A stretch of 64,000 bases of DNA from Aliikangiella coralliicola (GTDB lineage Bacteria > Pseudomonadota > Gammaproteobacteria > Enterobacterales > Kangiellaceae). How positions within the stretch are numbered: position 1 is the stretch's first letter; the number at the start of each line of letters is the position of its first letter. Position numbers and translations under genes: made by a program. Below, one piece after another: positions 1 through 64,000 of the stretch. The stretch is from positions 62,001-126,000 of the forward strand of contig NZ_ML660164.1 in assembly GCF_007004725.1 (NCBI RefSeq). Reading direction: 5' to 3'. Under the pieces are notes generated by a model. The model ran no database searches. It saw only the letters and a program-made list of their open reading frames with translations, and was not told the DNA's origin.

Positions 1-28
1 ATTTGGGGCTACTGGATACTATTTTGAT

Positions 29-1339
29 CTACTGGATATTGAGAAATGAGAACCAACTGTTTGCGTTGCCAAACAGCTTCTCGTGAAGTTCTTCAGCATT
101 AATGTCAACGCTGGTACTCCGTAGGCTTTTGTCTATTTGTACTGGGATACCGTACTCATCAGTTGGATCTTTGGCCAGATTAAGGACTTTAGGCTTTTCC
201 AGATTCATATTCATATTGTCTTTAACCAGCGCAACTCTTGGTCTTAAGCGAGATTTTTCTGGTTGCTCAACCACTACACCAATAGAATTATCCGTCAGTT
301 TTACCAAACTTCCAGTCGGATAAATACCGATTGCCTGTATAAATTGTTCGATCAATTCTGCCTGAAACAGACTGCCGCGTAATGAATATAGGTGTGAGAT
401 TGCTTCGACTGGCGTTAGTGCTTCACGGGAAGATTGGGGGTTAATCAATTGTTCGTAATAATCCGCTAATCCGGCCACTCGTGCTAGAAACGGAATACGA
501 TTTCCAACTAATTTACGCGGATAACCCGTGCCGTTATTTCTTTCGCAATAAGCCGACAAGATATAATTTACCTGGTGACTGGATGAGAACATTTTTTCAG
601 TTTCTTCCATCGTCAGGCTAATATGTTCTTGGTATTGCTGAAGTTCTTCGCTAGATTCGTGGCTGTATAATAGTTCTTTCGGAAGCTTACACTTACCGAT
701 TGGCGCTAGCAGTAACGCGGTACCGATATCTCTTAAATCATGACGAGATAGTCCAAGGTGACGAGCGAAAATAATTCCCCAGATAGCGCTTCTGATCGCC
801 TGTTGATAAAGTGCTTCATTGTCAGCGCTGATGCGGCATAACCAGGCGAGAGCATTGGGGTTGTTAACGATACTCTTTACCATTTGGTTAGAAGCTGAAC
901 GAACTTCATTGATATTGACATAGCCATTTTGCATCATGCATCGATACAGTGCAGACATTTGCGCTGTCACTTGTTGATACATCTGCGCAGCGGCTCTCAC
1001 TTCTTTTTTTAACTTGGTTGTAATCAGATAGTTTTCAATGCGAGGTTTAAACCTTGCTTTTTCATTGATCAACCGAACCGTTTTTGCATCGAGTTCATCA
1101 ACTGCATCTTCAACATTTTTAGGGGTTAAAAATAACCGTGACTTAACGTCAACTTTGCTTAAAAATCGATCAACGTAAACTTTATTACAATAGTGGGCGA
1201 GCAGATCGAGTTCTTCCTGCTTGCTAATATGAAATCCCTGGATTGGGAAAGGTGTCTGCACCCATGGTACATCCAAACGAGAGACGTACATGCCTATCTC
1301 GAGATTTTGTACTGGAATTTCTTGGGTTGTTAGATGCAT
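29..1339 (-). CDS. HD-GYP-like protein with DUF3391 N-terminus, catalytic residues lost
   Basis: This 436-residue protein has an N-terminal DUF3391-type region (about residues 1-130) and a C-terminal HD-GYP region (about 180-340), the architecture of c-di-GMP phosphodiesterases. The GYP signature is intact (NNGTGYP, residues 268-274). The metal-binding HD is replaced: where the family has HDIGK, this protein reads APIGK (residues 212-216). The HHE before the GYP motif is also gone (YCERNNGTGYP). By family knowledge such changes should abolish metal binding and hydrolysis, so I infer a sensor or interaction role. It is transcribed alone; the ATG at 1339 starts the conserved N-terminus. The family is secure, the activity is not. 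Confidence 0.85.
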   Translation of the reverse strand: MHLTTQEIPVQNLEIGMYVSRLDVPWVQTPFPIQGFHISKQEELDLLAHYCNKVYVDRFLSKVDVKSRLFLTPKNVEDAVDELDAKTVRLINEKARFKPRIENYLITTKLKKEVRAAAQMYQQVTAQMSALYRCMMQNGYVNINEVRSASNQMVKSIVNNPNALAWLCRISADNEALYQQAIRSAIWGIIFARHLGLSRHDLRDIGTALLLAPIGKCKLPKELLYSHESSEELQQYQEHISLTMEETEKMFSSSHQVNYILSAYCERNNGTGYPRKLVGNRIPFLARVAGLADYYEQLINPQSSREALTPVEAISHLYSLRGSLFQAELIEQFIQAIGIYPTGSLVKLTDNSIGVVVEQPEKSRLRPRVALVKDNMNMNLEKPKVLNLAKDPTDEYGIPVQIDKSLRSTSVDINAEELHEKLFGNANSWFSFLNIQ

Positions 1340-1789
1340 TACCGGGGGCCTCTGCTAACTCTGTCGATTTGTCCCGAACAACAAATACATTCCTTTAGGT
1401 AAAGTACATCATAGCCAAATCTTTCCTTGAATAGGCGGAACCGCTTCACATTATTGGGAACTAATTTTAATAGTAGACTAATAATGATTGATTATTCTCT
1501 ACTTGAGATGTATTTATTGCATATTGGGAATTTTACAATCTCTGATATTCTAGCCTGATTTTAACAAGTTATTCTCATTGAAAATGCGAAAAACTATAAA
1601 TATTTCAATAAGGTAATAACATTTATTTTAGTTGTCAATAGTAAATATTTTGGATTTTGTCGCTGTATTTTCCAATTCTTTGGTCTTTTATTGATTGGTA
1701 AAAAAATCACCTGTTAAATGATAGTTACCGGGTCCATTTTGTTTAAAAAATCTCGCCAGGTTATTTTTACCAATGATCTGTGTATATTT
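1340..1789. other. AT-rich intergenic region with an inverted repeat
   Basis: No gene is visible in these 450 bases between the HD-GYP gene and the end of cmoB, both on the minus strand. An imperfect inverted repeat of about 18-20 bases pairs 1694-1713 with 1757-1774, just past the cmoB stop. It could form a hairpin ending the cmoB transcript, although no clean run of T follows. The promoter of the HD-GYP gene should lie at the low-coordinate end, but I could not pick a convincing one. Confidence 0.4.
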
Positions 1790-2776
1790 TTATTTATTGG
1801 CGACGATTATAGCTCTTTTCGGCGCTGAGTAACCTTCGATGGTTTTGTTAATATTTTCCGGGTCCAGGTAATTTTCCAGTGAGTGAAAATGCATCCATTC
1901 TGTTGATCGTTGTTCCTCAAGGCTTGTCTGATTGATATCCACGGTTCTAATATTATTGAATCCACACTTTGCCAGCCATAATTCCAATGCACGTGCTGAA
2001 GGAATAAACCAGACGTTTCTCATTTGGGCATAGCGCCCCTTTGGCAGCAATACCTGGTTTTCATCTCCATCAATCACCAGCGTTTCCAACACCAGCTCGC
2101 CTTTACGACCCAGCAGATTTTTCAGCTCCATTAAGTGATTGATTGGTGATTTCCGATGATACAGAACACCCATCGAAAATACGGTATCAAATCCTTTATT
2201 TTCCATATCTTGCGGCATATCCTCGATACCAAGGGGAAGCAGGTGCACAGGGGATTGTCCCAAATACTTTTTCATCACTGAAAACTGCGCCAGAAACTTC
2301 TGTGACGGGTCAATGCCTAGCACCAATTTGGCTCCTTCGCCAAGCATTCGCCAGCAGTGATAGCCGTTGCCGCATCCGACATCTAGAATGGTACGATTTT
2401 TTAGCGAGCTAATGCTAGGAAGTAATCGGTCCCACTTCCAATCTGAACGCCATTCCGTGTCGATATCTATGCCGAATAGGTTAAAAGGGCCTTTACGCCA
2501 TGGATGTAGAGTTTTTAACTGGTCAATTAGCTGCGTTACTTGATTATCAGAGAGTTGCGAACTTAAATCGGCGGCTGAGCCGATATTCACCCCATCTTTG
2601 AGATCTATGTGTGAAGCATCCACCGCGGGAAGGCTATCCAATAATTGTTGCCACTGTGCTAATTCGCCATGAGTATAATTAGCGAATTTATTGCTGACGG
2701 CATCAATCAAAAAGCCCCCCAGGTGACTTATTGGCGTGTGTTGTAAATCATTTTTCAGTTGTTGGAAGTCAATCAT
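1790..2776 (-). CDS. cmoB: tRNA U34 carboxymethyltransferase CmoB
   Basis: CmoB transfers the carboxymethyl group of carboxy-SAM to 5-hydroxyuridine at the wobble position of tRNAs, giving cmo5U. The 328 residues match the usual length of about 323. The N-terminal substrate-binding half contains the family's WRKGPFNLFGIDIDTEWRSD block, followed by a Rossmann methyltransferase core with ILDVGCGNGYHCWRM as the SAM-binding loop and a downstream MGVLYHRKSP motif. It is the last gene of pepE-cmoA-cmoB; cmoA, which makes carboxy-SAM, ends 18 bp upstream. The ATG at 2776 begins the conserved MIDFQQL start. Confidence 0.97.
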   Translation of the reverse strand: MIDFQQLKNDLQHTPISHLGGFLIDAVSNKFANYTHGELAQWQQLLDSLPAVDASHIDLKDGVNIGSAADLSSQLSDNQVTQLIDQLKTLHPWRKGPFNLFGIDIDTEWRSDWKWDRLLPSISSLKNRTILDVGCGNGYHCWRMLGEGAKLVLGIDPSQKFLAQFSVMKKYLGQSPVHLLPLGIEDMPQDMENKGFDTVFSMGVLYHRKSPINHLMELKNLLGRKGELVLETLVIDGDENQVLLPKGRYAQMRNVWFIPSARALELWLAKCGFNNIRTVDINQTSLEEQRSTEWMHFHSLENYLDPENINKTIEGYSAPKRAIIVANK

Positions 2777-2794
2777 TGGATGTCACTGATGCGC

Positions 2795-3523
2795 TTATTT
2801 GATGGCAATGATGGATACAAAGTTATAATTTTGCATCCAGCAACTAACACTGCTGAAGCCGGCGGACTTTAGACGGTTAATATGATGTTCGAGAGTTTCC
2901 GGCAATAATACGTTTTCCAGCGCATTGCGTTTTTGGCTGATTTCTAAATCACTGTAGCCGTTTTCTTTTTTAAATTGATGATGAAGTTCAATGAGCAAAT
3001 CGTCGATATTATCATCGCTGAAGCTGACTTTTTCCGAGAGTAGAAGCAAACCGCCAGAATTTAACCCCTGATAGATGTTTTCCAGCAGATTGAGTCTTTC
3101 CTCTTTCGCAATAAATTGTAAAGTAAAGTTCAGAGCGACCATAGAAGCGTTTTGAATCGAAATCTTTTGCACGTCACCCAACTGCAATTCAATCGGTGTT
3201 TTGTGTTTGAAAGCATCAATGTGATGACGACAGCGTTCTAACATTGCAGAAGAATTATCAACCGCAATGATTTTAGCGCCTGTCTTTTCAATTCCAGCGC
3301 TCATGGCTAAGCTGGCTGCTCCCAGAGAACATCCAAGATCGTAGCAGTTGCTATTTGAGGTTACAAAGCGACCGGCAAATTTGGAAATATTATTAATAAT
3401 TTCTGTATAGCCTGGTACTGAGCGTTTAATCATATCAGGAAACACTTCAGCGACACTTTCATCAAAACTAAACGGGAGAGCCGCTTTCGGTTTAGCGAAA
3501 AGATTATCGGTTTTATCACTCAT
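2795..3523 (-). CDS. cmoA: carboxy-S-adenosyl-L-methionine synthase CmoA
   Basis: CmoA converts SAM and prephenate to carboxy-SAM, the donor used by CmoB. The 242-residue protein is a class I methyltransferase fold with the SAM loop [15 protein letters not shown] near residue 60 and the acidic end of strand 2 in [11 protein letters not shown]. The N-terminal [20 protein letters not shown] segment is characteristic of CmoA and is conserved here. It lies between pepE (2 bp upstream) and cmoB (18 bp downstream), so the three genes are almost certainly one transcript. Confidence 0.97.
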
Positions 3524-3525
3524 AG

Positions 3526-4239
3526 TTATAAAAAATCATTTATATTAGAATTAATAGCAATCTGTTGTTTTCCTTCGTCGTGGCTAAAAATAAATCCTTC
3601 TTTATCGCCAACCAAAATACTCTCGTTGCTTGAAACGGCCAGCGCAGTGCCTTCGGGTAAACCGATGACTTTTTGGTTTGGATTGACCGTCAGATATTCG
3701 CTGATCCTCTGTTGTCGAGTCTCTCCATTGTGACCGGGTGGGTTCCCATCGAGGTAATGTGGGTTGATTTGATAAGTGACCAGTGACAAGGCTTTAAAGC
3801 TTGGCGGCTCAACAATTGGCATATCGTTAGTCGTACAGATCGTCGGTGCTGCAATGTTAGAGCCGGCACTCCAGCCGATGTAGGGAGTACCTTCTCGAAC
3901 TTTTTCACCAATGAGTGAAATCAAGTCGTTTTCGTATAAGCTATTCAACAGGCAAAAAGTATTCCCACCGCCTACAACAATGGCATTGGCTTCGCGGACT
4001 GCTGTTTTGGCATCGTCGTGTTGATGAATAGAAGAAAGCTCAAGCCCTGACAGTGCAAATGCTTTTGATACGAGTTGCTCATATTCATCAAACCCAACAG
4101 AAATGCCCGCGTAGGGTATAAAAAGAATCTTGTTGTTAACGTCCGACTGATTTAGATGTTGCTGAATCATCGGAAGAGCGTGTTCGAGATAACCTGTATT
4201 TCCAGCTCGCGAACTACTCAAAAGTAGTAAATTCATCAA
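3526..4239 (-). CDS. pepE: dipeptidase E (aspartyl dipeptidase, S51 family)
   Basis: PepE is a cytoplasmic serine peptidase that cleaves dipeptides with N-terminal aspartate. The 237 residues fit the family (about 230). The nucleophile elbow GWSAGSN is present near residue 120, preceded by the conserved GGGNTF block and followed by [20 protein letters not shown], which carries the region of the catalytic histidine. The gene leads the pepE-cmoA-cmoB cluster with 2 bp to cmoA. A link between peptidase and tRNA modification is not obvious; co-transcription may be incidental. Confidence 0.94.
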
Positions 4240-4370
4240 AGTGCCCTGGTCAATTAGAGTGGCGCTATTTTAACTGCTAAACCCAGGTACAGGCAAAGCC
4301 TGATTGACGGCTTTTAGTTTGTTGGTTTGTATCAGGTTGGAAAAGCAAGGTTGAGTGGTTCAGGGTTTAT

Positions 4371-4402
4371 TGACTTGAATAACACATGACTTGAATAACA
4401 CA
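4371..4402. repeat. 16-bp tandem duplication
   Basis: The unit TGACTTGAATAACACA occurs twice head to tail (4371-4386 and 4387-4402) without mismatch, between pepE and the TetR gene. No function is visible. Confidence 0.8.
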
Positions 4403-4407
4403 CAACA

Positions 4408-4443
4408 AAAATACACAGCCGGTCATCGTCTAACTGGCTGTGT
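4408..4443 (-). terminator. rho-independent terminator of the TetR gene
   Basis: ACACAGCCGGT (4413-4423) pairs with ACTGGCTGTGT (4433-4443) with one mismatch. Read on the minus strand the stem is followed by ATTTTTGTT. It lies about 60 bases past the TetR stop at 4501, so it should end that transcript. Confidence 0.7.
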
Positions 4444-4500
4444 GAATGGCAGTCAAGCTCGATAAAGCTTGCGTCGTTTATCCTAGGCTTTTAGTCGGCG

Positions 4501-5136
4501 TTATTTTTGTAAGCCGAGTAGCGTATTTTCAATAGCGTTTTCGATGAGTTTTTCTCGGTTTTGCCAATCGACCGTTGGCAAACTATAAAAAGCACCATAA
4601 ATGCCATAAACCGAAAGGCCGATAATTTGAGAAACGATCAACATATCGTTGATTCTGAAAACGCCTTCATTGATGCATCTTTCTACTGAATGGTGCATCA
4701 AATCAATATATTGACGCGTGCCGTGCGATGCATAAACGTCAAAGTTTTCTGAGTTGTCTACTTTATGATCCTGAGTTGCAATACCCAGCTGATAACTTTT
4801 CGGGTTTTCAAGCCAGTATCTGACGTTTCTGTTCATCAAGTATCGAATGATATCCAAAGGCGCTCTTGCCAAAACTTCTTCTGACGGTTTGCAAAAGTTC
4901 CATAGATCTTCGGAAATATCATCCCAGAAATGTCTTAAAATGGCCTTTTTATTTTCGAAATAGTAGTAGATTTTAGTTGGTGCAAATCCAGCTTGTGCTG
5001 CGATTTTGCGCATGCTGGTACTTTCATAGCCTTCATTCACAAACAATTCTCGAGCAATTTCAATGATATTACTTCTTATTTCTTGCTTTTGAGTTTCAGA
5101 AAGCGATGGTCTTCCAGGTTTACGTTTTGTTGTTGC
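4501..5136 (-). CDS. TetR/AcrR family transcriptional regulator
   Basis: The protein has an N-terminal TetR DNA-binding domain: a basic lead (KRKPGRPS), then helices including SMRKIAAQAGFAPTKIYYYF, the helix-turn-helix signature. The C-terminal ligand-binding half (about 70-211) is not diagnostic of a ligand. I place the start at the GTG at 5136 (211 residues), because GGGGAG lies about ten bases upstream; an in-frame GTG at 5157 would add seven residues but has no ribosome site. The target is unknown. No divergent partner gene is adjacent except the GGDEF gene more than 400 bp away. Confidence 0.9.
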   Translation of the reverse strand, partial: ATTKRKPGRPSLSETQKQEIRSNIIEIARELFVNEGYESTSMRKIAAQAGFAPTKIYYYFENKKAILRHFWDDISEDLWNFCKPSEEVLARAPLDIIRYLMNRNVRYWLENPKSYQLGIATQDHKVDNSENFDVYASHGTRQYIDLMHHSVERCINEGVFRINDMLIVSQIIGLSVYGIYGAFYSLPTVDWQNREKLIENAIENTLLGLQK

Positions 5137-5157
5137 CACGATGCGACAGCTCCCCAC

Positions 5158-5566
5158 TTGTTATTATTATTTAAAATAGGCAAAAGCCCCTCCACTTCAC
5201 GCCGATTATAGAACAAAGTGGCGATAGATCTAGGTGTAAATATGACACACTTTTATCAAACGACATTTTTGCTGGCGAAATAATTGCATTCGCAATATTT
5301 AAATAGATCGGTTTTAAAAATTTTTAGTTTGTTGTATGCAATAATTATTTCAACAAATATCTCTTAACGAGAAAAGGTTAACTTAATATATAAATCAATC
5401 ATCTGCGTTTTAGTATTAATGTTATTTAATAGAAAGCTGTCGTAACTTTACCGAATGAATAACTTTCTTTGTTGCATTTCACTATAATTGGGCGTAGATT
5501 TTCAGTTGCTATGTAGATTTTAATTTCATTTTAAGATTCTAAAAATACTCCGAAACATTTGCGTAA
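5158..5566. other. AT-rich divergent intergenic region
   Basis: These 409 bases separate the divergently transcribed TetR gene and the GGDEF gene and must carry both promoters. I see no gene, no clear palindromic operator and no strong -35/-10 pair. Composition is markedly AT-rich. Confidence 0.4.
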
Positions 5567-7651
5567 ATGGCTGAGATAAAGGGGGATGTGGTGCGCGATA
5601 AAAAGCAACTCAAGGAGGCAGATAACTTAGCTTCCGAGAGCGGCGCACATTATCATTCTGCTCAGGAAACTATTACCTCAGTTTTAATTGTTGACAAGCA
5701 AGCGCAATCATATGATGCCATCATTAAAGTTCTTAAGCCCTTAGGCTATCAAATCAAATGTGTGGATTCTCGCGAAGAACTATTCAATAAACTGAAACGC
5801 ATTCAGTTGTGCACGGTTGTATTGACAGAGTCATTTGTTCTTAACGCTGCCAAAAAAAATACAAAATCATTTTTTCAAAAAAAAATAAATGAGTTGGTTG
5901 GCGAAATAAAATCGGCTTTTCCAACAGTCAATATTATTTTTGCTGCAAATCAGAATGATAAAGCTTTAACTGTTGATGCTTTAAACGCGGGAGTTGATGA
6001 TTGTCTTATTCGTGATAACGAGTCTCATCGATTTAGTAGCCAACTAACCGAAAGCCTGAATAAAATCAGGCAACGTAAAGTTTTTTTGAGCCGTCGAAGA
6101 GTGTCGCTGGATTCTCTCAACCAAATGCCTGTTGAAAGACGAGCTTCCACAAAAACAAAACCGCAAAATGAAAGTTTATATTGGCTTGATGCGATACCTG
6201 GCTGTGCAATGATCGTGACGCCAGAACTAAAAATGCTAGGCGTTAATACCCGTTGTGAAAAACTACTCGGTTATTTACCGAACGAACTAAACGGTTATTC
6301 ATTAACAAAGTTGTTACCGCAAAAGCTTTTTGCGGAGCTGACAGCAAGGGTAAATAGTAGCACTAATTTTCCACGGGATATCCAAGGTAATACCGTGACT
6401 GAGTTAGTTGCCATAAAAGCGGATGGCGTTGGGATCCCTGTGCGTTGCCTGATCAAAAAAGTCGAGCTAGAAGAAAAGGCACGATATATTCTGAATATTG
6501 AAGATATCAGTCAGAGTATGAGTACTAAAGCCGATCAAGTTTACCTCGATAATTGGCAACAACTTGTCGGGGATTATTCACGAAAGCTGATCACTTTACC
6601 AGTCAATCAATTTCAAGGCGTTGTTGAAAGACTTTTGGTTGACGGAGCCAAACTAATTGCTTGTCAGAGAGTCACGCTTTACCAGATAAACGAAAAGCGT
6701 GATAGAGCTCAATTAATTTTCGAGTGGACTGAGAATAACAGCCAGTCACTTAAAACCTATTCTGAGCGGATCGATTTTTCTTTAAAAATGCTGGAGGTCA
6801 ACCAGCTACTTGAAGGAAAAAAACAAATACTATTTCCAATGGATAATGTCGAAAAAACTCAACTTGATTTATGTTTAGGTCTGTCAGAGCACCTGGCCCA
6901 GGTAAATAGCTATTCCAGTTATTTGATACCCATGCTCAACCAGGAAGAGGTTTTCGCCTGGATTGGTTTTGATTTTCAATATCCGAGCAGGTGTTGGCAA
7001 CAAGGTGAAATTGACCGGCTTGATAACCTGGCCGATTTGATTAATCGAGCGTTGTTAAGGAAAAAGTATGAAGAACTGCGCAGATTAACACATATTAAGT
7101 TAATTGAAACTCATGGCCGACTAAGTAAACAGGCTTGTCTTGATGGTTTGACTAAATTGGCCAACCGAAGATATTTTGACCGTATTCTCGAAGCGGAAAT
7201 CAGGCGAGCGACAAGAGATAAAAGTTGTTTGTCTGTCTTGTTTTGTGATGTTGATTATTTTAAAAATTACAATGATCACTATGGACATATCGCCGGTGAT
7301 ATCTGCTTGAAAACAATTTCAAGAAATTTCGAAGAAAGCTTTAAGAGAGCAGGGGATTTTGTCGCTCGATACGGCGGCGAAGAGTTTGCAGTCATTTTAC
7401 CTGGGTTAGATTGTCAGAATGCTTTTAATGCCGCAGACAATATGCGTAAAAGATTATCAGACTTGTCGATACCACATGAAAATTCACCGTTAAAAAAAAT
7501 TACCATCAGTGTCGGACTAACCTGCATGAAAGCGCCGACAGTCGATCAGCAGGAGTTGATTTTACGCCGCGCAGACAAAGCTTTGTACCGAGCAAAAGAG
7601 AAAGGTCGTAACCGAGTCTTTGTCTATGACAGACTAAGAGCGAGCAAGTAA
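5567..7651 (+). CDS. diguanylate cyclase with receiver-like, PAS and GAF-like regions
   Basis: This 694-residue protein should synthesise c-di-GMP from two GTP. The C-terminal GGDEF domain (about 520-690) has the active-site GGEEF at 603-607 and the inhibitory RxxD site RAGD at 594-597, exactly five residues before it, so product feedback is expected. Upstream are a receiver-like domain (about 35-160) starting VLIVDKQ, a PAS-like domain (about 205-320) and a GAF-like region (about 340-500). The receiver's phospho-aspartate is not evident: VVLTESF stands where VLLD would be expected. No membrane segment is seen. The ATG at 5567 lacks a ribosome site; AAAGGGGG at 5578-5585 would better serve a GTG at 5591, removing eight residues. 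Confidence 0.93.
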   Translation: MAEIKGDVVRDKKQLKEADNLASESGAHYHSAQETITSVLIVDKQAQSYDAIIKVLKPLGYQIKCVDSREELFNKLKRIQLCTVVLTESFVLNAAKKNTKSFFQKKINELVGEIKSAFPTVNIIFAANQNDKALTVDALNAGVDDCLIRDNESHRFSSQLTESLNKIRQRKVFLSRRRVSLDSLNQMPVERRASTKTKPQNESLYWLDAIPGCAMIVTPELKMLGVNTRCEKLLGYLPNELNGYSLTKLLPQKLFAELTARVNSSTNFPRDIQGNTVTELVAIKADGVGIPVRCLIKKVELEEKARYILNIEDISQSMSTKADQVYLDNWQQLVGDYSRKLITLPVNQFQGVVERLLVDGAKLIACQRVTLYQINEKRDRAQLIFEWTENNSQSLKTYSERIDFSLKMLEVNQLLEGKKQILFPMDNVEKTQLDLCLGLSEHLAQVNSYSSYLIPMLNQEEVFAWIGFDFQYPSRCWQQGEIDRLDNLADLINRALLRKKYEELRRLTHIKLIETHGRLSKQACLDGLTKLANRRYFDRILEAEIRRATRDKSCLSVLFCDVDYFKNYNDHYGHIAGDICLKTISRNFEESFKRAGDFVARYGGEEFAVILPGLDCQNAFNAADNMRKRLSDLSIPHENSPLKKITISVGLTCMKAPTVDQQELILRRADKALYRAKEKGRNRVFVYDRLRASK

Positions 7652-7894
7652 TCTTACGATAATCTCGGTGTTAGTCGTTAATATTAGTCTGCAATATTTT
7701 CAAACCAATTATCACTAAATCCGATACCGGGCGGAAAAATGTTGTGGTATTCTTGCCCACTTATCAATTTTCCATGCAGTAAAAAGGTAGTAGCTCCACA
7801 CAGATTTCATATTGATTGGACTGTGTTAAGCAGGGCGAGTCCATGAAGTTTTCAGGATTAGCCGTTAATACCAATAGCAGTTAAGACGAACACC

Positions 7895-8665
7895 ATGACA
7901 AAATTAAAAGACTCAAGTATTTTTTGGGCGCTCATTATTACATTCCTTTTACTGTCGCTCATGCTCTGGAAGCATCAGTGGCAAGCGCCAAAACCCGCTA
8001 AGGCAGTTAAGGTTTCTGAAACTTTGCCCGACTTTGCGAAATATGCATCGATTAAAGAAAAAAAAGCGGCTTTTTTCGCCTACATCAGGCCGCTAGTTCA
8101 GCAACAAAACAGAAAGATAAAGTATGATCAGGCTTTTTTAGAGAAAATTGCTGAGGATTTACAGACTGCTACCCACCATCAAACCGCCAGTCTGCGAAAG
8201 CTGAAAAAATTGGCTAAAGTTTACCATCTGGAGTTTTCAGACGTTGAGCAGGTTATTGATGAATTACGATTGCGGATAGAACCTGTTCCTGATGCATTGG
8301 TGCTTGTTCAGGCTGCAAATGAATCGGCCTGGGGCACTTCGCGTTTTGCCCGAGAAGCTAACAATCTATTCGGCCAATGGTGTTATAAGCCAGGCTGTGG
8401 TGTGGTACCCAATGGTCGAAAGAAGGGCGCCAAGCACCAGGTCAGGTTATTTGATTCGCCAAAACTATCTGTGGCCAGCTATATGAAAAACCTCAACTCC
8501 CATGCGGCTTATCAAGAATTCCGCCAATTACGCCACCGGCTGAAATCATCGGGTCAAAGAGTGACTGCAATTCGGCTCGCGCCCACGTTGGAGCGTTATT
8601 CGGAGCGGGGCACCGAATATGTAGAAGAGCTAATCACGATGATTAAGCAGAATCGACTGGAGTAA
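7895..8665 (+). CDS. Bax-like glucosaminidase domain protein
   Basis: The 256-residue protein starts with one membrane anchor (residues 9-26), then a linker, then a Bax/FlgJ-type glucosaminidase domain (about 120-250). The motif ANESAWGTSRFAREANNLFG holds the expected catalytic glutamate and the conserved NNLFGQWC stretch; the later YMKNLNSHAAYQEFRQLR matches E. coli Bax (274 residues). By family it would cleave peptidoglycan beside the membrane, but the physiological role of Bax is poorly known. It is monocistronic, about 180 bases upstream of hemN. Confidence 0.88.
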   Translation: MTKLKDSSIFWALIITFLLLSLMLWKHQWQAPKPAKAVKVSETLPDFAKYASIKEKKAAFFAYIRPLVQQQNRKIKYDQAFLEKIAEDLQTATHHQTASLRKLKKLAKVYHLEFSDVEQVIDELRLRIEPVPDALVLVQAANESAWGTSRFAREANNLFGQWCYKPGCGVVPNGRKKGAKHQVRLFDSPKLSVASYMKNLNSHAAYQEFRQLRHRLKSSGQRVTAIRLAPTLERYSERGTEYVEELITMIKQNRLE

Positions 8666-8724
8666 TGACCAGTTGCTCATCCTGTTAAAATTTACCTTAT
8701 GGTTGCCAAGCGATTGAGCGAGGC

Positions 8725-8738
8725 TTGATCCAGATCAT
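8725..8738 (+). promoter_or_regulatory. FNR box upstream of hemN
   Basis: TTGATCCAGATCAT matches the FNR consensus TTGATNNNNATCAA at nine of ten fixed positions. A weak -10 (TATCTT, 8760-8765) lies where a class II FNR activator site centred near -41 would put it. The Fnr regulator is encoded 1.7 kb downstream. Activation of hemN at low oxygen is an inference consistent with known systems. Confidence 0.72.
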
Positions 8739-8845
8739 TTTGCCCGATTGTCAAGGGTGTATCTTTACCAAAGATGCTAAAAATAGATAAGCATTCCCGC
8801 ATGAGTGAAGACTTTAATACCGGCGGAAATATGATATCGAGTTAA

Positions 8846-10264
8846 ATGGCTGCTTTGGAGATGACTTTGGATGCCGTAAAATTAGAATGGGATGAGGAAA
8901 TCCTCAAAAAGTATAATACTTCCGGTCCACGGTATACGTCCTATCCAACTGCGTTGGAGTTTTCTGAAGACTATCAGCTAGAAGACTATCTGGTTTGTCT
9001 TAATAATATTTCTGAAGATAAATCGCTTTCTCTTTACATCCATATACCTTTTTGTCAGAACATTTGTTATTACTGCGCCTGTAACAAGGTGATTACTAAA
9101 GATCGTAGTAAATCAGATCGTTATGTTGAGTATTTAATTAAGGAAATTCAGCTAGTTGCGGCGCAGTCAAAGGCTAAGACATTACGACAGGTTCATTGGG
9201 GAGGTGGAACGCCGACTTATTTGACGATGCAGCAAATTAGCGCTGTTATGGCGGCAATTCGGGAGAATTTTGAGCTGCCAGACACCAAAGCTCTCGTTGG
9301 ACCATCGGCTGAAGTATCCATTGAAGTCGACCCAAGAGCATTGGCATTAGAAGATATCAAAACACTTGCAGAACTTGGTTTTAACCGGATGAGCTTTGGG
9401 GTGCAAGATTTTGACCCTAAAGTACAACAGGCAATTAATCGCGCCCAGCCATTTGAAATGACCCGGGAAATGGTCGATGAGGCGCGCAACCAGGGATTTA
9501 AGTCGATTAACATTGATCTTATTTACGGATTACCTCATCAAACAACGGAGACATTTCAGCCGACGCTCGAAAAGATTATTGAAATTTCACCAGATAGAAT
9601 TTCGTTATTTAACTATGCCCATTTGCCGCACCGGTTTAAACCGCAACGACGAATTAACCGCGATGATCTGCCGTCTCCAACTGAAAAGCTGGCCATTTTG
9701 GAATACTCCATTAACACATTACAGCAAGCAGGTTATCTGTATATCGGAATGGACCATTTTGCTAAGCCTGACGATGAGTTGGCCATTGCGCAGCAAAATG
9801 CTTGTTTGCATCGGAATTTCCAGGGGTATACCACCCATGAAGAATATGAATTAATCGGTGTCGGTGTTTCGTCAATTGGCTCATTAGGCGGCCAGTATCA
9901 TCAGAATGTGCGTGATTTAGATTCTTACTACATGGCACTTGATAAAGATGAATTGCCCAGCTGGCGCGGGGTTGGAATGTCAGTTGACGACAAAATTCGT
10001 AAAACGGTTATTTTTGAACTGATCTGTCACTTTGAAGTGTTTAAACAAGCAATAGAAGAGAGTTTTGATTTAGAGTTTGACCGGTATTTCGAAAATGAGT
10101 TGAAATTACTCAGGCCTTTTATCAACGACGGACTATTAGTCATTAATGATGAGTCAATTAAAGTGACCAACAAAGGTCGACTATTAATTCGCAATATATG
10201 CATGATGTTTGATGCGTACTTAAATGAACTGCAGGTTTTGCAAAGTTATTCGAAGGTGATTTAG
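8846..10264 (+). CDS. hemN: oxygen-independent coproporphyrinogen III oxidase HemN
   Basis: HemN is a radical-SAM enzyme that decarboxylates coproporphyrinogen III to protoporphyrinogen IX without oxygen. The protein has 472 residues (E. coli 457). It shows the HemN-specific YNTSGPRYTSYPTA at the N-terminus, the 4Fe-4S motif CQNICYYCAC (CxxxCxxC) following YIHIPF, then HWGGGTPT and EVDPR. These features separate it from the HemW paralogue, which lacks the N-terminal block. An FNR box lies about 110 bases upstream. Confidence 0.97.
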   Translation: MAALEMTLDAVKLEWDEEILKKYNTSGPRYTSYPTALEFSEDYQLEDYLVCLNNISEDKSLSLYIHIPFCQNICYYCACNKVITKDRSKSDRYVEYLIKEIQLVAAQSKAKTLRQVHWGGGTPTYLTMQQISAVMAAIRENFELPDTKALVGPSAEVSIEVDPRALALEDIKTLAELGFNRMSFGVQDFDPKVQQAINRAQPFEMTREMVDEARNQGFKSINIDLIYGLPHQTTETFQPTLEKIIEISPDRISLFNYAHLPHRFKPQRRINRDDLPSPTEKLAILEYSINTLQQAGYLYIGMDHFAKPDDELAIAQQNACLHRNFQGYTTHEEYELIGVGVSSIGSLGGQYHQNVRDLDSYYMALDKDELPSWRGVGMSVDDKIRKTVIFELICHFEVFKQAIEESFDLEFDRYFENELKLLRPFINDGLLVINDESIKVTNKGRLLIRNICMMFDAYLNELQVLQSYSKVI

Positions 10265-10467
10265 ATTATTTAATAAATATTAGAAGTCGAGATACCGATA
10301 AAGGATATCGACGAATGTCAGTTGATTGACCAAGGATCGCATCAGCACGATGTGAGCCTCTGGTTGGTATTTCTCTGCAATAAATGATTGTGTCGAGATT
10401 TAGCTAAGTTATTGATCATTTTATTCAAATGCACGCACTTTACGCTCCCGTTTTAATGAAAATAGGG

Positions 10468-10473
10468 TATAAT
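10468..10473 (+). promoter_or_regulatory. -10 element of the fnr promoter
   Basis: A perfect TATAAT lies 34 bases before the fnr start. No good -35 is seen at 16-18 bases. A half-site TTGAT followed at non-standard spacing by ATTCAA (10412-10428) might contribute to regulation, but it does not fit the FNR consensus. Confidence 0.5.
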
Positions 10474-10507
10474 TTACCTGTTTGAAACAAACGGGAATCG
10501 AATTAAA

Positions 10508-11236
10508 TTGTCTAGTAACAGCTCCTTACGTAGTGAAATCAAGTGCCAAACTTGTAGCATTAGACGCTTATGCTTACCTGTCATGCTGGCCGATTCTGAA
10601 ATTGAACATTTGGATAACATTGTTCAACGAAAAAAAGTGCTCAAAAAAAATGAGTTTTTATTTCACGCCGGCGATCAATTTGATTCCATTCATGCGATTC
10701 GTTCAGGTAGTCTGAAAACTTATACTATCAGCACCGATGGTACTGAGCAGATTACCGGCTTTCACTTACCAGGTGAGATCGTTGGTTTAAATGCAATAAG
10801 CAGCACGCAATACCCAAGCTTTGCAAAAGCACTAGAAACGTCGATGGTTTGTACCATTCCATTCGATAAGCTCGAATCTCTTTCTAGAGATATTCCTGGG
10901 TTGCAGAAACAGATTTTTAAAGTAATGAGCGGTGAAATTCGCGAAGAGCAAGAGCTAATGATGCTGCTCAACAAAAAGAACGCGGATGAGCGATTTGCAG
11001 CATTTATTATGAATTTGTCTGCTCGATTTAAAAGACGGGGACTATCAGACAAAGAGTTTCAATTAACCATGACTCGTGGTGATATCGGAAATTATTTGGG
11101 ATTGGCCGTTGAAACCGTTAGTCGTTTAGTAACCCGGTTGCAAAAGCAAGAATTAATTGCCATTCAAGATCGATATATTCAAATCGTCAATCAAGTTGGT
11201 TTAAGTCAGCTGGCCGGGACTGCCTGTCACATATAG
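10508..11236 (+). CDS. fnr: Fnr/Anr-type oxygen-responsive transcription regulator
   Basis: A CRP-FNR family activator controlling the aerobic/anaerobic switch. The four cluster-ligand cysteines are present: C13, C16 and C22 in CQTCSIRRLC and C115 in ETSMVCTIPF, the same arrangement as E. coli Fnr (C20, C23, C29, C122). The cyclic-nucleotide-fold sensor is followed by the DNA-reading helix with MTRGDIGNYLGLAVETVSR, whose ExxSR positions recognise TTGAT half-sites. The start codon is TTG at 10508 with GGGA about eleven bases upstream; no ATG would retain the cysteines. hemN upstream carries an FNR box. Confidence 0.97.
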   Translation: MSSNSSLRSEIKCQTCSIRRLCLPVMLADSEIEHLDNIVQRKKVLKKNEFLFHAGDQFDSIHAIRSGSLKTYTISTDGTEQITGFHLPGEIVGLNAISSTQYPSFAKALETSMVCTIPFDKLESLSRDIPGLQKQIFKVMSGEIREEQELMMLLNKKNADERFAAFIMNLSARFKRRGLSDKEFQLTMTRGDIGNYLGLAVETVSRLVTRLQKQELIAIQDRYIQIVNQVGLSQLAGTACHI

Positions 11237-11249
11237 TAAACATACGTAT

Positions 11250-11297
11250 TGCTCGGTTAAAGTAATGTTCGGTTAAAATAATGCTCGGTTAGAATAA
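11250..11297 (+). repeat. three tandem copies of a 16-bp unit
   Basis: The units at 11250-11265, 11266-11281 and 11282-11297 share TGYTCGGTTARARTAA with single changes. They lie 14 bases after the fnr stop, before the terminator. Confidence 0.85.
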
Positions 11298-11340
11298 TTG
11301 ACACCGAGATCTGCGTTTTATTAATTTACTGCTCAAGTTT

Positions 11341-11371
11341 AAAAGCACAATAGTTGTCATTGTGCTTTTTT
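11341..11371 (+). terminator. rho-independent terminator of fnr
   Basis: AAAAGCACAAT (11341-11351) pairs perfectly with ATTGTGCTTTT (11359-11369) around a 7-base loop, and the right arm ends in a T run. Confidence 0.9.
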
Positions 11372-11408
11372 GCTGTCATATTTTGTTGACTTCATATGGT
11401 TTTTATTA

Positions 11409-11984
11409 ATGCTGATAGGCGCTGAAGAAATTACTGGATTAATACTTGCCGGCGGGCAAGGACGTCGCGTTGACGAAAATGACAAAGGAATGTTGCACTA
11501 TAAAAATAAACCAATGATTGCCTATCAAGTTGACTGGATGTGCCGACAAGTCGACCAGGTAATGATTTCTGCAAATCGAAATCTTAGTGATTATTTATCT
11601 TATGGTTTTCCTGTATTAATTGACGCGGTCGCAAATTTCCCGGGGCCGTTAGCCGGAATAATGAAAGGTCTTGAACAAAGCTCAACGGAATGGGTTTTTG
11701 TACACCCCGTTGATATGCCTTTAATGCCAGAAGATACAATCCACCAACTGTGCGCCTCTATCGCCCAGAAAAAATCAGCTTACTATCTCAAATCTTCGGA
11801 GCGCTCCCATTTTTTATCGTTGTTAATTTCGAAAAGTACTTGCCAGGATTTAGTTCACTTTTTAGGTCGTGGGGAGAGAAGAGTTAGAGACTTTCTAAAA
11901 ATAATCGATGCGCAACCGGTCAACCCCGGCATCAGCGAAAAATGTTTCGCTAATTTCAACTATCTTGCAGACTACAGCAATTAA
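11409..11984 (+). CDS. mobA: molybdenum cofactor guanylyltransferase MobA
   Basis: MobA attaches GMP to molybdopterin, giving the bis-MGD cofactor of DMSO-reductase-family enzymes. The nucleotide-binding signature LILAGGQGRRVDENDKG is at the N-terminus, followed by the family's FPGPLAGI and HPVDMPLMP (metal-binding aspartate). I chose the ATG at 11409 (191 residues), which places the signature about ten residues in as in known MobA; an in-frame TTG at 11370 falls inside the fnr terminator. moeA and moaA lie on the opposite strand just downstream. No moaBCDE or mog genes are in the window. Confidence 0.94.
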   Translation: MLIGAEEITGLILAGGQGRRVDENDKGMLHYKNKPMIAYQVDWMCRQVDQVMISANRNLSDYLSYGFPVLIDAVANFPGPLAGIMKGLEQSSTEWVFVHPVDMPLMPEDTIHQLCASIAQKKSAYYLKSSERSHFLSLLISKSTCQDLVHFLGRGERRVRDFLKIIDAQPVNPGISEKCFANFNYLADYSN

Positions 11985-12022
11985 CTACCAGACCTGATTA
12001 GTCGGGTCATCAAAGATGGTCA

Positions 12023-12361
12023 TCAAAGCTGGCTACGCTTACTTTTCTTCAAATCAATTTCCAGATAAACCGCTGGAGACAGAGTTTCTGAGTTCGATTC
12101 TCTGATGAGAATACCTTGTTTGCTGGGCCTGTCTTCGAGTTCGTCTTTCAAGTCGGCTCGATTGATATGTAACGCCATTAAGTTGGTGTCGCTAACATAG
12201 TCAAAATAACTTTCGTTATCGCACGTTTCTACTGCATAACCCATTTTTTGGTGGGGTGAAAGTGCGACTTCATCTTGTAGTTTTTGATGTGATAATAATT
12301 GCTGTGCTTCCGCACGAGAAACTCGGTATTTAATTGTCTGGTTTTGAATTCTGATATACAT
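12023..12361 (-). CDS. small conserved protein of unknown function (DUF7009-like?)
   Basis: This acidic-to-neutral 112-residue protein begins MYIRIQNQTIKYRVSRAEAQQLL, a pattern I loosely associate with the DUF7009 family found beside molybdenum cofactor genes; I could not verify that. It has no signal peptide, membrane segment or metal motif, and ends in a lysine/arginine-rich tail. It follows moeA by 44 bp on the same strand, so it is probably the third gene of the moaA-moeA transcript. Its function is not known to me. Confidence 0.75.
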   Translation of the reverse strand: MYIRIQNQTIKYRVSRAEAQQLLSHQKLQDEVALSPHQKMGYAVETCDNESYFDYVSDTNLMALHINRADLKDELEDRPSKQGILIRESNSETLSPAVYLEIDLKKSKRSQL

Positions 12362-12405
12362 CGCACTTGTTCCGAAGAAAGACTATCGTTTTTCGTTTAA
12401 AAGGG

Positions 12406-13671
12406 TTATTGCCAATAAAGCATCGTCGGGTAAAAGTCGATGATGTCACCTTTTTCAATCGTTTCTTTATTTTCAGGCGCGACAGCCCAACCATTGGCTT
12501 GGGTGAGCGGCTTTATTTTAAATGACTCTTGACCTTCTAAAATAGTTGTTTCTAATTTAGTTGAGTTGATGTTGACTGCAGCCTTTAAAATGACACGAAA
12601 GCCAACTTTTTTATTCATACCGTTTTGTACAACCGCAGTTAACGGTTTTTCTTGTGGTAACCCAAGAATATTTCGAAGCAAGCTAGAAACAAAAAACCTT
12701 AGCCCTATTGCAGAAGAAATTGGGTTGCCTGGTAAGCCAAAATAATAACTGCCGTTTGGAAATTTTGCGAACAGGATCGGTTTACCGGGGCGAATTTTGG
12801 ACTTATGAAAAATAATCTCGCCGCCGAGCTTTTTGATTGTCTGCGGAATAAAGTCAAAATCTCCCATAGAAACCGCACCGCTACTAATTATAATTTCCGT
12901 TCCTTTGTTCAGTTCCTGCTGTAAATCGGTGACGAATTTTTCGACTTCGTCAAAGTTCGTACCTGCGTCATGCACTTCAACGGGCAAGTCTTTAAACCAT
13001 TCAAAGATGAATGGTTTGTTAGAATTTCGAATTTGCCCCGGTTTTAAACTTTGGTTCGGATCGTCAACGAGTTCTTTTCCCGTTGAAAATACTGACACAT
13101 TAACTTTTTTGAAAACTTTAACTTTGGCAATTCCCAATGCGGCGAATGCCATCACAGTATTAGCGTTGATAATTGTTCCCCACGATGTAATCGCTTCGCC
13201 TTCGGAAAAATCTTCGCCGCGTTTGCGAATATGTGCAGCAAGTTTTGGTGTGGAAAAACAAACGACTTGATTGCCTTCTAACTGCGTATTTTCAACGGGG
13301 ATAATACTATCGAATCCTTCGGGTACTGGCGCACCTGTCATAATTTTCCAGGCTTTGCCTTTTGTGTCAGTAATACTCTCAATATTATCCCCGGCAGCTG
13401 TAAGCCCTATCAACTCTAATGAAATAGGGTTACTTTGATCTGCGCCGCAAAGATCTTGACTGTTGACTGCATAGCCATCCATCGCAGAATTATTAAATGG
13501 CGGTACAAAGACCGGTGAGGAAATCGACTGTGCAAGCACTCTACCTGAGGCATCGTTGATATCGACAATCTCGGTATCAACAGGTGATGAGTGCTCAATT
13601 AATAATTGTTGTGCTTGAGCAAAATCAATTAAGTAATTTTCTGTGTATCGATTAGATTGATTATCGTTCAT
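12406..13671 (-). CDS. moeA: molybdopterin molybdenumtransferase MoeA
   Basis: MoeA inserts molybdate into adenylylated molybdopterin. The 421 residues fit the family (about 410). Visible landmarks are NDASGRVLAQSI and PPFNNSAMDGYAV near the N-terminus, IMTGAPVPEGFDSIIPVE, the domain III motif ISSGAVSMGDFDF and PGKPILFA followed by GLPGNPIS. The start is one base after the moaA stop (TAA-G-ATG), so the two genes are translationally coupled. Confidence 0.97.
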   Translation of the reverse strand: MNDNQSNRYTENYLIDFAQAQQLLIEHSSPVDTEIVDINDASGRVLAQSISSPVFVPPFNNSAMDGYAVNSQDLCGADQSNPISLELIGLTAAGDNIESITDTKGKAWKIMTGAPVPEGFDSIIPVENTQLEGNQVVCFSTPKLAAHIRKRGEDFSEGEAITSWGTIINANTVMAFAALGIAKVKVFKKVNVSVFSTGKELVDDPNQSLKPGQIRNSNKPFIFEWFKDLPVEVHDAGTNFDEVEKFVTDLQQELNKGTEIIISSGAVSMGDFDFIPQTIKKLGGEIIFHKSKIRPGKPILFAKFPNGSYYFGLPGNPISSAIGLRFFVSSLLRNILGLPQEKPLTAVVQNGMNKKVGFRVILKAAVNINSTKLETTILEGQESFKIKPLTQANGWAVAPENKETIEKGDIIDFYPTMLYWQ

Positions 13672-13672
13672 C

Positions 13673-14677
13673 TTATCCGCCTACGGAAGCAAGGTGAGGT
13701 GTGCCACCCGGATTATTATCGTGAAGAAAATGTTGTTTGCGTTTGTTTTCGAGCAACCGACAAAGTGTTTGTTTAAGTTCCTCTCGCTGTGACTCGCTTT
13801 GCAAAAGGTGTCGAACGCTAAAACCGTGCTCGCCAAATAAGCACAAGTGAAAGTCACCAACTGAAGAAACTCTCAGTCGATTACAGGTATTACAAAAATC
13901 TTTAGAGTAGGGCGCAATGACGCCAAAGGTTCCCTGATAGTCAGGGTGAACATACTCAATCGCCGGTCCGGCACCTGGCTCTCTCAGTTTCTCCGTCCAG
14001 CCGTTAGCAAACAAATAGTTTTTAAGGACCTGGGCGGAGACGTGATATCGATTGAAATAATCATGGTTATCGCCGGTTTGCATCAACTCGATAAAGCGCA
14101 TACTCAGTTTCGATTTTTTGAGCAGACTGGTGTACTCACCAAGTTGGTGGGAGTTGACATTTTTTAGTAATACAGCGTTTAACTTCACCCGTTTGATCGA
14201 TGAATTTAATGCGATATCAACACCGGCTAATATTTCTTTGAGACGATTGTGTCCAGTCAAACTATGGAACAGTTTGGGATCGAGGCTATCGACACTAACA
14301 TTTAAATGAGTAAGTCCTGCGCTCGCCCAGTTCTGAATTCTTTCTTTTAATTTATAACCATTGGTTGTCATGGCAATTTGTTTAATGCCGGAAATTGCCT
14401 TAATGGTCTTAATGATTTCATCGAAATCTTTGCGAACGCTTGGTTCGCCACCAGTCAATCTAATTTTCCAGGTACCCAATTCTGCGAATGCAGAGACGAG
14501 ATTTTTGATTTCTGGTAGCGTTAAAAAGTGTTTCTTTGAATCGCATTGATAGCCATCAGGCAGACAGTAGTCGCAGGAAAAATTACAGACGTCTGTTACC
14601 GACAGGCGCAAATACGGAAACTGGCGACCTTGCGGGTCGATTAATTGATAACTCAAACTAAGCTCCTTTCCAAACAC
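13673..14677 (-). CDS. moaA: GTP 3',8-cyclase MoaA
   Basis: MoaA is the radical-SAM enzyme of the first step of molybdopterin synthesis. The N-terminal cluster motif CNFSCDYC is in LRLSVTDVCNFSCDYCLPDG, followed by IRLTGGEPSVRKD. The C-terminal second cluster is represented by CNTCNRLRVSSVGDFHLCLFG. The chain ends in Gly-Gly, required in MoaA for SAM cleavage. The length of 334 is typical. It is the first gene of moaA-moeA. No molybdate-responsive leader (Moco riboswitch) was recognised upstream. Confidence 0.97.
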   Translation of the reverse strand: MFGKELSLSYQLIDPQGRQFPYLRLSVTDVCNFSCDYCLPDGYQCDSKKHFLTLPEIKNLVSAFAELGTWKIRLTGGEPSVRKDFDEIIKTIKAISGIKQIAMTTNGYKLKERIQNWASAGLTHLNVSVDSLDPKLFHSLTGHNRLKEILAGVDIALNSSIKRVKLNAVLLKNVNSHQLGEYTSLLKKSKLSMRFIELMQTGDNHDYFNRYHVSAQVLKNYLFANGWTEKLREPGAGPAIEYVHPDYQGTFGVIAPYSKDFCNTCNRLRVSSVGDFHLCLFGEHGFSVRHLLQSESQREELKQTLCRLLENKRKQHFLHDNNPGGTPHLASVGG

Positions 14678-15261
14678 GGGAGGTCAGTCAATTTCTCAAC
14701 TAACCCTGGCAGTTTTAACTGCGGCAAAGTAAACCTATCTAGCTTATTTAATAAACCCTGGTCTATTAAATCCTTATCTATTTCACCATCGATTAAACCG
14801 GTGAATAAGCAGACTTAGTCCAACAATGCTCGGAGTCATGACAGCTTCGTCAATGCAACGAGGCTGTATAACATCTTACAGTAATCAAAATAACGAAACA
14901 ATGAATCAAGGCAAAACGGTATTAGCAAACGATAAACTGTCCAATATTTGTCGTTTCAAGGTGCTAATAGCGGCGACAACGAGGCCAATTATCAAAAGTA
15001 TAGCTGCATACAGTATATTATTTTGATATTGGCTATTTTATTAAACTCGCACAAAACTATGTTGATGTGGATCAAGGTCAGTTTATGTGAACAGAGTAAA
15101 TTACACCTGCATCCTGGTGGTGCCAGTGTGGTTAAGAAGCTGTGCCTGTCTCTTCTGAAGGCGTTTGTCTTAAAACTCAATCACTCGAGCATGAAGCTTG
15201 GTGAATTTGAACTTGCATAATGACAGGTTACGAAAAGTTTCAATATAACCGTTATCGTTAG
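14678..15261. other. intergenic region upstream of moaA
   Basis: Nearly 600 bases lie between moaA and the inverted-repeat element. Short overlapping ORFs here have no ribosome sites or recognisable products. The half next to moaA (14678-14830) repeats phrases such as TTAAACC/TCTATT without a clear operator. No tRNA or recognised RNA is present. Confidence 0.4.
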
Positions 15262-15535
15262 TTTATATCCGTGCTACTTCAAAATGTAGATATCAGAGCT
15301 TCGTCAGAAAGCTTGAACAAGACACAACTTGCCGTGAATGGTAAACCCTTCACAAAAGTTGTAACGCTGTGCAAGTTTTCTGACGGAGCTCCCAAAGGGC
15401 GAGGCAAGAAGCCATCCTCTTTGTCGTTATGATAGCTTGAATTAGAATGACTAATCCGGCGCCATCATGCCTCAAATAGAATGGCTTCTTGTCACGCTGA
15501 AATCTGCATTTTGAAGTAGCACGGGTATATATCCT
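15262..15535. mobile_element. MITE-like element with nested inverted repeats
   Basis: The ends form near-perfect terminal inverted repeats of about 30 bases: ATATCCGTGCTACTTCAAAA from 15266 and, on the opposite strand, ATACCCGTGCTACTTCAAAA. TATATCC occurs at both borders (15264-15270, 15528-15534) and may be a target duplication. Inside are two further inverted repeats: 15296-15315 with 15372-15391, and 15405-15423 with 15473-15491. No ORF for a transposase is present. The element ends within the leader of the porin gene, a few bases before its ribosome site. I infer a non-autonomous transposon; the source transposase is unknown. Confidence 0.78.
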
Positions 15536-15551
15536 TTTGAGGGGATGTGTA

Positions 15552-16763
15552 ATGAAGTTTCAGTTCAACAAAAATAGAATCGCTGCGTGTGTACTAGCTG
15601 TTATGTCAATGGGAGTCCATGCTAATGAAGAACAAAAGGGGATTGCTGAGGGGATTAGTAGTACCGTTGACGTGAGTTTTCGTTATCGAATCGAAACCGT
15701 TGATCAAGAAGGATCGCTTGAAAAAGCAGAAGCCTCAACCCTGAAAACGCGCGCGACGGTTAAAACCAGTTGGTCATCTCAATTTGATACCTTGATTGAG
15801 TTCGATAACGTGAGTGTAGTTGGATGGGACGATTATAATGCTGGCGCTGGAAATACGCCGGATACAACCAATCACGCGGTTGTTGCCGATCCTGAAGGAA
15901 CTGACTTAAATCAGGCATTTGTGAGATATCGTGGCGATAATACCAGTGTGGCCTATGGTCGCCAAAGAATTTTGATTGGTAATCAGCGATTTGTCGGCGG
16001 GGTCGGCTGGCGACAGAATGAACAAACCTATGACAGTCTTACCCTGAACTCTGAGTTTGCTGAAGATTTTAAACTCTCGTTTGCCCACGTATTTAACGTC
16101 AATCGGATTTTTGGGGATGATGTTGACGGTGGTGATCACCGTCACGATACCAACCTGGTAAATCTTGACTATAAAGGGCTAGGAAATGGTACTTTGTCGG
16201 CATATTACTTTCAGATTGATAATGAAGCGGCTGCCGGTCTTTCAAATGATACATTCGGTGTTCGCTACAGTGGAAAGGCAGGTAACTTTGCTTACGCAGT
16301 AGAGTATGCCTCTCAATCTGATGGCGGCAATAATCCTAACGATTATGACGCGGATTACTTTCTTTTAGATGCTAAATATCAGCAGAAAAATTACGCTTTT
16401 GGTGCAGGTCTGGAAGTTCTGGGAGGAGATACCGCGGGCGGTCAGGGATTTACTACTTCGCTGGCGACGTTACATAAATTTCAGGGATGGGCTGACGTGT
16501 TCCTGGGAACCCCTGTTGCCGGGATTGAAGATTTGTACATCAATGGATCTTTTAAGGTCAATGGTTTCAATTTCAAAGCCATTTATCATGACTTTTCAAC
16601 GGATGAGGGCGGTGTTGATTTAGGGACTGAAATAGATTTTGTGGTCTCAAAGAAAATCAACAAAAACCTGTCGGCGATGTTTAAGTACGCGGATTTTAGT
16701 AGCGATAACGCAGCTTATGCCTCACGTGAAAAAGTATGGGTAATGTTGACTTATAAGCCTTAA
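15552..16763 (+). CDS. outer-membrane beta-barrel porin (alginate-export-like)
   Basis: The 403-residue protein has a signal peptide (RIAACVLAVMSMGVHA, cut near residue 24) and alternating amphipathic strands throughout, typical of an 18-stranded porin of the alginate export/OprD-like superfamily. Supporting segments are VSFRYRIETVD, AFVRYRGDNTSVAYGRQRIL and the repeated YYFQIDN/FKYADFSS strands. The final residues VWVMLTYKP resemble a barrel insertion signal, although they end in proline rather than an aromatic residue. AGGGG at 15540-15545 sets the ATG at 15552. The substrate is unknown. The MITE-like element directly upstream may influence its expression. Confidence 0.85.
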   Translation: MKFQFNKNRIAACVLAVMSMGVHANEEQKGIAEGISSTVDVSFRYRIETVDQEGSLEKAEASTLKTRATVKTSWSSQFDTLIEFDNVSVVGWDDYNAGAGNTPDTTNHAVVADPEGTDLNQAFVRYRGDNTSVAYGRQRILIGNQRFVGGVGWRQNEQTYDSLTLNSEFAEDFKLSFAHVFNVNRIFGDDVDGGDHRHDTNLVNLDYKGLGNGTLSAYYFQIDNEAAAGLSNDTFGVRYSGKAGNFAYAVEYASQSDGGNNPNDYDADYFLLDAKYQQKNYAFGAGLEVLGGDTAGGQGFTTSLATLHKFQGWADVFLGTPVAGIEDLYINGSFKVNGFNFKAIYHDFSTDEGGVDLGTEIDFVVSKKINKNLSAMFKYADFSSDNAAYASREKVWVMLTYKP

Positions 16764-16789
16764 AAATAACCAGGCGAGATAGTTGAACT

Positions 16790-16822
16790 AAAAATGGCGC
16801 TAATCGATAGCGCCATTTTTTA
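16790..16822. terminator. bidirectional terminator between the porin gene and trhP
   Basis: AAAAATGGCGCTA and TAGCGCCATTTTT form a perfect stem with a four-base loop (TCGA). A and T runs on both sides let it stop the porin transcript and the convergent trhP transcript. Confidence 0.92.
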
Positions 16823-18125
16823 CGATTAATCCGTAGTTCGACTGGTAGTTAGATTTATAGTTACCTGGCTTGTCAATCCAGACCTGATGCCCTGAACCTG
16901 GTGCCACAACCATTGCCTCTCCTCGCTGGTTTGTCATTTGAGATAGCGTCATCGATTGTTCTCCATCTGGCGACATGTAAATCAATTGATCACCAATTTG
17001 AAAGCGGTTTTTTACATCGATTAACAAGGCATTTTCCCGACTATCAATTACTTCACCAACAAATAATTGATGATGTTTTTGCGGGCTACCAGTTAAGTAA
17101 TTTTGATAATCATCATGAACGTGACGACGAAAAAAACCTTCGGTATATCCTCGATTCGCCATGCCTTGTAAAGTATCCATCAATCTCATGTCGAAGGGGG
17201 CGCCTTTAGCTGCGTCGTCGATCGCCTGGCGATAAACCTGCGCAGTTCTTGCGGCATAAAAATAAGACTTGGTTCGTCCTTCAATTTTTAAACAATCGAC
17301 TCCGATTTCCATGAGTTTTTCTACATGCTGGATAGCTCTGAGATCTTTCGAATTAAAAATATAGGTCCCGTGTTCATCTTCATACATTGGCATTAAGTCA
17401 CCGGGTCGTTGTTTTTCCTCTAGCAAAACCAGTTGGTCGCTGGTTGCCCCTTTGCCAAGTTGGGGGAGTGGTTGATGCAACAGGACATCACCATTTTCAT
17501 TTTGATCGGCGCGATGTACGTCATACCCCCAACGGCAAGCATTGGTGCAGGTGCCTTGATTAGGGTCGCGATGATTAAAATAACCCGAGAGTAAACAGCG
17601 ACCTGAATAGGCAATACAAAGTGCGCCATGGACAAAAACTTCAAGTTCTATATCAGGACATTGCTGGCGAATTTCAGCCACTTCTTCAAGCGACAGTTCA
17701 CGAGAAAGAATGACGCGCTTAATTCCCTGAGATTGCCAGAACTTTACTGCTGCATAGTTTACGGTATTGGCTTGTACTGATAAGTGGATAATCGCTTCCG
17801 GCCACTTTTCACGGACCATCATCATCAAGCCAGGATCGGACATAATCAGCGCATCCGGCTTCATCGCAATAATGGGCTCAATGTCTTTCAGAAAAGTCTT
17901 AATTTTGCTGTTATGTGGGGCGATATTGACTGCCACAAAAAACTGCTTATTTTGTGCTTGTGCCTCTTGAATACCTAACCTGAGGTTTTCTAGATTAAAA
18001 CTGTTGTTGCGTACTCGCAGACTGTAACGGGGGAGTCCGGCATAGACCGCGTCTGCTCCGTAAGCAAATGCGTATCGCATATGTTTTAGCGAGCCTGCCG
18101 GTGAAAGTAATTCTGGTTTAAACAT
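16800..18125 (-). CDS. trhP: tRNA hydroxylation protein TrhP (U32 peptidase family, YegQ)
   Basis: The 441-residue protein belongs to the U32 'collagenase-like' family; the closest match in length and motifs is E. coli YegQ/TrhP, which makes 5-hydroxyuridine at tRNA position 34, the precursor used by CmoA/CmoB encoded at the start of this window. The N-terminus ELLSPAGSLKHMRYAFAYGA and the cysteine-rich VHGALCIAYSGRCLLSGY with CTNACRW are diagnostic. The start is the ATG at 18125 with AGG five bases upstream; an in-frame TTG at 18173 would add 16 unconserved residues. Confidence 0.93.
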   Translation of the reverse strand: MFKPELLSPAGSLKHMRYAFAYGADAVYAGLPRYSLRVRNNSFNLENLRLGIQEAQAQNKQFFVAVNIAPHNSKIKTFLKDIEPIIAMKPDALIMSDPGLMMMVREKWPEAIIHLSVQANTVNYAAVKFWQSQGIKRVILSRELSLEEVAEIRQQCPDIELEVFVHGALCIAYSGRCLLSGYFNHRDPNQGTCTNACRWGYDVHRADQNENGDVLLHQPLPQLGKGATSDQLVLLEEKQRPGDLMPMYEDEHGTYIFNSKDLRAIQHVEKLMEIGVDCLKIEGRTKSYFYAARTAQVYRQAIDDAAKGAPFDMRLMDTLQGMANRGYTEGFFRRHVHDDYQNYLTGSPQKHHQLFVGEVIDSRENALLIDVKNRFQIGDQLIYMSPDGEQSMTLSQMTNQRGEAMVVAPGSGHQVWIDKPGNYKSNYQSNYGLIVKNGAID

Positions 18126-18356
18126 AGTTGCCTGAATGAGTAATATGGAGGTTTGTTGAACAAAAAAGGGCAAGATTATAAAGGGTCACAGACTGAATCA
18201 ATTGATCCAGGACAATAATCGAGGAATAAGATTTAATTGAGGAGTGATTAGCAAGGGATTATCTGAACCGGTAAGTGGCGACTAAAATTAATAAAAATCT
18301 GAAACTAACGAGAGCAATTAACTTCAGGTCAATTATCAATTACTAATTACTAATTT

Positions 18357-19040
18357 TTAATGGTGATGATGGTGATTCATTTCTCCCGCCGCAAACACAC
18401 CATACAGAATATAAATGCCAAACCCGACAAAGAGTAAGGCGCTGATTAAACGCACTGGCGGGCGGTTAAGCCTGTTTTTTAATGTGGCACTGGCCGCGCC
18501 TGCAAGGAGTGTTGCTGGCAGAGTGCCTAAGCCAAAGCAAAGCATAAATAAACTGCTGTGCAAAGGATTCGCCGTGGTGATCGCATAGCTTAAACTTGTA
18601 TAAACCAGACCACAGGGAAGCCAGCCCCACAAGGCACCGAGAAGCAACGCTTGAGAAGTTGTTTTCACGGGAAATAATGATTGGCTTAAAGGGCTTATTT
18701 TGTTCCAGAGCAATTTTCCCAGCCGTTCAAGATAGCTCAGCGCCATCCAGATTCGGCTCACGTAAAAGCCCATTAATATCAGTAAAATACCTGAAAGAGT
18801 TGAGAGGATTGGTAGTGGACTAAGTTGGTTAACTTGAGCGCCAAACCAGCCAGCGAGTAAACCAATCAAGCAATAGCTGAGAATGCGGCCAACTTGATAA
18901 AATGTAATTCTGATCCACTTGTTCGATTGGTCTGCAGTCGCCAGCGACAGACTACTTATGATGCCGCCGCACATCCCGATACAATGACCGGCACCGAGCA
19001 AACCTAAAACAAAAGCACTAACCAGTGAAATTTCAGCCAT
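18357..19040 (-). CDS. SafE/TauE-like membrane protein with polyhistidine tail
   Basis: This 227-residue integral membrane protein has about six hydrophobic segments. It opens with LGLLGAGHCIGMCGG, the GHCxGMCGG motif of the UreH/DsbD_2-like 'sulfite exporter TauE/SafE' family often linked to cbb3 oxidase clusters, and has a matching LLGALWGWLPCGLVY in the second half. It ends in five histidines, which together with the cysteines suggest copper or another metal. It is the third gene after ccoS and the DUF2057 gene. A role in copper supply to cbb3 oxidase is inferred from this setting. Confidence 0.85.
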   Translation of the reverse strand: MAEISLVSAFVLGLLGAGHCIGMCGGIISSLSLATADQSNKWIRITFYQVGRILSYCLIGLLAGWFGAQVNQLSPLPILSTLSGILLILMGFYVSRIWMALSYLERLGKLLWNKISPLSQSLFPVKTTSQALLLGALWGWLPCGLVYTSLSYAITTANPLHSSLFMLCFGLGTLPATLLAGAASATLKNRLNRPPVRLISALLFVGFGIYILYGVFAAGEMNHHHHH

Positions 19041-19091
19041 GATTTAAAATTATCAAATTAGGTTTCGATAAAGGTCAATGGCTCTGAATAA

Positions 19092-19811
19092 TCACTGACC
19101 TTTTTCAATTGATTGAAGAAAAGCTTTTCGTTCTTCAGGGCTCGCTTGTTGCCACCAATAATGGAGCATTTTAGTCGGCATTGACCGCCCTTGCGAGATT
19201 GGCCTTTGGGGGCTATTTTCACCTGATAAAATCGAAGCTTTATTGTTCGGCGAGATACTACCTGAATTTTTATTTTGATGCGATAAATTCACTGCGGCTT
19301 TTTGTCGCGGGCGCGTTTCGCTGATCAGAAAACTGGTTTGATCGCTGGCTAATGGTCGTAGTTGAAATTTTACTTTTGAATTTCGATCACCTTTAACCAC
19401 TTCAAATACAGGGTTAAGTATATAGCGTTTTGCAGCGGAAGCATCGACGGGTTTGATAAAGCGTTGAAAATAGTTTCCGTCTTTTTCGAGATAAATGGAG
19501 AGTAAATAGGGATCTGATTTGACAATATCAAAATTTTCGCCGTCTTCATCTTCATAAACTTCTTCAAACTCAATCGCCAATTTATTAAGGCCGGGTCGTA
19601 AACTGAGTTGCCTGTTTTGGTTCAATAAACCTGATGGGTAATTTTTACCGTTGAGCGCTTTAATATTAAAACTTTCCGCAATGGTGAGTTTGGGTTGTGC
19701 TTGAACCGAAGAAAACAAAAACACAGATAAGATCAGTAGCGCCTTTATCAACAATGAAGAAAACGGAAACTTTAAAAATTGGTAGTTCAAATTAGCTCGT
19801 TGATTAAACAT
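19092..19811 (-). CDS. DUF2057 (YccT-like) exported protein
   Basis: The 239-residue protein has a signal peptide (about residues 18-38, ending VQAQ) and a DUF2057-type domain with LSLRPGLNKLAIEFEEVYED and SDPYLLSIYLEKDGNYF. Family function is unknown. The C-terminal third (from about residue 165) is polar and low in complexity, ending in a short helical WWQQASPEERKAFLQSI. Its ATG overlaps the ccoS stop by one base (TAATG), implying translational coupling. The family call is moderately confident. Confidence 0.75.
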   Translation of the reverse strand: MFNQRANLNYQFLKFPFSSLLIKALLILSVFLFSSVQAQPKLTIAESFNIKALNGKNYPSGLLNQNRQLSLRPGLNKLAIEFEEVYEDEDGENFDIVKSDPYLLSIYLEKDGNYFQRFIKPVDASAAKRYILNPVFEVVKGDRNSKVKFQLRPLASDQTSFLISETRPRQKAAVNLSHQNKNSGSISPNNKASILSGENSPQRPISQGRSMPTKMLHYWWQQASPEERKAFLQSIEKGQ

Positions 19812-20065
19812 TACCTGTCCTCAGGAATTTGGTGAAGATCATCTGGGGAAGATGGTTCGTTTGCTCGATTAACATTATCGGTATCTGATTCAATTGTTTT
19901 AGAATTTGTATTGTTTTGTTGTTTGATATCATCATCAAATAAAATGTCAACTGGTGGCGAGTCAAGATCTTGAAACTGCCCTGTACGAACGGCCCAAAAA
20001 AAGATCGCAATTGCGATAACAAGTAGTGCAATTGAAAGTGGTATTAACCAATATATAACGTCCAA
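19811..20065 (-). CDS. ccoS: cbb3-type cytochrome oxidase assembly protein CcoS
   Basis: CcoS is a small inner-membrane protein required to mature cbb3 oxidase. The N-terminal 50 residues are typical: one membrane helix (YWLIPLSIALLVIAIAIFFW) then AVRTGQFQDLDSP and ILFDDD. The acidic C-terminal tail of about 30 residues is longer than usual. The oxidase genes ccoNOP and the copper ATPase ccoI are not beside it in the part of the chromosome seen here: upstream lies an unrelated membrane gene. Confidence 0.93.
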   Translation of the reverse strand: MDVIYWLIPLSIALLVIAIAIFFWAVRTGQFQDLDSPPVDILFDDDIKQQNNTNSKTIESDTDNVNRANEPSSPDDLHQIPEDR

Positions 20066-20131
20066 TTGGTTTTATTCCTGTGTTTGATGAATGGAGTAGA
20101 TACGGTCAACTAAATTTAGCTTTTAATGCAA

Positions 20132-20234
20132 GGGTGACATCGAGCAATGTTTTGACTCATTGACTTTTAATCAGTAACTTTTAATCAACAACTTTTAATC
20201 AAAACCCTAAACAGGGTGAGAAGATGTCACCCTG
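20132..20234. repeat. 14-bp triplicate inside an inverted repeat, with a terminator hairpin
   Basis: Three copies of a 14-base unit (AACTTTTAATCAAC-like) run at 20162-20175, 20176-20189 and 20190-20203. GGGTGACATC (20132-20141) and GATGTCACCC (20223-20232) flank them as a perfect inverted repeat. The right arm can alternatively pair locally: CAGGGTGA (20212-20219) with TCACCCTG (20227-20234). On the minus strand that hairpin is followed by TTTAGGGTTTTG and probably ends the YIP1 transcript. Confidence 0.75.
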
Positions 20235-20277
20235 AGTTTATTTTCAACCTAACTTAATTCGCTTCAGAAAATCGAAA

Positions 20278-20880
20278 TTAAGAAGTAAATACCGGCGCGA
20301 TACCTGAGCCCCAAAAGACAATCGTAATCGCAAGCATTCCCACTAAGCTAACCATACAGAGCGTAAGGATAGAGCTGGCAAATAGGAAGCCTTTCTCTTC
20401 ATTAATTCCCATAATTTGCGGCACGCCTTTATAAAGCAAATTGACTGAAAAAGCGATAGCAACCAAGCTAAATAACATATCCAGCCACAAAATTGGAAAA
20501 CTGCCCAGCACGCCAACCAGGAATAGTGGCGAGCAGCTGTATGCGGTTAAGTTAACACATTCTGCCATGGTTGGATTGGCACCGTAAGTTTTCGCCATCC
20601 ATTGAACAAAGGCCGACACCACTAACACGGCGCTAAGTATAGCGAAATAAGCTATAACCGAGAGATAAAGTGCGCTTTCCGACGTTAATTTATAGGTTTC
20701 GCCGTTGCCGATTGACCAACCAACGTAAGTACTTCCGATAAAAGCAGAAACTGGTGGAATGGCTGCGAAAAATATCAGGTAAGTTAAAAATATGTGGCTA
20801 ATACTCTGTTTTTGCTCACTTATCTTACGCCACTCGTTCGATGGATCATAAAGTAGTGCAATAGCATTTGTAAGTGACAT
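20278..20880 (-). CDS. YIP1-family inner-membrane protein
   Basis: The protein (200 residues) has five hydrophobic segments and the N-terminal ALLYDPSNEWRKIS pattern seen in bacterial YIP1-domain proteins. No enzymatic motif is seen. GAGGAG upstream selects the ATG at 20880 over an in-frame start nine codons earlier. It appears to be a single-gene transcript; function is unknown. Confidence 0.8.
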   Translation of the reverse strand: MSLTNAIALLYDPSNEWRKISEQKQSISHIFLTYLIFFAAIPPVSAFIGSTYVGWSIGNGETYKLTSESALYLSVIAYFAILSAVLVVSAFVQWMAKTYGANPTMAECVNLTAYSCSPLFLVGVLGSFPILWLDMLFSLVAIAFSVNLLYKGVPQIMGINEEKGFLFASSILTLCMVSLVGMLAITIVFWGSGIAPVFTS

Positions 20881-20992
20881 GGCTTGCTCCTCATTCTTAT
20901 CCAACATAAACCCTTATAATTATTTAATTTGGTCCTTATCATTAATAATACACCAGCAAAATTAATTATCAATCAAGAGTTTGCGTGTTTGG

Positions 20993-21727
20993 TTAAAAAG
21001 AGAGCAAGGTAGAGAGCCAGCCAATAATGCCGCCAAACACACCACCCCAAACGACCAGCCATCCCAAGTGTTTCTTAATCATTTCCTGAACTATTTGTTT
21101 CACTAGCTGCGGCGTGAGTTCTGATAATCGTTTATCGATAATTGAGTCGACCTTTGATTTGATGTCCGATAATACTTCCGGCTGCTCGATTTCAGTTTTT
21201 AACAACTCGATAAATTCTGGTTGATGACTCATCTCAATTAATGATGATTTCATGCTGGTAATAAAGGGGTCTTTCAGCGGTGTTAACGCTTCCTGTCCAC
21301 CAAACATTCCGAGCATGCCGCCGAAGGAGGATTGCATAATGACCTCGATAAGGCGATCAAAAGCGGGAGAGAGGTCGACTTTTTCGATAACTGGTTCAAG
21401 GTGAAGGTTGGGTTGGACGCCCTCACCACCACTCAAGAATTTATCGATATTTTCATCGGTGAAAAACTGTTCCATCATCATGGTCTTAATCGCCGCCTTA
21501 AACTCTTCAAATCGAGCGGGGATAACGCCTGAACCGTAAAGCCCGGGCACTTTCTCAAATAGCATATGAACTGCCAGCCAGTTGGTCAGAGCGCCAGAAA
21601 AAGCGAATAAGCCAATGGTAAGCAAAATAGGTTGTGGTAAAAAATAACCCACCAGAACTAAGCAAAAGGCGATGAAATTTGTGATAAAGCTTTTGTTCAC
21701 GATTCGAAATCCAGTTTGAAATGACAA
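20993..21727 (-). CDS. DUF445 membrane protein
   Basis: The 244-residue protein has two N-terminal membrane segments, the DUF445 block ALTNWLAVHMLFEKVPGLYGSGVIPARFEEF, a long amphipathic middle with IDKRLSELTPQLVKQIVQEM, and a C-terminal membrane helix (WLVVWGGVFGGIIGWLSTLL). This matches DUF445, whose role is not known. The start at 21727 is TTG without a clear ribosome site; a GTG nine codons later (21700) is a reasonable alternative. Confidence 0.85.
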   Translation of the reverse strand: MSFQTGFRIVNKSFITNFIAFCLVLVGYFLPQPILLTIGLFAFSGALTNWLAVHMLFEKVPGLYGSGVIPARFEEFKAAIKTMMMEQFFTDENIDKFLSGGEGVQPNLHLEPVIEKVDLSPAFDRLIEVIMQSSFGGMLGMFGGQEALTPLKDPFITSMKSSLIEMSHQPEFIELLKTEIEQPEVLSDIKSKVDSIIDKRLSELTPQLVKQIVQEMIKKHLGWLVVWGGVFGGIIGWLSTLLSF

Positions 21728-21962
21728 AATATAGCGCGGATTCTAACAAGAAATAATAAGAGTGAGTAGGCGATTTTCTGGTTCTATCGCTATTTTACGG
21801 GTTGTTCTATTGTTCTTCGTGTGAGCGCCAATAACTGGCTGGTTTGATTGATGCCACAGGAATCATCTGTCGTTATTCGAGATGGTCCGAAACCTGAAGT
21901 TAAGCTTTCGATTATCTTCAAGCTCCGAACCTATTTCATAGAATACCTTCATTTAGACAGCG

Positions 21963-22358
21963 TTAATGCTTTCCTGGAGACAAGGCAACGCCTTTGCGTT
22001 CTTTGTAAATATAAGCTTGCAGTGCGATCATTTTTGGGTCATCAGCGGCAAGTGATTTGCCTTCCAAAGGATTTTTAATACACCAATTGATCATTTCCCA
22101 GATGTGGGTCACTTTGCCTAATTGTTTCTGAAATTTGGGGTAGGTTTCCGGGTGAGTATTGGCGCCGTTCGGATGGCATTGAGCACAAGCAACGCCATTG
22201 GTTCCAAGCTTTGGACTAACCCATAATTGCCGACCTTCTTTAGCGACTATTTCAAATTGAGCCAGCCAACGCTCAACGTCTTTTTCACTAAATTCGTCGG
22301 CTACTATTCGTTGGCCTGGCACCAAAAAAATCAGCAAAATTAAAGTCAACCATTTCAT
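21963..22358 (-). CDS. periplasmic mono-haem cytochrome c
   Basis: The 131-residue protein has a signal peptide (residues 1-20) and one haem-binding CAQCH followed by PNGANTHPETYPKFQKQLG, resembling SoxA/diheme-type class I cytochromes. M88 in HIWEMINWC is a plausible axial ligand. A strong AAGGAG precedes the ATG. It lies 14 bp after the metallophosphoesterase gene as the last gene of the redox operon and could deliver electrons to the peroxidase encoded two genes upstream; that pairing is inferred. Confidence 0.85.
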   Translation of the reverse strand: MKWLTLILLIFLVPGQRIVADEFSEKDVERWLAQFEIVAKEGRQLWVSPKLGTNGVACAQCHPNGANTHPETYPKFQKQLGKVTHIWEMINWCIKNPLEGKSLAADDPKMIALQAYIYKERKGVALSPGKH

Positions 22359-22372
22359 ATTGATTCTCCTTA

Positions 22373-23437
22373 TTAGTAGTGTTTTTGTGGCGCTGTTGGA
22401 TTATTTTGGTATTGGTACTTGTCGTCCTCCAGGTGATTTCGTTTGGCATTCCATTTCAGGATACGATTATCATTGCTGTAGAGATTAAACGATAAGTCAG
22501 TACGACCACTATGCATGTTCATAAATTGCCAGCCGGTGGCATCGCGTTCATCAAAAGGGTCGGCACGGTTCATCGGAACGGTAAGAATTGGCAAGTGGCT
22601 TTCGGCCTGTGCATAAGTTGAAGGGTAGGGCCAGGGCCAGGCAGTGGACATCACCGAACTAAACGCAATATTGCCAATCTGGTTGTACTGTATCTGGTGA
22701 ACATGGCCGTAAATCACATTAGCCTGCTCAAAACGATTGAGTAATTTTTGAATTTGTTCGGCTTCTTCTGTCCAGAAGTTCCAGCCCTTATAAATTTTTT
22801 GCAGTGGCGAGTGGGAAAACACAACAACGGGTGTGTCTTTATCATATTTAGCCAAATCCTTCTTTAACCACTTCAGCTGTTTCTTTCCAACCATAAAAGG
22901 AGAACCGTTTGGATTATCTAGTCCAGCCATTTCTCCCATGCGCTGCTCTGCAGTGTCCCATCGGTTATTCCATTCATCGTAAGTTAAAATACTATTAAGA
23001 ACGACAAAATGAACACCTTTGTGGTCAAAGCTGTAGTACTGTTTGCCGTAAAGCTCACTCCAGTATTCGCCATAGTCCAGGTAATAGTCGTGCTCTCCCA
23101 TAACCATATAGTTTTTATAACGCAGTCCGCTGAGAATTTCTGCGCCATGGTCGAGTTCTGCCTTGGTACCGAGCTGCGCCAGATCGCCGCCAAATACGGC
23201 AAAATCAGGTTTAGGGTCAAGTAAGTTCGCTTCGGCTACTGCGCGTTTTAGGCCTTGATCCCAGTTACGGACAAATTGATTATTTTTTATATGCTGGATA
23301 TGGGAATCGGAAATATAAGCAAAAGTGAAGTTATGCTCCGGCTTTGCAAAAGCAAGTTTGACCATGCTCACTGGTAACATGCCTGCAATGAGTGCAGAAG
23401 AGGAGCCTTTGATAAAGTTTCGTCTGGATATGCTCAT
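22373..23437 (-). CDS. Tat-exported calcineurin-like metallophosphoesterase
   Basis: A twin-arginine signal (SRRNFIKG followed by a hydrophobic stretch) directs this 354-residue protein to the periplasm as a folded enzyme. The metallophosphoesterase motifs are in order: SDSH, GGDLAQLG, GEHD, VVFSHSPL and YGHVH. The third is usually GNHD; here glutamate replaces the asparagine that normally ligates metal. The start overlaps the peroxidase stop by four bases (ATGA). The substrate is unknown. Confidence 0.9.
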   Translation of the reverse strand: MSISRRNFIKGSSSALIAGMLPVSMVKLAFAKPEHNFTFAYISDSHIQHIKNNQFVRNWDQGLKRAVAEANLLDPKPDFAVFGGDLAQLGTKAELDHGAEILSGLRYKNYMVMGEHDYYLDYGEYWSELYGKQYYSFDHKGVHFVVLNSILTYDEWNNRWDTAEQRMGEMAGLDNPNGSPFMVGKKQLKWLKKDLAKYDKDTPVVVFSHSPLQKIYKGWNFWTEEAEQIQKLLNRFEQANVIYGHVHQIQYNQIGNIAFSSVMSTAWPWPYPSTYAQAESHLPILTVPMNRADPFDERDATGWQFMNMHSGRTDLSFNLYSNDNRILKWNAKRNHLEDDKYQYQNNPTAPQKHY

Positions 23438-24558
23438 GAGCCGTGCTCCTGATTAGTTGTCTTTGTCTGGTTTTTTATTTCTGGTGAAGTCAAACTTTCC
23501 ATAAATGAAACGAGATCATCAATCTGTTGTTCGGACAGATTCAGAGGTCGGATGCCACCGCTTAAATAGGGCGTAATCGGCTGGTTTTTATCTAAAGCGC
23601 CGCCATTATTATAATGAACAACCACATCGCGTAATGTTTGCAGACTACCATCGTGCATGTAAGGTGCAGTTAGTGCAATGTTTCTCAAAGTCGGCGTCTT
23701 AAAACCGCCGAGATCACTCAATTGATTATTAACCGCAAATCGCCCGAGGTGAGAAGTATTTGGTTGAGTTAATACGGCGATATCAACATCGGCACCTTTC
23801 GATTTTGCGACGAGGAATGATTTGGCTAACGGTTCAATTTTTTCTCCGAGTTCATTGACGCCGATACCAATGTTATGAAATTTATGGTCAGTAAATAGCG
23901 CATTGTCTTGTTCGATAGTGTGGCAAGAGACGCAACGACCTTCGTTTAAAAAAACTTCAAAACCTCTTTTTTCCTGCGCGTTTAACGCGTTTTCCTTGCC
24001 GCTAAAGTAATAATGATCAAACGGACTATTGCCGGAAATTTGCGTTCTTTCAAATGCGGCAATTGCTTTGAGAACGTGCTCCATCGTTATTTTTTTCGAG
24101 GAAACACCAAACACCTTTCGAAATGCTTTTTGATACTTTTTGTCCTTTGCAATTACTTTTAGAATAGGCTGGTGAGTAGCAAGCCCCATTTCAACCGGAT
24201 TTAGAAAAGGGTGCTGTGCCTGATCTTCCAGGTCAGGTGAACGCCCATCCCAAAATTGAGTTTGATTGTAAGCTGCATTTAAAACCGTTGGTGCATTGCG
24301 TGTGCCGGTTAAGTTATTGATCCCAACGGAAACTGGCAAAGGACTATCGGTAAACGCTTTATCGGGAGCGTGGCAAGTTGCACAGCTGACCTTACCGGTA
24401 GAGCTGAATCGAATGTCGTTAAAAAGCCTATCCCCAAGGGCTATTTTTTCCGGCGTTTGCGGATTATCCGACGGGACCGGCAACTTAGGTAATCCCAGCG
24501 GTTCTGCAATGGATAATATCGGGAACAGCGCGAAGAGAAATAAAATCTTTTTTTTCAT
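23434..24558 (-). CDS. di-haem cytochrome c peroxidase (CcpA/MauG family)
   Basis: The exported 374-residue protein has a signal peptide (MKKKILFLFALFPILSIA) and two haem sites, CATCH near residue 60 and CVSCH near residue 215, with the family's NAPTVLNAAYNQTQFWDGR and APYMHDGSLQTL segments. The family reduces hydrogen peroxide with electrons from small cytochromes, or, in MauG relatives, oxidises protein tyrosine or tryptophan. AAGGAGG precedes the ATG. It is joined to the metallophosphoesterase gene by a 4-bp overlap and preceded by a rhodanese gene 130 bp upstream. Confidence 0.92.
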   Translation of the reverse strand: MKKKILFLFALFPILSIAEPLGLPKLPVPSDNPQTPEKIALGDRLFNDIRFSSTGKVSCATCHAPDKAFTDSPLPVSVGINNLTGTRNAPTVLNAAYNQTQFWDGRSPDLEDQAQHPFLNPVEMGLATHQPILKVIAKDKKYQKAFRKVFGVSSKKITMEHVLKAIAAFERTQISGNSPFDHYYFSGKENALNAQEKRGFEVFLNEGRCVSCHTIEQDNALFTDHKFHNIGIGVNELGEKIEPLAKSFLVAKSKGADVDIAVLTQPNTSHLGRFAVNNQLSDLGGFKTPTLRNIALTAPYMHDGSLQTLRDVVVHYNNGGALDKNQPITPYLSGGIRPLNLSEQQIDDLVSFMESLTSPEIKNQTKTTNQEHGS

Positions 24559-24597
24559 TTGTGCCTCCTTTTAAGAAGTTGCAGAACTTTTAATGAA

Positions 24598-24634
24598 GCA
24601 ACCGGTTGTGACTGAGTAGCGTAACGCCGGTTGC
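24598..24634. repeat. inverted repeat between the rhodanese and peroxidase genes
   Basis: GCAACCGG (24598-24605) and CCGGTTGC (24627-24634) form an eight-base stem around a 21-base loop. No T tail follows, so a processing or partial-termination site is as likely as a terminator. Confidence 0.45.
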
Positions 24635-24688
24635 TGAGCAGTCCTGATTTTAAGCTGGCAGAGGTTTCATAATTTGAAAGCTTGCCGA

Positions 24689-25237
24689 CTAAACACCGCA
24701 GTTAAAAACGACCAGATTATTTTTGAACATCAGCTGTTTGGCGGGTAAAACCTTAACATTGTCATACCCGAGAGAAATCAGGCTTTGTGCGACCTTTGAT
24801 GCTCTTTTCCCCGTTTTGCAATAAACTAATATGAGCTTATTTTTATCTTCAGGTAGTTGAGAGTTTTCAAGGTTGACAGCTTGAAGTGGCACATTAATCG
24901 CCCCTTGTACATGGGAATGAGAAAACTCTTCTGTTGAACGTGCATCAATCAGAGTAAAAGTGTTTTTATTTGTGAGGTAAGATAAAAGAAGCGCTGTTTC
25001 TATCGGGCTGAATGCTGATTCCGATTTTTGCTTTTGAACGGAACTTAAGTCGATTTTCTGATTTGATTTTCGACCTGTTTGTTTAGCTGATATCACGGAA
25101 GAGTTACTAGTATTTTTGGAGAGTTTAACAGGTGAATTAATTTCTTGTCGATGTGAACTTTGTTCAGAAGCGACAGATGTATTAGCCAACAATGCGACAG
25201 GGATGACTGTAAACAATAGGTAAAACAAGTGCGACAT
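24689..25237 (-). CDS. exported rhodanese-domain protein
   Basis: The 182-residue protein has a signal peptide (about residues 1-23), a serine/lysine-rich linker (about 24-75) and one rhodanese domain containing LIDARSTEEFSHSHVQGAINVPL and the active-site loop VYCKTGKRAS with its cysteine. It probably handles sulfur or phosphate transfer in the periplasm. It is the first gene of the run leading to the peroxidase, phosphoesterase and cytochrome. Co-transcription across the 130-bp gap to the peroxidase gene is probable but unproven. Confidence 0.88.
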   Translation of the reverse strand: MSHLFYLLFTVIPVALLANTSVASEQSSHRQEINSPVKLSKNTSNSSVISAKQTGRKSNQKIDLSSVQKQKSESAFSPIETALLLSYLTNKNTFTLIDARSTEEFSHSHVQGAINVPLQAVNLENSQLPEDKNKLILVYCKTGKRASKVAQSLISLGYDNVKVLPAKQLMFKNNLVVFNCGV

Positions 25238-25343
25238 AGTAGCCTCTCATTTGTTTATTGTGTTTAGCTTGTCTGACTAATATTTTCGTAACATCGACTT
25301 CAATAATATCCGGTGTATTTGCTATCCAGTTACAATGAAATAG

Positions 25344-25412
25344 TTTCGGCAAAGACAACTCATTTCGCCAAAGACACTAATTTCACCAAAGACAACTGGT
25401 TTCAATAAAGAA
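25344..25412. repeat. 18-19-bp tandem repeat, about 3.5 copies
   Basis: Units starting at 25344, 25363, 25381 and 25400 share TTTCRCCAAAGACAACT with small changes; the last copy decays. A 115-codon ORF on the minus strand (25322-25669) is built partly on this repeat and I do not accept it as a gene. Confidence 0.8.
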
Positions 25413-25702
25413 TATTGAACTGAATAAAAGCAACCGCTGAAATACCCCACTGTCAGAGTAAGTTTAAGGTTTCGAAAATTAGAATAATATAGGGTAGCAT
25501 CGTCAACAAATATATTTTCTTTATGAGTTCGATAGAGATATGCTTGGTCATATTTTTTATCTCTTTGAGAGAATTTTTTATTGGATAAAGTAAGGTTTTT
25601 CGTATTAATTGAAATGTTAGTTAGCAGTTTTGAGATGAGTCGCAGCAAGTTCGGATTAGTTTTTGTCAATGTTACTTCGGGATGTTACTTCTACTATTTT
25701 AT

Positions 25703-25730
25703 TTGACAAAAGATATATTCGGCGTATTAT
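25703..25730 (+). promoter_or_regulatory. sigma-70 promoter of the small-gene region
   Basis: A perfect -35 TTGACA (25703-25708) and a TATTAT -10 (25725-25730) are separated by 16 bases. It faces the 11-codon ORF, the hairpins and the terminator downstream. Confidence 0.7.
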
Positions 25731-25760
25731 TGCGCGCACGCCGCTTAATTTCTCTGTTTG

Positions 25761-25823
25761 CAAGTTGATGATTGTATTTGACAGATTGATTATTGTATTT
25801 GACCGGTTGGTTATTGTATTTGA
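25761..25823 (+). repeat. three tandem 21-bp units after the promoter
   Basis: Units at 25761-25781, 25782-25802 and 25803-25823 share the core TTGATTATTGTATTTGA with few changes. The 21-base period equals two helical turns, so the same face would be presented three times. They lie 30 bases past the -10 and could be an array of protein sites or part of the transcript. Confidence 0.85.
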
Positions 25824-25886
25824 GAAATCGGCACATTAATTTTGTTTATCTAGAATTTTTAATTCATATTAAGAGGAGTATTTGAA

Positions 25887-25922
25887 ATGCCAGGTTTTAA
25901 TAAAAGAAAACAATTTAAATAA
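25887..25922 (+). CDS. 11-residue basic ORF, possible leader peptide
   Basis: AGAGGAG (25872-25878) stands eight bases before an ATG opening an 11-codon frame, MPGFNKRKQFK, ending in TAA. Five of eleven residues are Lys or Arg. The frame runs straight into two competing hairpins and a terminator, the layout of a leader-peptide attenuator; it could equally be a small mRNA or regulatory RNA. Translation is supported only by the ribosome site. Confidence 0.5.
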   Translation: MPGFNKRKQFK

Positions 25923-25969
25923 ACCTTTCAAATGCTTAATGCTCGAAAGGTTTGAAGATACCTTTCGAG
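25921..25969 (+). promoter_or_regulatory. mutually exclusive hairpins (attenuator-like)
   Basis: AAACCTTTC (25921-25929) can pair with GAAAGGTTT (25945-25953). Alternatively CTCGAAAGG (25942-25950) can pair with CCTTTCGAG (25961-25969). Both stems are perfect nine-mers and share 25945-25950, so only one can form. The first stem begins within the stop codon of the 11-codon ORF, where a ribosome could choose between them. Confidence 0.6.
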
Positions 25970-25987
25970 TCAGAAATCACTTCTTTG

Positions 25988-26020
25988 AAGCCCTGACTGG
26001 AAATCCAGTCAGGGCTTTTT
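25988..26020 (+). terminator. strong rho-independent terminator
   Basis: AAGCCCTGACTGG and CCAGTCAGGGCTT form a perfect 13-bp stem with an AAAT loop and a T tail. It follows the competing hairpins and precedes three small genes. Confidence 0.93.
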
Positions 26021-26169
26021 CGTTTGGTACTTCAGAAAACTAATAGAATGGCTAGCCAAATTAACTGGCAGAATATTGGTGACAGTGAGTTAATGGTCGC
26101 GTCGAAATATCTGATTGATTATTCATGACCATTCATATTTACCCATATTTTACAAAGGAGAAAGTTAAC

Positions 26170-26304
26170 TTGAAAACAAATAACAAAACTAAAATGAGGA
26201 CACGGTCCGGTTACAAAACAGAACGGGTACTGTTGTTTAAACAATTAAGGAAGAAATCTAATGGAAATAAACTTATTCAGAGAGACAATCGAGTATGTGG
26301 ATAA
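26170..26304 (+). CDS. putative 44-residue basic protein
   Basis: A TTG at 26170 with GGAG nine bases upstream opens a 44-codon frame that is rich in Lys, Arg and Asn (KTNNKTKMRTRSGYK at the N-terminus). An ATG at 26194 would shorten it to 36. It overlaps the next frame by 44 bases in a different register. I do not recognise it, and the support is the ribosome site and position. Confidence 0.35.
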   Translation: MKTNNKTKMRTRSGYKTERVLLFKQLRKKSNGNKLIQRDNRVCG

Positions 26305-26428
26305 TGGACGTCGTTTTTTGTGCGATTGCCCAGGTGGGTATTTTGTTTATCTACATTATTGGCGAAATAAGTACGAAAAGGTGATTAAGAAAATAAACCA
26401 ATTCAATCGGTTCTATCATGAAGTGTAA
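26261..26428 (+). CDS. 55-residue small protein of unknown function
   Basis: AAGGAAG at 26247-26253 precedes the ATG by seven bases. The 55-residue product begins MEINLFRETIEYVDNG, has a CDC pair (C22, C24) followed by PGGYFVYLHYW, then a basic C-terminal half (KYEKVIKKINQFNRF). It is aromatic-rich and lacks a signal peptide. It ends 12 bases before the next gene, so they are probably co-translated. No family is recognised. Confidence 0.6.
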   Translation: MEINLFRETIEYVDNGRRFLCDCPGGYFVYLHYWRNKYEKVIKKINQFNRFYHEV

Positions 26429-26440
26429 AAAGGAGATAAT

Positions 26441-26692
26441 ATGCCTAAAAGTAAACGTAAGTCTAAAAGCAAAAGCTCTTCAAACAAGAATAGCGTACCG
26501 CGATTGCAGACTGCGCCCAGGAACCCTTATGCAAACCACCCATTGATGAGAAAGAGTGCTGTTCATCAAAAATCTCGTTCTGCTCAACGATCAGCTACCC
26601 GTCGCGAGACCAAAAAAATGGCTCGCGACTGGGCTTCAATTCAAACTTTGGAATTAATGATTAAACTCATCATAAAAATCATCTGGCGCTAA
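26441..26692 (+). CDS. 83-residue highly basic small protein
   Basis: AAAAAGGAG precedes the ATG closely. The product opens with a Lys/Ser-rich run (MPKSKRKSKSKSSSNK), then a segment with NPYANHPLMRKSAVHQKSR and RSATRRETKKMARDW, and ends in a short hydrophobic helix. The middle segment reminds me of small conserved hypothetical proteins of gammaproteobacteria and phages (NP-x-x-HP-x-M-R-K-x-x-x-H-x-KS), but I cannot name a family. Nucleic acid binding is plausible from charge alone. Confidence 0.7.
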   Translation: MPKSKRKSKSKSSSNKNSVPRLQTAPRNPYANHPLMRKSAVHQKSRSAQRSATRRETKKMARDWASIQTLELMIKLIIKIIWR

Positions 26693-26793
26693 GCGACAGG
26701 ATCATTTACGCTTACCTGTGTTGAAATATCATTCGCCTAATTTCATACGGCCTGAATTTAAACCGAATATTTTACTTTAATCATTAAGTCAAT

Positions 26794-27942
26794 ATGTCAC
26801 AGCAGTTTGAAGTTCAATTTGTTAGAAGCATCGCAGAAATCCCCAAACAACAATGGAATCGAGTTGTTAATACCGACTATCCATTTATTCAATACGAATT
26901 CCTGGAGGCGCTTGAGCTGTCAGGGGCAACTACCGGCGACACTGGTTGGCAGCCGTTTCATTTAACGCTGGTTCGTGACGCTGAATTAGTGGCCCTGATG
27001 CCGTTGTATCTTAAAAATCATAGTTATGGGGAGTATGTTTTTGACTTTCAGTGGGCAAATGCATATCACCAGTCTGGACTGGAATACTATCCCAAATTAG
27101 TTTCTTCAATTCCGTTTACACCAGTTTCGGGACAACGAATTTATTTCGATTCGAGTATAAATCAAGAGACACTTTATCCAATTATATTAAAGGCGCTGAA
27201 ACAACTCTGTACGACTAATCAGGTTCAGTCCTGGCATTTGTTATTTCCACAACAGGAAGAGTCCCATCGGTTGAAAGCGTTAAGTGTTTGTCAGCGAACC
27301 GGTGTTCAATATCACTGGATGAATAAGCAATATTTGAACTTCGATGAGTTTTTAGGGCGATGTAATAAGAAGCATCGCAATAATATGAAAAGAGAACGGC
27401 GTCGAGTTTTGCAACAAAATGTTGAAGTTGAGCTATATGAAGGGCCGCAAATAACTGACGAAATGTGGCGTTCATTTTACTATTTTTATCAGTTAACTTA
27501 CGCGAAAAGAAGTGGGCATGATGGTTATCTTAACCAGGCTTTTTTTGAAACCATCGGTAAAGTAATGCCAGAAAAAATAGTGATGTCTGTCGCCAGGTTT
27601 CAAAATGAGATGGTCGCCGCTTCGCTATTTTTTAGAGACAAGCAATCGCTTTACGGACGCTATTGGGGATGTCGCGCAGAATTCGACTGTTTGCATTTCG
27701 AACTCTGTTATTATCAGGGAATTGACTATTGTATTAATCATCGTCTGTCGTTATTTGACGCTGGCGCTCAGGGCGAGCATAAAATTCAACGTGGCTTTCA
27801 ACCGGTCAAAACCTACTCTAATCATTTCATTTCTCACCCACTTTTTAGTGATGCAATTAAAAAGTTCACAAGCGAAGAGTTAACTCACGTTAACGAGTTG
27901 ATAGAGCAACTGACAGAACGACTACCATATAAGTCGACCTGA
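26794..27942 (+). CDS. FemAB/GNAT-like acyltransferase (DUF482 family)
   Basis: The 382-residue protein matches the 'peptidogalycan biosynthesis/recognition' group of GNAT-like proteins: N-terminal FIQYEFLEALELSGA, central KKHRNNMKRERRRV, and C-terminal LFDAGAQGEHKIQRGF, which is strongly conserved in this family. It is cytoplasmic, and members are thought to be aminoacyl or acyl transferases of unknown substrate. No neighbouring gene suggests a pathway. Confidence 0.88.
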   Translation: MSQQFEVQFVRSIAEIPKQQWNRVVNTDYPFIQYEFLEALELSGATTGDTGWQPFHLTLVRDAELVALMPLYLKNHSYGEYVFDFQWANAYHQSGLEYYPKLVSSIPFTPVSGQRIYFDSSINQETLYPIILKALKQLCTTNQVQSWHLLFPQQEESHRLKALSVCQRTGVQYHWMNKQYLNFDEFLGRCNKKHRNNMKRERRRVLQQNVEVELYEGPQITDEMWRSFYYFYQLTYAKRSGHDGYLNQAFFETIGKVMPEKIVMSVARFQNEMVAASLFFRDKQSLYGRYWGCRAEFDCLHFELCYYQGIDYCINHRLSLFDAGAQGEHKIQRGFQPVKTYSNHFISHPLFSDAIKKFTSEELTHVNELIEQLTERLPYKST

Positions 27943-28154
27943 CAAATAAACTCTAAATCAAGTTGGCAAAATGCAACATAAAGCTACATTTTGCTATAAA
28001 AACCAACATTTTAAACCTCGTTATCGGTAATATTACCTTGTTATTTTCTACAGAATTTTTACGATGAAACTATCAAAGTCGTTTAAATAAACTGCGACTG
28101 TTAAACACAATTACTTAACACTACAAACATCGTCAAAAGCGGACCTGATTAATA

Positions 28155-30233
28155 ATGAGAAAAAATACCAGCTTGAGAAGAAAAGTGACTGAGTTACTTA
28201 GAATGTCGGTGGCGTCAGCTGCAATCTGCACCGCGACTGTCACAAGTTTTTATGCGACGGCTTCGACCCTCCAACCGATAAATGCTTCTCGAGTTGAGGT
28301 GGCTGACCCTGCGATAGCGCGTAAAATTGCGATCTCATTCCATCATGCGATTCTTGAAACTAACTATGCAGAAGGTTACATCATCGCCGATTTGAGTGAT
28401 GCGGAGATCGCTCGTCTTAAAGCCGAACACTTCTCGATTAAGCCCGCGAATAATTGGCAAAAAAAGTATGCCGCTTTTCAGCAGCAGCTAAAAGAAAAAA
28501 TTTCATCGGCAAAAAATGGTAAGCAAGTCGCGGGTATTCCAGGTTATGAATGTTATGCGACGGTGGAAGAAACATACCAACAAGCGGCGGATTTGGCGGC
28601 TACCCATTCTCAGCTCAGCGAATGGATTGATATTGGTGATTCCTGGCAAAAAACCAATAATCAGGGCGGTTATGATTTAATGGTTTTAAAAATTACCAAT
28701 AAAAATATTTCTGGAGAAAAGCCAAAGTTATTTATCCACAGCGCCATGCATGCTCGTGAGTATACGCCAGCCGCGTTAACACTCGACTTTGCCAAACAGT
28801 TACTCAATGAATATAGTAGCAATGCTGATATTCAATGGATTGTTGATCACCGCGAAATTCACCTGCTTTTCCATATGAATCCAGATGGTCGAAAAATTGC
28901 AGAAAGCGGTGTTTATCAGCGCAAAAATACCAATCAGAATCATTGCGCCAATAACAGTGTCGGTGTTGATCTCAATCGAAACTTTGCTTTTTTCTGGAAT
29001 ACTACTGCCAATGGTTCAAGTGGTAATGAGTGTGATGAAACTTTCCGAGGAGCATCTGCAGAGTCTGAGCCTGAAACTAAAGCGGTTTCTGATTATATCC
29101 GAGGGTTATTTCCTGATGCTCGTGGGCCCAACGAGCAAGACGGCGCACCTCAGGACACGCCTGGAATGCATCTGGATATTCACAGTTATAGCGAGCTGGT
29201 TTTATGGCCCTATGGCCACACTGACAGGATATCGCCGAATAATTCGGGCTTTGTTGCACTCGGTAATAAATTGGCGTTTTTCAACGGGTACACACCGCAA
29301 CAAAGTGTTGGTTTGTATCCGACCGATGGAACCAGTGATGATGTGAGTTATGGCGAGTTAGGTATCGCTGCATTAACTTTCGAATTGGGAACTAATTTCT
29401 TTCAACAATGTTCTGTTTATCAAAATAAGATCAAACCCGATAATTTACCGGCACTGGTCTATTCAGCAAAAGTTGCCGCCGCGCCTTACCTTTTAGCTTA
29501 TGGGCCGGAAGTCACCAAAATTGAGCTTAATGGCGCTGAAGACACCATATCAATCACCCAGGGAGCCCCAATTGAACTTGCTGCGACTGCGAGCGCGGTT
29601 CAAACGAAACTATCTGCCAATGGTCGAACAGTGAGTCGCATCGAGTACTCGATTGATACACCGATATGGGAAGCCGCCGCGAATATTATAGAGTTAACCG
29701 AAACCGATGGAAATTTAAATTCAGGCGTAGAAGTGATTAAAGGACAAATAGATACGTCGACACTCACTCAAGGCCAACACATGCTGTTTGTCAGAGCTTA
29801 TGACGGTAACGGTAAAGTCGGCGTACCGAGTGCGGCGTTTATTAATATTTCTCAGAATAATTCGCCGACACCTGAGTTTACCCATCAATGTACAGATTTG
29901 AAGTGTGACTTTGACGCGTCAAATAGCAGTGATACCGATGGAAATATTGTCAGTTTTGAGTGGGATTTTCACGATGGAAACCAGGGAACAGGGGAAACCA
30001 TCAGCCATACTTTCGGTGAAGCCGGTGATAAAAATATCACACTGAAAATTACAGATAATGCGGGAAGTAGCGCGGAAAAAAGTGCCCAGCTAACAGTTAG
30101 TGAGCCTGTTGTGGTTACACCGCCGACACCTCCAACAACGCCACCGGCCAGTAGCTCTGGTGGAGGATTAATTATATGGTTAAACGCTGCGCTTGCAGGA
30201 CTTTGGTTGTTAAGAAAAAGGCGGAAAAGATAG
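28155..30233 (+). CDS. secreted M14 zinc carboxypeptidase with PKD domain and GlyGly-CTERM
   Basis: The 692-residue exported protein has a signal peptide (about 1-38), a propeptide, an M14 domain (about 125-440) and a PKD domain (about 560-650). Zinc ligands H199 and E202 are in HAREYTP, H343 in DIHSYS, and the catalytic glutamate is E410 in TFELGTN. The C-terminus has a Pro/Thr linker, SSSGGG, a membrane helix and RKRRKR, a GlyGly-CTERM sorting signal processed by rhombosortase, so it should pass through the type II system and end at the cell surface. It converges on another M14 gene. Confidence 0.93.
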   Translation: MRKNTSLRRKVTELLRMSVASAAICTATVTSFYATASTLQPINASRVEVADPAIARKIAISFHHAILETNYAEGYIIADLSDAEIARLKAEHFSIKPANNWQKKYAAFQQQLKEKISSAKNGKQVAGIPGYECYATVEETYQQAADLAATHSQLSEWIDIGDSWQKTNNQGGYDLMVLKITNKNISGEKPKLFIHSAMHAREYTPAALTLDFAKQLLNEYSSNADIQWIVDHREIHLLFHMNPDGRKIAESGVYQRKNTNQNHCANNSVGVDLNRNFAFFWNTTANGSSGNECDETFRGASAESEPETKAVSDYIRGLFPDARGPNEQDGAPQDTPGMHLDIHSYSELVLWPYGHTDRISPNNSGFVALGNKLAFFNGYTPQQSVGLYPTDGTSDDVSYGELGIAALTFELGTNFFQQCSVYQNKIKPDNLPALVYSAKVAAAPYLLAYGPEVTKIELNGAEDTISITQGAPIELAATASAVQTKLSANGRTVSRIEYSIDTPIWEAAANIIELTETDGNLNSGVEVIKGQIDTSTLTQGQHMLFVRAYDGNGKVGVPSAAFINISQNNSPTPEFTHQCTDLKCDFDASNSSDTDGNIVSFEWDFHDGNQGTGETISHTFGEAGDKNITLKITDNAGSSAEKSAQLTVSEPVVVTPPTPPTTPPASSSGGGLIIWLNAALAGLWLLRKRRKR

Positions 30234-30275
30234 TCATTCTTTGATTTTGGAAAAGTGTTCTTCCATTGAGAATGT

Positions 30276-30360
30276 TGTTGGGTTTCCTGCGTCAACCCAA
30301 CCTACGAAAATTGGCAATATTGAAATAAATGTAGGTTGGGTCGAGGAACGACACCCAACA
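30276..30360. repeat. inverted pair of a dispersed TTGGGTTG repeat
   Basis: The left arm (30276-30305, TGTTGGGTTTCCTGCG...) and right arm (30331-30360) are inverted copies of about 30 bases with a 25-base loop. A single related copy lies at 54385-54416. The hairpin sits between convergent peptidase genes and may end both transcripts. Confidence 0.8.
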
Positions 30361-30444
30361 AATGGCTGAATAAAATCACCTGCTCTCAATCATATTATAG
30401 TTAAAATATGTAAACACCGTTTTTTGATTAAAACACTTTTAACT

Positions 30445-33366
30445 TTATAAATTACTGATGACTGTTTTTGTTCCTAGTCCGGGCCCATAAACAAGTGCGT
30501 TAAGTAAAAGTCGATTGGTCGCCAGAGTTGAGCCTCGAAATACTGGCTGACTGGCAAACAAAATAATTTGACCGTTCCCCTTTCTTTCACGGGTAAGGTA
30601 GGCTGAATTAGCCATGCGTTGACTGGCTTCTGGCCAGAGTAAACCGCTCATTCGCAATTTTAATTCGTATTCATCTGGTAAACTTGACCAACCAACTTTT
30701 CTAGAAACTGGCTTATTCTTAAACGAAGCCAATACTTTTTGCCAGACACTTTTATCCATTTCTTTATAAACACCCAAACGAACAACGGCTTCTGATTTTG
30801 AGTCAGACATGAGTATTGGATTATTTGAAACCAGAACAGGCAACATTTCTCCCACCCCATAACTTAACCAGTGTTTCTTATCACTTCTAGCAGCGACAAT
30901 TGCGCCTGAAGGCATAAACTTACTCAGCCATTCATCTTGTTTTTTGAGTGTTTTTTCATTTGCTGGTGGCTTTACGTCTGACCAGGGATATTCAATTTTT
31001 TCGGCCGCGTTATGAGACCAGATATCCTTGATAACATCATATTCATTTTGTTGAGCCAACCATTCTTGTCGCAGAGACAGGTCGTACTGATCAATATCTT
31101 TAAATGTTTTGTTTAACTGGCGAACACTACTAAATTTGACGGAGGGAGCAACTAACGCAGGAATTGAACCATCGATGGCGATTAATGTACCGCCGGCTTT
31201 AACCCAGGTATCGAGGATTTTGATTTCATTTTTTTCAAGTTTTCCATAAAAACGATCAGGGATAACGAGGGTGTTATATCGCCGCAAATCGTTGTAACCG
31301 AAAGTCCCCAGATCCAGGTGGGAGTGTCGAATGCCCAGGTTTGACTCGATGCTATGCCAGATTGCTCCATAGTCATAAGTGTTAATGCCACCTTGCGTTA
31401 AAATCGCAATTTTCGGCTTTTCTAGTAAGCGAAAATATGACCCGCCAATATCGGGTAAATCGCCATCGCCTAAACCACTCACAATGGCTTGTGCGTGAAC
31501 CGACATTTCTTTTGCGGTTGACTCTACAATTGCATCAAGATTACCGTGGAAAAATTCGTTGTCATATCGGTAAACTACTACCGAGCCTCGGGAAAAATCG
31601 GTATCGTCAAGTTTCGCTTGGCGATCAATGACGCGAACCTTTAATCCTTGTTCTAATAGTCTCGCTGCAAAACCAACCGAGGCGTCATCAGCACCGTCAA
31701 CTACATAAGCGATAGAGTTTGGTTTTTGGGTAATTGATTTCGGTGGTTCACTTTTTTCGTAAGCTTTTAAATTCGCGTTAATATAGGTAGGAATTGTGAA
31801 AGCTTCAACGCCGTGCATCATTGTGAGATTCCAGGCGGTTGTGTCATACATTAAACTTGAACCATCACGTAAAACTTTCTGCCGTTCTTCGATCAATACT
31901 GCATCGTCTATTTGCGCATCAAACTCCAACATTGCTGCTAGCAGACGAGCTTCTGGTTGGCGATTTCGAATGATTAAAGTACCTTTTGGTAACTCGGCGG
32001 TAACAGTTTCTCCCAGTTGATTCTTAGCGTTGGAAAAGGAAGTCGATTTAGTGGTAGTAAAAAGTTCAAACCCTTGTAATTCCATCAAGCGAATAAACCC
32101 AAGCCAGCGCTTACGATTTTTAGTTGGTAAAATTGCGTAGCTTATGTTGGCAAATTGGCTATCGGCTGAAACGTTTTTACGTCGGTCGGCTAAGTAATCA
32201 CGATAGATTTCTTTCGAGTTGTTAACTAATGTTTTTAAATTGGCTAACGTACTGATTAGCTGGTGGTGTACCGCTTCTTGATAAGTGAGAATTCTGTTGT
32301 TGCGCTGGCGAACGCCATCCTCGGACATACGCGCCTGCTCATATAAAATATGAATGCTCCCACGAAATTCTGCATAGCTAGAGTAACCGGGATAGAGGTT
32401 TTCAAACCATTCTCCAGTGTAGTAGGGCCAATTATGACTATCGAAAGCGCCTGCTTGCTCTTTGGCAAAAATATTTCCCCACTTTTTTGAATATTTCGAC
32501 AGGTTTTTGTTGATGGGTTCTCTCGCCGGCGCGAATAAGTAGGTGGACTGTGCGCCCATTTCGTGTCCGTCGATCATTAATTGAGGATGCCATTGGTTGA
32601 TGGCTTTTACCCGTCCAACTGTTTCAGGGTGTACGCCGAGAATAAAGTCGCGGTTTAAGTCAAATAAGTAGTGATTGGTTCGCCCATAGGGCCACAGTCC
32701 GGAATGAAGCATGGATTGGTCATCGACATTGGGTGCAATGCCCCGGTTTTGCTCAAGGGCTTTGGTAAAGCGCGCACGACCGTCAGGGTTCATTGAAGGA
32801 TCAATGATGATCACACTTTTGCTGAGTAAGTCCGCTACGTCATTTTCTTGAGAAGCAATCAGATGATAGATTGCTGCTAGCGAAGCATCTGCACCAGAAG
32901 ATTCATTACCATGAATAGAGTAGGCCATCCACGCGACAGCTGGTAACCGGTCAATAATTTTTTTTGCGTTGGCGGCGTTGAGACCTTTTGGGTTAGCTAA
33001 TTGAGCGAGATCATTTTTGATATCATCGATTTTTGCCAGGTTGGCAGGGGTAGAAATAATAGCGTAGTACAAAGGTCTATTTTCGTGTGACCTGGCGTAT
33101 TCTACGAGCTTTATTTTGTCGCTCGATTGTTCCCAGGTTTGAATACTGTTAACAATTTGTGTTGGTGTTGCCGTGCGCTGACCAACGGGAAAGCCGAGCA
33201 ATGATTCGGGCGTTGGGATTGCTGCGTCGTAATTTCCACTTAGGAGTTTTTTGGAATAATCAAGACCTGTTAGAGGTGTTGGTTTCATTTTTATGCCGGC
33301 GAAGCTTGTTGTGCTTATTGCCAGAATCAGTAAAAAGGCGAGTCGCCTTAATAGGTATTCAATCAT
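30445..33366 (-). CDS. large exported M14-family metallopeptidase
   Basis: The 973-residue protein has a signal peptide (about 1-23, ending SFAG). The M14 domain occupies about residues 50-370: HGNE gives zinc ligands H152 and E155, followed by DPSMNPDGRARF and DGHEMG with H268 as the third ligand. The remaining 600 residues contain a glutamine-amidotransferase-like Rossmann segment (IAILTQGGINTYDYGAIWHS onward) as in other large bacterial M14 proteins. AAAGGAA precedes the ATG. Substrate is unknown. Confidence 0.88.
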   Translation of the reverse strand: MIEYLLRRLAFLLILAISTTSFAGIKMKPTPLTGLDYSKKLLSGNYDAAIPTPESLLGFPVGQRTATPTQIVNSIQTWEQSSDKIKLVEYARSHENRPLYYAIISTPANLAKIDDIKNDLAQLANPKGLNAANAKKIIDRLPAVAWMAYSIHGNESSGADASLAAIYHLIASQENDVADLLSKSVIIIDPSMNPDGRARFTKALEQNRGIAPNVDDQSMLHSGLWPYGRTNHYLFDLNRDFILGVHPETVGRVKAINQWHPQLMIDGHEMGAQSTYLFAPAREPINKNLSKYSKKWGNIFAKEQAGAFDSHNWPYYTGEWFENLYPGYSSYAEFRGSIHILYEQARMSEDGVRQRNNRILTYQEAVHHQLISTLANLKTLVNNSKEIYRDYLADRRKNVSADSQFANISYAILPTKNRKRWLGFIRLMELQGFELFTTTKSTSFSNAKNQLGETVTAELPKGTLIIRNRQPEARLLAAMLEFDAQIDDAVLIEERQKVLRDGSSLMYDTTAWNLTMMHGVEAFTIPTYINANLKAYEKSEPPKSITQKPNSIAYVVDGADDASVGFAARLLEQGLKVRVIDRQAKLDDTDFSRGSVVVYRYDNEFFHGNLDAIVESTAKEMSVHAQAIVSGLGDGDLPDIGGSYFRLLEKPKIAILTQGGINTYDYGAIWHSIESNLGIRHSHLDLGTFGYNDLRRYNTLVIPDRFYGKLEKNEIKILDTWVKAGGTLIAIDGSIPALVAPSVKFSSVRQLNKTFKDIDQYDLSLRQEWLAQQNEYDVIKDIWSHNAAEKIEYPWSDVKPPANEKTLKKQDEWLSKFMPSGAIVAARSDKKHWLSYGVGEMLPVLVSNNPILMSDSKSEAVVRLGVYKEMDKSVWQKVLASFKNKPVSRKVGWSSLPDEYELKLRMSGLLWPEASQRMANSAYLTRERKGNGQIILFASQPVFRGSTLATNRLLLNALVYGPGLGTKTVISNL

Positions 33367-33606
33367 TATTATTCCTTTTTTAATTCTAATTTGTTGCGCA
33401 TTTTTTTGTGGATTGACGCGTTAGAGCCAAAGTGGGGTTAACGCTTTGGTCAAGTTAAGCGTTGACAGTATCACTGTGTTTGCGTCAGCGTCAAATGGTA
33501 AAGGGGGGGAATTTTTTGAGGGGATTTTGAAGCATGTTGAGTTAATTTTTTGAGATAATATCTCGTTCTGAGAGTTTGGTTTGTTGTTGGGAATTTAGGG
33601 AATTTT

Positions 33607-34341
33607 AAGGGCGGTTTCGCATCGCTTTGCTTGCATGCGAGTTACTTTTGTCCAAAGCCACAAAAGTAACCAAAAGGGCTTTTTCGCTGAAGATAACTAA
33701 TTTGTTGCGTGTTGATAGAATTGGTAAGCCTTTGCTGTCCTTTCTTGTTGAAAGCGACTCATTGGGCGGAAAAAAACTCGGTTCCCTCAAACATTTTTCC
33801 GCTTTATCCAATGAGTCATGAATTCCACAAGACCGTTATAGCCGCTGGGCGAAGAAACTACTAAGGTTCTATTTAATTGCCAGCAGATTTTTGTCTGTTT
33901 TTAGTTTCCAGAGCCCGTCTGATAATCTTACCTATTAACAGTCATTGGCAGGAAGCCCATTAAAAACGAGTGGGTAGGCGCAAAAGAACAATTATAGATT
34001 CGATGACCAGTGTATTCGCGTTGCCTAGCGGCCAAGCGTACGGCATTTTTGGTTACTTTTTTTGCTCTTGAAAAAAGTAACTCGCATGCAAGCAAAGCGG
34101 TGCGAAACCGCCCTTGACCTAAAAAATAAATCCCCTAAATTAAAAATGGTCTCAACTCACAAACAGTCATTGGCAGGAAGCCCATTAAAAACGAGTGGGT
34201 AGGCGCAAAAGAAGAATTATAGATTCGATGACCAGCGTATTCGCGTTGCCTAGCGGCTAAGCGTACGGGCATTTTTGGTTACTTTTTTTGCTCTTGAAAA
34301 AAGTAACTCGCATGCAAGCGCAGCGATGCGAAACCGCCCTT
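33607..34341. repeat. cluster of about 180-bp dispersed repeats
   Basis: Two direct copies (33937-34115 and 34162-34341) are over 95% identical by eye, differing by a few substitutions and one inserted G. An inverted partial copy (33607-33678) corresponds to their 3' end. Each copy carries a GTTACTTTTTT/AAAAAAGTAAC hairpin and GCATGCAAGC near its end. No ORF in the cluster is credible. It fills the gap between the M14 gene and rluE, with no other gene from 33367 to 34364. Confidence 0.88.
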
Positions 34342-34364
34342 AAAAAAAGAAAATGAATACAAAA

Positions 34365-34994
34365 TCAAAACGAACTACCAGAAACAACTTTAAACTCCCC
34401 CGGCGCCAAACCATCAACCCACCAATCCCCAACCGCAACCCTAACCAACCGCAAAGTCGGAAACCCAACCGCCGCTGTCATCCGCCGAACCTGCCGATTT
34501 TTCCCTTCTTTAATGGTCAACTCTATCCAACTAGTCGGTATATTCTTCCGAAATCTCACCGGCGGGTCGCGATCCCACAACTGCAGATCTTCTTGCTCAA
34601 GATTAAGGCTTCTGGCATTGGCGGGTTTGGTCAGCCCGTCTTTTAAAACAACACCTTTACAAAGCTGATTCAGAGCCTCTTCGGTAATTTCGCCTTCAAC
34701 CTGAACCCAGTAGGTTTTCGGTTGCTTGTATTTCGGATGACTAATTTTATGTTGAAGCGGGCCGTTATTGGTTAACAGCAGTAACCCTTCCGAGTCTTTA
34801 TCTAATCGACCGGCAGGGTAGACGTTTTTGGTGGAGATATAGTCAGCCAGCGTTGAGTCGCCTGCTTCTCCTGTAAATTGGCATAAGGTGTTAAAAGGCT
34901 TGTTGAACAGGAGCAGAAGAGTTTCTTTTGGCGTCGCTTTCCTGGTTTTTTTGAATTGGTTAGAAGACTGTTTAATAGCGCGACGACGGGTCAT
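34365..34994 (-). CDS. rluE: 23S rRNA pseudouridine(2457) synthase RluE
   Basis: The 209-residue protein is an RsuA-family pseudouridine synthase without an S4 domain, like E. coli RluE (217). The catalytic aspartate is in GRLDKDSEGLLLLT, and LLFNKPFNTLCQF, KTYWVQVEG and KEGKNRQVRRMTAAVG follow family order. RluE modifies U2457 of 23S rRNA; RluB or RluF are excluded by length. The basic N-terminus (TRRRAIKQSSNQFKKTRK) precedes the domain. Confidence 0.9.
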   Translation of the reverse strand: MTRRRAIKQSSNQFKKTRKATPKETLLLLFNKPFNTLCQFTGEAGDSTLADYISTKNVYPAGRLDKDSEGLLLLTNNGPLQHKISHPKYKQPKTYWVQVEGEITEEALNQLCKGVVLKDGLTKPANARSLNLEQEDLQLWDRDPPVRFRKNIPTSWIELTIKEGKNRQVRRMTAAVGFPTLRLVRVAVGDWWVDGLAPGEFKVVSGSSF

Positions 34995-37906
<2,912 letters not shown>

Positions 37907-37931
37907 GAGTTAGATCTAAGCCTGATAATAA

Positions 37932-37969
37932 AACCTGAGATTGGCAGAAAGTTAATCTCAGGTTTTTTT
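37932..37969 (+). terminator. rho-independent terminator of icd
   Basis: AACCTGAGATT and AATCTCAGGTT form a perfect 11-bp stem, followed by TTTTT. Confidence 0.94.
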
Positions 37970-38241
37970 GTGCAGTAAACCTTTTGGACATTTCTACAGG
38001 ATCGGCAAGCAACAAGAAGGTTTTCTGCAGTCCCGATGCAGCGCACAATAACCGAAACGGTGATGATATCAGCTTGATTTCAAACAATCGTTGGTTAACA
38101 GGATTGGATTGAGTAATTAGAAATATCTCTATTTGTTATAATTGTGAGCTGTGGACAATAAAGAAATGCTGCAATGGATTGCAATTTGAGATTAGGGGTT
38201 GCGAACGAAAAGCCCGCGCTACGGGCCTTTATTAATCGAAT

Positions 38242-38484
38242 CTAATCTTCTTTTGGCTCGATCAGGGTGGTGCCGTCTTGAGCAACTGTGCTGATGGCCT
38301 GTGCATGTAGGCCTTTCGGTCCTTCACAAGTTTCAAATGTTACTTCTTGACCCGCTTTGAGGCTTTTGTATCCATCCATATCAATGGTTGAATAATGTGC
38401 AAAAATATCATCGCCGCCGTTGTCTGGACGAATGAAACCATAACCTTTAGCGTTGTTAAACCACTTAACTGTACCCGTTGCCAT
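38242..38484 (-). CDS. cspD: cold-shock domain protein CspD
   Basis: An 80-residue single-domain cold-shock protein with RNP1 (KGYGFIRP) and RNP2 (DIFAHYSTI), the latter with the CspD-type ending MDGYKSLKAGQ. CspD inhibits replication in slow-growing cells by binding single-stranded DNA. GAGGAG six bases upstream selects the second of two adjacent ATG codons (MATGTVKWF). The divergent clpS neighbour is conserved in many gammaproteobacteria. Confidence 0.93.
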   Translation of the reverse strand: MATGTVKWFNNAKGYGFIRPDNGGDDIFAHYSTIDMDGYKSLKAGQEVTFETCEGPKGLHAQAISTVAQDGTTLIEPKED

Positions 38485-38830
38485 CATATACTCCTCATAT
38501 CTTCCCTTACTCATTGAAAATCAACTGACCCATTTACGGTAACTTATTGATTTTTAAAAGCTTTATAAAAAACTACGAATATTTATATAGCAGTGCTGCT
38601 AATATCACCGGAAATGTCCAGACTAAGAGCGAAACAATGAATCTCACAAAACAACTAAAATGTCAACCCCCTTACCACTACAACACCGGGGATATTGCGA
38701 AGATTTATAAATAATTATCTGTAGTGTAGATTTTGTCTTGAAAAATAGCTGGAGCTTCCCCATTAACCTTTATTAAAATAGAACTCACCAGAAAAGCTGC
38801 AAATTTGAAACCTTTTACTAGAATTAAGAT
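38485..38830. promoter_or_regulatory. divergent cspD-clpS promoter region
   Basis: These 346 bases carry the leaders of two divergent genes. I see no gene and no clear -35/-10 pair, though AT-rich tracts occur on both sides. Confidence 0.35.
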
Positions 38831-39151
38831 ATGAGCGACGAAAATATTCGCGAGAAAGAACATGGTGTTGCGGTTGCTGAATCAAAACCAGAAGTGCAAC
38901 AACCTAAAATGTTCAAAGTTTTATTGTTGAATGATGATTACACACCCATGGATTTTGTAATACAGGTGTTAAAACGCTTCTTTCATAAGACAACTGAGCA
39001 AGCCACCAAAGTAATGCTTCAAGTGCATTATGAAGGGCATGGTGTGGCGGGAATTTACACCGCTGACATTGCTGAGACCAAAGTGGCGTTAGTTAATGAT
39101 TATTCAAGGGCCCATGAGCATCCGTTGATGTGTACCATGGAAGCCGAATAA
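38831..39151 (+). CDS. clpS: ATP-dependent Clp protease adaptor ClpS
   Basis: The 106-residue adaptor presents N-degron substrates to ClpAP. LLNDDYTPMDFVIQVLKRFF contains the residues that cup the N-terminal Leu/Phe/Tyr/Trp, and the C-terminal HEHPLMCTMEAE is diagnostic. clpA follows; the Aat and Ate transferases that create N-degrons are encoded 2-4 kb downstream. Confidence 0.97.
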   Translation: MSDENIREKEHGVAVAESKPEVQQPKMFKVLLLNDDYTPMDFVIQVLKRFFHKTTEQATKVMLQVHYEGHGVAGIYTADIAETKVALVNDYSRAHEHPLMCTMEAE

Positions 39152-39285
39152 ATCGGGGAATCAGAATAAAATGGAAGCCGACATGAAAGGGAATTTGAAT
39201 AGAGCCGAGAGTAGGTAACATGCCAAGGAGTTTGTTGTTTGCATGTTGTTGTATAAATCGAGTGTTCGAATAAGGTGCATAAACG

Positions 39286-41565
39286 ATGTTAAGTAAAGAT
39301 TTAGAACTGACCCTTAATCTGGCGTTCACCGATGCTCGTGAGAAGCGACATGAGTATATGACGGTTGAACACCTTTTACTCGCTTTACTAGATAATGCTC
39401 ACGCTGTGACAGTATTACGCGCCTGCGGTGCTGATATTGAAATGTTGCATCGTCAGCTAATTAATTTCATTGAGGAAACCAGCCATATCCTCCCAGCTGA
39501 AGCTGGTGATGTGGAAACCCAACCTACACTAGGTTTCCAGAGAGTATTGCAGCGAGCTGTTTTTCATGTGCAATCCTCTGGCAAAAAGGAAGTGACCGGC
39601 GCAAACATTCTGGTTGCCATTTTTAGTGAGCAGGAAAGCCAGGCGGTTTATTTCTTGCAACAGCAAGATATTTCAAGATTAGATATTGTTAATTACATAT
39701 CCCACGGTATTTCAAAGATACCCGGTGATGATAGAGAAAATGACAATATTGAGTTTGAAGCCGCTGAGCAAGAGCAAACGACCAAGCAACCAACGGCGCT
39801 AGAAGCCTATACTGTCGACCTGAACCAAATGGCGGCAGATGGTAAGATCGACCCATTAATCGGCCGAGATCTTGAAATTGAGCGGACTATTCAGATATTG
39901 TCCCGCCGCCGAAAAAATAACCCATTATTCGTTGGCGAAGCCGGTGTTGGTAAAACGGCAATCGCTGAGGGATTGGCGAAGAAAATAGTCGATAGTGAAG
40001 TGCCTCAGGTAATTGATGATTGTCAGGTTTTTTCATTGGACCTGGGAGCATTGTTAGCAGGAACTAAGTATCGTGGCGATTTTGAAAAACGCCTCAAAGC
40101 CGTTCTGGCTGAATTAAAATCGAAAGATCATGCGGTTTTATTTATTGATGAAATTCACACCATTATTGGCGCAGGTTCAGCTTCTGGCGGCGTTATGGAC
40201 GCCTCTAACCTGATAAAACCGATGCTTGCTAATGGCGAACTGAAGTGCATGGGATCGACCACCTTTCAAGAGTACCGTGGAATATTTGAGAAAGACCGTG
40301 CACTTGCCAGACGTTTCCAGAAAGTGGACATTGATGAGCCAAGCGTCGCCGACACAGTCGATATCTTAAAAGGATTGCGTTCGCGGTATGAGCAGCATCA
40401 CGATGTCAGTTATTCTGACGCAGCGTTGCAGTCTGCGGCGGAATTATCGGCCCGTTATATTAATGACCGGCACCTTCCGGATAAAGCAATCGATGTGATT
40501 GACGAAGCCGGCGCAAACCGTCAGTTGCAAGAAAAAGAAAATCGCGAGAAGCGCATTTCGGTGACTGACATTGAAAATATCATTGCCAAAATGGCAAAAA
40601 TTCCAGCGAAGAATGTTTCAACTTCTGACAAGAAATCGCTCGAAAACCTTGAACGAAATTTGAAGATGGTCGTTTTTGGTCAGGACAAAGCTATCGAGAC
40701 ATTGTCCGATTCAATTAAGCTATCGCGCTCAGGGCTCGGGCTGGAAGATAAGCCGATAGGTAGTTTCCTGTTTGCCGGTCCAACCGGGGTTGGTAAAACA
40801 GAGGTTACCAAGCAGTTGGCAAAAATAATGGGAATAGAGTTTATTCGTTTTGATATGTCCGAATATATGGAAGCGCACACGGTCTCAAGACTTATCGGTG
40901 CGCCTCCCGGCTATGTGGGTTACGATCAAGGCGGTTTACTGACTGAAGCTGTGACCAAAAATCCTTATTCAGTCGTGTTACTCGATGAAATCGAAAAAGC
41001 CCATACGGATGTTTACAACCTGTTGCTTCAGGTTATGGATCACGGCACTTTGACTGATAATAACGGACGCAAAGCTGACTTCCGCAATGTTATTCTGGTG
41101 ATGACAACTAATGCCGGTGCTGCCGAATTAGAAAAGCCGGGAATTGGTTTCCAGACTCAATCGAAAGATAAAGACAATATCGAAGTGATTAACCGCGTGT
41201 TTTCTCCGGAGTTCAGAAATCGTCTGGATGCGATGGTTTGGTTCCAGCCACTGGAAATGGATGTTATTTGTTCTGTGGTTGATAAGTTCATTGTTGAATT
41301 ACAAAGCCAGCTTGATAACAAAGGCGTTTCACTTGAGGTGACTCAAGATGCCAGAAACTGGTTAGCGGAGCAGGGCTTTGACAAAACCATGGGCGCGCGC
41401 CCAATGGCCAGAGTGATGCGCGAAAAAATTAAAAAGGAATTGGCTGAAGAATTATTGTTTGGACGATTGTCTAATGGCGGTCAGGTTGTTGTTGGTTTTG
41501 ATGCTAAAAAAGACAAGCTTACTTTCAAAATCAAGAATAAGCAGGAAATTGTTATCAAACAATAA
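39286..41565 (+). CDS. clpA: ATP-dependent Clp protease ATPase subunit ClpA
   Basis: This 759-residue AAA+ unfoldase has an N-domain (1-145), and two nucleotide-binding modules with Walker A motifs GEAGVGKTA and GPTGVGKTE and Walker B motifs LFIDEIHT and [10 protein letters not shown]. There is no ClpB-type coiled-coil insert. The ClpP-docking loop appears as [11 protein letters not shown] rather than the IGL of E. coli. The AAGGTG before the ATG is a fair ribosome site. clpP is not in the window. Confidence 0.97.
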
Positions 41566-41669
41566 AATATCATCAGTATGCCGTGACTGGAAATTGTCAC
41601 GGGTATTTAAATTAACTTGAGGTTAGTTAACCTGAGATTCGGATAAGGAATAAATAACCGAGAAAAGTA

Positions 41670-41696
41670 AAAAAGCAGGCCCAGGCCTGCTTTTTT
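41670..41696. terminator. bidirectional terminator between clpA and infA
   Basis: AAAAGCAGGC and GCCTGCTTTT pair around CCAG with A and T tracts on both sides. Another hairpin (CCGTGAC, 41581-41587, with GTCACGG) lies closer to clpA. Confidence 0.9.
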
Positions 41697-41766
41697 GAAT
41701 CTATTTTTATTGCGTGTTTTACTAATTACATCTGGCAACTAGTGCTAACTGCAAGGGGCGTTAAGG

Positions 41767-42066
<300 letters not shown>

Positions 42067-42789
42067 TTAACTCAAATAAATCCACTGATCCTTTAAAAAG
42101 CACTCAATTGGACGATATTCGCCTTTGTAGTTCATTTTACGACTATTTTTTATCCAATAGCCAAGATAAACATAAGGCAGGTTTTCTGATTGAGCCAATT
42201 CAATCAATTTCAGGATCGCTAATCTTCCGGGACTAAACTGGGCAAAATCAGGATCGAAAAAAGTGTAAACCGCTGATAATCCATTATTAACGGTATCGAA
42301 TACGCAAGTGGCTACCAATTGATTAGTCTTTATATCGAAAAAGTTAAGATAATTGGTCTCCAACCAGTCGTTGAGTAAAAATTCACGGTATTGGATGGTC
42401 GAAGTTGGATACATATCACCATCACGATGCCGTTCACTAATGTACTTATCAAACAACAGGTAATGCTGCTGAGTAAATCGTGAAGGCTCCATCATGGTAT
42501 AAAAAGCACCACCTTTTTTCTGACATCGCCTTTGCTGCTTATTTGGCGTGAACTTTTCCACCGGTATTCTAACCGAGATGCACTCTTTACAATTATCGCA
42601 GTGGGGGCGGTAAATATGTTCGCCACTTCGTCGAAAGCCGCGATTTATCAACGCACTGTAAAGTAACTTATCGGTATGGATCTCCGGCGAAAGAAATAAT
42701 GTGCGAGACTCATTCTCCACCAGGTAAGGACATTGGTGGGGCGGTGTGATAAAAAAACTCAACTGTGCCGGCTTAATCTGACTAGACAT
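42067..42789 (-). CDS. bpt: aspartate/glutamate leucyltransferase (Bpt/Ate)
   Basis: The 240-residue enzyme adds leucine (Bpt) or arginine (Ate) to N-terminal acidic residues, marking proteins for ClpAPS. The N-terminal CPYLVENESRTLFL, HCDNCKECISVRIPV and the later YLGYWIKNSRKMNYKGEYRP match the bacterial Bpt/Ate family; in gammaproteobacteria leucyl transfer is the usual activity. AAGGAG precedes the ATG. The aat gene lies 9 bp upstream. Confidence 0.93.
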   Translation of the reverse strand: MSSQIKPAQLSFFITPPHQCPYLVENESRTLFLSPEIHTDKLLYSALINRGFRRSGEHIYRPHCDNCKECISVRIPVEKFTPNKQQRRCQKKGGAFYTMMEPSRFTQQHYLLFDKYISERHRDGDMYPTSTIQYREFLLNDWLETNYLNFFDIKTNQLVATCVFDTVNNGLSAVYTFFDPDFAQFSPGRLAILKLIELAQSENLPYVYLGYWIKNSRKMNYKGEYRPIECFLKDQWIYLS

Positions 42790-42798
42790 GCTGCTCCT

Positions 42799-43689
42799 TT
42801 ATACTTCGATCCCATGGCGGCCGGGACGATGGAGGTTGTCACTGAGCTGAGTATCAGCTGGCTTAATATTGACTTCACAGCTTTCAACCCGGCCATTGGC
42901 TGGTTGTAACGCCAGTGGTGGTGTAGCTGGTTCGACTATGACAGGCTCAACTTCCAGGGGAAGATCATCTTTTCCTGTTATATCGAGTAAACTTGGCCAG
43001 TGTAGCCGTTGTGGTTGCCATTGTTGACTATCCCAGGTCTGTTGACTGCTTGAATGTAGTAGACTCAAATAAAGTTTACGAGAAATATTCGATGCCCCTA
43101 ATTTCATCAAGTGTGGGTTTTCAATCTGGCAGTCAATAAGCTTGAAGTCGAGTTGCTTTAAATAGCGTGCCAGACACGAAAGTGCAATTTTGGAGCCGTT
43201 CGAAATTTCGCTAAACATTGATTCTCCACAAAATACACCGCCGGTAACAACACCATATATTCCACCAACTAGTTGATTACCCTGCCAGACTTCTAGCGAA
43301 TGGGCTTTACCAAGACGGTGTAACTCACAATAGGCCTCTATCATTTCTTTAGTAATCCAGGTGCCGTTTTCTGCGCTGCGTGGGCGAGAACATCGTTTAA
43401 CCGTTTCTTTAAAATTAAAGTTTAGCGTGACTGTCAACTGAGATTTACGCAAAGTTTTCTTAACACTTTTGTGGATTTTAAAATGATTAACAAAAAATAC
43501 TGTTCGCGGATCTGGCGACCACCAGAGAATTGGTTCTCCGGGAGAATACCAGGGAAAAATTCCCTGTGAATAGGCCTGGATCAGTCTTTCGCTCGAAAGG
43601 TCTGCGCCAGCAGCTAGTAACCCGTTGGGATCATCCAGCGCCTGCTCAACCGGCGGGAAAGATATGTCTGTTGAAAGATAAGGCAACAT
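42799..43689 (-). CDS. aat: leucyl/phenylalanyl-tRNA-protein transferase Aat, C-terminally extended
   Basis: Aat places Leu or Phe on N-terminal Lys/Arg of proteins. The family core occupies residues 1-225, with LLAAGADLSSERLIQAYSQG and FPWYSPGEPILWWSPDPR, and GGIYGVVTGGVFCGESMFS. Most homologues stop near 230; this one continues for about 65 low-complexity residues rich in Pro, Val and Glu (EVEPVIVEPATPPLALQP). The ATG at 43689 is preferred to the TTG at 43701. It is adjacent to bpt. Confidence 0.94.
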   Translation of the reverse strand: MLPYLSTDISFPPVEQALDDPNGLLAAGADLSSERLIQAYSQGIFPWYSPGEPILWWSPDPRTVFFVNHFKIHKSVKKTLRKSQLTVTLNFNFKETVKRCSRPRSAENGTWITKEMIEAYCELHRLGKAHSLEVWQGNQLVGGIYGVVTGGVFCGESMFSEISNGSKIALSCLARYLKQLDFKLIDCQIENPHLMKLGASNISRKLYLSLLHSSSQQTWDSQQWQPQRLHWPSLLDITGKDDLPLEVEPVIVEPATPPLALQPANGRVESCEVNIKPADTQLSDNLHRPGRHGIEV

Positions 43690-43825
43690 ATTAGCGTCCA
43701 ATAACTCGCTTTATCGTGATCATTAGTCAGTATCCGCTTTTTCACGACAAGTGAACATTTAACCCGAGTTTGGGCTAACAGCCGGGCTCAGGTGTTTTAC
43801 AAGTCTATTGGTTTATCTTAGCACT

Positions 43826-43862
43826 AAAAAAAAGAGACACGCCAATTGGGTGCCTCTTTTTC
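43826..43862 (-). terminator. terminator of the leucine degradation operon
   Basis: On the minus strand GAGGCAC pairs with GTGTCTC (one G-U) around a nine-base loop, followed by TTTTTTTT. It is 50 bases past the scoB stop. Confidence 0.8.
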
Positions 43863-43910
43863 GGAAGTTCTTTTAGAATATTTCAGTAGAAAACAACCGT
43901 TTTTACTAAA

Positions 43911-44570
43911 TTATTCGAATTTCATCTCAGGAATATCACCTTCAACAACCAGCTTTCCTGCGGTTTTTTGCTGAATTTCTTCGACAGAAACACCGGGAGC
44001 GCGCTCTAACAAGTGAAATGCGCCGTCTTTGATTTCCATCACTGCCAAATCCGTTACTACTTTCCTGATACAATCGACGCCGGTTAATGGCAAGGTACAG
44101 CTTTCAAGTAGTTTAGAATTTCCTCTTTTATCGGCGTGAGTCATGGTAACAACGATGTTTTGCGCGCCGGCAACCAGATCCATTGCACCACCCATGCCTT
44201 TCACTAATTTTCCAGGGATCATATAAGAGGCGATGTTGCCGTTTTGATCGACTTCAAATGCACCCAGAACGGTCAGGTCAACATGACCACCACGGATCAT
44301 GGCAAAACTTTCCGCTGATGAAAAAATTGAGGCGCCTGAAATGGCTGTCACCGTTTCTTTGCCAGCATTAATCATATCAGCATCAACCTGGTCTTTGGTA
44401 GGATAGGGGCCCATACCGAGCAGGCCATTTTCCGACTGCAGCATGACTTCGATGTTTTTGGGAACATAGTTAGCAACCAAGGTTGGAATACCGATTCCGA
44501 GATTAACGTAATAACCATCACGTAATTCTTGTGCTACACGCATAGCGATTTGTTCGCGAGTAAGTGCCAT
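43911..44570 (-). CDS. scoB: 3-oxoacid CoA-transferase subunit B
   Basis: Subunit B (219 residues) of a succinyl-CoA or acetyl-CoA:acetoacetate CoA-transferase. The catalytic glutamate is in SENGLLGMGPYP; NLGIGIPTLVANY and GGAMDLVAGA are family landmarks. It activates the acetoacetate released by HMG-CoA lyase. It starts 14 bp after scoA and is the last gene of the operon. Whether the CoA donor is succinyl-CoA or acetyl-CoA cannot be told from the sequence. Confidence 0.93.
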   Translation of the reverse strand: MALTREQIAMRVAQELRDGYYVNLGIGIPTLVANYVPKNIEVMLQSENGLLGMGPYPTKDQVDADMINAGKETVTAISGASIFSSAESFAMIRGGHVDLTVLGAFEVDQNGNIASYMIPGKLVKGMGGAMDLVAGAQNIVVTMTHADKRGNSKLLESCTLPLTGVDCIRKVVTDLAVMEIKDGAFHLLERAPGVSVEEIQQKTAGKLVVEGDIPEMKFE

Positions 44571-44584
44571 AGTTCGATTCCCCG

Positions 44585-45289
44585 TTAATCTTGTTTCGCT
44601 AAAGTCAGTCGTTCAATGCGTTTTTCAAAGTCACCTTGAATAACGCGGTTGACGTAGATGCCCGGCGTGTGGATTTCCGTCGGTGCAAGTTCGCCGACTT
44701 CGACAATTTCTTCCACTTCAACAACGGTTATCTTTCCTGCGGTTGCCGCCATTGGATTAAAGTTCATGGCTGTGTCTCTGAATACCAGATTGCCGGTCTT
44801 ATCGGCTTTCCAGGCGCGAATAATGGCAAAGTCACCGGTGATTGATTCTTCCAGAATATAGTTGCGTCCATTAAATTCACGAGATTCTTTACCGTCGGCA
44901 ACCGGCGTACCGAAACCGGTCGCGGTGTAGAAAGCCGGAATACCTGCACCACCGGCGCGCATTTTTTCCGCTAGCGTACCTTGAGGGGTTAATTCTACTT
45001 CTAGTTCGCCGGAAAGAAATTGGCGTTCAAATTCGGCATTTTCACCCACGTAGGATGAAACCATTTTTTTGATTTGTTTGTCTTCAAGCAATAGCCCCAG
45101 ACCAAAATCATCAACGCCACAGTTATTGGAAACAAATGTCAGTTCTTTAGTGCCCATTGTTTTTATCTGAGCGATCAAACCTTCCGGTATTCCACAAAGA
45201 CCAAAGCCTCCGGCAATCACTGTCATGCCGTCGCTAAGCCCTTGCATTGCTTCTTCATAGCTGTGTACGACTTTGTCAAAGCCGGCCAT
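44585..45289 (-). CDS. scoA: 3-oxoacid CoA-transferase subunit A
   Basis: Subunit A (234 residues) with [20 protein letters not shown] (oxyanion region), [22 protein letters not shown] and the [20 protein letters not shown] motif. It pairs with scoB directly downstream. AGGAG precedes the ATG. About 208 AT-rich bases separate it from the HMG-CoA lyase gene, so an internal promoter is possible. Confidence 0.93.
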
Positions 45290-45497
45290 AGTAGTACTCC
45301 TGTTTCATTATTACGTTTTATATATTATCTACGTTCTATAAATTAAATTCTAAAATAATCTACATTCAATAAACTATTTATATCTTGCAAATCATAAGCT
45401 GTTATTGAATAAAATCGCTTTTGTCAGTTTCATTTGAATCGCGAAAAATCTCACGGAATCCGCCATCTCATTGTGGGGATCTATGCCGACAAAGTTA

Positions 45498-46415
45498 TCA
45501 ACTTGTGCGCTTAGCGAGAATAGCCTGCGCAACTTTCGAGTTATTCGGACGATTCAAATATTGGCTAATATAATCACCGGCATCAACGAGTTTATCCAGA
45601 TTAACACCGCTATCTAAGCCTAGTCCATCTAACATATAAACCACATCTTCTGTGGCCACATTGCCGGATGCGCCTTTCGCGTAAGGGCAACCGCCCAATC
45701 CTGCCACCGATGAATCAATATTGGTTACGCCAGATTCTAGTGCGGCGTATATATTAGCTAAAGCTTGTCCATAAGTATCGTGAAAATGAACCGCTAGATT
45801 GCTAACAGGAATCAAATTTTTGATTGTTTCGATCAAAGATTTTGTTTTACCTGGTGTGCCCACGCCAATGGTATCCCCAAGGGATACTTCGTAACTCCCA
45901 CATTCGTAAAGCTTTTCGGCAACTTTCGCCACGACTTCAGGTGAAATTTCTCCTTCATAAGGACACCCTAAAACGCAGGAAACATAGCCACGAACTCGGA
46001 TCCCAGCGGTTTGCGCTTGTTCAAAAATCGGCTTAAAGCGTTCGATACTCTCATCGATAGAGCAATTGATATTCTTTTGCGAAAAGCTTTCTGAAGCAGC
46101 AGCAAAAACGGCGACTTCTTTTGCGCCTGCAGCTCTGGCATTCTCAAAACCTTTCAGGTTTGGCGTGAGTACCGGAAAGTGGATTTTGCTTTCAGCTGAA
46201 TATTGTTGAACTAATTGTTCAACGATTTGCTGATGGTCTGCCATTTGTGGCACCCACTTGGGGGAAACAAAACTGGTTGCCTCGATGACACCAAGTCCGC
46301 TTTGCGCCAAGCGGTTTATAAGTTCGAGTTTTATCTCGGTGGGGACTGGTGTGCTTTCGTTTTGTAAACCGTCGCGAACGCCAACCTCAATGATTTTTAC
46401 CCGGTTGTCCAACAT
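45498..46415 (-). CDS. liuE: hydroxymethylglutaryl-CoA lyase
   Basis: This 305-residue TIM-barrel enzyme cleaves HMG-CoA to acetyl-CoA and acetoacetate, the last step of leucine breakdown. [11 protein letters not shown] supplies the metal aspartate and catalytic arginine, [11 protein letters not shown] the metal histidines, and [14 protein letters not shown] the active-site cysteine loop. It follows liuD by 291 bp, a gap that contains a palindromic repeat. Confidence 0.95.
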
Positions 46416-46586
46416 TATTTATGTGTCCTCTACGAATTGATGTTGTTAGGTCATTTTTTATGTGACGGTGTTGTCAGAGCTGTTTTTTCAATTCTAAATG
46501 GCTGTTCAGAATTGGTGTCGGTTTTAGGGAATTGTCGAAACAGTTAGCTTTCGGTTTCAAATGTCTCCGGTTTGTACAAAGGATTA

Positions 46587-46625
46587 AGTCCCCTCTCTTG
46601 GAAGGAGAGGGCTAGGGAGAGGTTG
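46587..46625. repeat. CCCTCTC-type palindromic repeat, locus 1
   Basis: CCCCTCTCTTGGAAGGAGAG is followed by GGCTAGGGAGAGG. The same family recurs between liuC and liuB and again near 58.6 kb. This copy lies in the 291-bp gap between liuE and liuD. Confidence 0.8.
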
Positions 46626-46706
46626 CGCCCCCATTTTTCAAAGGGAAGTGCAACTCTCGCAGGTTATTTTTTATCCTTCACCTACATATACTGTTTAAAC
46701 AATGGC

Positions 46707-48719
46707 TTATTCTTCCTCAAAACTTATCAGCTCAGCGCCTTCGTCAACCAGATCACCTTCCTGATAAAGTACTTCAGCGATGACACTGTCTTTATGGGCT
46801 TTGATCGTATGTTCCATTTTCATTGCTTCCATGACAATGAGTGCCTGACCTTCTTCCACTGTGTCGCCCGGATTAACTAAAACGTCGATCACGGTTCCAG
46901 GCATTGGGGCGGTCAGATTCGCCTGGGTATCTTGGTCAAGATTGACCAGGCTATTATCTTTGACTTCGAGTTCCCAACTTTTTGCATTCTTAAAGATGAC
47001 AAGTTGATTATCACTTTCCGCCAGGTTAACAGTCGATTGGTGTCCGTCTAAATCGATGTGCAATCGATTACCGTCCAGATATCCGCTGGCGACTAGCTCT
47101 TTCCCGCCGATTTCCAAAAGAAAGCCTTTATTTCTTAATAAGCCCTCGTTGCGGAAGTGAGCTGTCACTGTGTATTGATTGTTATCATGTAACAATTCAA
47201 TCAAGTGATGATTATCTTCGTTGAGTCGCCATCCCGATGTTTCATTCCAGGGAGAGTAGGGGTCAACTCTATCTCCTGATTGTTTGTCAGCTTGCTTCAG
47301 CATAACGTGGAGCGCTGCCGCTGCGAGAATTTCATCGGCGACGCTACTGTCTGCCGTAGTTAATTCTTCACCGTGTTTATCCAGAAAGTGAGTATCTAAA
47401 TCAGCATTATTAAACGAATCGTTACTAGCAAGGTGATGGAGAAACTCGATGTTAGTCGTTAATCCGGCAACGTGAAAATCTGCGAGAGCGCCTCGCAATC
47501 GAGCGAGCGCGGCACTGCGATCGCGATCCCAGACGATTAATTTTGCGATCATTGGATCATAATAAACGCTTACGCTATCGCCTGAAACAATTCCCGAGTC
47601 TACTCGCACATTGGCATTGGTTTGCGGCAATCCCATGTAACTAATTTTGCCGGTGGCGGGTAAGAAATCGTTGTCGGGGTCTTCCGCATAAATACGGGCT
47701 TCAAATGCGTGACCGTTGATGGTTAGTTGGTTTTGTTGTAGCGGTAATGGTAGGCCATTGGCCACCATGATTTGCCATTCTACCAGGTCCAATCCGGTGA
47801 TCATTTCTGTGACTGGATGTTCAACCTGAAGTCGGGTATTCATTTCCATAAAATAAAATGAGCCGTCGTGGTCGTATAAAAATTCAACGGTTCCGGCGCC
47901 TTCATAACCAATCGCCTTAGCGGCCGTGATTGCCACCTGGCCCATTTGTTCACGGGTTTCTTCAGAAAGGCCGGGAGCCGGCGCTTCTTCAATGACTTTT
48001 TGGTGACGTCTTTGTATGCTGCAATCTCGTTCAAATAAGTGGACCGCATCGCCCTGGCTATCTGCAAAAACTTGAATTTCAACGTGGCGGGGCTTGGTTA
48101 AATACTTTTCCACTAACACCCGATCATCACCAAAAGATGAAATCGCTTCGCGCTTACAGGAGTTGAGTGCGTCAATAAAATCTGCCGAAGATTCAACCAC
48201 ACGCATGCCTTTCCCACCACCGCCAGCAGTCGCTTTGATTAATAAAGGGTAACCAATTTTATCGGCTTCAGATTGCAATCGATCGTCAGACTGGTCATTG
48301 CCGTGGTAGCCTTGCACCAATGGTACGCCGGCATTTTCCATAATTGATTTGGCGTCACTTTTTGAGCCCATCGCTTCGATAGCAGGTACAGGTGGGCCGA
48401 CGAAAATTACTTGATTCGCTTCACATTGGCGTGCAAATTCTGCATTTTCTGATAGAAAACCATAACCCGGATGAATCGCATTCGCGTTTGATTTTTTAGC
48501 GACTTCCAAAATAGTGTCGGCTTTTAAATAACTGTCTTTTGCAGCTGGACCGCCAATATGCCAGGCTTCGTCGGCTAATTTGACATGTTGTGAGTCTTTA
48601 TCCGCGTCAGAGTAAACTGCAACACACTCGATCCCCATTCTTTGCGCTGTGCGAATAATTCGACAGGCAATTTCTCCGCGATTAGCAATGAGCAGTTTAT
48701 TGATACTAAGATGAGCCAT
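46707..48719 (-). CDS. liuD: methylcrotonyl-CoA carboxylase biotin-containing subunit
   Basis: The 670-residue subunit has biotin carboxylase (1-450), with ATP-grasp KATAGGGGKGMRVV and FMEMNTRLQVEHPVTE, a linker domain, and a C-terminal biotinyl domain whose VMEAMKMEHT carries the biotinylated lysine. With LiuB it carboxylates 3-methylcrotonyl-CoA in leucine breakdown. Context next to liuB and liuC decides the substrate over propionyl- or acetyl-CoA. Confidence 0.95.
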   Translation of the reverse strand: MAHLSINKLLIANRGEIACRIIRTAQRMGIECVAVYSDADKDSQHVKLADEAWHIGGPAAKDSYLKADTILEVAKKSNANAIHPGYGFLSENAEFARQCEANQVIFVGPPVPAIEAMGSKSDAKSIMENAGVPLVQGYHGNDQSDDRLQSEADKIGYPLLIKATAGGGGKGMRVVESSADFIDALNSCKREAISSFGDDRVLVEKYLTKPRHVEIQVFADSQGDAVHLFERDCSIQRRHQKVIEEAPAPGLSEETREQMGQVAITAAKAIGYEGAGTVEFLYDHDGSFYFMEMNTRLQVEHPVTEMITGLDLVEWQIMVANGLPLPLQQNQLTINGHAFEARIYAEDPDNDFLPATGKISYMGLPQTNANVRVDSGIVSGDSVSVYYDPMIAKLIVWDRDRSAALARLRGALADFHVAGLTTNIEFLHHLASNDSFNNADLDTHFLDKHGEELTTADSSVADEILAAAALHVMLKQADKQSGDRVDPYSPWNETSGWRLNEDNHHLIELLHDNNQYTVTAHFRNEGLLRNKGFLLEIGGKELVASGYLDGNRLHIDLDGHQSTVNLAESDNQLVIFKNAKSWELEVKDNSLVNLDQDTQANLTAPMPGTVIDVLVNPGDTVEEGQALIVMEAMKMEHTIKAHKDSVIAEVLYQEGDLVDEGAELISFEEE

Positions 48720-48841
48720 TAAATTTTAATCCTGAAAGTTTTTTCTTTATTAATCTTGAATGATTGGTTTCTTTGTCCAAAAGACACTTTGTTTACCGCA
48801 ATATTTATTGCGTAATTTTCATCGTGTTTAGCAACATTGAA

Positions 48842-49663
48842 TTACTCAATATTACTGGATTCATTATCATTAGTTTTAGACCAGTTAGCCGGTCGTTTTT
48901 CGAGGAAAGCGCCAACGCCTTCTTTACCTTCTTTAGAGGCTCGGATATCAGCAATTCTTTGCGCCGTTTCTCGAATGAGGTCTTCGTTAATCGGCTGATT
49001 GTGAACCAGATTAACCAGTTTCTTTGCCTGATACATGGCTTTCGGTCCATTCGCCAAAGCTTTTTGTAAAAAGTCTTCGACATTCTCTGTCAAAGCGTCA
49101 TGGGGGAAAATCTTGTGGATCAGGTTAATATGTTTAGCTTCGGTCGCATCAAATCTTTCTGCCGTCGCAAAATAGCGTTTTGCGTTTCGTTCGCCAATTG
49201 CTTTAACGACATAAGGACTAATGACTGAGGGAATTAATCCAAGCTTTACTTCTGATAAACAAAACAGTGCTTTCTCACTCGCCAGCGCGATATCGCAACA
49301 AGCTACCAAACCAACACCGCCGCCAAAAGCTGCCCCCTGAACCACTGCCACGGTTGTTTTACTGGCGTCATGAATGGTTTGCATCAGGCCGGCAAGTTGT
49401 AAAGAGTCCTGATAGTTTTGTTCCCAACTGTAGCCTGCCATTCTTTTCATCCAGTTAAGATCGGCACCGGCAGAAAAGCTTTTACCATTTGCTGCGAGCA
49501 CGATTATGCGCACTGAATCATCTTGATCAAGTTTGCTGACAGCTTCAGTTAACTCGGCGATGACTTTATCATCAAACGCGTTGTGAATTTGTGGGCGATT
49601 AAGGGTAATCGTCGCGATACCATTGTTTCTTTTTTCAATTGCTAAACTTGGTTCTGACATCAT
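48842..49663 (-). CDS. liuC: methylglutaconyl-CoA hydratase
   Basis: A 273-residue crotonase-fold enzyme with the CoA-binding FSAGADLNWMKRMAGYS and the oxyanion loop GGGVGLVACCDIALAS. It hydrates 3-methylglutaconyl-CoA to HMG-CoA between LiuBD and LiuE. Paralogues act in beta-oxidation, but ADLNWMKRM and the position between liuB and liuD argue for this role. Confidence 0.94.
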   Translation of the reverse strand: MMSEPSLAIEKRNNGIATITLNRPQIHNAFDDKVIAELTEAVSKLDQDDSVRIIVLAANGKSFSAGADLNWMKRMAGYSWEQNYQDSLQLAGLMQTIHDASKTTVAVVQGAAFGGGVGLVACCDIALASEKALFCLSEVKLGLIPSVISPYVVKAIGERNAKRYFATAERFDATEAKHINLIHKIFPHDALTENVEDFLQKALANGPKAMYQAKKLVNLVHNQPINEDLIRETAQRIADIRASKEGKEGVGAFLEKRPANWSKTNDNESSNIE

Positions 49664-49684
49664 TTATTCCTTATCTTGTGCAAT

Positions 49685-49980
49685 AAATATGTTCCCTCTC
49701 TTGGAGAGGTTGGCCAGGGGGAGGGAATTAGCTCAATGGTTTATGACTTACCAAGTTTCCTCTCTCCCTAACCCTCTCCCGGAGGGAGAGGGGACTGTAC
49801 TGCTAAAACCTGCTGGGATTGCGCAGGTAGTAATAATTCGGTCATCTCAAATATGTTCCCCCTCCCTCTGGGAGGGGGCTAGGGGGAGGGAATTAGTTCA
49901 TCAGTTTATGACAGTTACCAAGTTTTTCCCTCTCCCTAACCCTCTCCCTGAGGGAGAGGGGACTGTATTGCTAAAGCCTG
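49685..49980. repeat. duplicated CCCTCTC-type repeat module, locus 2
   Basis: Two direct copies (49685-49811 and 49849-49980) of a composite unit lie between liuC and liuB. Each unit has a GGGAG palindrome, GGGAATTAG..CA..GTTTATGAC, then TCTCTCCCTAACCCTCTCCC, GGAGAGGGGACTGTA and GCTAAARCCTG. The gap of 354 bases holds no gene. Confidence 0.88.
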
Positions 49981-50017
49981 TAAAAGAAGTATAAGCAGCG
50001 GTGTTAGTTTTCGTTGC

Positions 50018-51625
50018 TTACATTCTAAAGACGCCAAAACGCGTTTCTTCACTCGGCGCGTTAAGCGTCGCAGAAAGACCTAATCCTAAAACCTGCCGGG
50101 TATCTGCCGGATCGATAATGCCGTCATCCCAAAGCCGCGCACTGGCGTAATAAGGATGCCCCTGAGTCTCGTACATTTCTGCAATTGGCGCTTTAAACTG
50201 GTTTTCTTCTTCTATCGGCCAATCAATTCCTTTGCGCTCAAAGTTATCTCGTTTAACTTGCGCCAGAACATTGGCTGCTTGTTCACCGCCCATTACTGAT
50301 ATACGTGCGTTAGGCCACATCCACAAAAATCTTGGGCTATAAGCTCTACCACACATGCCGTAATTACCTGCACCAAAACTGCCACCCACAATCACGGTAA
50401 ATTTAGGCACTTTGGCGCACGCCACGGCGGTAACCATTTTGGCACCATTTTTCGCAATGCCGGTATTTTCGTATTTTCTGCCGACCATAAACCCGGTAAT
50501 GTTTTGCAGAAAAACTAACGGAATATTTCTTTGACAACAAAGCTCGATAAAGTGTGCACCTTTCAGCGCCGACTCTGAAAATAAAATGCCGTTGTTAGCG
50601 ATGATACCCACCGGATAACCCCAGATGCGCGCAAATCCACAAACCAGTGTATTGCCATATAAAGGTTTAAATTCGTCGAACTCGCTGGCGTCAACTACTC
50701 TTGCGATTATTTCGCGAATATCAAATGGTTTGCGAGAATCAGTTGGAATAACGCCGTAAATTTCTTCTTTAGGATAAAGCGGTTCTTGCGGCTCTTTTAC
50801 ATCCCAAGGAGCATGCTTTTGTTTGTTTAACCGAGACACAACATTTCGCGCCAGCGCCAAGGCGTGTTTGTCATCGAGAGCGTAATGGTCAGTTACACCA
50901 GAGTTTTTGCAATGAACATCTGCGCCGCCCAGGTCTTCAGCAGTTACTTCTTCGCCCGTTGCGGCTTTAACCAGTGGTGGCCCACCGAGGAAAATGGTGC
51001 CTTGCTCTTTGACAATAATACTTTCATCAGCCATTGCTGGAACGTATGCGCCACCGGCAGTACAACTTCCCATCACAACAGCAATTTGTGCGATGCCTTT
51101 CGCTGAGAGGTTGGCTTGATTATAAAAAATTCGACCGAAATGGTCGCGGTCAGGAAACACCTGATCCTGTTGCGGTAGATTGGCGCCGCCGGAATCAACC
51201 AGGTAAATGCAGGGGAGGTGATTTTGTTCTGCAATTTCTTGAGCGCGTAAATGCTTTTTAACGGTTTCTGGAAAATAGGTACCGCCTTTAACCGTTGCAT
51301 CATTCGCAACAATCACACACTCCTGACCATTCACTCGTCCGATGCCGGTTATCATGCCGGCCGCCGGAACTTGATTATCGTACATGCCGTAAGCGGCAAA
51401 CTGTGATAATTCTAGAAAAGGTGAGCCCACATCAAGCAGTTGCCTGACTCTTTCCCGTGGTAGCAATTTACCGCGATTGGTATGTTTTTCCTGACGCTCT
51501 TTGCCACCGCCTTGAGCGATAACCTGCATTTTGTCGCGTAGATCATCAATCAGCGATTGCATTTGTTCAGCATTGGCAGTGAAATCTTGACTGCGCGGAT
51601 TAAGCTTGCTTTTTATTGTTGGCAT
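50018..51625 (-). CDS. liuB: methylcrotonyl-CoA carboxylase carboxyltransferase subunit
   Basis: The 535-residue subunit comprises two crotonase-like carboxyltransferase halves. [42 protein letters not shown] and [20 protein letters not shown] are the landmarks separating methylcrotonyl- from propionyl-CoA carboxylases. It pairs with LiuD. It lies 55 bp after an acyl-CoA dehydrogenase gene. Confidence 0.96.
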
Positions 51626-51680
51626 TTCCGATCCGTTAACTGTAAATTTTGGTCTGTGCTTTTTATTGGTTATTGGTTAA

Positions 51681-52817
51681 TTACTCGCTCATTACAGAGC
51701 GACTAATCACCATTTTCTGAACTTCACTGGTGCCTTCATAAATCTGGCAAATTCTGACATCGCGGTAGTACTTTTCTACTGGAAAGTCATTGAGATATCC
51801 ATAGCCGCCAAATACCTGAATTGCGTCGGAACAGATTTTTTCAGCCGCTTCAGAGGCAAATAATTTTGCCATTGACGCTTCCTTTAGACAGGGCTTTCCT
51901 GCATCTTTTAATTGCGCAGCACGATGAACCATTAAACGAGCGGCATCTAACTGAGTCGCCATTTCTGCGATTTTAAATCCAATTGCCTGGTGTTTATGAA
52001 TCGGTTTGCCAAAGGCAACTCTTTCTTCGGCGTATTGTTTGGCTGCTTCCAACGCTGCGCGGGCAATACCAACACATTGAGCTGCAATGCCGATACGACC
52101 GCCTTCCAGTCCAGAGAGTGCTATTTTGTAACCTTCGCCTTCTTTGCCTAAAAGATTTTCTTCAGGAATGACACAGTCTTCAAATAAAATCTGGCAAGTA
52201 TCAGATGCGTGTTGGCCGAGTTTATGTTCTACATTGGCGACCACATAGCCAGGCGTATTCGTCGGTACAATAAACGCGGAAATACCTTTTTTTCCAGCGT
52301 CTGGATCAGTCACCGCAAACACGATGGCAATGTCTGCCGTTTTACCGGAAGTTATAAACTGCTTTACGCCGTTGAGAATATATTTGTCGCCGTCTTTCAC
52401 TGCTTTCGTGCGCAGGTCAGCGGCGTCAGAGCCTGCGTGAGGCTCGGTTAAAGAGAAGTTGGCCAATTGTTCGCCGGCAGCTAATGGCTTTAAATATTTT
52501 TCTTTTTGCGCGTCGGTGCCAAAATTCAAAATTGGCATACAACCAACGGAGTTAGTCACGCTAATAATGGTTGAACAAGCAGCATCGCCGGCGGCGATTT
52601 CTTCAAGTACCAATGCGGCTGAAAAATAGCCGATGTTACAACCATTCCAATCTTCAGGAACTAACATACCGTAAAAACCCAGTTCGCCTAAACCTTTTAG
52701 TGCTTCTTCGGGAAAAGTTTTGTTGCGATCCCAGTCGGCGGCGTAGGGGGTAATTTTTTCCTGCACGTATTGACGGGCAGCATCCTGGATCATGGTTTGT
52801 TCTTCTGTCAGGAACAT
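51681..52817 (-). CDS. acyl-CoA dehydrogenase, short/branched-chain type
   Basis: This 378-residue flavoenzyme has the FAD/substrate motifs [17 protein letters not shown] and [20 protein letters not shown], and the usual catalytic glutamate near the C-terminus in [16 protein letters not shown]. That differs from LiuA, where this position is not glutamate. Likely substrates are butyryl- or 2-methylbutyryl-CoA, consistent with branched-chain amino acid breakdown; the exact chain preference cannot be read here. Confidence 0.92.
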
Positions 52818-53057
52818 GGATTAATTCTCTTAAAATATTGCGAAATTCTTGAGTCGTTCAAAATTTCAAAACCGACAAAATTTTTTACTCGAAACACCTG
52901 GTTTAGAGCGCTCGCCGTTGAAGTTTTATTACGATCTGTTTAGTTCAAAATACTCGGTGAGTACCTGATTTAGTTCATTTTTGCGTAGCCAGAATTGCTC
53001 CCGAAATAAGACTATCGCGGGAGCAGTTTAGACGCGGTGAATAAACGATTCTTAATT

Positions 53058-54242
53058 CTAGACTAGTTCCACCGCCATTGCTGTGGCTTCACCGCCGCCA
53101 ATACACAGTGAGGCAACCCCTTTGGTTTTGCCATATTTTTGTAATGCCGCAATCAAAGTGACCAAAATACGAGTTCCGCTGGTGCCAATTGGGTGTCCCA
53201 ATGCGCAAGCGCCGCCATGAACGTTGACTTTGTCAGGGTTTAAGCTTAAATCTTTGACCGCTGCCATGGTAACCACAGCAAATGCTTCGTTGATTTCAAA
53301 CAGATCGACATCATCAACAGACCATTCCACTTTTTCCAGCAGGCTTTTAACCGCTGTTACTGGTGCTATGGTGAATTCTGCTGGTTTACGCGCATGTGTG
53401 GCATGACCGACAATTTTTGCTAAGGGTTTAAGGCCGCGTTTTTCTGCTTCAGATTGACGCATTAACACAACAGCCGCAGCACCATCTGAGATCGAACTGG
53501 CGTTAGCCGCAGTCACAGTGCCGTCTTTTCTGAAAGCAGGGCGAAGGGCTGGAATTTTATCCGGGCGAGCTTTAAGTGGTTGCTCGTCGTGTTCAATGGT
53601 TACTTCGCCTTTACGTGATTTAATCGTCACCGGAACGACTTCACTGGCAAAGGAGCCATCTTCAATAGCGGCTTTGGCGCGTGATAATGAAGTAATCGCA
53701 AATTCGTCCTGTTGCTCCCGTGAAAATTCATAACGATCGGCACAGTCTTCCGCAAAAACACCCATCGCCTGACCTTCATATGCATCTTCCAATCCGTCAA
53801 ATGCCATGTGATCTAAAGCTTTAACGTGACCGAAGCGATAACCGCTGCGTGCATTTGGTAACATATGAGGCGCATTACTCATGCTTTCCATACCACCGGC
53901 GACCATGACCGAATTGGTTCCGGCAGTTAACAGGTCGTTTGCAAGCATGACTGATTTCATACCAGAGCCACAAACTTTATTGATAGTCGTACAACCGGTT
54001 GATAAAGGTAAATCAGCACCTAAAGCTGCCTGACGCGCTGGCGCCTGGCCAAGTGCCGCTGGTAAAACGCAACCCATGATCACTTCTTCGATATCTTCAC
54101 CTGACACTCCGGCGCGCTCAACCGCGGCTTTGATGGCTGTTGAACCTAGTTCGGTGGCTTTAACGGCAGAAAGGTCGCCCATAAATCCACCCATTGGGGT
54201 ACGAGCCATGCCGACAATTACGATAGGGTCTTGCTGTGACAT
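53058..54242 (-). CDS. acetyl-CoA C-acetyltransferase (thiolase)
   Basis: The 394-residue thiolase has the acyl-enzyme cysteine in INKVCGSGMKSV, NEAFAVVTM, GGACALGHPIGTSG with the catalytic histidine, and the C-terminal CIGGGEATA with the second cysteine. It would split acetoacetyl-CoA from the CoA-transferase into two acetyl-CoA, completing leucine use. The start is the ATG at 54242 (MSQQDPIVIVGMART); the longer frame upstream is not conserved. Confidence 0.94.
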   Translation of the reverse strand: MSQQDPIVIVGMARTPMGGFMGDLSAVKATELGSTAIKAAVERAGVSGEDIEEVIMGCVLPAALGQAPARQAALGADLPLSTGCTTINKVCGSGMKSVMLANDLLTAGTNSVMVAGGMESMSNAPHMLPNARSGYRFGHVKALDHMAFDGLEDAYEGQAMGVFAEDCADRYEFSREQQDEFAITSLSRAKAAIEDGSFASEVVPVTIKSRKGEVTIEHDEQPLKARPDKIPALRPAFRKDGTVTAANASSISDGAAAVVLMRQSEAEKRGLKPLAKIVGHATHARKPAEFTIAPVTAVKSLLEKVEWSVDDVDLFEINEAFAVVTMAAVKDLSLNPDKVNVHGGACALGHPIGTSGTRILVTLIAALQKYGKTKGVASLCIGGGEATAMAVELV

Positions 54243-54384
54243 TGAATTTTTCCTCAAATATTTAAACTGTGTATTCATTGGGCCAAACGGTGTAAAAAAC
54301 GTTTCACCCAAGTTGTAATCTTTTCAAGATAACAACGATAACTCGCGTTTTCCTTTATTTGGTTGCGTTTTTTAATTCAACCAT

Positions 54385-54416
54385 TTGTTGGGTTTCGTTC
54401 CTCAACTCAACCTACA
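54385..54416. repeat. single copy of the TTGGGTTG dispersed repeat
   Basis: The sequence TTGTTGGGTTTCGTTCCTCA and its continuation to ACCTACA match the arms of the inverted pair at 30276-30360. It sits between liuA and the thiolase gene. Confidence 0.75.
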
Positions 54417-54428
54417 ATAATCCAAGGA

Positions 54429-55589
54429 TTAAGAGGTTTCTTTAAACAGCTCTCGGCCGATCAACATGCGGCGAATCTCTGATGTACCGGCGCCAATTTC
54501 ATAGAGTTTTGCGTCGCGTAATAATCGACCTGTTGCAAACTCATTAATATAACCGTTTCCACCCAGGCATTGAATGGCTTCAAGTGCCATCTGAGTGGCT
54601 TTTTCTGCCGCATATAATATCACGCCTGCTGCATCTTTTCGGGTTGTTTCTCCACGATCGCAAGCTTGGGCCACATTATAAACATAAGATTTTGACGCAT
54701 TCATGGTGGTGTACATATCGGCCAATTTACCCTGCATCAATTGAAACTCACCAATGGACTTGCCAAATTGTTTACGCTCGTGAACATAAGGAATCACAAT
54801 GTCCATACAGGCTTGCATAATACCCGTTGGACCGCCTGAAAGAACGACACGTTCGTAATCTAATCCGCTCATCAACACGGTAACGCCGCCGTTCAGTTCG
54901 CCGAGGATATTTTCTTTCGGCACTTCACAGTCTTCAAACACCAGCTCGCAAGTATTTGAACCGCGCATACCCAGTTTATCGAGCTTTTGTGCGGTAGAGA
55001 ATCCAGCAAAATCTTTTTCGATGATAAATGCGGTGATCCCGCGAGAGCCTGCCGATGGGTCGGTTTTTGCGTAGACAATCAACACGTTGGCATCAGGGCC
55101 ATTAGTGATCCACATTTTGTTGCCGTTTAACAGGTAATAGTCACCACGGTCTTCCGCGCGTAAGCGCAGCCCGACAACATCAGAACCCGCACCAGGCTCA
55201 CTCATAGCCAGCGCGCCAATATGTTCACCAGTGCATAATTTGGGCAGATATTTGGCTTTTTGTTCAGGTGTTCCGTTTTTACGTAATTGGTTAAGGCAAA
55301 GGTTTGAGTGGGCGCCATAGCTTAATCCAATACTGGCTGAGGCACGACTTATCTCTTCCATAGCAACAACATGTTCCAGATAACCAAGCCCAGAGCCGCC
55401 GAACTCTTCCTCAACGGTCATACCTAGCAAGCCCATTTCACCTAGTTTGGGCCACAGCTCGTTGGGAAATTCGTTTTCCTGGTCAACCCGCTCCGCAATG
55501 GGCGCGATCTCTTTTTCGGCGAAAGCTCTGACGGAATCGCGGATCATGTCAGCTGTTTCACCGAGGTTAAAGTTCAAACCTGAATACAT
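54429..55589 (-). CDS. liuA: isovaleryl-CoA dehydrogenase
   Basis: The 386-residue flavoenzyme oxidises isovaleryl-CoA to 3-methylcrotonyl-CoA. The catalytic glutamate sits in the isovaleryl-specific place, [17 protein letters not shown], whereas the usual C-terminal position reads [31 protein letters not shown] and [19 protein letters not shown] complete the match. It is the first enzyme of the operon, 12 bp after liuR. Confidence 0.97.
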
Positions 55590-55601
55590 GTTATGCCTCG
55601 T

Positions 55602-55970
55602 TTATTGGTTAATTCGTTTTTCCAGCCGGGCAAGCTCGCCCAGCATGGTTTCAATATCTTTTTGTTGTTGGTACAAAGCTTCTCGCCGTTCCACAATTTT
55701 TTGCGATAAATATTCGGTCTGTTTTTGCTCACCGCTGGGCAGGTCATAAATTGATATGATTTCGCGGATTTCCGACAACGAAAAACCAATCCGTTTACCG
55801 CGCAAAATTAGCTGCAGTCGGACCTTGTCGCCTTTGCCATAAATTCGTTGAGAGCCATTGCGCTGAGGCGAAATCAGTTTTTCGTCCTCGTAGTGGCGAA
55901 TGGAGCGGGGCGTAATACCAAATTCTTTTGATAATTCGCTAATTGTGTAAGTTTGATTATTTTCTTTCAT
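55602..55970 (-). CDS. liuR: MerR-family regulator LiuR
   Basis: The 122-residue protein has a MerR winged-helix domain (YTISELSKEFGITPRSIRHY followed by EDEKLISPQR) and a coiled-coil helix (about 80-118), with no cysteines for metal sensing. It is known in gammaproteobacteria as the regulator of branched-chain amino acid degradation. It opens the liu operon, and a perfect palindrome lies 20 bases upstream. The ATG has no ribosome site and lies at the predicted transcription start. Confidence 0.94.
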   Translation of the reverse strand: MKENNQTYTISELSKEFGITPRSIRHYEDEKLISPQRNGSQRIYGKGDKVRLQLILRGKRIGFSLSEIREIISIYDLPSGEQKQTEYLSQKIVERREALYQQQKDIETMLGELARLEKRINQ

Positions 55971-55976
55971 TGTAAA

Positions 55977-56005
55977 ATTATAATTAACCTTTACGTTAAC
56001 GTAAA
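55977..56005 (-). promoter_or_regulatory. liuR promoter with LiuR operator
   Basis: TTTACGTTAACGTAAA (55990-56005) is a perfect 16-bp palindrome of the LiuR type. On the minus strand TATAAT (-10, 55982-55977) lies 17 bases after TTTACG, the -35 candidate, which is part of the palindrome. Bound LiuR would therefore cover the -35. Confidence 0.82.
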
Positions 56006-56724
56006 CTTGAAAAGTGAGATTTTAGCAAAGGTTAGACCAGATTGAAAATTAATCAGTCTGTGTGTAATGAAGGAGGTAGTAGGCTGTAAAGTGGGACGGC
56101 GGTTAGTCGTTTATGGTTAATTCAAAAACTGGTCAAGGTGGAGCTTTGGCTGCAATGTCGGGCTGGAATGGGGACTGGAGCAATCAATCATTGATATTTA
56201 GTTAATAAAAAAGCCCCGATTAAAACGGGGCTAAGCACTACACTAGATATTCGCCAATAGTTCTATCATCGCCAGTCGATTGAAAGGCCTTGATGCATAC
56301 GTATTGGCTGGCAGTTCAATAATACAAGTGGGAATCCGTTAGTTTATCGCCTGACAACTCAATTGTGACAAGCTCTCACGCCGGTTTCAGCGTAACAATA
56401 AACCAGGCTGGCAAATTAAACTGGGCTAACAAAATAGAGCAAAGCTTCCGCAAAAAAAAGTGAATAAATTATTTATTTAAAAAACATCACAAATAACGAT
56501 TTTTTTTAATCGTATGGTGTGAAAATAATTACTTTGATGAGATAAAGTACGATTATTAATACCGCGTTACGCTTCGATTTTCTTAACGAACATTGCGGTG
56601 TGTAGAGATAAGCGCTTAGTCGGTTGGTTTTACATTATCAATTCCAACTGCTAACCTTTTTGAGAAAATTAAATTCGTTTGCCACCACGCAAAATAAAAA
56701 ATAATAAGAATAATCGGAGCGATC
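56006..56724. other. intergenic region between liuR and the cysteine-pair membrane protein gene
   Basis: No protein gene is visible. It contains the orphan minus-strand terminator near 56.2 kb and an AT-rich stretch from 56440. Another hairpin is ATAACGATT..AATCGTAT (about 56492-56516). The promoter of the gene starting at 56725 should be at the right-hand end but is not obvious. Confidence 0.4.
56195..56230 (-). terminator. orphan minus-strand terminator
   Basis: AGCCCCG and CGGGGCT form a seven-base stem around ATTAAAA. On the minus strand it is followed by TTTTTTATTAAC. No minus-strand gene lies between here and 56724, so it may end an unrecognised small RNA. Confidence 0.72.
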
Positions 56725-57597
56725 ATGTCAACTCACCGTCTTAAATCCTATCGGCCGTCGGGAAAAATTGATATCTCGTTGAGCTGGAAGCTTGTGCTTT
56801 CACTCCTATTCATCATCGCACTTAGTTTTGTGGGGAGCTCGTTAGTTCAAGCCGTTCAAGTCAGCTATCTTGGTTCGATTGTTTTTCTCATACAAGTAAC
56901 AGTTACCGGATTTGTGGCCGGTCTGTTGGTTCGTTGGGGGCATATTCGAAATATTGGTATCGCGATATTGTGTGGCGGTTTACTCGGTTTGACCGCTTTG
57001 TACTTTTCCTGGATTTTTAGTTTACCAAAAATTCTGGCCACTATCGGAATCGAAACTTCTTCTGAGATACTCTTAAAAAATCCTGGGCTTACCTTGAGTT
57101 ATATCGCGCAGTCTGCACAGGAATACTCGATGAGTTTTGTGACTATTGAATTTCGCCATTGGTTACTGAAGGCAGTTTGGTTAGCTGAAGTGGTGATAGT
57201 GATCATTTACCCTATTTATAAAACTTATCAGATATCCAACTCAGTAGTTTTCTGTGAAGCCTGTCATGAGTGGGTTGAAAAGCAGCCGGGATTGGTCGGC
57301 TTTTACCACAGCGATGAGCAGCAACTAAAAACTCAGTTTCTAACCGCCGATTACGATTTTATGGATCAGGCAGAGGCAATATTCAATGTGCCGATGAAAG
57401 ACTATTATTGCGTTGACGGTGAGGTTTGTGTTGGTTGTAATGACTTTTTCATTTTGTCGTTAAGACTGATGAAAAAAGCCACCGATCAGGATAAAGCGAA
57501 ACGGTTTTCATTAACTGAAAAGTTGGTGGTGGCAAGGCCTTATTTTCAACATTTCTTATTATTGACCAATCAGTTTCCCGCGCCGGAGGAAGAGTAG
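56725..57597 (+). CDS. membrane protein of unknown function with cysteine pairs
   Basis: The 290-residue protein has four membrane segments (about residues 24-45, 50-72, 76-98 and 145-165) and a C-terminal soluble part (about 170-290). The latter has two cysteine pairs, CEACHEW and CVDGEVCVGC, which suggest a zinc-ribbon-like or redox site. GGAG precedes the ATG by seven bases. I recognise no family. It has no co-oriented neighbour within 180 bp. Confidence 0.8.
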   Translation: MSTHRLKSYRPSGKIDISLSWKLVLSLLFIIALSFVGSSLVQAVQVSYLGSIVFLIQVTVTGFVAGLLVRWGHIRNIGIAILCGGLLGLTALYFSWIFSLPKILATIGIETSSEILLKNPGLTLSYIAQSAQEYSMSFVTIEFRHWLLKAVWLAEVVIVIIYPIYKTYQISNSVVFCEACHEWVEKQPGLVGFYHSDEQQLKTQFLTADYDFMDQAEAIFNVPMKDYYCVDGEVCVGCNDFFILSLRLMKKATDQDKAKRFSLTEKLVVARPYFQHFLLLTNQFPAPEEE

Positions 57598-57780
57598 GGG
57601 GGAGAATTGCTAATTAGGAATTATTAATCAGGAATTAGTGGCTGAAGATTTTTACTCAGTCTTGTTTAACCCCGAAATCGACTTGCATTCGTGTAATAGG
57701 TAAGAAATTTCTAAAAAAAAATATTGAGCATGGACCTGCTTTATTACGTATCAGCCCCCTGAAATATTCGTAAAGATTGA

Positions 57781-58533
57781 ATGAGAGTATTGATGAGAAG
57801 TTTGACTTTATTGTTTTCTATTTTGTTGTTGTCTGCCTGCGCGAATCAGCGGAGTAATCAATCTCGCCATGGGTCACCGGCTGAAAGTTCATCAAGCGCT
57901 ATTAATTTAAGTGATTTAGCGAGTAGTGATTATGAAAACAATCTGGTTTACCCGCAGAGTGTTTATTCACTTCAGTTTGTCACCCAGAAAACTTTTGATG
58001 ATCCTATTTGGGGCACCCAGTTGCGTTATGCTCATATCTTTTCGGAAAACGATATCGTTGATGTGTTTGTGTATCCGATTGCAGCGACCAACTGGGATAA
58101 TGAAGTTGCAACTTTAATGCATGAGAATCAAAAGGTGTTGGACGAGATCAATGAAGCGGTAAAGCGAAAGCATTACAAAGCGGTAAAGGTTGAAAAGACC
58201 GGTGAGATTAAGTTTGGCGAGTGGCAGGGAGTAAAGTCTTCGCTAGATTTAACCATGAATGATGGAAAACTTTATCGTTCGTTTGTTTTTCTGTTTATTC
58301 AGCAGGATAAATTTATCAAGGTACGTTTTAGTTTGCTGAAAGGCAAAGATTTAGGATTGCCGGATGAGAATGTTATTGCGCGAGAATTGATTACCGCGAT
58401 CACAGTTCCGGCGGAGTCTGCCTATATGTTGGCAATGCGGGAGCAACACCGTGAGCAACGGGCGCAGGAACTTTTGCGAATGTTGATAGAAGCTGCGGGT
58501 CAGCAAAAGAAAACCGAGCCTTCTACGCAGTAA
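57781..58533 (+). CDS. lipoprotein of unknown function
   Basis: The lipobox LLSAC (cysteine near residue 20) marks an outer-membrane lipoprotein of 250 residues. The soluble part contains LQFVTQKTFDDPIWGTQLRY and VKVEKTGEIKFGEWQG; it carries no enzyme motif I know. The C-terminus is a glutamine/arginine-rich helix. An in-frame ATG at 57793 with GAGAG upstream is an equally good start and keeps the lipobox. Confidence 0.8.
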   Translation: MRVLMRSLTLLFSILLLSACANQRSNQSRHGSPAESSSSAINLSDLASSDYENNLVYPQSVYSLQFVTQKTFDDPIWGTQLRYAHIFSENDIVDVFVYPIAATNWDNEVATLMHENQKVLDEINEAVKRKHYKAVKVEKTGEIKFGEWQGVKSSLDLTMNDGKLYRSFVFLFIQQDKFIKVRFSLLKGKDLGLPDENVIARELITAITVPAESAYMLAMREQHREQRAQELLRMLIEAAGQQKKTEPSTQ

Positions 58534-58566
58534 AGAAAGCTATTCTGAGAAATACTTTTCGAATTT

Positions 58567-58771
58567 GTCCCCTCTCCTTGAGGAGAGGGTTAGGGAGAGG
58601 TGGAGATTTTTCAATCGAACTTCAGGTTTATTAGTAGAAAGCAGAGTTTCCCTCTCCCCAGCCCTCTCCCAGAGTGAGAGGGTTAGGGAGAGGTGGAGAT
58701 TTTTCAAATGAACTTCAGGTTTATTAGTAGAAAGCAGAGATTTCCCTCTCCCCAGCCCTCTCCCTGAGTGA
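58567..58771. repeat. CCCTCTC-type repeat, locus 3, two 93-bp tandem units
   Basis: A 93-bp unit is present twice (58585-58677, 58678-58771). It carries GAGGGTTAGGGAGAGGTGGA, TTCAGGTTTATTAGTAGAAA and CCCTCTCCCCAGCCCTCTCC. With palindromic ends it could fold into long hairpins. The whole stretch 58534-59059 has no gene. Confidence 0.9.
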
Positions 58772-59059
58772 GAGGGAGTTTAATCTCCAATTGAAATATT
58801 TTGCGCCATCTCAAAACCAAATTTCAAATTTAACTTTAATTTCACTCAAATTAAACTCATCCAATTGATTTCAATCAAGTTATAACATTTACAATATCCG
58901 CTGACCCTGCTACTTTTAACTTTGCGTGAAGAACAAACTTCCTGACCTTTTGTGATGATCGGTTGGGGAATTTAAGAGTCGTACGGGAATTAGGGAAGGG
59001 CTCTGATAAAACGCAACTAAAAGCGATAATAACAATAAACGAAAAAGGATCTCAGGATT

Positions 59060-59773
59060 TTGAGTCGCCGCTATTTCGAAGATATGTTTAATGATCCGGC
59101 TTCCAGGCAAGGAAGGCGGTTAATGTTGTTTGTTAATTCTCTGATTGTTCTTTCTATGGTGGCTTACAGCTTGTCCACCGTTTCCCATATTGCTGAAGTC
59201 ATGGCCGCTGAGCTTTTCGCTATTGAAGTTTTTATCGTGATAATCTTTACGCTGGAGTATGGCTGTCGGGTTTACTTTTCTCCTAATCGACGGCGTTTTA
59301 TCTTTAGCTTTTTCGGCATCGTTGATTTTCTATCTTTTGCACCATTGTATTTGTTTTTATTTACCGGCGTTGACGCTCGAGCATTGAGAGCGGCACGAAT
59401 GTTTCGTTTGTTGCGCTTATTTAAGTTGTTTCGGTTTGCCAAGTCGACGGCGCGCCTTCGCGCGGCTTATGGAATCATTAAAGATGAATTAGTTTTGTTT
59501 GGGGCTGTATCTTCAATTCTTTTATTTGTGAGTGGTGTGGGGATTTATCATTTTGAAAGTGAGGCGCAACCAGAAGCTTTTAGTTCTGTCTTTGACGGGC
59601 TTTGGTGGGCGGTGGTGACTTTAACCACTGTGGGTTATGGCGATGTGGTGCCGGTGACTGCAGGCGGTAAATTTTTTACGTTTTTTATTGTGATTATCGG
59701 GTTGGGGATTGTTGCTGTACCAACCGGGCTGATTGTGAGTGGAGTTCAGGAGGCAAGAAAAGATATCGAGTAG
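59060..59773 (+). CDS. voltage-sensor-type potassium channel
   Basis: The 237-residue protein has six membrane segments, including a voltage-sensor S4 with regularly spaced arginines (RALRAARMFRLLRLFKLFRF), a re-entrant pore and the selectivity filter TVGYGD in WAVVTLTTVGYGDVVP. It lacks a large cytoplasmic domain. The start at 59060 is TTG with AGGA close by; the ATG at 59084 is an alternative. A K+-selective role follows from the filter; gating by voltage is inferred from S4. Confidence 0.92.
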   Translation: MSRRYFEDMFNDPASRQGRRLMLFVNSLIVLSMVAYSLSTVSHIAEVMAAELFAIEVFIVIIFTLEYGCRVYFSPNRRRFIFSFFGIVDFLSFAPLYLFLFTGVDARALRAARMFRLLRLFKLFRFAKSTARLRAAYGIIKDELVLFGAVSSILLFVSGVGIYHFESEAQPEAFSSVFDGLWWAVVTLTTVGYGDVVPVTAGGKFFTFFIVIIGLGIVAVPTGLIVSGVQEARKDIE

Positions 59774-59931
59774 AAGAAGTGTTATTAAAAACGTGACAAG
59801 CGCATTGTGGTTTCATTTTTAGCATTGTTCATTTGCGGGTTGCTCATTTGCAGCTGAGATAAGGGAGCGTAAAGATTCACTCATAAAAAAAGGCTGAAAC
59901 TATCAGCAACTAAAAAAATACAGGAGTCATC

Positions 59932-60807
59932 ATGGCACTAACGACAAAAGAGATTAATAGTTTACGTAAAAAGAAGAAAGCGGCAACCAAACGAGAGTTT
60001 GCGCAAATGCGTCAGCTATTTCCAGAAAGGGTCAACATTGTAAGTGAGGGAGATTCCTGGTTTGCCTATCCACCTAAATGGCTGGTGTGGGGTAAACAGT
60101 CAAATTTAATCGCGCACATCACTGGATGGACAAGAAGAAAAGCAAATTTCTATTCGATGGCGTCGAATGGTGATGAAGCGGTGGATATGGTGTCGGGTAA
60201 ACAAAAGCATCAGTTGGTTGATTTGTTGCGTTGGCATACTAAGGCAAAGCATCGCAAGCCGATTGATTTGTTGCTGTTTAGTGGTGGCGGTAACGATATT
60301 GTGGGCGAAAATGATTTTGAGCGTTTTCTTAAGCCTTATAAGCCGAGTTATACCACGGGTAAGCAGTGTGTGAATATGCCGCGTTTGAATCGGAAGATTA
60401 AGCAGATTGGTTTGGCGTATCAGGAGTTGTTGGATATTCGCGATCATTATACTCAGGATACGCTAATTATGACTCACACTTATGATTACCCTTATCCATC
60501 GTTAACCGGTGGCGTGTTTTTGGGTGGGTTGATAAAGACTAAAGCATGGATGAAGCGGTTTATGGATGCGGCGGGTATTAAGGAAGAGTTGCAGGCAGAT
60601 GTGATTAAGGTGTTTATGGATGGTATGGCGGAAGAGGTGTTGAAGATTGCGAGTAAAAGAAGTGGGTTTATTGTGGTGGATACGCGAGGGACTTTGGTTG
60701 GAAAGAAGGAATGGTTAAATGAGATCCATCCGACATCGAAAGGGTTTAAGTCGATTGCTGAGTTGATGTTTGAGGAGATGAAGTTGAAGTTTCCTGGCTT
60801 GCAATAA
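59932..60807 (+). CDS. SGNH-fold hydrolase-like protein
   Basis: The 291-residue protein has SGNH motifs in order: GDSW (S42 as nucleophile), a glycine in ASNGDE, GGGND with N121, and EIHP with H266. The usual DxxH has Asn263 in place of the aspartate. No signal peptide is present, so it would be cytoplasmic, unlike most GDSL esterases. A strong GGAG precedes the ATG. Substrate is unknown; it may be a lipase or esterase, or a noncanonical phosphodiesterase. Confidence 0.85.
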   Translation: MALTTKEINSLRKKKKAATKREFAQMRQLFPERVNIVSEGDSWFAYPPKWLVWGKQSNLIAHITGWTRRKANFYSMASNGDEAVDMVSGKQKHQLVDLLRWHTKAKHRKPIDLLLFSGGGNDIVGENDFERFLKPYKPSYTTGKQCVNMPRLNRKIKQIGLAYQELLDIRDHYTQDTLIMTHTYDYPYPSLTGGVFLGGLIKTKAWMKRFMDAAGIKEELQADVIKVFMDGMAEEVLKIASKRSGFIVVDTRGTLVGKKEWLNEIHPTSKGFKSIAELMFEEMKLKFPGLQ

Positions 60808-60902
60808 ATACGAGCCGGCAATCAATGCGGGTTGTAATAGATAAGGGCTGTTAATAAATACGGACTGTGAATAAATCGGAACATAACTGCGAGGGTAAGA
60901 CG

Positions 60903-61706
60903 ATGAAACTTATTTTAAGGAATATGGTTGTTGTTGTACTTACGGTTGTTGTATTTGGGTGTGTAACTAATACCGGTGGTTCTGCTAATAATTCGACTGA
61001 TAAAGCGGAAAAGGGGATTGATTGGGTTGAGGTTGCGCCGGAATACCATGCGGGAACGATTGAGGTTTATCGGGCGGCGACTGATCAGTTAGATGATCGT
61101 TTGAAGAAGATGGAGTCGGCTATTACAGAAGTTGTTTCTGAAGTGGATTCGCAGGTTGATTCAAATGAGAAAAAGCCTGCGATTATTCTGGATGTTGATG
61201 AGACGATTTTGAGTAATTTGGTGGTGCAAAAGGAGTTTGCTTCTGTGGGATATAAGCCTGAGTTGTGGGATGAGTGGGTGAATAAGGCGGAGGCGCCTGC
61301 ATTGGCTGGGTCGGTTGAGTTTTTGCAATTGGCGGCGAAACAAGGAGTAATGATTTTTTATGTGACCAATCGGGATGTTTCTTTGGAAGCGGCGACACGA
61401 AAAAATTTAGCGCGTTTTGGTTTTCCTATTTCTGAAAGTGTTGATACGGTTTTGTTGCAAAATGAAAAGCCGGGTTGGACAAGTGATAAGGCTTCGCGGC
61501 GGATTTATGTGGCTAAGGATTATCAGGTGATTATGTTGTTTGGTGATGACTTGAATGATTTTATTAGTGCTAAGCAGTTGTCTAAAAAAGAGAGGGATGA
61601 GGCGGTTGTGAAGTATAAGGGATATTGGGGGGAGAGGTGGTTTTTGCTGGCTAATCCGATGTATGGGAGTTGGGTTAAGTTGATTGGGGGGGAGGATTAT
61701 AATTAG
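60903..61706 (+). CDS. lipoprotein acid phosphatase, class C (e(P4) family)
   Basis: This 267-residue lipoprotein has a lipobox ending VFGC and a HAD domain. LDVDETIL carries the nucleophile and acid aspartates, FYVTNRD the third motif and MLFGDDLNDF the fourth. The e(P4)/5'-nucleotidase group dephosphorylates periplasmic nucleotides such as NMN. The ATG at 60903 has GAGGG before it; an in-frame GTG at 60867 is not needed. The plus strand is unusually G-rich in the 3' half. Confidence 0.92.
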   Translation: MKLILRNMVVVVLTVVVFGCVTNTGGSANNSTDKAEKGIDWVEVAPEYHAGTIEVYRAATDQLDDRLKKMESAITEVVSEVDSQVDSNEKKPAIILDVDETILSNLVVQKEFASVGYKPELWDEWVNKAEAPALAGSVEFLQLAAKQGVMIFYVTNRDVSLEAATRKNLARFGFPISESVDTVLLQNEKPGWTSDKASRRIYVAKDYQVIMLFGDDLNDFISAKQLSKKERDEAVVKYKGYWGERWFLLANPMYGSWVKLIGGEDYN

Positions 61707-61860
61707 GGGCGATATTGATGATTAATTGTACATTTGAGCTTTTCCTAATCGGCAGTTTATTAGTAAATACAGATATTTGCATAAGTAATAGTGAATAGGT
61801 TTCAGTGATAGCTTACAATCGAAAGTTATGCATCCGTTTAAATTAAAAGAAGTATAAATA

Positions 61861-63594
61861 GTGAACAACGAAGAACAAGAATTTTTAAATAGTTTAGAAA
61901 AGAAGTTGTGGACGGCGGCAGATAAGCTGCGTTCTACCTTAGATGCGGCTCAATACAAGCACACAGTATTGGGTCTAGTTTTCTTAAAATACGTATCAGA
62001 CTCCTTTGATATCCGTCGAGAGGAGCTTAAAGCTCAATTCCAAAATCCTGACCACGAATATTTCCTTGACCCAGAAGATTACGATGGTGCTGAAAGCGAG
62101 GAATACCAAGATGAGCTAAATTCAGAACTCGAAGAGCGCGATTACTACGCTGAAGCTAATGTCTTCTGGGTGCCGTCTCAAGCTCGCTGGCAGTTTTTGC
62201 AAGATAACAATAAAACGGTTATTGGGGGTGCTGAGTTAATCCTTGATGATGGCAATAAACTCAAACTTAGTTCTGTCGGTCATTTAATTGACAATGCTTT
62301 AGAAGCTATTGAGGTTGATAACCCGAAACTTAAAGGGGTTCTTAACAAGCGCTATACCCAACTCCAAATCGACCAAGCGAAGTTGGGAGAGTTAATTGAT
62401 TTAATTGCGACGGTTCCTTTCTCACACGATTCGCTTAGCAGTAAAGATATTTTGGGCCATGTGTATGAATACTTTCTAGGTCAGTTTGCTTTAGCTGAAG
62501 GTAAAAAGGGTGGTCAGTTTTATACACCTAAATCCATTGTGAGTTTAATTGTTCAAATGCTAGAGCCGTTTAAAGGCCGTGTGTATGACCCCGCGATGGG
62601 CTCTGGCGGTTTCTTTGTGCAATCGGAACACTTTATCACTGAGCATCAAGGTAAGATTGGTGAAGTATCTATCTATGGGCAGGAATACAATCATACCACT
62701 TGGCAGTTAGCCGCAATGAATATGGCTATTCGCGGTATCGATTTTAATTTCGGTAAAGAACCAGCGAATACCTACACCAACGATCAACATCCTGATTTAC
62801 GTGCCGATTTTGTGATGGCCAATCCGCCTTTTAATATGAAGGAGTGGGATGCCGGTGTGAGTGATGATGATCCTCGTTGGCAATATGGTCGTCCTCCTTC
62901 AGGTAATGCCAATTTTGCCTGGTTACAACATATGCTTTATCACTTAGCGCCTAATGGCAGCATGGGGTTGTTATTAGCTAATGGTTCAATGAGTTCTAAC
63001 ACCAATAACGAGGGTGTTATTCGCAAGGCCTTAATCGAAAATGATTTGGTGGAGTGTATGGTGGCTTTGCCGGGGCAGTTGTTTACCAACACGCAAATTC
63101 CTGCGTGTATTTGGTTTTTAACCAAAAACAAAAGAGAGAGAACTTCGGCTTACGGTAAAAAGTTACGCAATAGAAAAGGTGAAGTGCTATTTATTGATGC
63201 ACGTAATTTGGGGTATATGAAAGATCGCGTGGTGCGTGATTTTACTCAGGAAGATTTAAATGCCGTTACTTCTATTTATCATAATTGGCAAACATCTAAA
63301 CCTATTAATGAACAAGACAATACTGTCATCTCGACCAAAGTGGAGAGATCTCCCACAGACTACTGCGATGTCCCTGGCTTCTGCAAGTCCGCTAAGTTAG
63401 AGGAATTGCAGAAGCACGATTATGTGCTTACGCCTGGGCGTTATGTTGGCGCTGCGGCTGAAGAAGATGATGGCGAACCATTTGCTGAAAAAATGGCGCG
63501 ATTAACAGGGCAGTTGAAAACTCAGTTTGAAGAGTCGGATAGTTTAGAAGGGGAGATTAAGAAGAATTTGGCGGGGTTGGGGTACGATGTCTGA
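61861..63594 (+). CDS. hsdM: type I restriction-modification methyltransferase subunit HsdM
   Basis: The 577-residue N6-adenine methyltransferase has the HsdM N-terminal helical domain (1-150), SAM motif I DPAMGSGG (residues 243-250) and the catalytic NPPF at 321-324. The start codon is GTG. Near residue 490 about 15 residues (DNTVISTKVERSPTD) not typical of the family interrupt the segment leading to DVPGFCKSAKLEEL, encoded by a palindromic sequence. Its stop overlaps hsdS by eight bases. Confidence 0.96.
   Translation: MNNEEQEFLNSLEKKLWTAADKLRSTLDAAQYKHTVLGLVFLKYVSDSFDIRREELKAQFQNPDHEYFLDPEDYDGAESEEYQDELNSELEERDYYAEANVFWVPSQARWQFLQDNNKTVIGGAELILDDGNKLKLSSVGHLIDNALEAIEVDNPKLKGVLNKRYTQLQIDQAKLGELIDLIATVPFSHDSLSSKDILGHVYEYFLGQFALAEGKKGGQFYTPKSIVSLIVQMLEPFKGRVYDPAMGSGGFFVQSEHFITEHQGKIGEVSIYGQEYNHTTWQLAAMNMAIRGIDFNFGKEPANTYTNDQHPDLRADFVMANPPFNMKEWDAGVSDDDPRWQYGRPPSGNANFAWLQHMLYHLAPNGSMGLLLANGSMSSNTNNEGVIRKALIENDLVECMVALPGQLFTNTQIPACIWFLTKNKRERTSAYGKKLRNRKGEVLFIDARNLGYMKDRVVRDFTQEDLNAVTSIYHNWQTSKPINEQDNTVISTKVERSPTDYCDVPGFCKSAKLEELQKHDYVLTPGRYVGAAAEEDDGEPFAEKMARLTGQLKTQFEESDSLEGEIKKNLAGLGYDV
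63323..63360 (+). repeat. palindromic repeat fragment inside hsdM
   Basis: The bases CTGTCATCTCGACCAAAGTG followed by GAGAGATC contain ATCTC and GAGAT arms. The sequence resembles dispersed 'TCTCGACC..GTGGAGAGATC' elements found between genes of many bacteria, here in frame within hsdM. Confidence 0.6.
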
Positions 63595-64000
63595 TTTTGT
63601 ATCAACGATAGGTGATATCGCACAAGTCTTCGATGGACCTCATGCTACGCCAAAGAAAATAGAAGAAGGGCCATATTTCTTAAGTATATCTAGCCTCGAA
63701 AAAGGAGCTCTTGATTTATCTAAATCAGCTCACGTTAGTGAAGAAGACTTTAAAAAATGGACTAAAAGAGTAACCCCTAAAGAGGGGGATGTTTTGTTTT
63801 CTTATGAAACACGTCTTGGTGATGCTGCTTTAATGCTGCCTGGAATAACTGCTTGTTTGGGGAGACGAATGGGGTTGTTAAGACCAAATAGAGAAAAGGT
63901 AATTCCTGAATATTTATTATATGCGTATCTTTCTCCTGCGTTTCAAGAAACCATCCGAGCCAATACAATTCATGGTGCGACAGTTGATCGAATAGCACTT
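63587..64000 (+). CDS. hsdS: type I restriction-modification specificity subunit HsdS, partial
   Basis: The frame starts at the ATG at 63587, overlapping the hsdM stop by eight bases, and is open to the end of the window (138 codons visible). FVSTIGDIAQVFDGPHATPK, then PYFLSISSLEKGALDLS and EGDVLFSYETRLGDAAL are typical of the first target-recognition domain of HsdS. The domain order and the presence of hsdR cannot be seen here. Confidence 0.9.
   Translation, partial: MSDFVSTIGDIAQVFDGPHATPKKIEEGPYFLSISSLEKGALDLSKSAHVSEEDFKKWTKRVTPKEGDVLFSYETRLGDAALMLPGITACLGRRMGLLRPNREKVIPEYLLYAYLSPAFQETIRANTIHGATVDRIAL

Follow-up and report, generated by a model that had tools for sequence, protein, structure and literature searches.

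A conserved leader attenuator and a family of small basic proteins as a candidate translation-failure switch and ribosome-rescue factor in Aliikangiella coralliicola

What is controlled, and what is encoded, by a locus in which a promoter, repeats, an 11-codon ORF and several hairpins precede three small ORFs within one kilobase? This arrangement occurs in the Aliikangiella coralliicola sequence analyzed here (a stretch of 64,000 nucleotides, referred to as the window). The initial annotation interpreted it as having the anatomy of a leader-peptide attenuator placed before an operon of tiny basic proteins, and made the proposal dependent on the conservation of the ORFs and of the competing hairpins. 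Both recur in relatives. The leader pattern was found once each in 4 of 40 genomes of the family, always heading the locus or operon (reversed control, 0), while matches to the 83-aa protein were present in 12 of the 40 genomes and the 44-aa ORF recurred (E ≤ 3e-4) in 5 of 80 genomes, the own genome being included in each count; given this recurrence, the elements of the locus go beyond chance. The best explanation, which we consider probable, is a translation-failure switch that controls an alternative ribosome-rescue factor made from a nonstop mRNA.

The locus, all of whose features lie on the plus strand, begins with a sigma-70-type promoter (TTGACA-16-TATTAT; positions 25703–25730), which agrees with the consensus at 11 of 12 positions. 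A similar promoter was recognized by eye 5′ of the leader in G001, G002, G004, G005, G042, G067 and the second copy in G000, the genome to which the window belongs. Sequence comparison then distinguished three imperfect repeats (25764–25828; 23-nt copies with a spacing of 21 nt), corresponding to the triplicate repeat described previously; no counterparts were seen by eye in those upstream stretches of relatives that were inspected.

Downstream of a strong ribosome-binding site (AGAGGAG) lies the 11-codon leader ORF (25887–25922; MPGFNKRKQFK, from ATG at 25887 to the TAA stop codon), and ORFs occupy the same place in most of the leader-bearing relatives. In the first set of leaders, an ORF with a ribosome-binding site directly precedes the hairpins in 12 of 12 cases; in the larger set, an ORF was accepted in 14 of 23 loci, and the others (L125 and L086 among them) contain none that is convincing. 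The leader ORFs of relatives have 9–16 codons, and neither the peptide sequence nor the codons are conserved between leaders; without a conserved peptide, the leader is not of the amino-acid-biosynthesis type. Most likely, the leader reports whether translation reaches the leader stop codon.

Behind this stop codon are five segments, which can pair as 1:2, 2:3, 3:4 and 4:5. Stem A (segments 1:2; 25924–25950), supported by folding and covariation, is formed by CCTTTC (25924–25929) and GAAAGG (25945–25950) and starts one base after the leader stop, whereas stem B (segments 2:3; 25942–25969), composed of CTCGAAAGG (25942–25950) and CCTTTCGAG (25961–25969), excludes it. The two mutually exclusive 9-bp hairpins of the initial annotation are therefore exclusive as claimed, although stem A has 6–7 bp and not 9. 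A further competing structure had been overlooked: the antiterminator (segments 3:4; 25969–25997), in which GTCAG (25969–25973) pairs with CTGAC (25993–25997), excludes the intrinsic terminator (segments 4:5; 25988–26020). The latter consists of the perfect 13-bp stem already reported and a T run, and was recovered both by a terminator finder (match at 25987–26018) and by covariation. The leader RNA of the window is 6.6 standard deviations more stable than dinucleotide shuffles, 0 of 200 of which were as stable.

A covariance model was built from 8 leaders and run over 115 chosen sources, many of which overlap. It detected 13 non-training loci at E ≤ 6e-5, all of them upstream of genes of the family of the 83-aa protein (named KGGxH in this analysis) and in the same orientation; only these stronger matches were counted, since those above approximately E 1e-4 include places on the opposite strand and outside the operon. 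The 13 new and 8 training leaders were realigned (21 leaders; E ≤ 5e-5), and both alternative foldings proved to be maintained by paired changes. In stem B both-sided changes occur at 8 of 9 pairs, while in the antiterminator 100% of cells are paired and both-sided changes affect 2 of 5 pairs. In the OFF structure (2:3 and 4:5), 97.9% of cells are paired and 10 of 16 pairs show double changes, a count favored by the fitting of the alignment to this structure; none of 500 shuffles attained any of the five measures. The ON structure (1:2 and 3:4) has 96.1% of cells paired and double changes at 4 of 11 pairs, its five measures being reached by 0, 3, 0, 41 and 1 of 500 shuffles. When the analysis is restricted to the 8 leaders used for training, the OFF structure does not exceed shuffles, 128 of 500 of which attain its covariation score, and the ON structure exceeds them modestly (14 of 500).

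Folding suggests how the two structures relate to two states of translation. In free folding, masking of the 12 nt that follow the leader stop led to stem B, or an equivalent of it, in every leader of both sets (12 of 12 and 14 of 14). In the unmasked nascent RNA, stem A together with the antiterminator is the minimum-energy fold of 6 of 12 leaders (three of them near-identical, and the window not among them), and the second set shows stem A in 10 of its 14 leaders. From the masked and unmasked folds, a ribosome at the leader stop would correspond to OFF and an unfinished leader to ON. The ribosome-free nascent fold retains stem B in 6 of 12 leaders, including that of the window, and in 3 of 14 of the second set, so that in such leaders the ON state would depend on folding kinetics, with stem A forming first. 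The mutually exclusive and conserved antiterminator and terminator pairings that define the attenuator class are present by covariation as well as by folding, and the attenuator anatomy put forward in the initial annotation is conserved in relatives. As a structure, the conserved attenuator is near certain, and it very likely acts as a regulator.

The leader precedes rtcB (RNA ligase gene) in all 5 rtcB loci inspected. Of nine rtcB loci with a weak or no model match that were viewed by eye, L099, L109, L092, L098 and L126 show the leader shape; L104 and L106 begin with the gene of a 311-aa protein, their operon head not being identified, L100 starts inside the operon, and no rtcB motif was seen in L116. 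A class-wide sample, searched with stricter filters (E ≤ 0.01), gave a model match in 16 of 339 genomes. Among the seven of these that were inspected, the KGGxH operon accompanies the match only at G000 and G507, which indicates that the model, trained on one family and its neighbors, covers part of the range; the matches in G311 and G468 are located upstream of HNH genes, and those in G453, G610 and G403 have no operon gene alongside. Operons of a second RtcB type also carry short leader-like ORFs in this family (3 inspected), and that of G000 gave no covariance model match. A scan of ten leader loci with Rfam returned no match. In the window, Rfam recognized only a molybdenum riboswitch, situated elsewhere.

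In relatives, the order of genes is leader, rtcB, a small gene named GFKTER in this analysis (in some loci), the gene of the 311-aa protein (in some loci) and KGGxH. Comparison of the window with this arrangement was based on a homology and synteny search of the kind suggested in the initial annotation, whose three ORFs of 44, 55 and 83 codons were all found in the sequence. The 44-codon ORF (26170–26304; TTG start), which overlaps the start of the next ORF, is a GFKTER gene: its homologs lie between rtcB and the 311-aa gene in G001, G002 and G004, and were also detected in G067 and, as a weaker second copy, in G000 (E 0.007). In G001, G002, G004 and G067, too, this short gene overlaps the beginning of the 311-aa gene. 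The 55-codon ORF (26261–26428) probably combines an N-terminal part of the 311-aa protein with its final ~19 residues. Residues 1–38 match the start of that protein (E 0.001–0.002), while residues 37–55 resemble its extreme C-terminus (E 6.2; a similarity supported by position only), and this ORF is a probable internally deleted, decayed 311-aa gene. A search of G000 with the 311-aa protein of a relative found no such gene. The confidently predicted structure of the 311-aa protein (pLDDT 89.3) has no match in the PDB at E ≤ 0.001; the best match has an E of 0.044, and most of those listed are weak and acetyltransferase-like. The third ORF (83 codons; 26441–26692) encodes a member of the KGGxH family, identified by its homologs and core motif, and is the proposed ribosome-rescue factor. 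As read from its sequence, the window locus is a stripped-down rtcB-GFKTER-311-aa-KGGxH operon, in which rtcB has been lost and the 311-aa gene has shrunk. The notion of one operon of tiny basic proteins is thus replaced by that of operon remains, among which GFKTER and KGGxH nevertheless look intact.

This decay can be followed through relatives. The open frame of rtcB is intact in G001, G002, G004, G005 and G029, internally deleted in G042, absent in G067, and gone in the window and G009; a second, decayed copy, with its own leader, is present in G000 at C14. The leader is kept throughout this series (intact, deleted and absent loci, and the C14 copy). Its persistence where rtcB is deleted (G042) or absent (G000, G067 and G009) points to KGGxH as the kept client. 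A total of 93 distinct KGGxH loci were collected from two genome collections (48 and 54 loci, less 9 duplicates). In 50 of them rtcB and/or the 311-aa gene is located upstream of KGGxH (rtcB only, 24; both, 20; 311-aa gene only, 6), where some counted rtcB matches, e.g., that of L041, may be remnants. Across the 93 loci, 6 have less than 1.4 kb of upstream sequence and 5 have an rtcB match elsewhere in the locus.

The KGGxH proteins (45–108 codons) share the core PRNPxAxxPLLRKGGxHxKSxxAxR. In addition to the family genomes mentioned above, matches to the 83-aa protein were found in 15 of 295 genomes of the order and 27 of 369 of the class (own genome included each time), and the named public collection yielded 54 confirmed KGGxH loci among 101 pattern stretches. 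The family occurs in Hahella, Saccharophagus, Cellvibrio, Marinomonas, Competibacteraceae, Thiotrichaceae and Neisseriaceae, among others, including some Betaproteobacteria (L112, L115 and L120–L122). In accordance with the earlier observation that the small proteins match no family, no model of Pfam, NCBIfam or PHROGs exceeded its cut-off with the window protein, and none was found for further members in Pfam (7 proteins) and NCBIfam (5 proteins), or for 20 cores in Pfam. Comparison with solved structures gave chance matches only. Full-text searches of the open literature yielded no report that we recognized as describing the KGGxH family or an attenuator on its rtcB operon, and the passages of PMC13159725 and PMC11633108, concerned with ArfA/ArfB in Pseudomonas aeruginosa and a survey of 15,259 genomes, do not mention KGGxH.

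The KGGxH gene of the window contains a hairpin (GTCGCGAG/CTCGCGAC; 26601–26629) within the part of the reading frame that separates the conserved core from the stop codon. It is more stable than all synonymous shuffles (0 of 100 as stable) and has a z of −5.2 against dinucleotide shuffles. Most close relatives retain it in their DNA: its arms are identical in L003, L004, L005, L007, L037 and L041, with one base changed in L002 and an altered form in L006. Across the family, the region from the core to the stop codon was compared with synonymous shuffles. Its strongest hairpin is more stable than 99 or more of 100 shuffles in 45 of the 93 KGGxH genes; the same applies to 3 of 93 gene ends taken from these loci as controls (mean z, −2.34 for KGGxH and −0.29 for the controls). 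In 36 of 93 KGGxH genes more than 5 of 100 shuffles are equally stable. A simple rule placed terminator-like sites before the stop codon in 36 of the 93 genes (5.7 expected from synonymous shuffles, some of the 36 being weak or closely related). One gene has a site that spans the stop codon, one has a site solely behind it, and in 55 none was placed; these counts are not independent, since many of the 93 genes are related. The window gene belongs to the 55, its hairpin being devoid of a T run, and so this hairpin would have to act by cleavage. According to passages of PMC6299226 and PMC6881298, the genes of ArfA and BrfA contain a terminator or an RNase III site in frame. The in-frame terminators or cleavable hairpins of this class are thus found in the KGGxH family, with the window represented by a hairpin lacking the T run, and hairpins before the stop codon, a hallmark of ArfA and BrfA nonstop mRNAs, suggest a rescue factor. 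Nonstop expression is suggested for the family but may not be universal, given the 36 of 93 genes in which more than 5 of 100 shuffles are equally stable and the 55 of 93 without a terminator-like site.

The mechanism that we propose combines these elements. The short leader ORF ends at segment 1 of the five-segment attenuator. A ribosome translating it to the stop codon would cover segment 1, so that stem B forms, segment 4 is left free for the terminator and the operon is off. When the leader is left unfinished (by damaged or drugged ribosomes, or for want of tRNAs), stem A and the antiterminator would form and RNA polymerase would read through into the client, which in relatives is the whole or a part of rtcB-GFKTER-311-aa-KGGxH, and of which the window retains KGGxH with its leader. 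The KGGxH mRNA would then be ended or cut in the reading frame by the hairpin, and the protein made from a nonstop mRNA. With working tmRNA, the product would be tagged and destroyed, whereas truncated basic KGGxH would accumulate once trans-translation is overwhelmed; its Lys/Arg-rich part would enter the empty mRNA channel, and a recruited release factor would free the stuck ribosome, as with ArfA and BrfA. A putative rescue role is the best reading of the mRNA design, the basic character of KGGxH and its gene neighbors. We put forward only tentatively, as a possibility short of even chances, a full double control of a widespread rescue-factor family. In this reading, the attenuator would open whenever translation of its NAN-rich leader stays incomplete, and so sense damage to ribosomes and cleavage of tRNAs; the nonstop mRNA would expose the product to destruction by trans-translation as long as the latter is not swamped; and, through the tie to RtcB and the 311-aa protein, one operon would serve to free as well as mend broken translation machinery.

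The NAN-rich leader also invites a narrower explanation, rather unlikely in our estimation, namely that the leader does not sense failing translation in general but responds specifically to those tRNAs of NAN codons (Lys, Asn, Gln, Tyr and others) that are damaged or uncharged. The tRNAs for NAN codons are frequent targets of anticodon nucleases. When one leader was taken from each of 20 groups, such codons accounted for 96 of the 193 counted, where 64.3 would be expected from a neighboring gene; their share also exceeds that found among the early codons of 63 control genes (36.8%; z 3.7). These counts rest, however, on leaders whose ORF is clear, and early codons are often A-rich in any case. 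No individual codon is conserved from leader to leader, and His, Glu and Asp codons are not enriched whereas Phe codons are. Since the early codons of other genes explain part of the enrichment, codon-specific sensing stays a rival. In its favor, passages of PMC13041342 trace the effect of losing the tRNA CCA enzyme in P. aeruginosa to codons 3 and 4 (Gln, Phe) of the PA5471.1 leader.

Other explanations concern the client and not the sensor. If the attenuator is real but KGGxH, instead of rescuing ribosomes, binds rRNA or tRNA as a helper of the RtcB repair ligase, which we hold to be unlikely, the in-frame hairpins would be operon-end terminators extending over a loose C-terminus. According to Burroughs and Aravind (passages of PMC6514570), RtcB-release factor systems have accreted small, charged proteins, and the 50 KGGxH genes that follow rtcB or the 311-aa gene agree with a helper; against it stand the 43 of 93 with neither gene upstream (4 with rtcB elsewhere in the locus and 4 with short upstream sequence) and the retention of leader and KGGxH in the window and G009 in the absence of rtcB. 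Moreover, sites placed before the stop codon in 36 of 93 genes and only after it in 1 of 93 are not expected of ordinary gene ends. That the locus is an ordinary amino-acid or unknown-peptide operon, a toxin-antitoxin pair or a phage remnant with chance hairpins is highly improbable: small basic ORFs missing from family libraries would fit, but covariation and synteny speak against it, as do the resemblance of the 55-aa ORF to a remnant and the lack of a match (E ≤ 0.01, one member as query) in 72,556 plasmid and 50,697 phage records.

For the rescue-factor switch that we favor, the closest described counterpart in layout is the PA5471.1 leader of P. aeruginosa, whose 13 codons are followed by a terminator, armZ (RtcB-like) and prfH (passages of PMC13041342, PMC12057347 and PMC3516279). 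In the model given in these passages, complete translation of the leader forms the terminator, while an early stop or stalling gives expression. Experimentally, ArmZ rises when codon 3 of the leader is made a stop codon (PMC13041342). The attenuator logic proposed here matches that report, the comparison being one of descriptions. The clients differ: in P. aeruginosa, armZ has prfH as its partner and feeds into the MexXY pump, whereas the operon described here combines another RtcB with GFKTER, the 311-aa protein and KGGxH. In the RtcB2-PrfH ribosome repair operon, too, an RNA ligase has as its neighbor a factor that acts on damaged ribosomes (PMC9223846 and PMC6514570, passages). PrfH itself, a member of the release-factor family, is a peptidyl hydrolase, whereas the KGGxH sequences seen lack GGQ, so that KGGxH would need to recruit a hydrolase, and no release-factor match was found among the ORFs scanned in the window and operons.

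Among rescue factors, ArfA (PF03889) resembles KGGxH in being small and basic, in the terminator or RNase III hairpin that its gene carries in frame ahead of the stop codon, and in the presence of tmRNA in the host genome. It differs in that KGGxH has no detectable homology to it, no KGKGS-Y core and other gene neighbors in the loci seen. Membership in ArfA was rejected (no PF03889 match; hhalign probability 0.3). As no sequence kinship was detected, we file KGGxH as working like ArfA/BrfA and not as a member. ArfA was found in 6 and KGGxH in 27 of 369 genomes of the class (apparently the same draw), none having both, but with an expected overlap of 0.4 this mutual exclusion is not significant. 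BrfA of Bacillus subtilis shares the in-frame Rho-independent terminator and the tagging by tmRNA of the product of a nonstop mRNA, whereas it has been reported from a subset of Bacillaceae, mainly Bacillus, and probably evolved independently according to its authors (passages of PMC6881298, which mention no rtcB operon). ArfT of Francisella, a small protein with a KKGGSTNKK stretch, has 40 aa and neither an in-frame terminator nor an RNase III site (passages of PMC6299226); KGGxH proteins, being longer and in many cases encoded with in-frame hairpins, do not fit this description. They may overlap with ArfT as widened to a broad family in passages of PMC6514570.

Further small-protein rescue systems could exist and would be hard to find by sequence, as stated in passages of a review (PMC8012679). 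If our explanation is true, KGGxH is a concrete candidate for such a rescue-factor family, recognized by in-frame terminators and spread over many Gammaproteobacteria and some Betaproteobacteria, with a translation-failure sensor ahead of a number of its operons. Nonstop rescue would then be tied to RNA repair. In favor of this explanation, tmRNA is present in G000 and ArfA gave no match there; the genome also has two full-length release-factor genes. Against it, an ArfB-sized protein and a release-factor piece near a second rtcB (G000:C4:75077) indicate that this genome has another rescue backup.

Another copy of the operon was identified in the genome from which the window derives (locus L179; G000:C14:122003-122976). 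It is preceded by a leader that matches the covariance model of the attenuators (E-value 1.7e-12), and a promoter is also present; its rtcB gene, as judged by eye, is in broken pieces, the GFKTER ORF is present, and the beginning of the 311-aa gene lies at the contig end. Attenuators that share this shape were also found at L180 (G311:C106; E-value 3e-7) and L181 (G468:C143; E-value 3e-5), where the genes located downstream, in place of rtcB or KGGxH, are HNH-endonuclease-like (an assignment covered by a profile test for L181 only).

Other rtcB genes of these genomes (L013-L018) are preceded, instead of the attenuator, by TGGCAC-N-TTCGC-like sites, which resemble sigma-54 promoters, as for RtcR control. 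A second type of RtcB is encoded in three genomes (L185, on contig C4 of G000, L186 and L187), and by eye only, leader-like ORFs of 12-13 codons, reminiscent of PA5471.1 of Pseudomonas aeruginosa, were seen upstream; in L187, the RtcB gene is followed by a 215-aa gene.

Within the window, three imperfect repeats (TTGxTxATTGTATTTGA; spacing 21; 25764-25828) separate the promoter from the leader, and no counterpart was seen in relatives by visual comparison. The KGGxH gene is followed here by a FemAB-like gene (PF04339; 26794-27942, + strand), and L006, a locus of the same genus, also has a gene for a similar protein downstream. The window also contains a molybdenum cofactor riboswitch of a known family (RF01055; 14647-14847, - strand; 73.9 bits).
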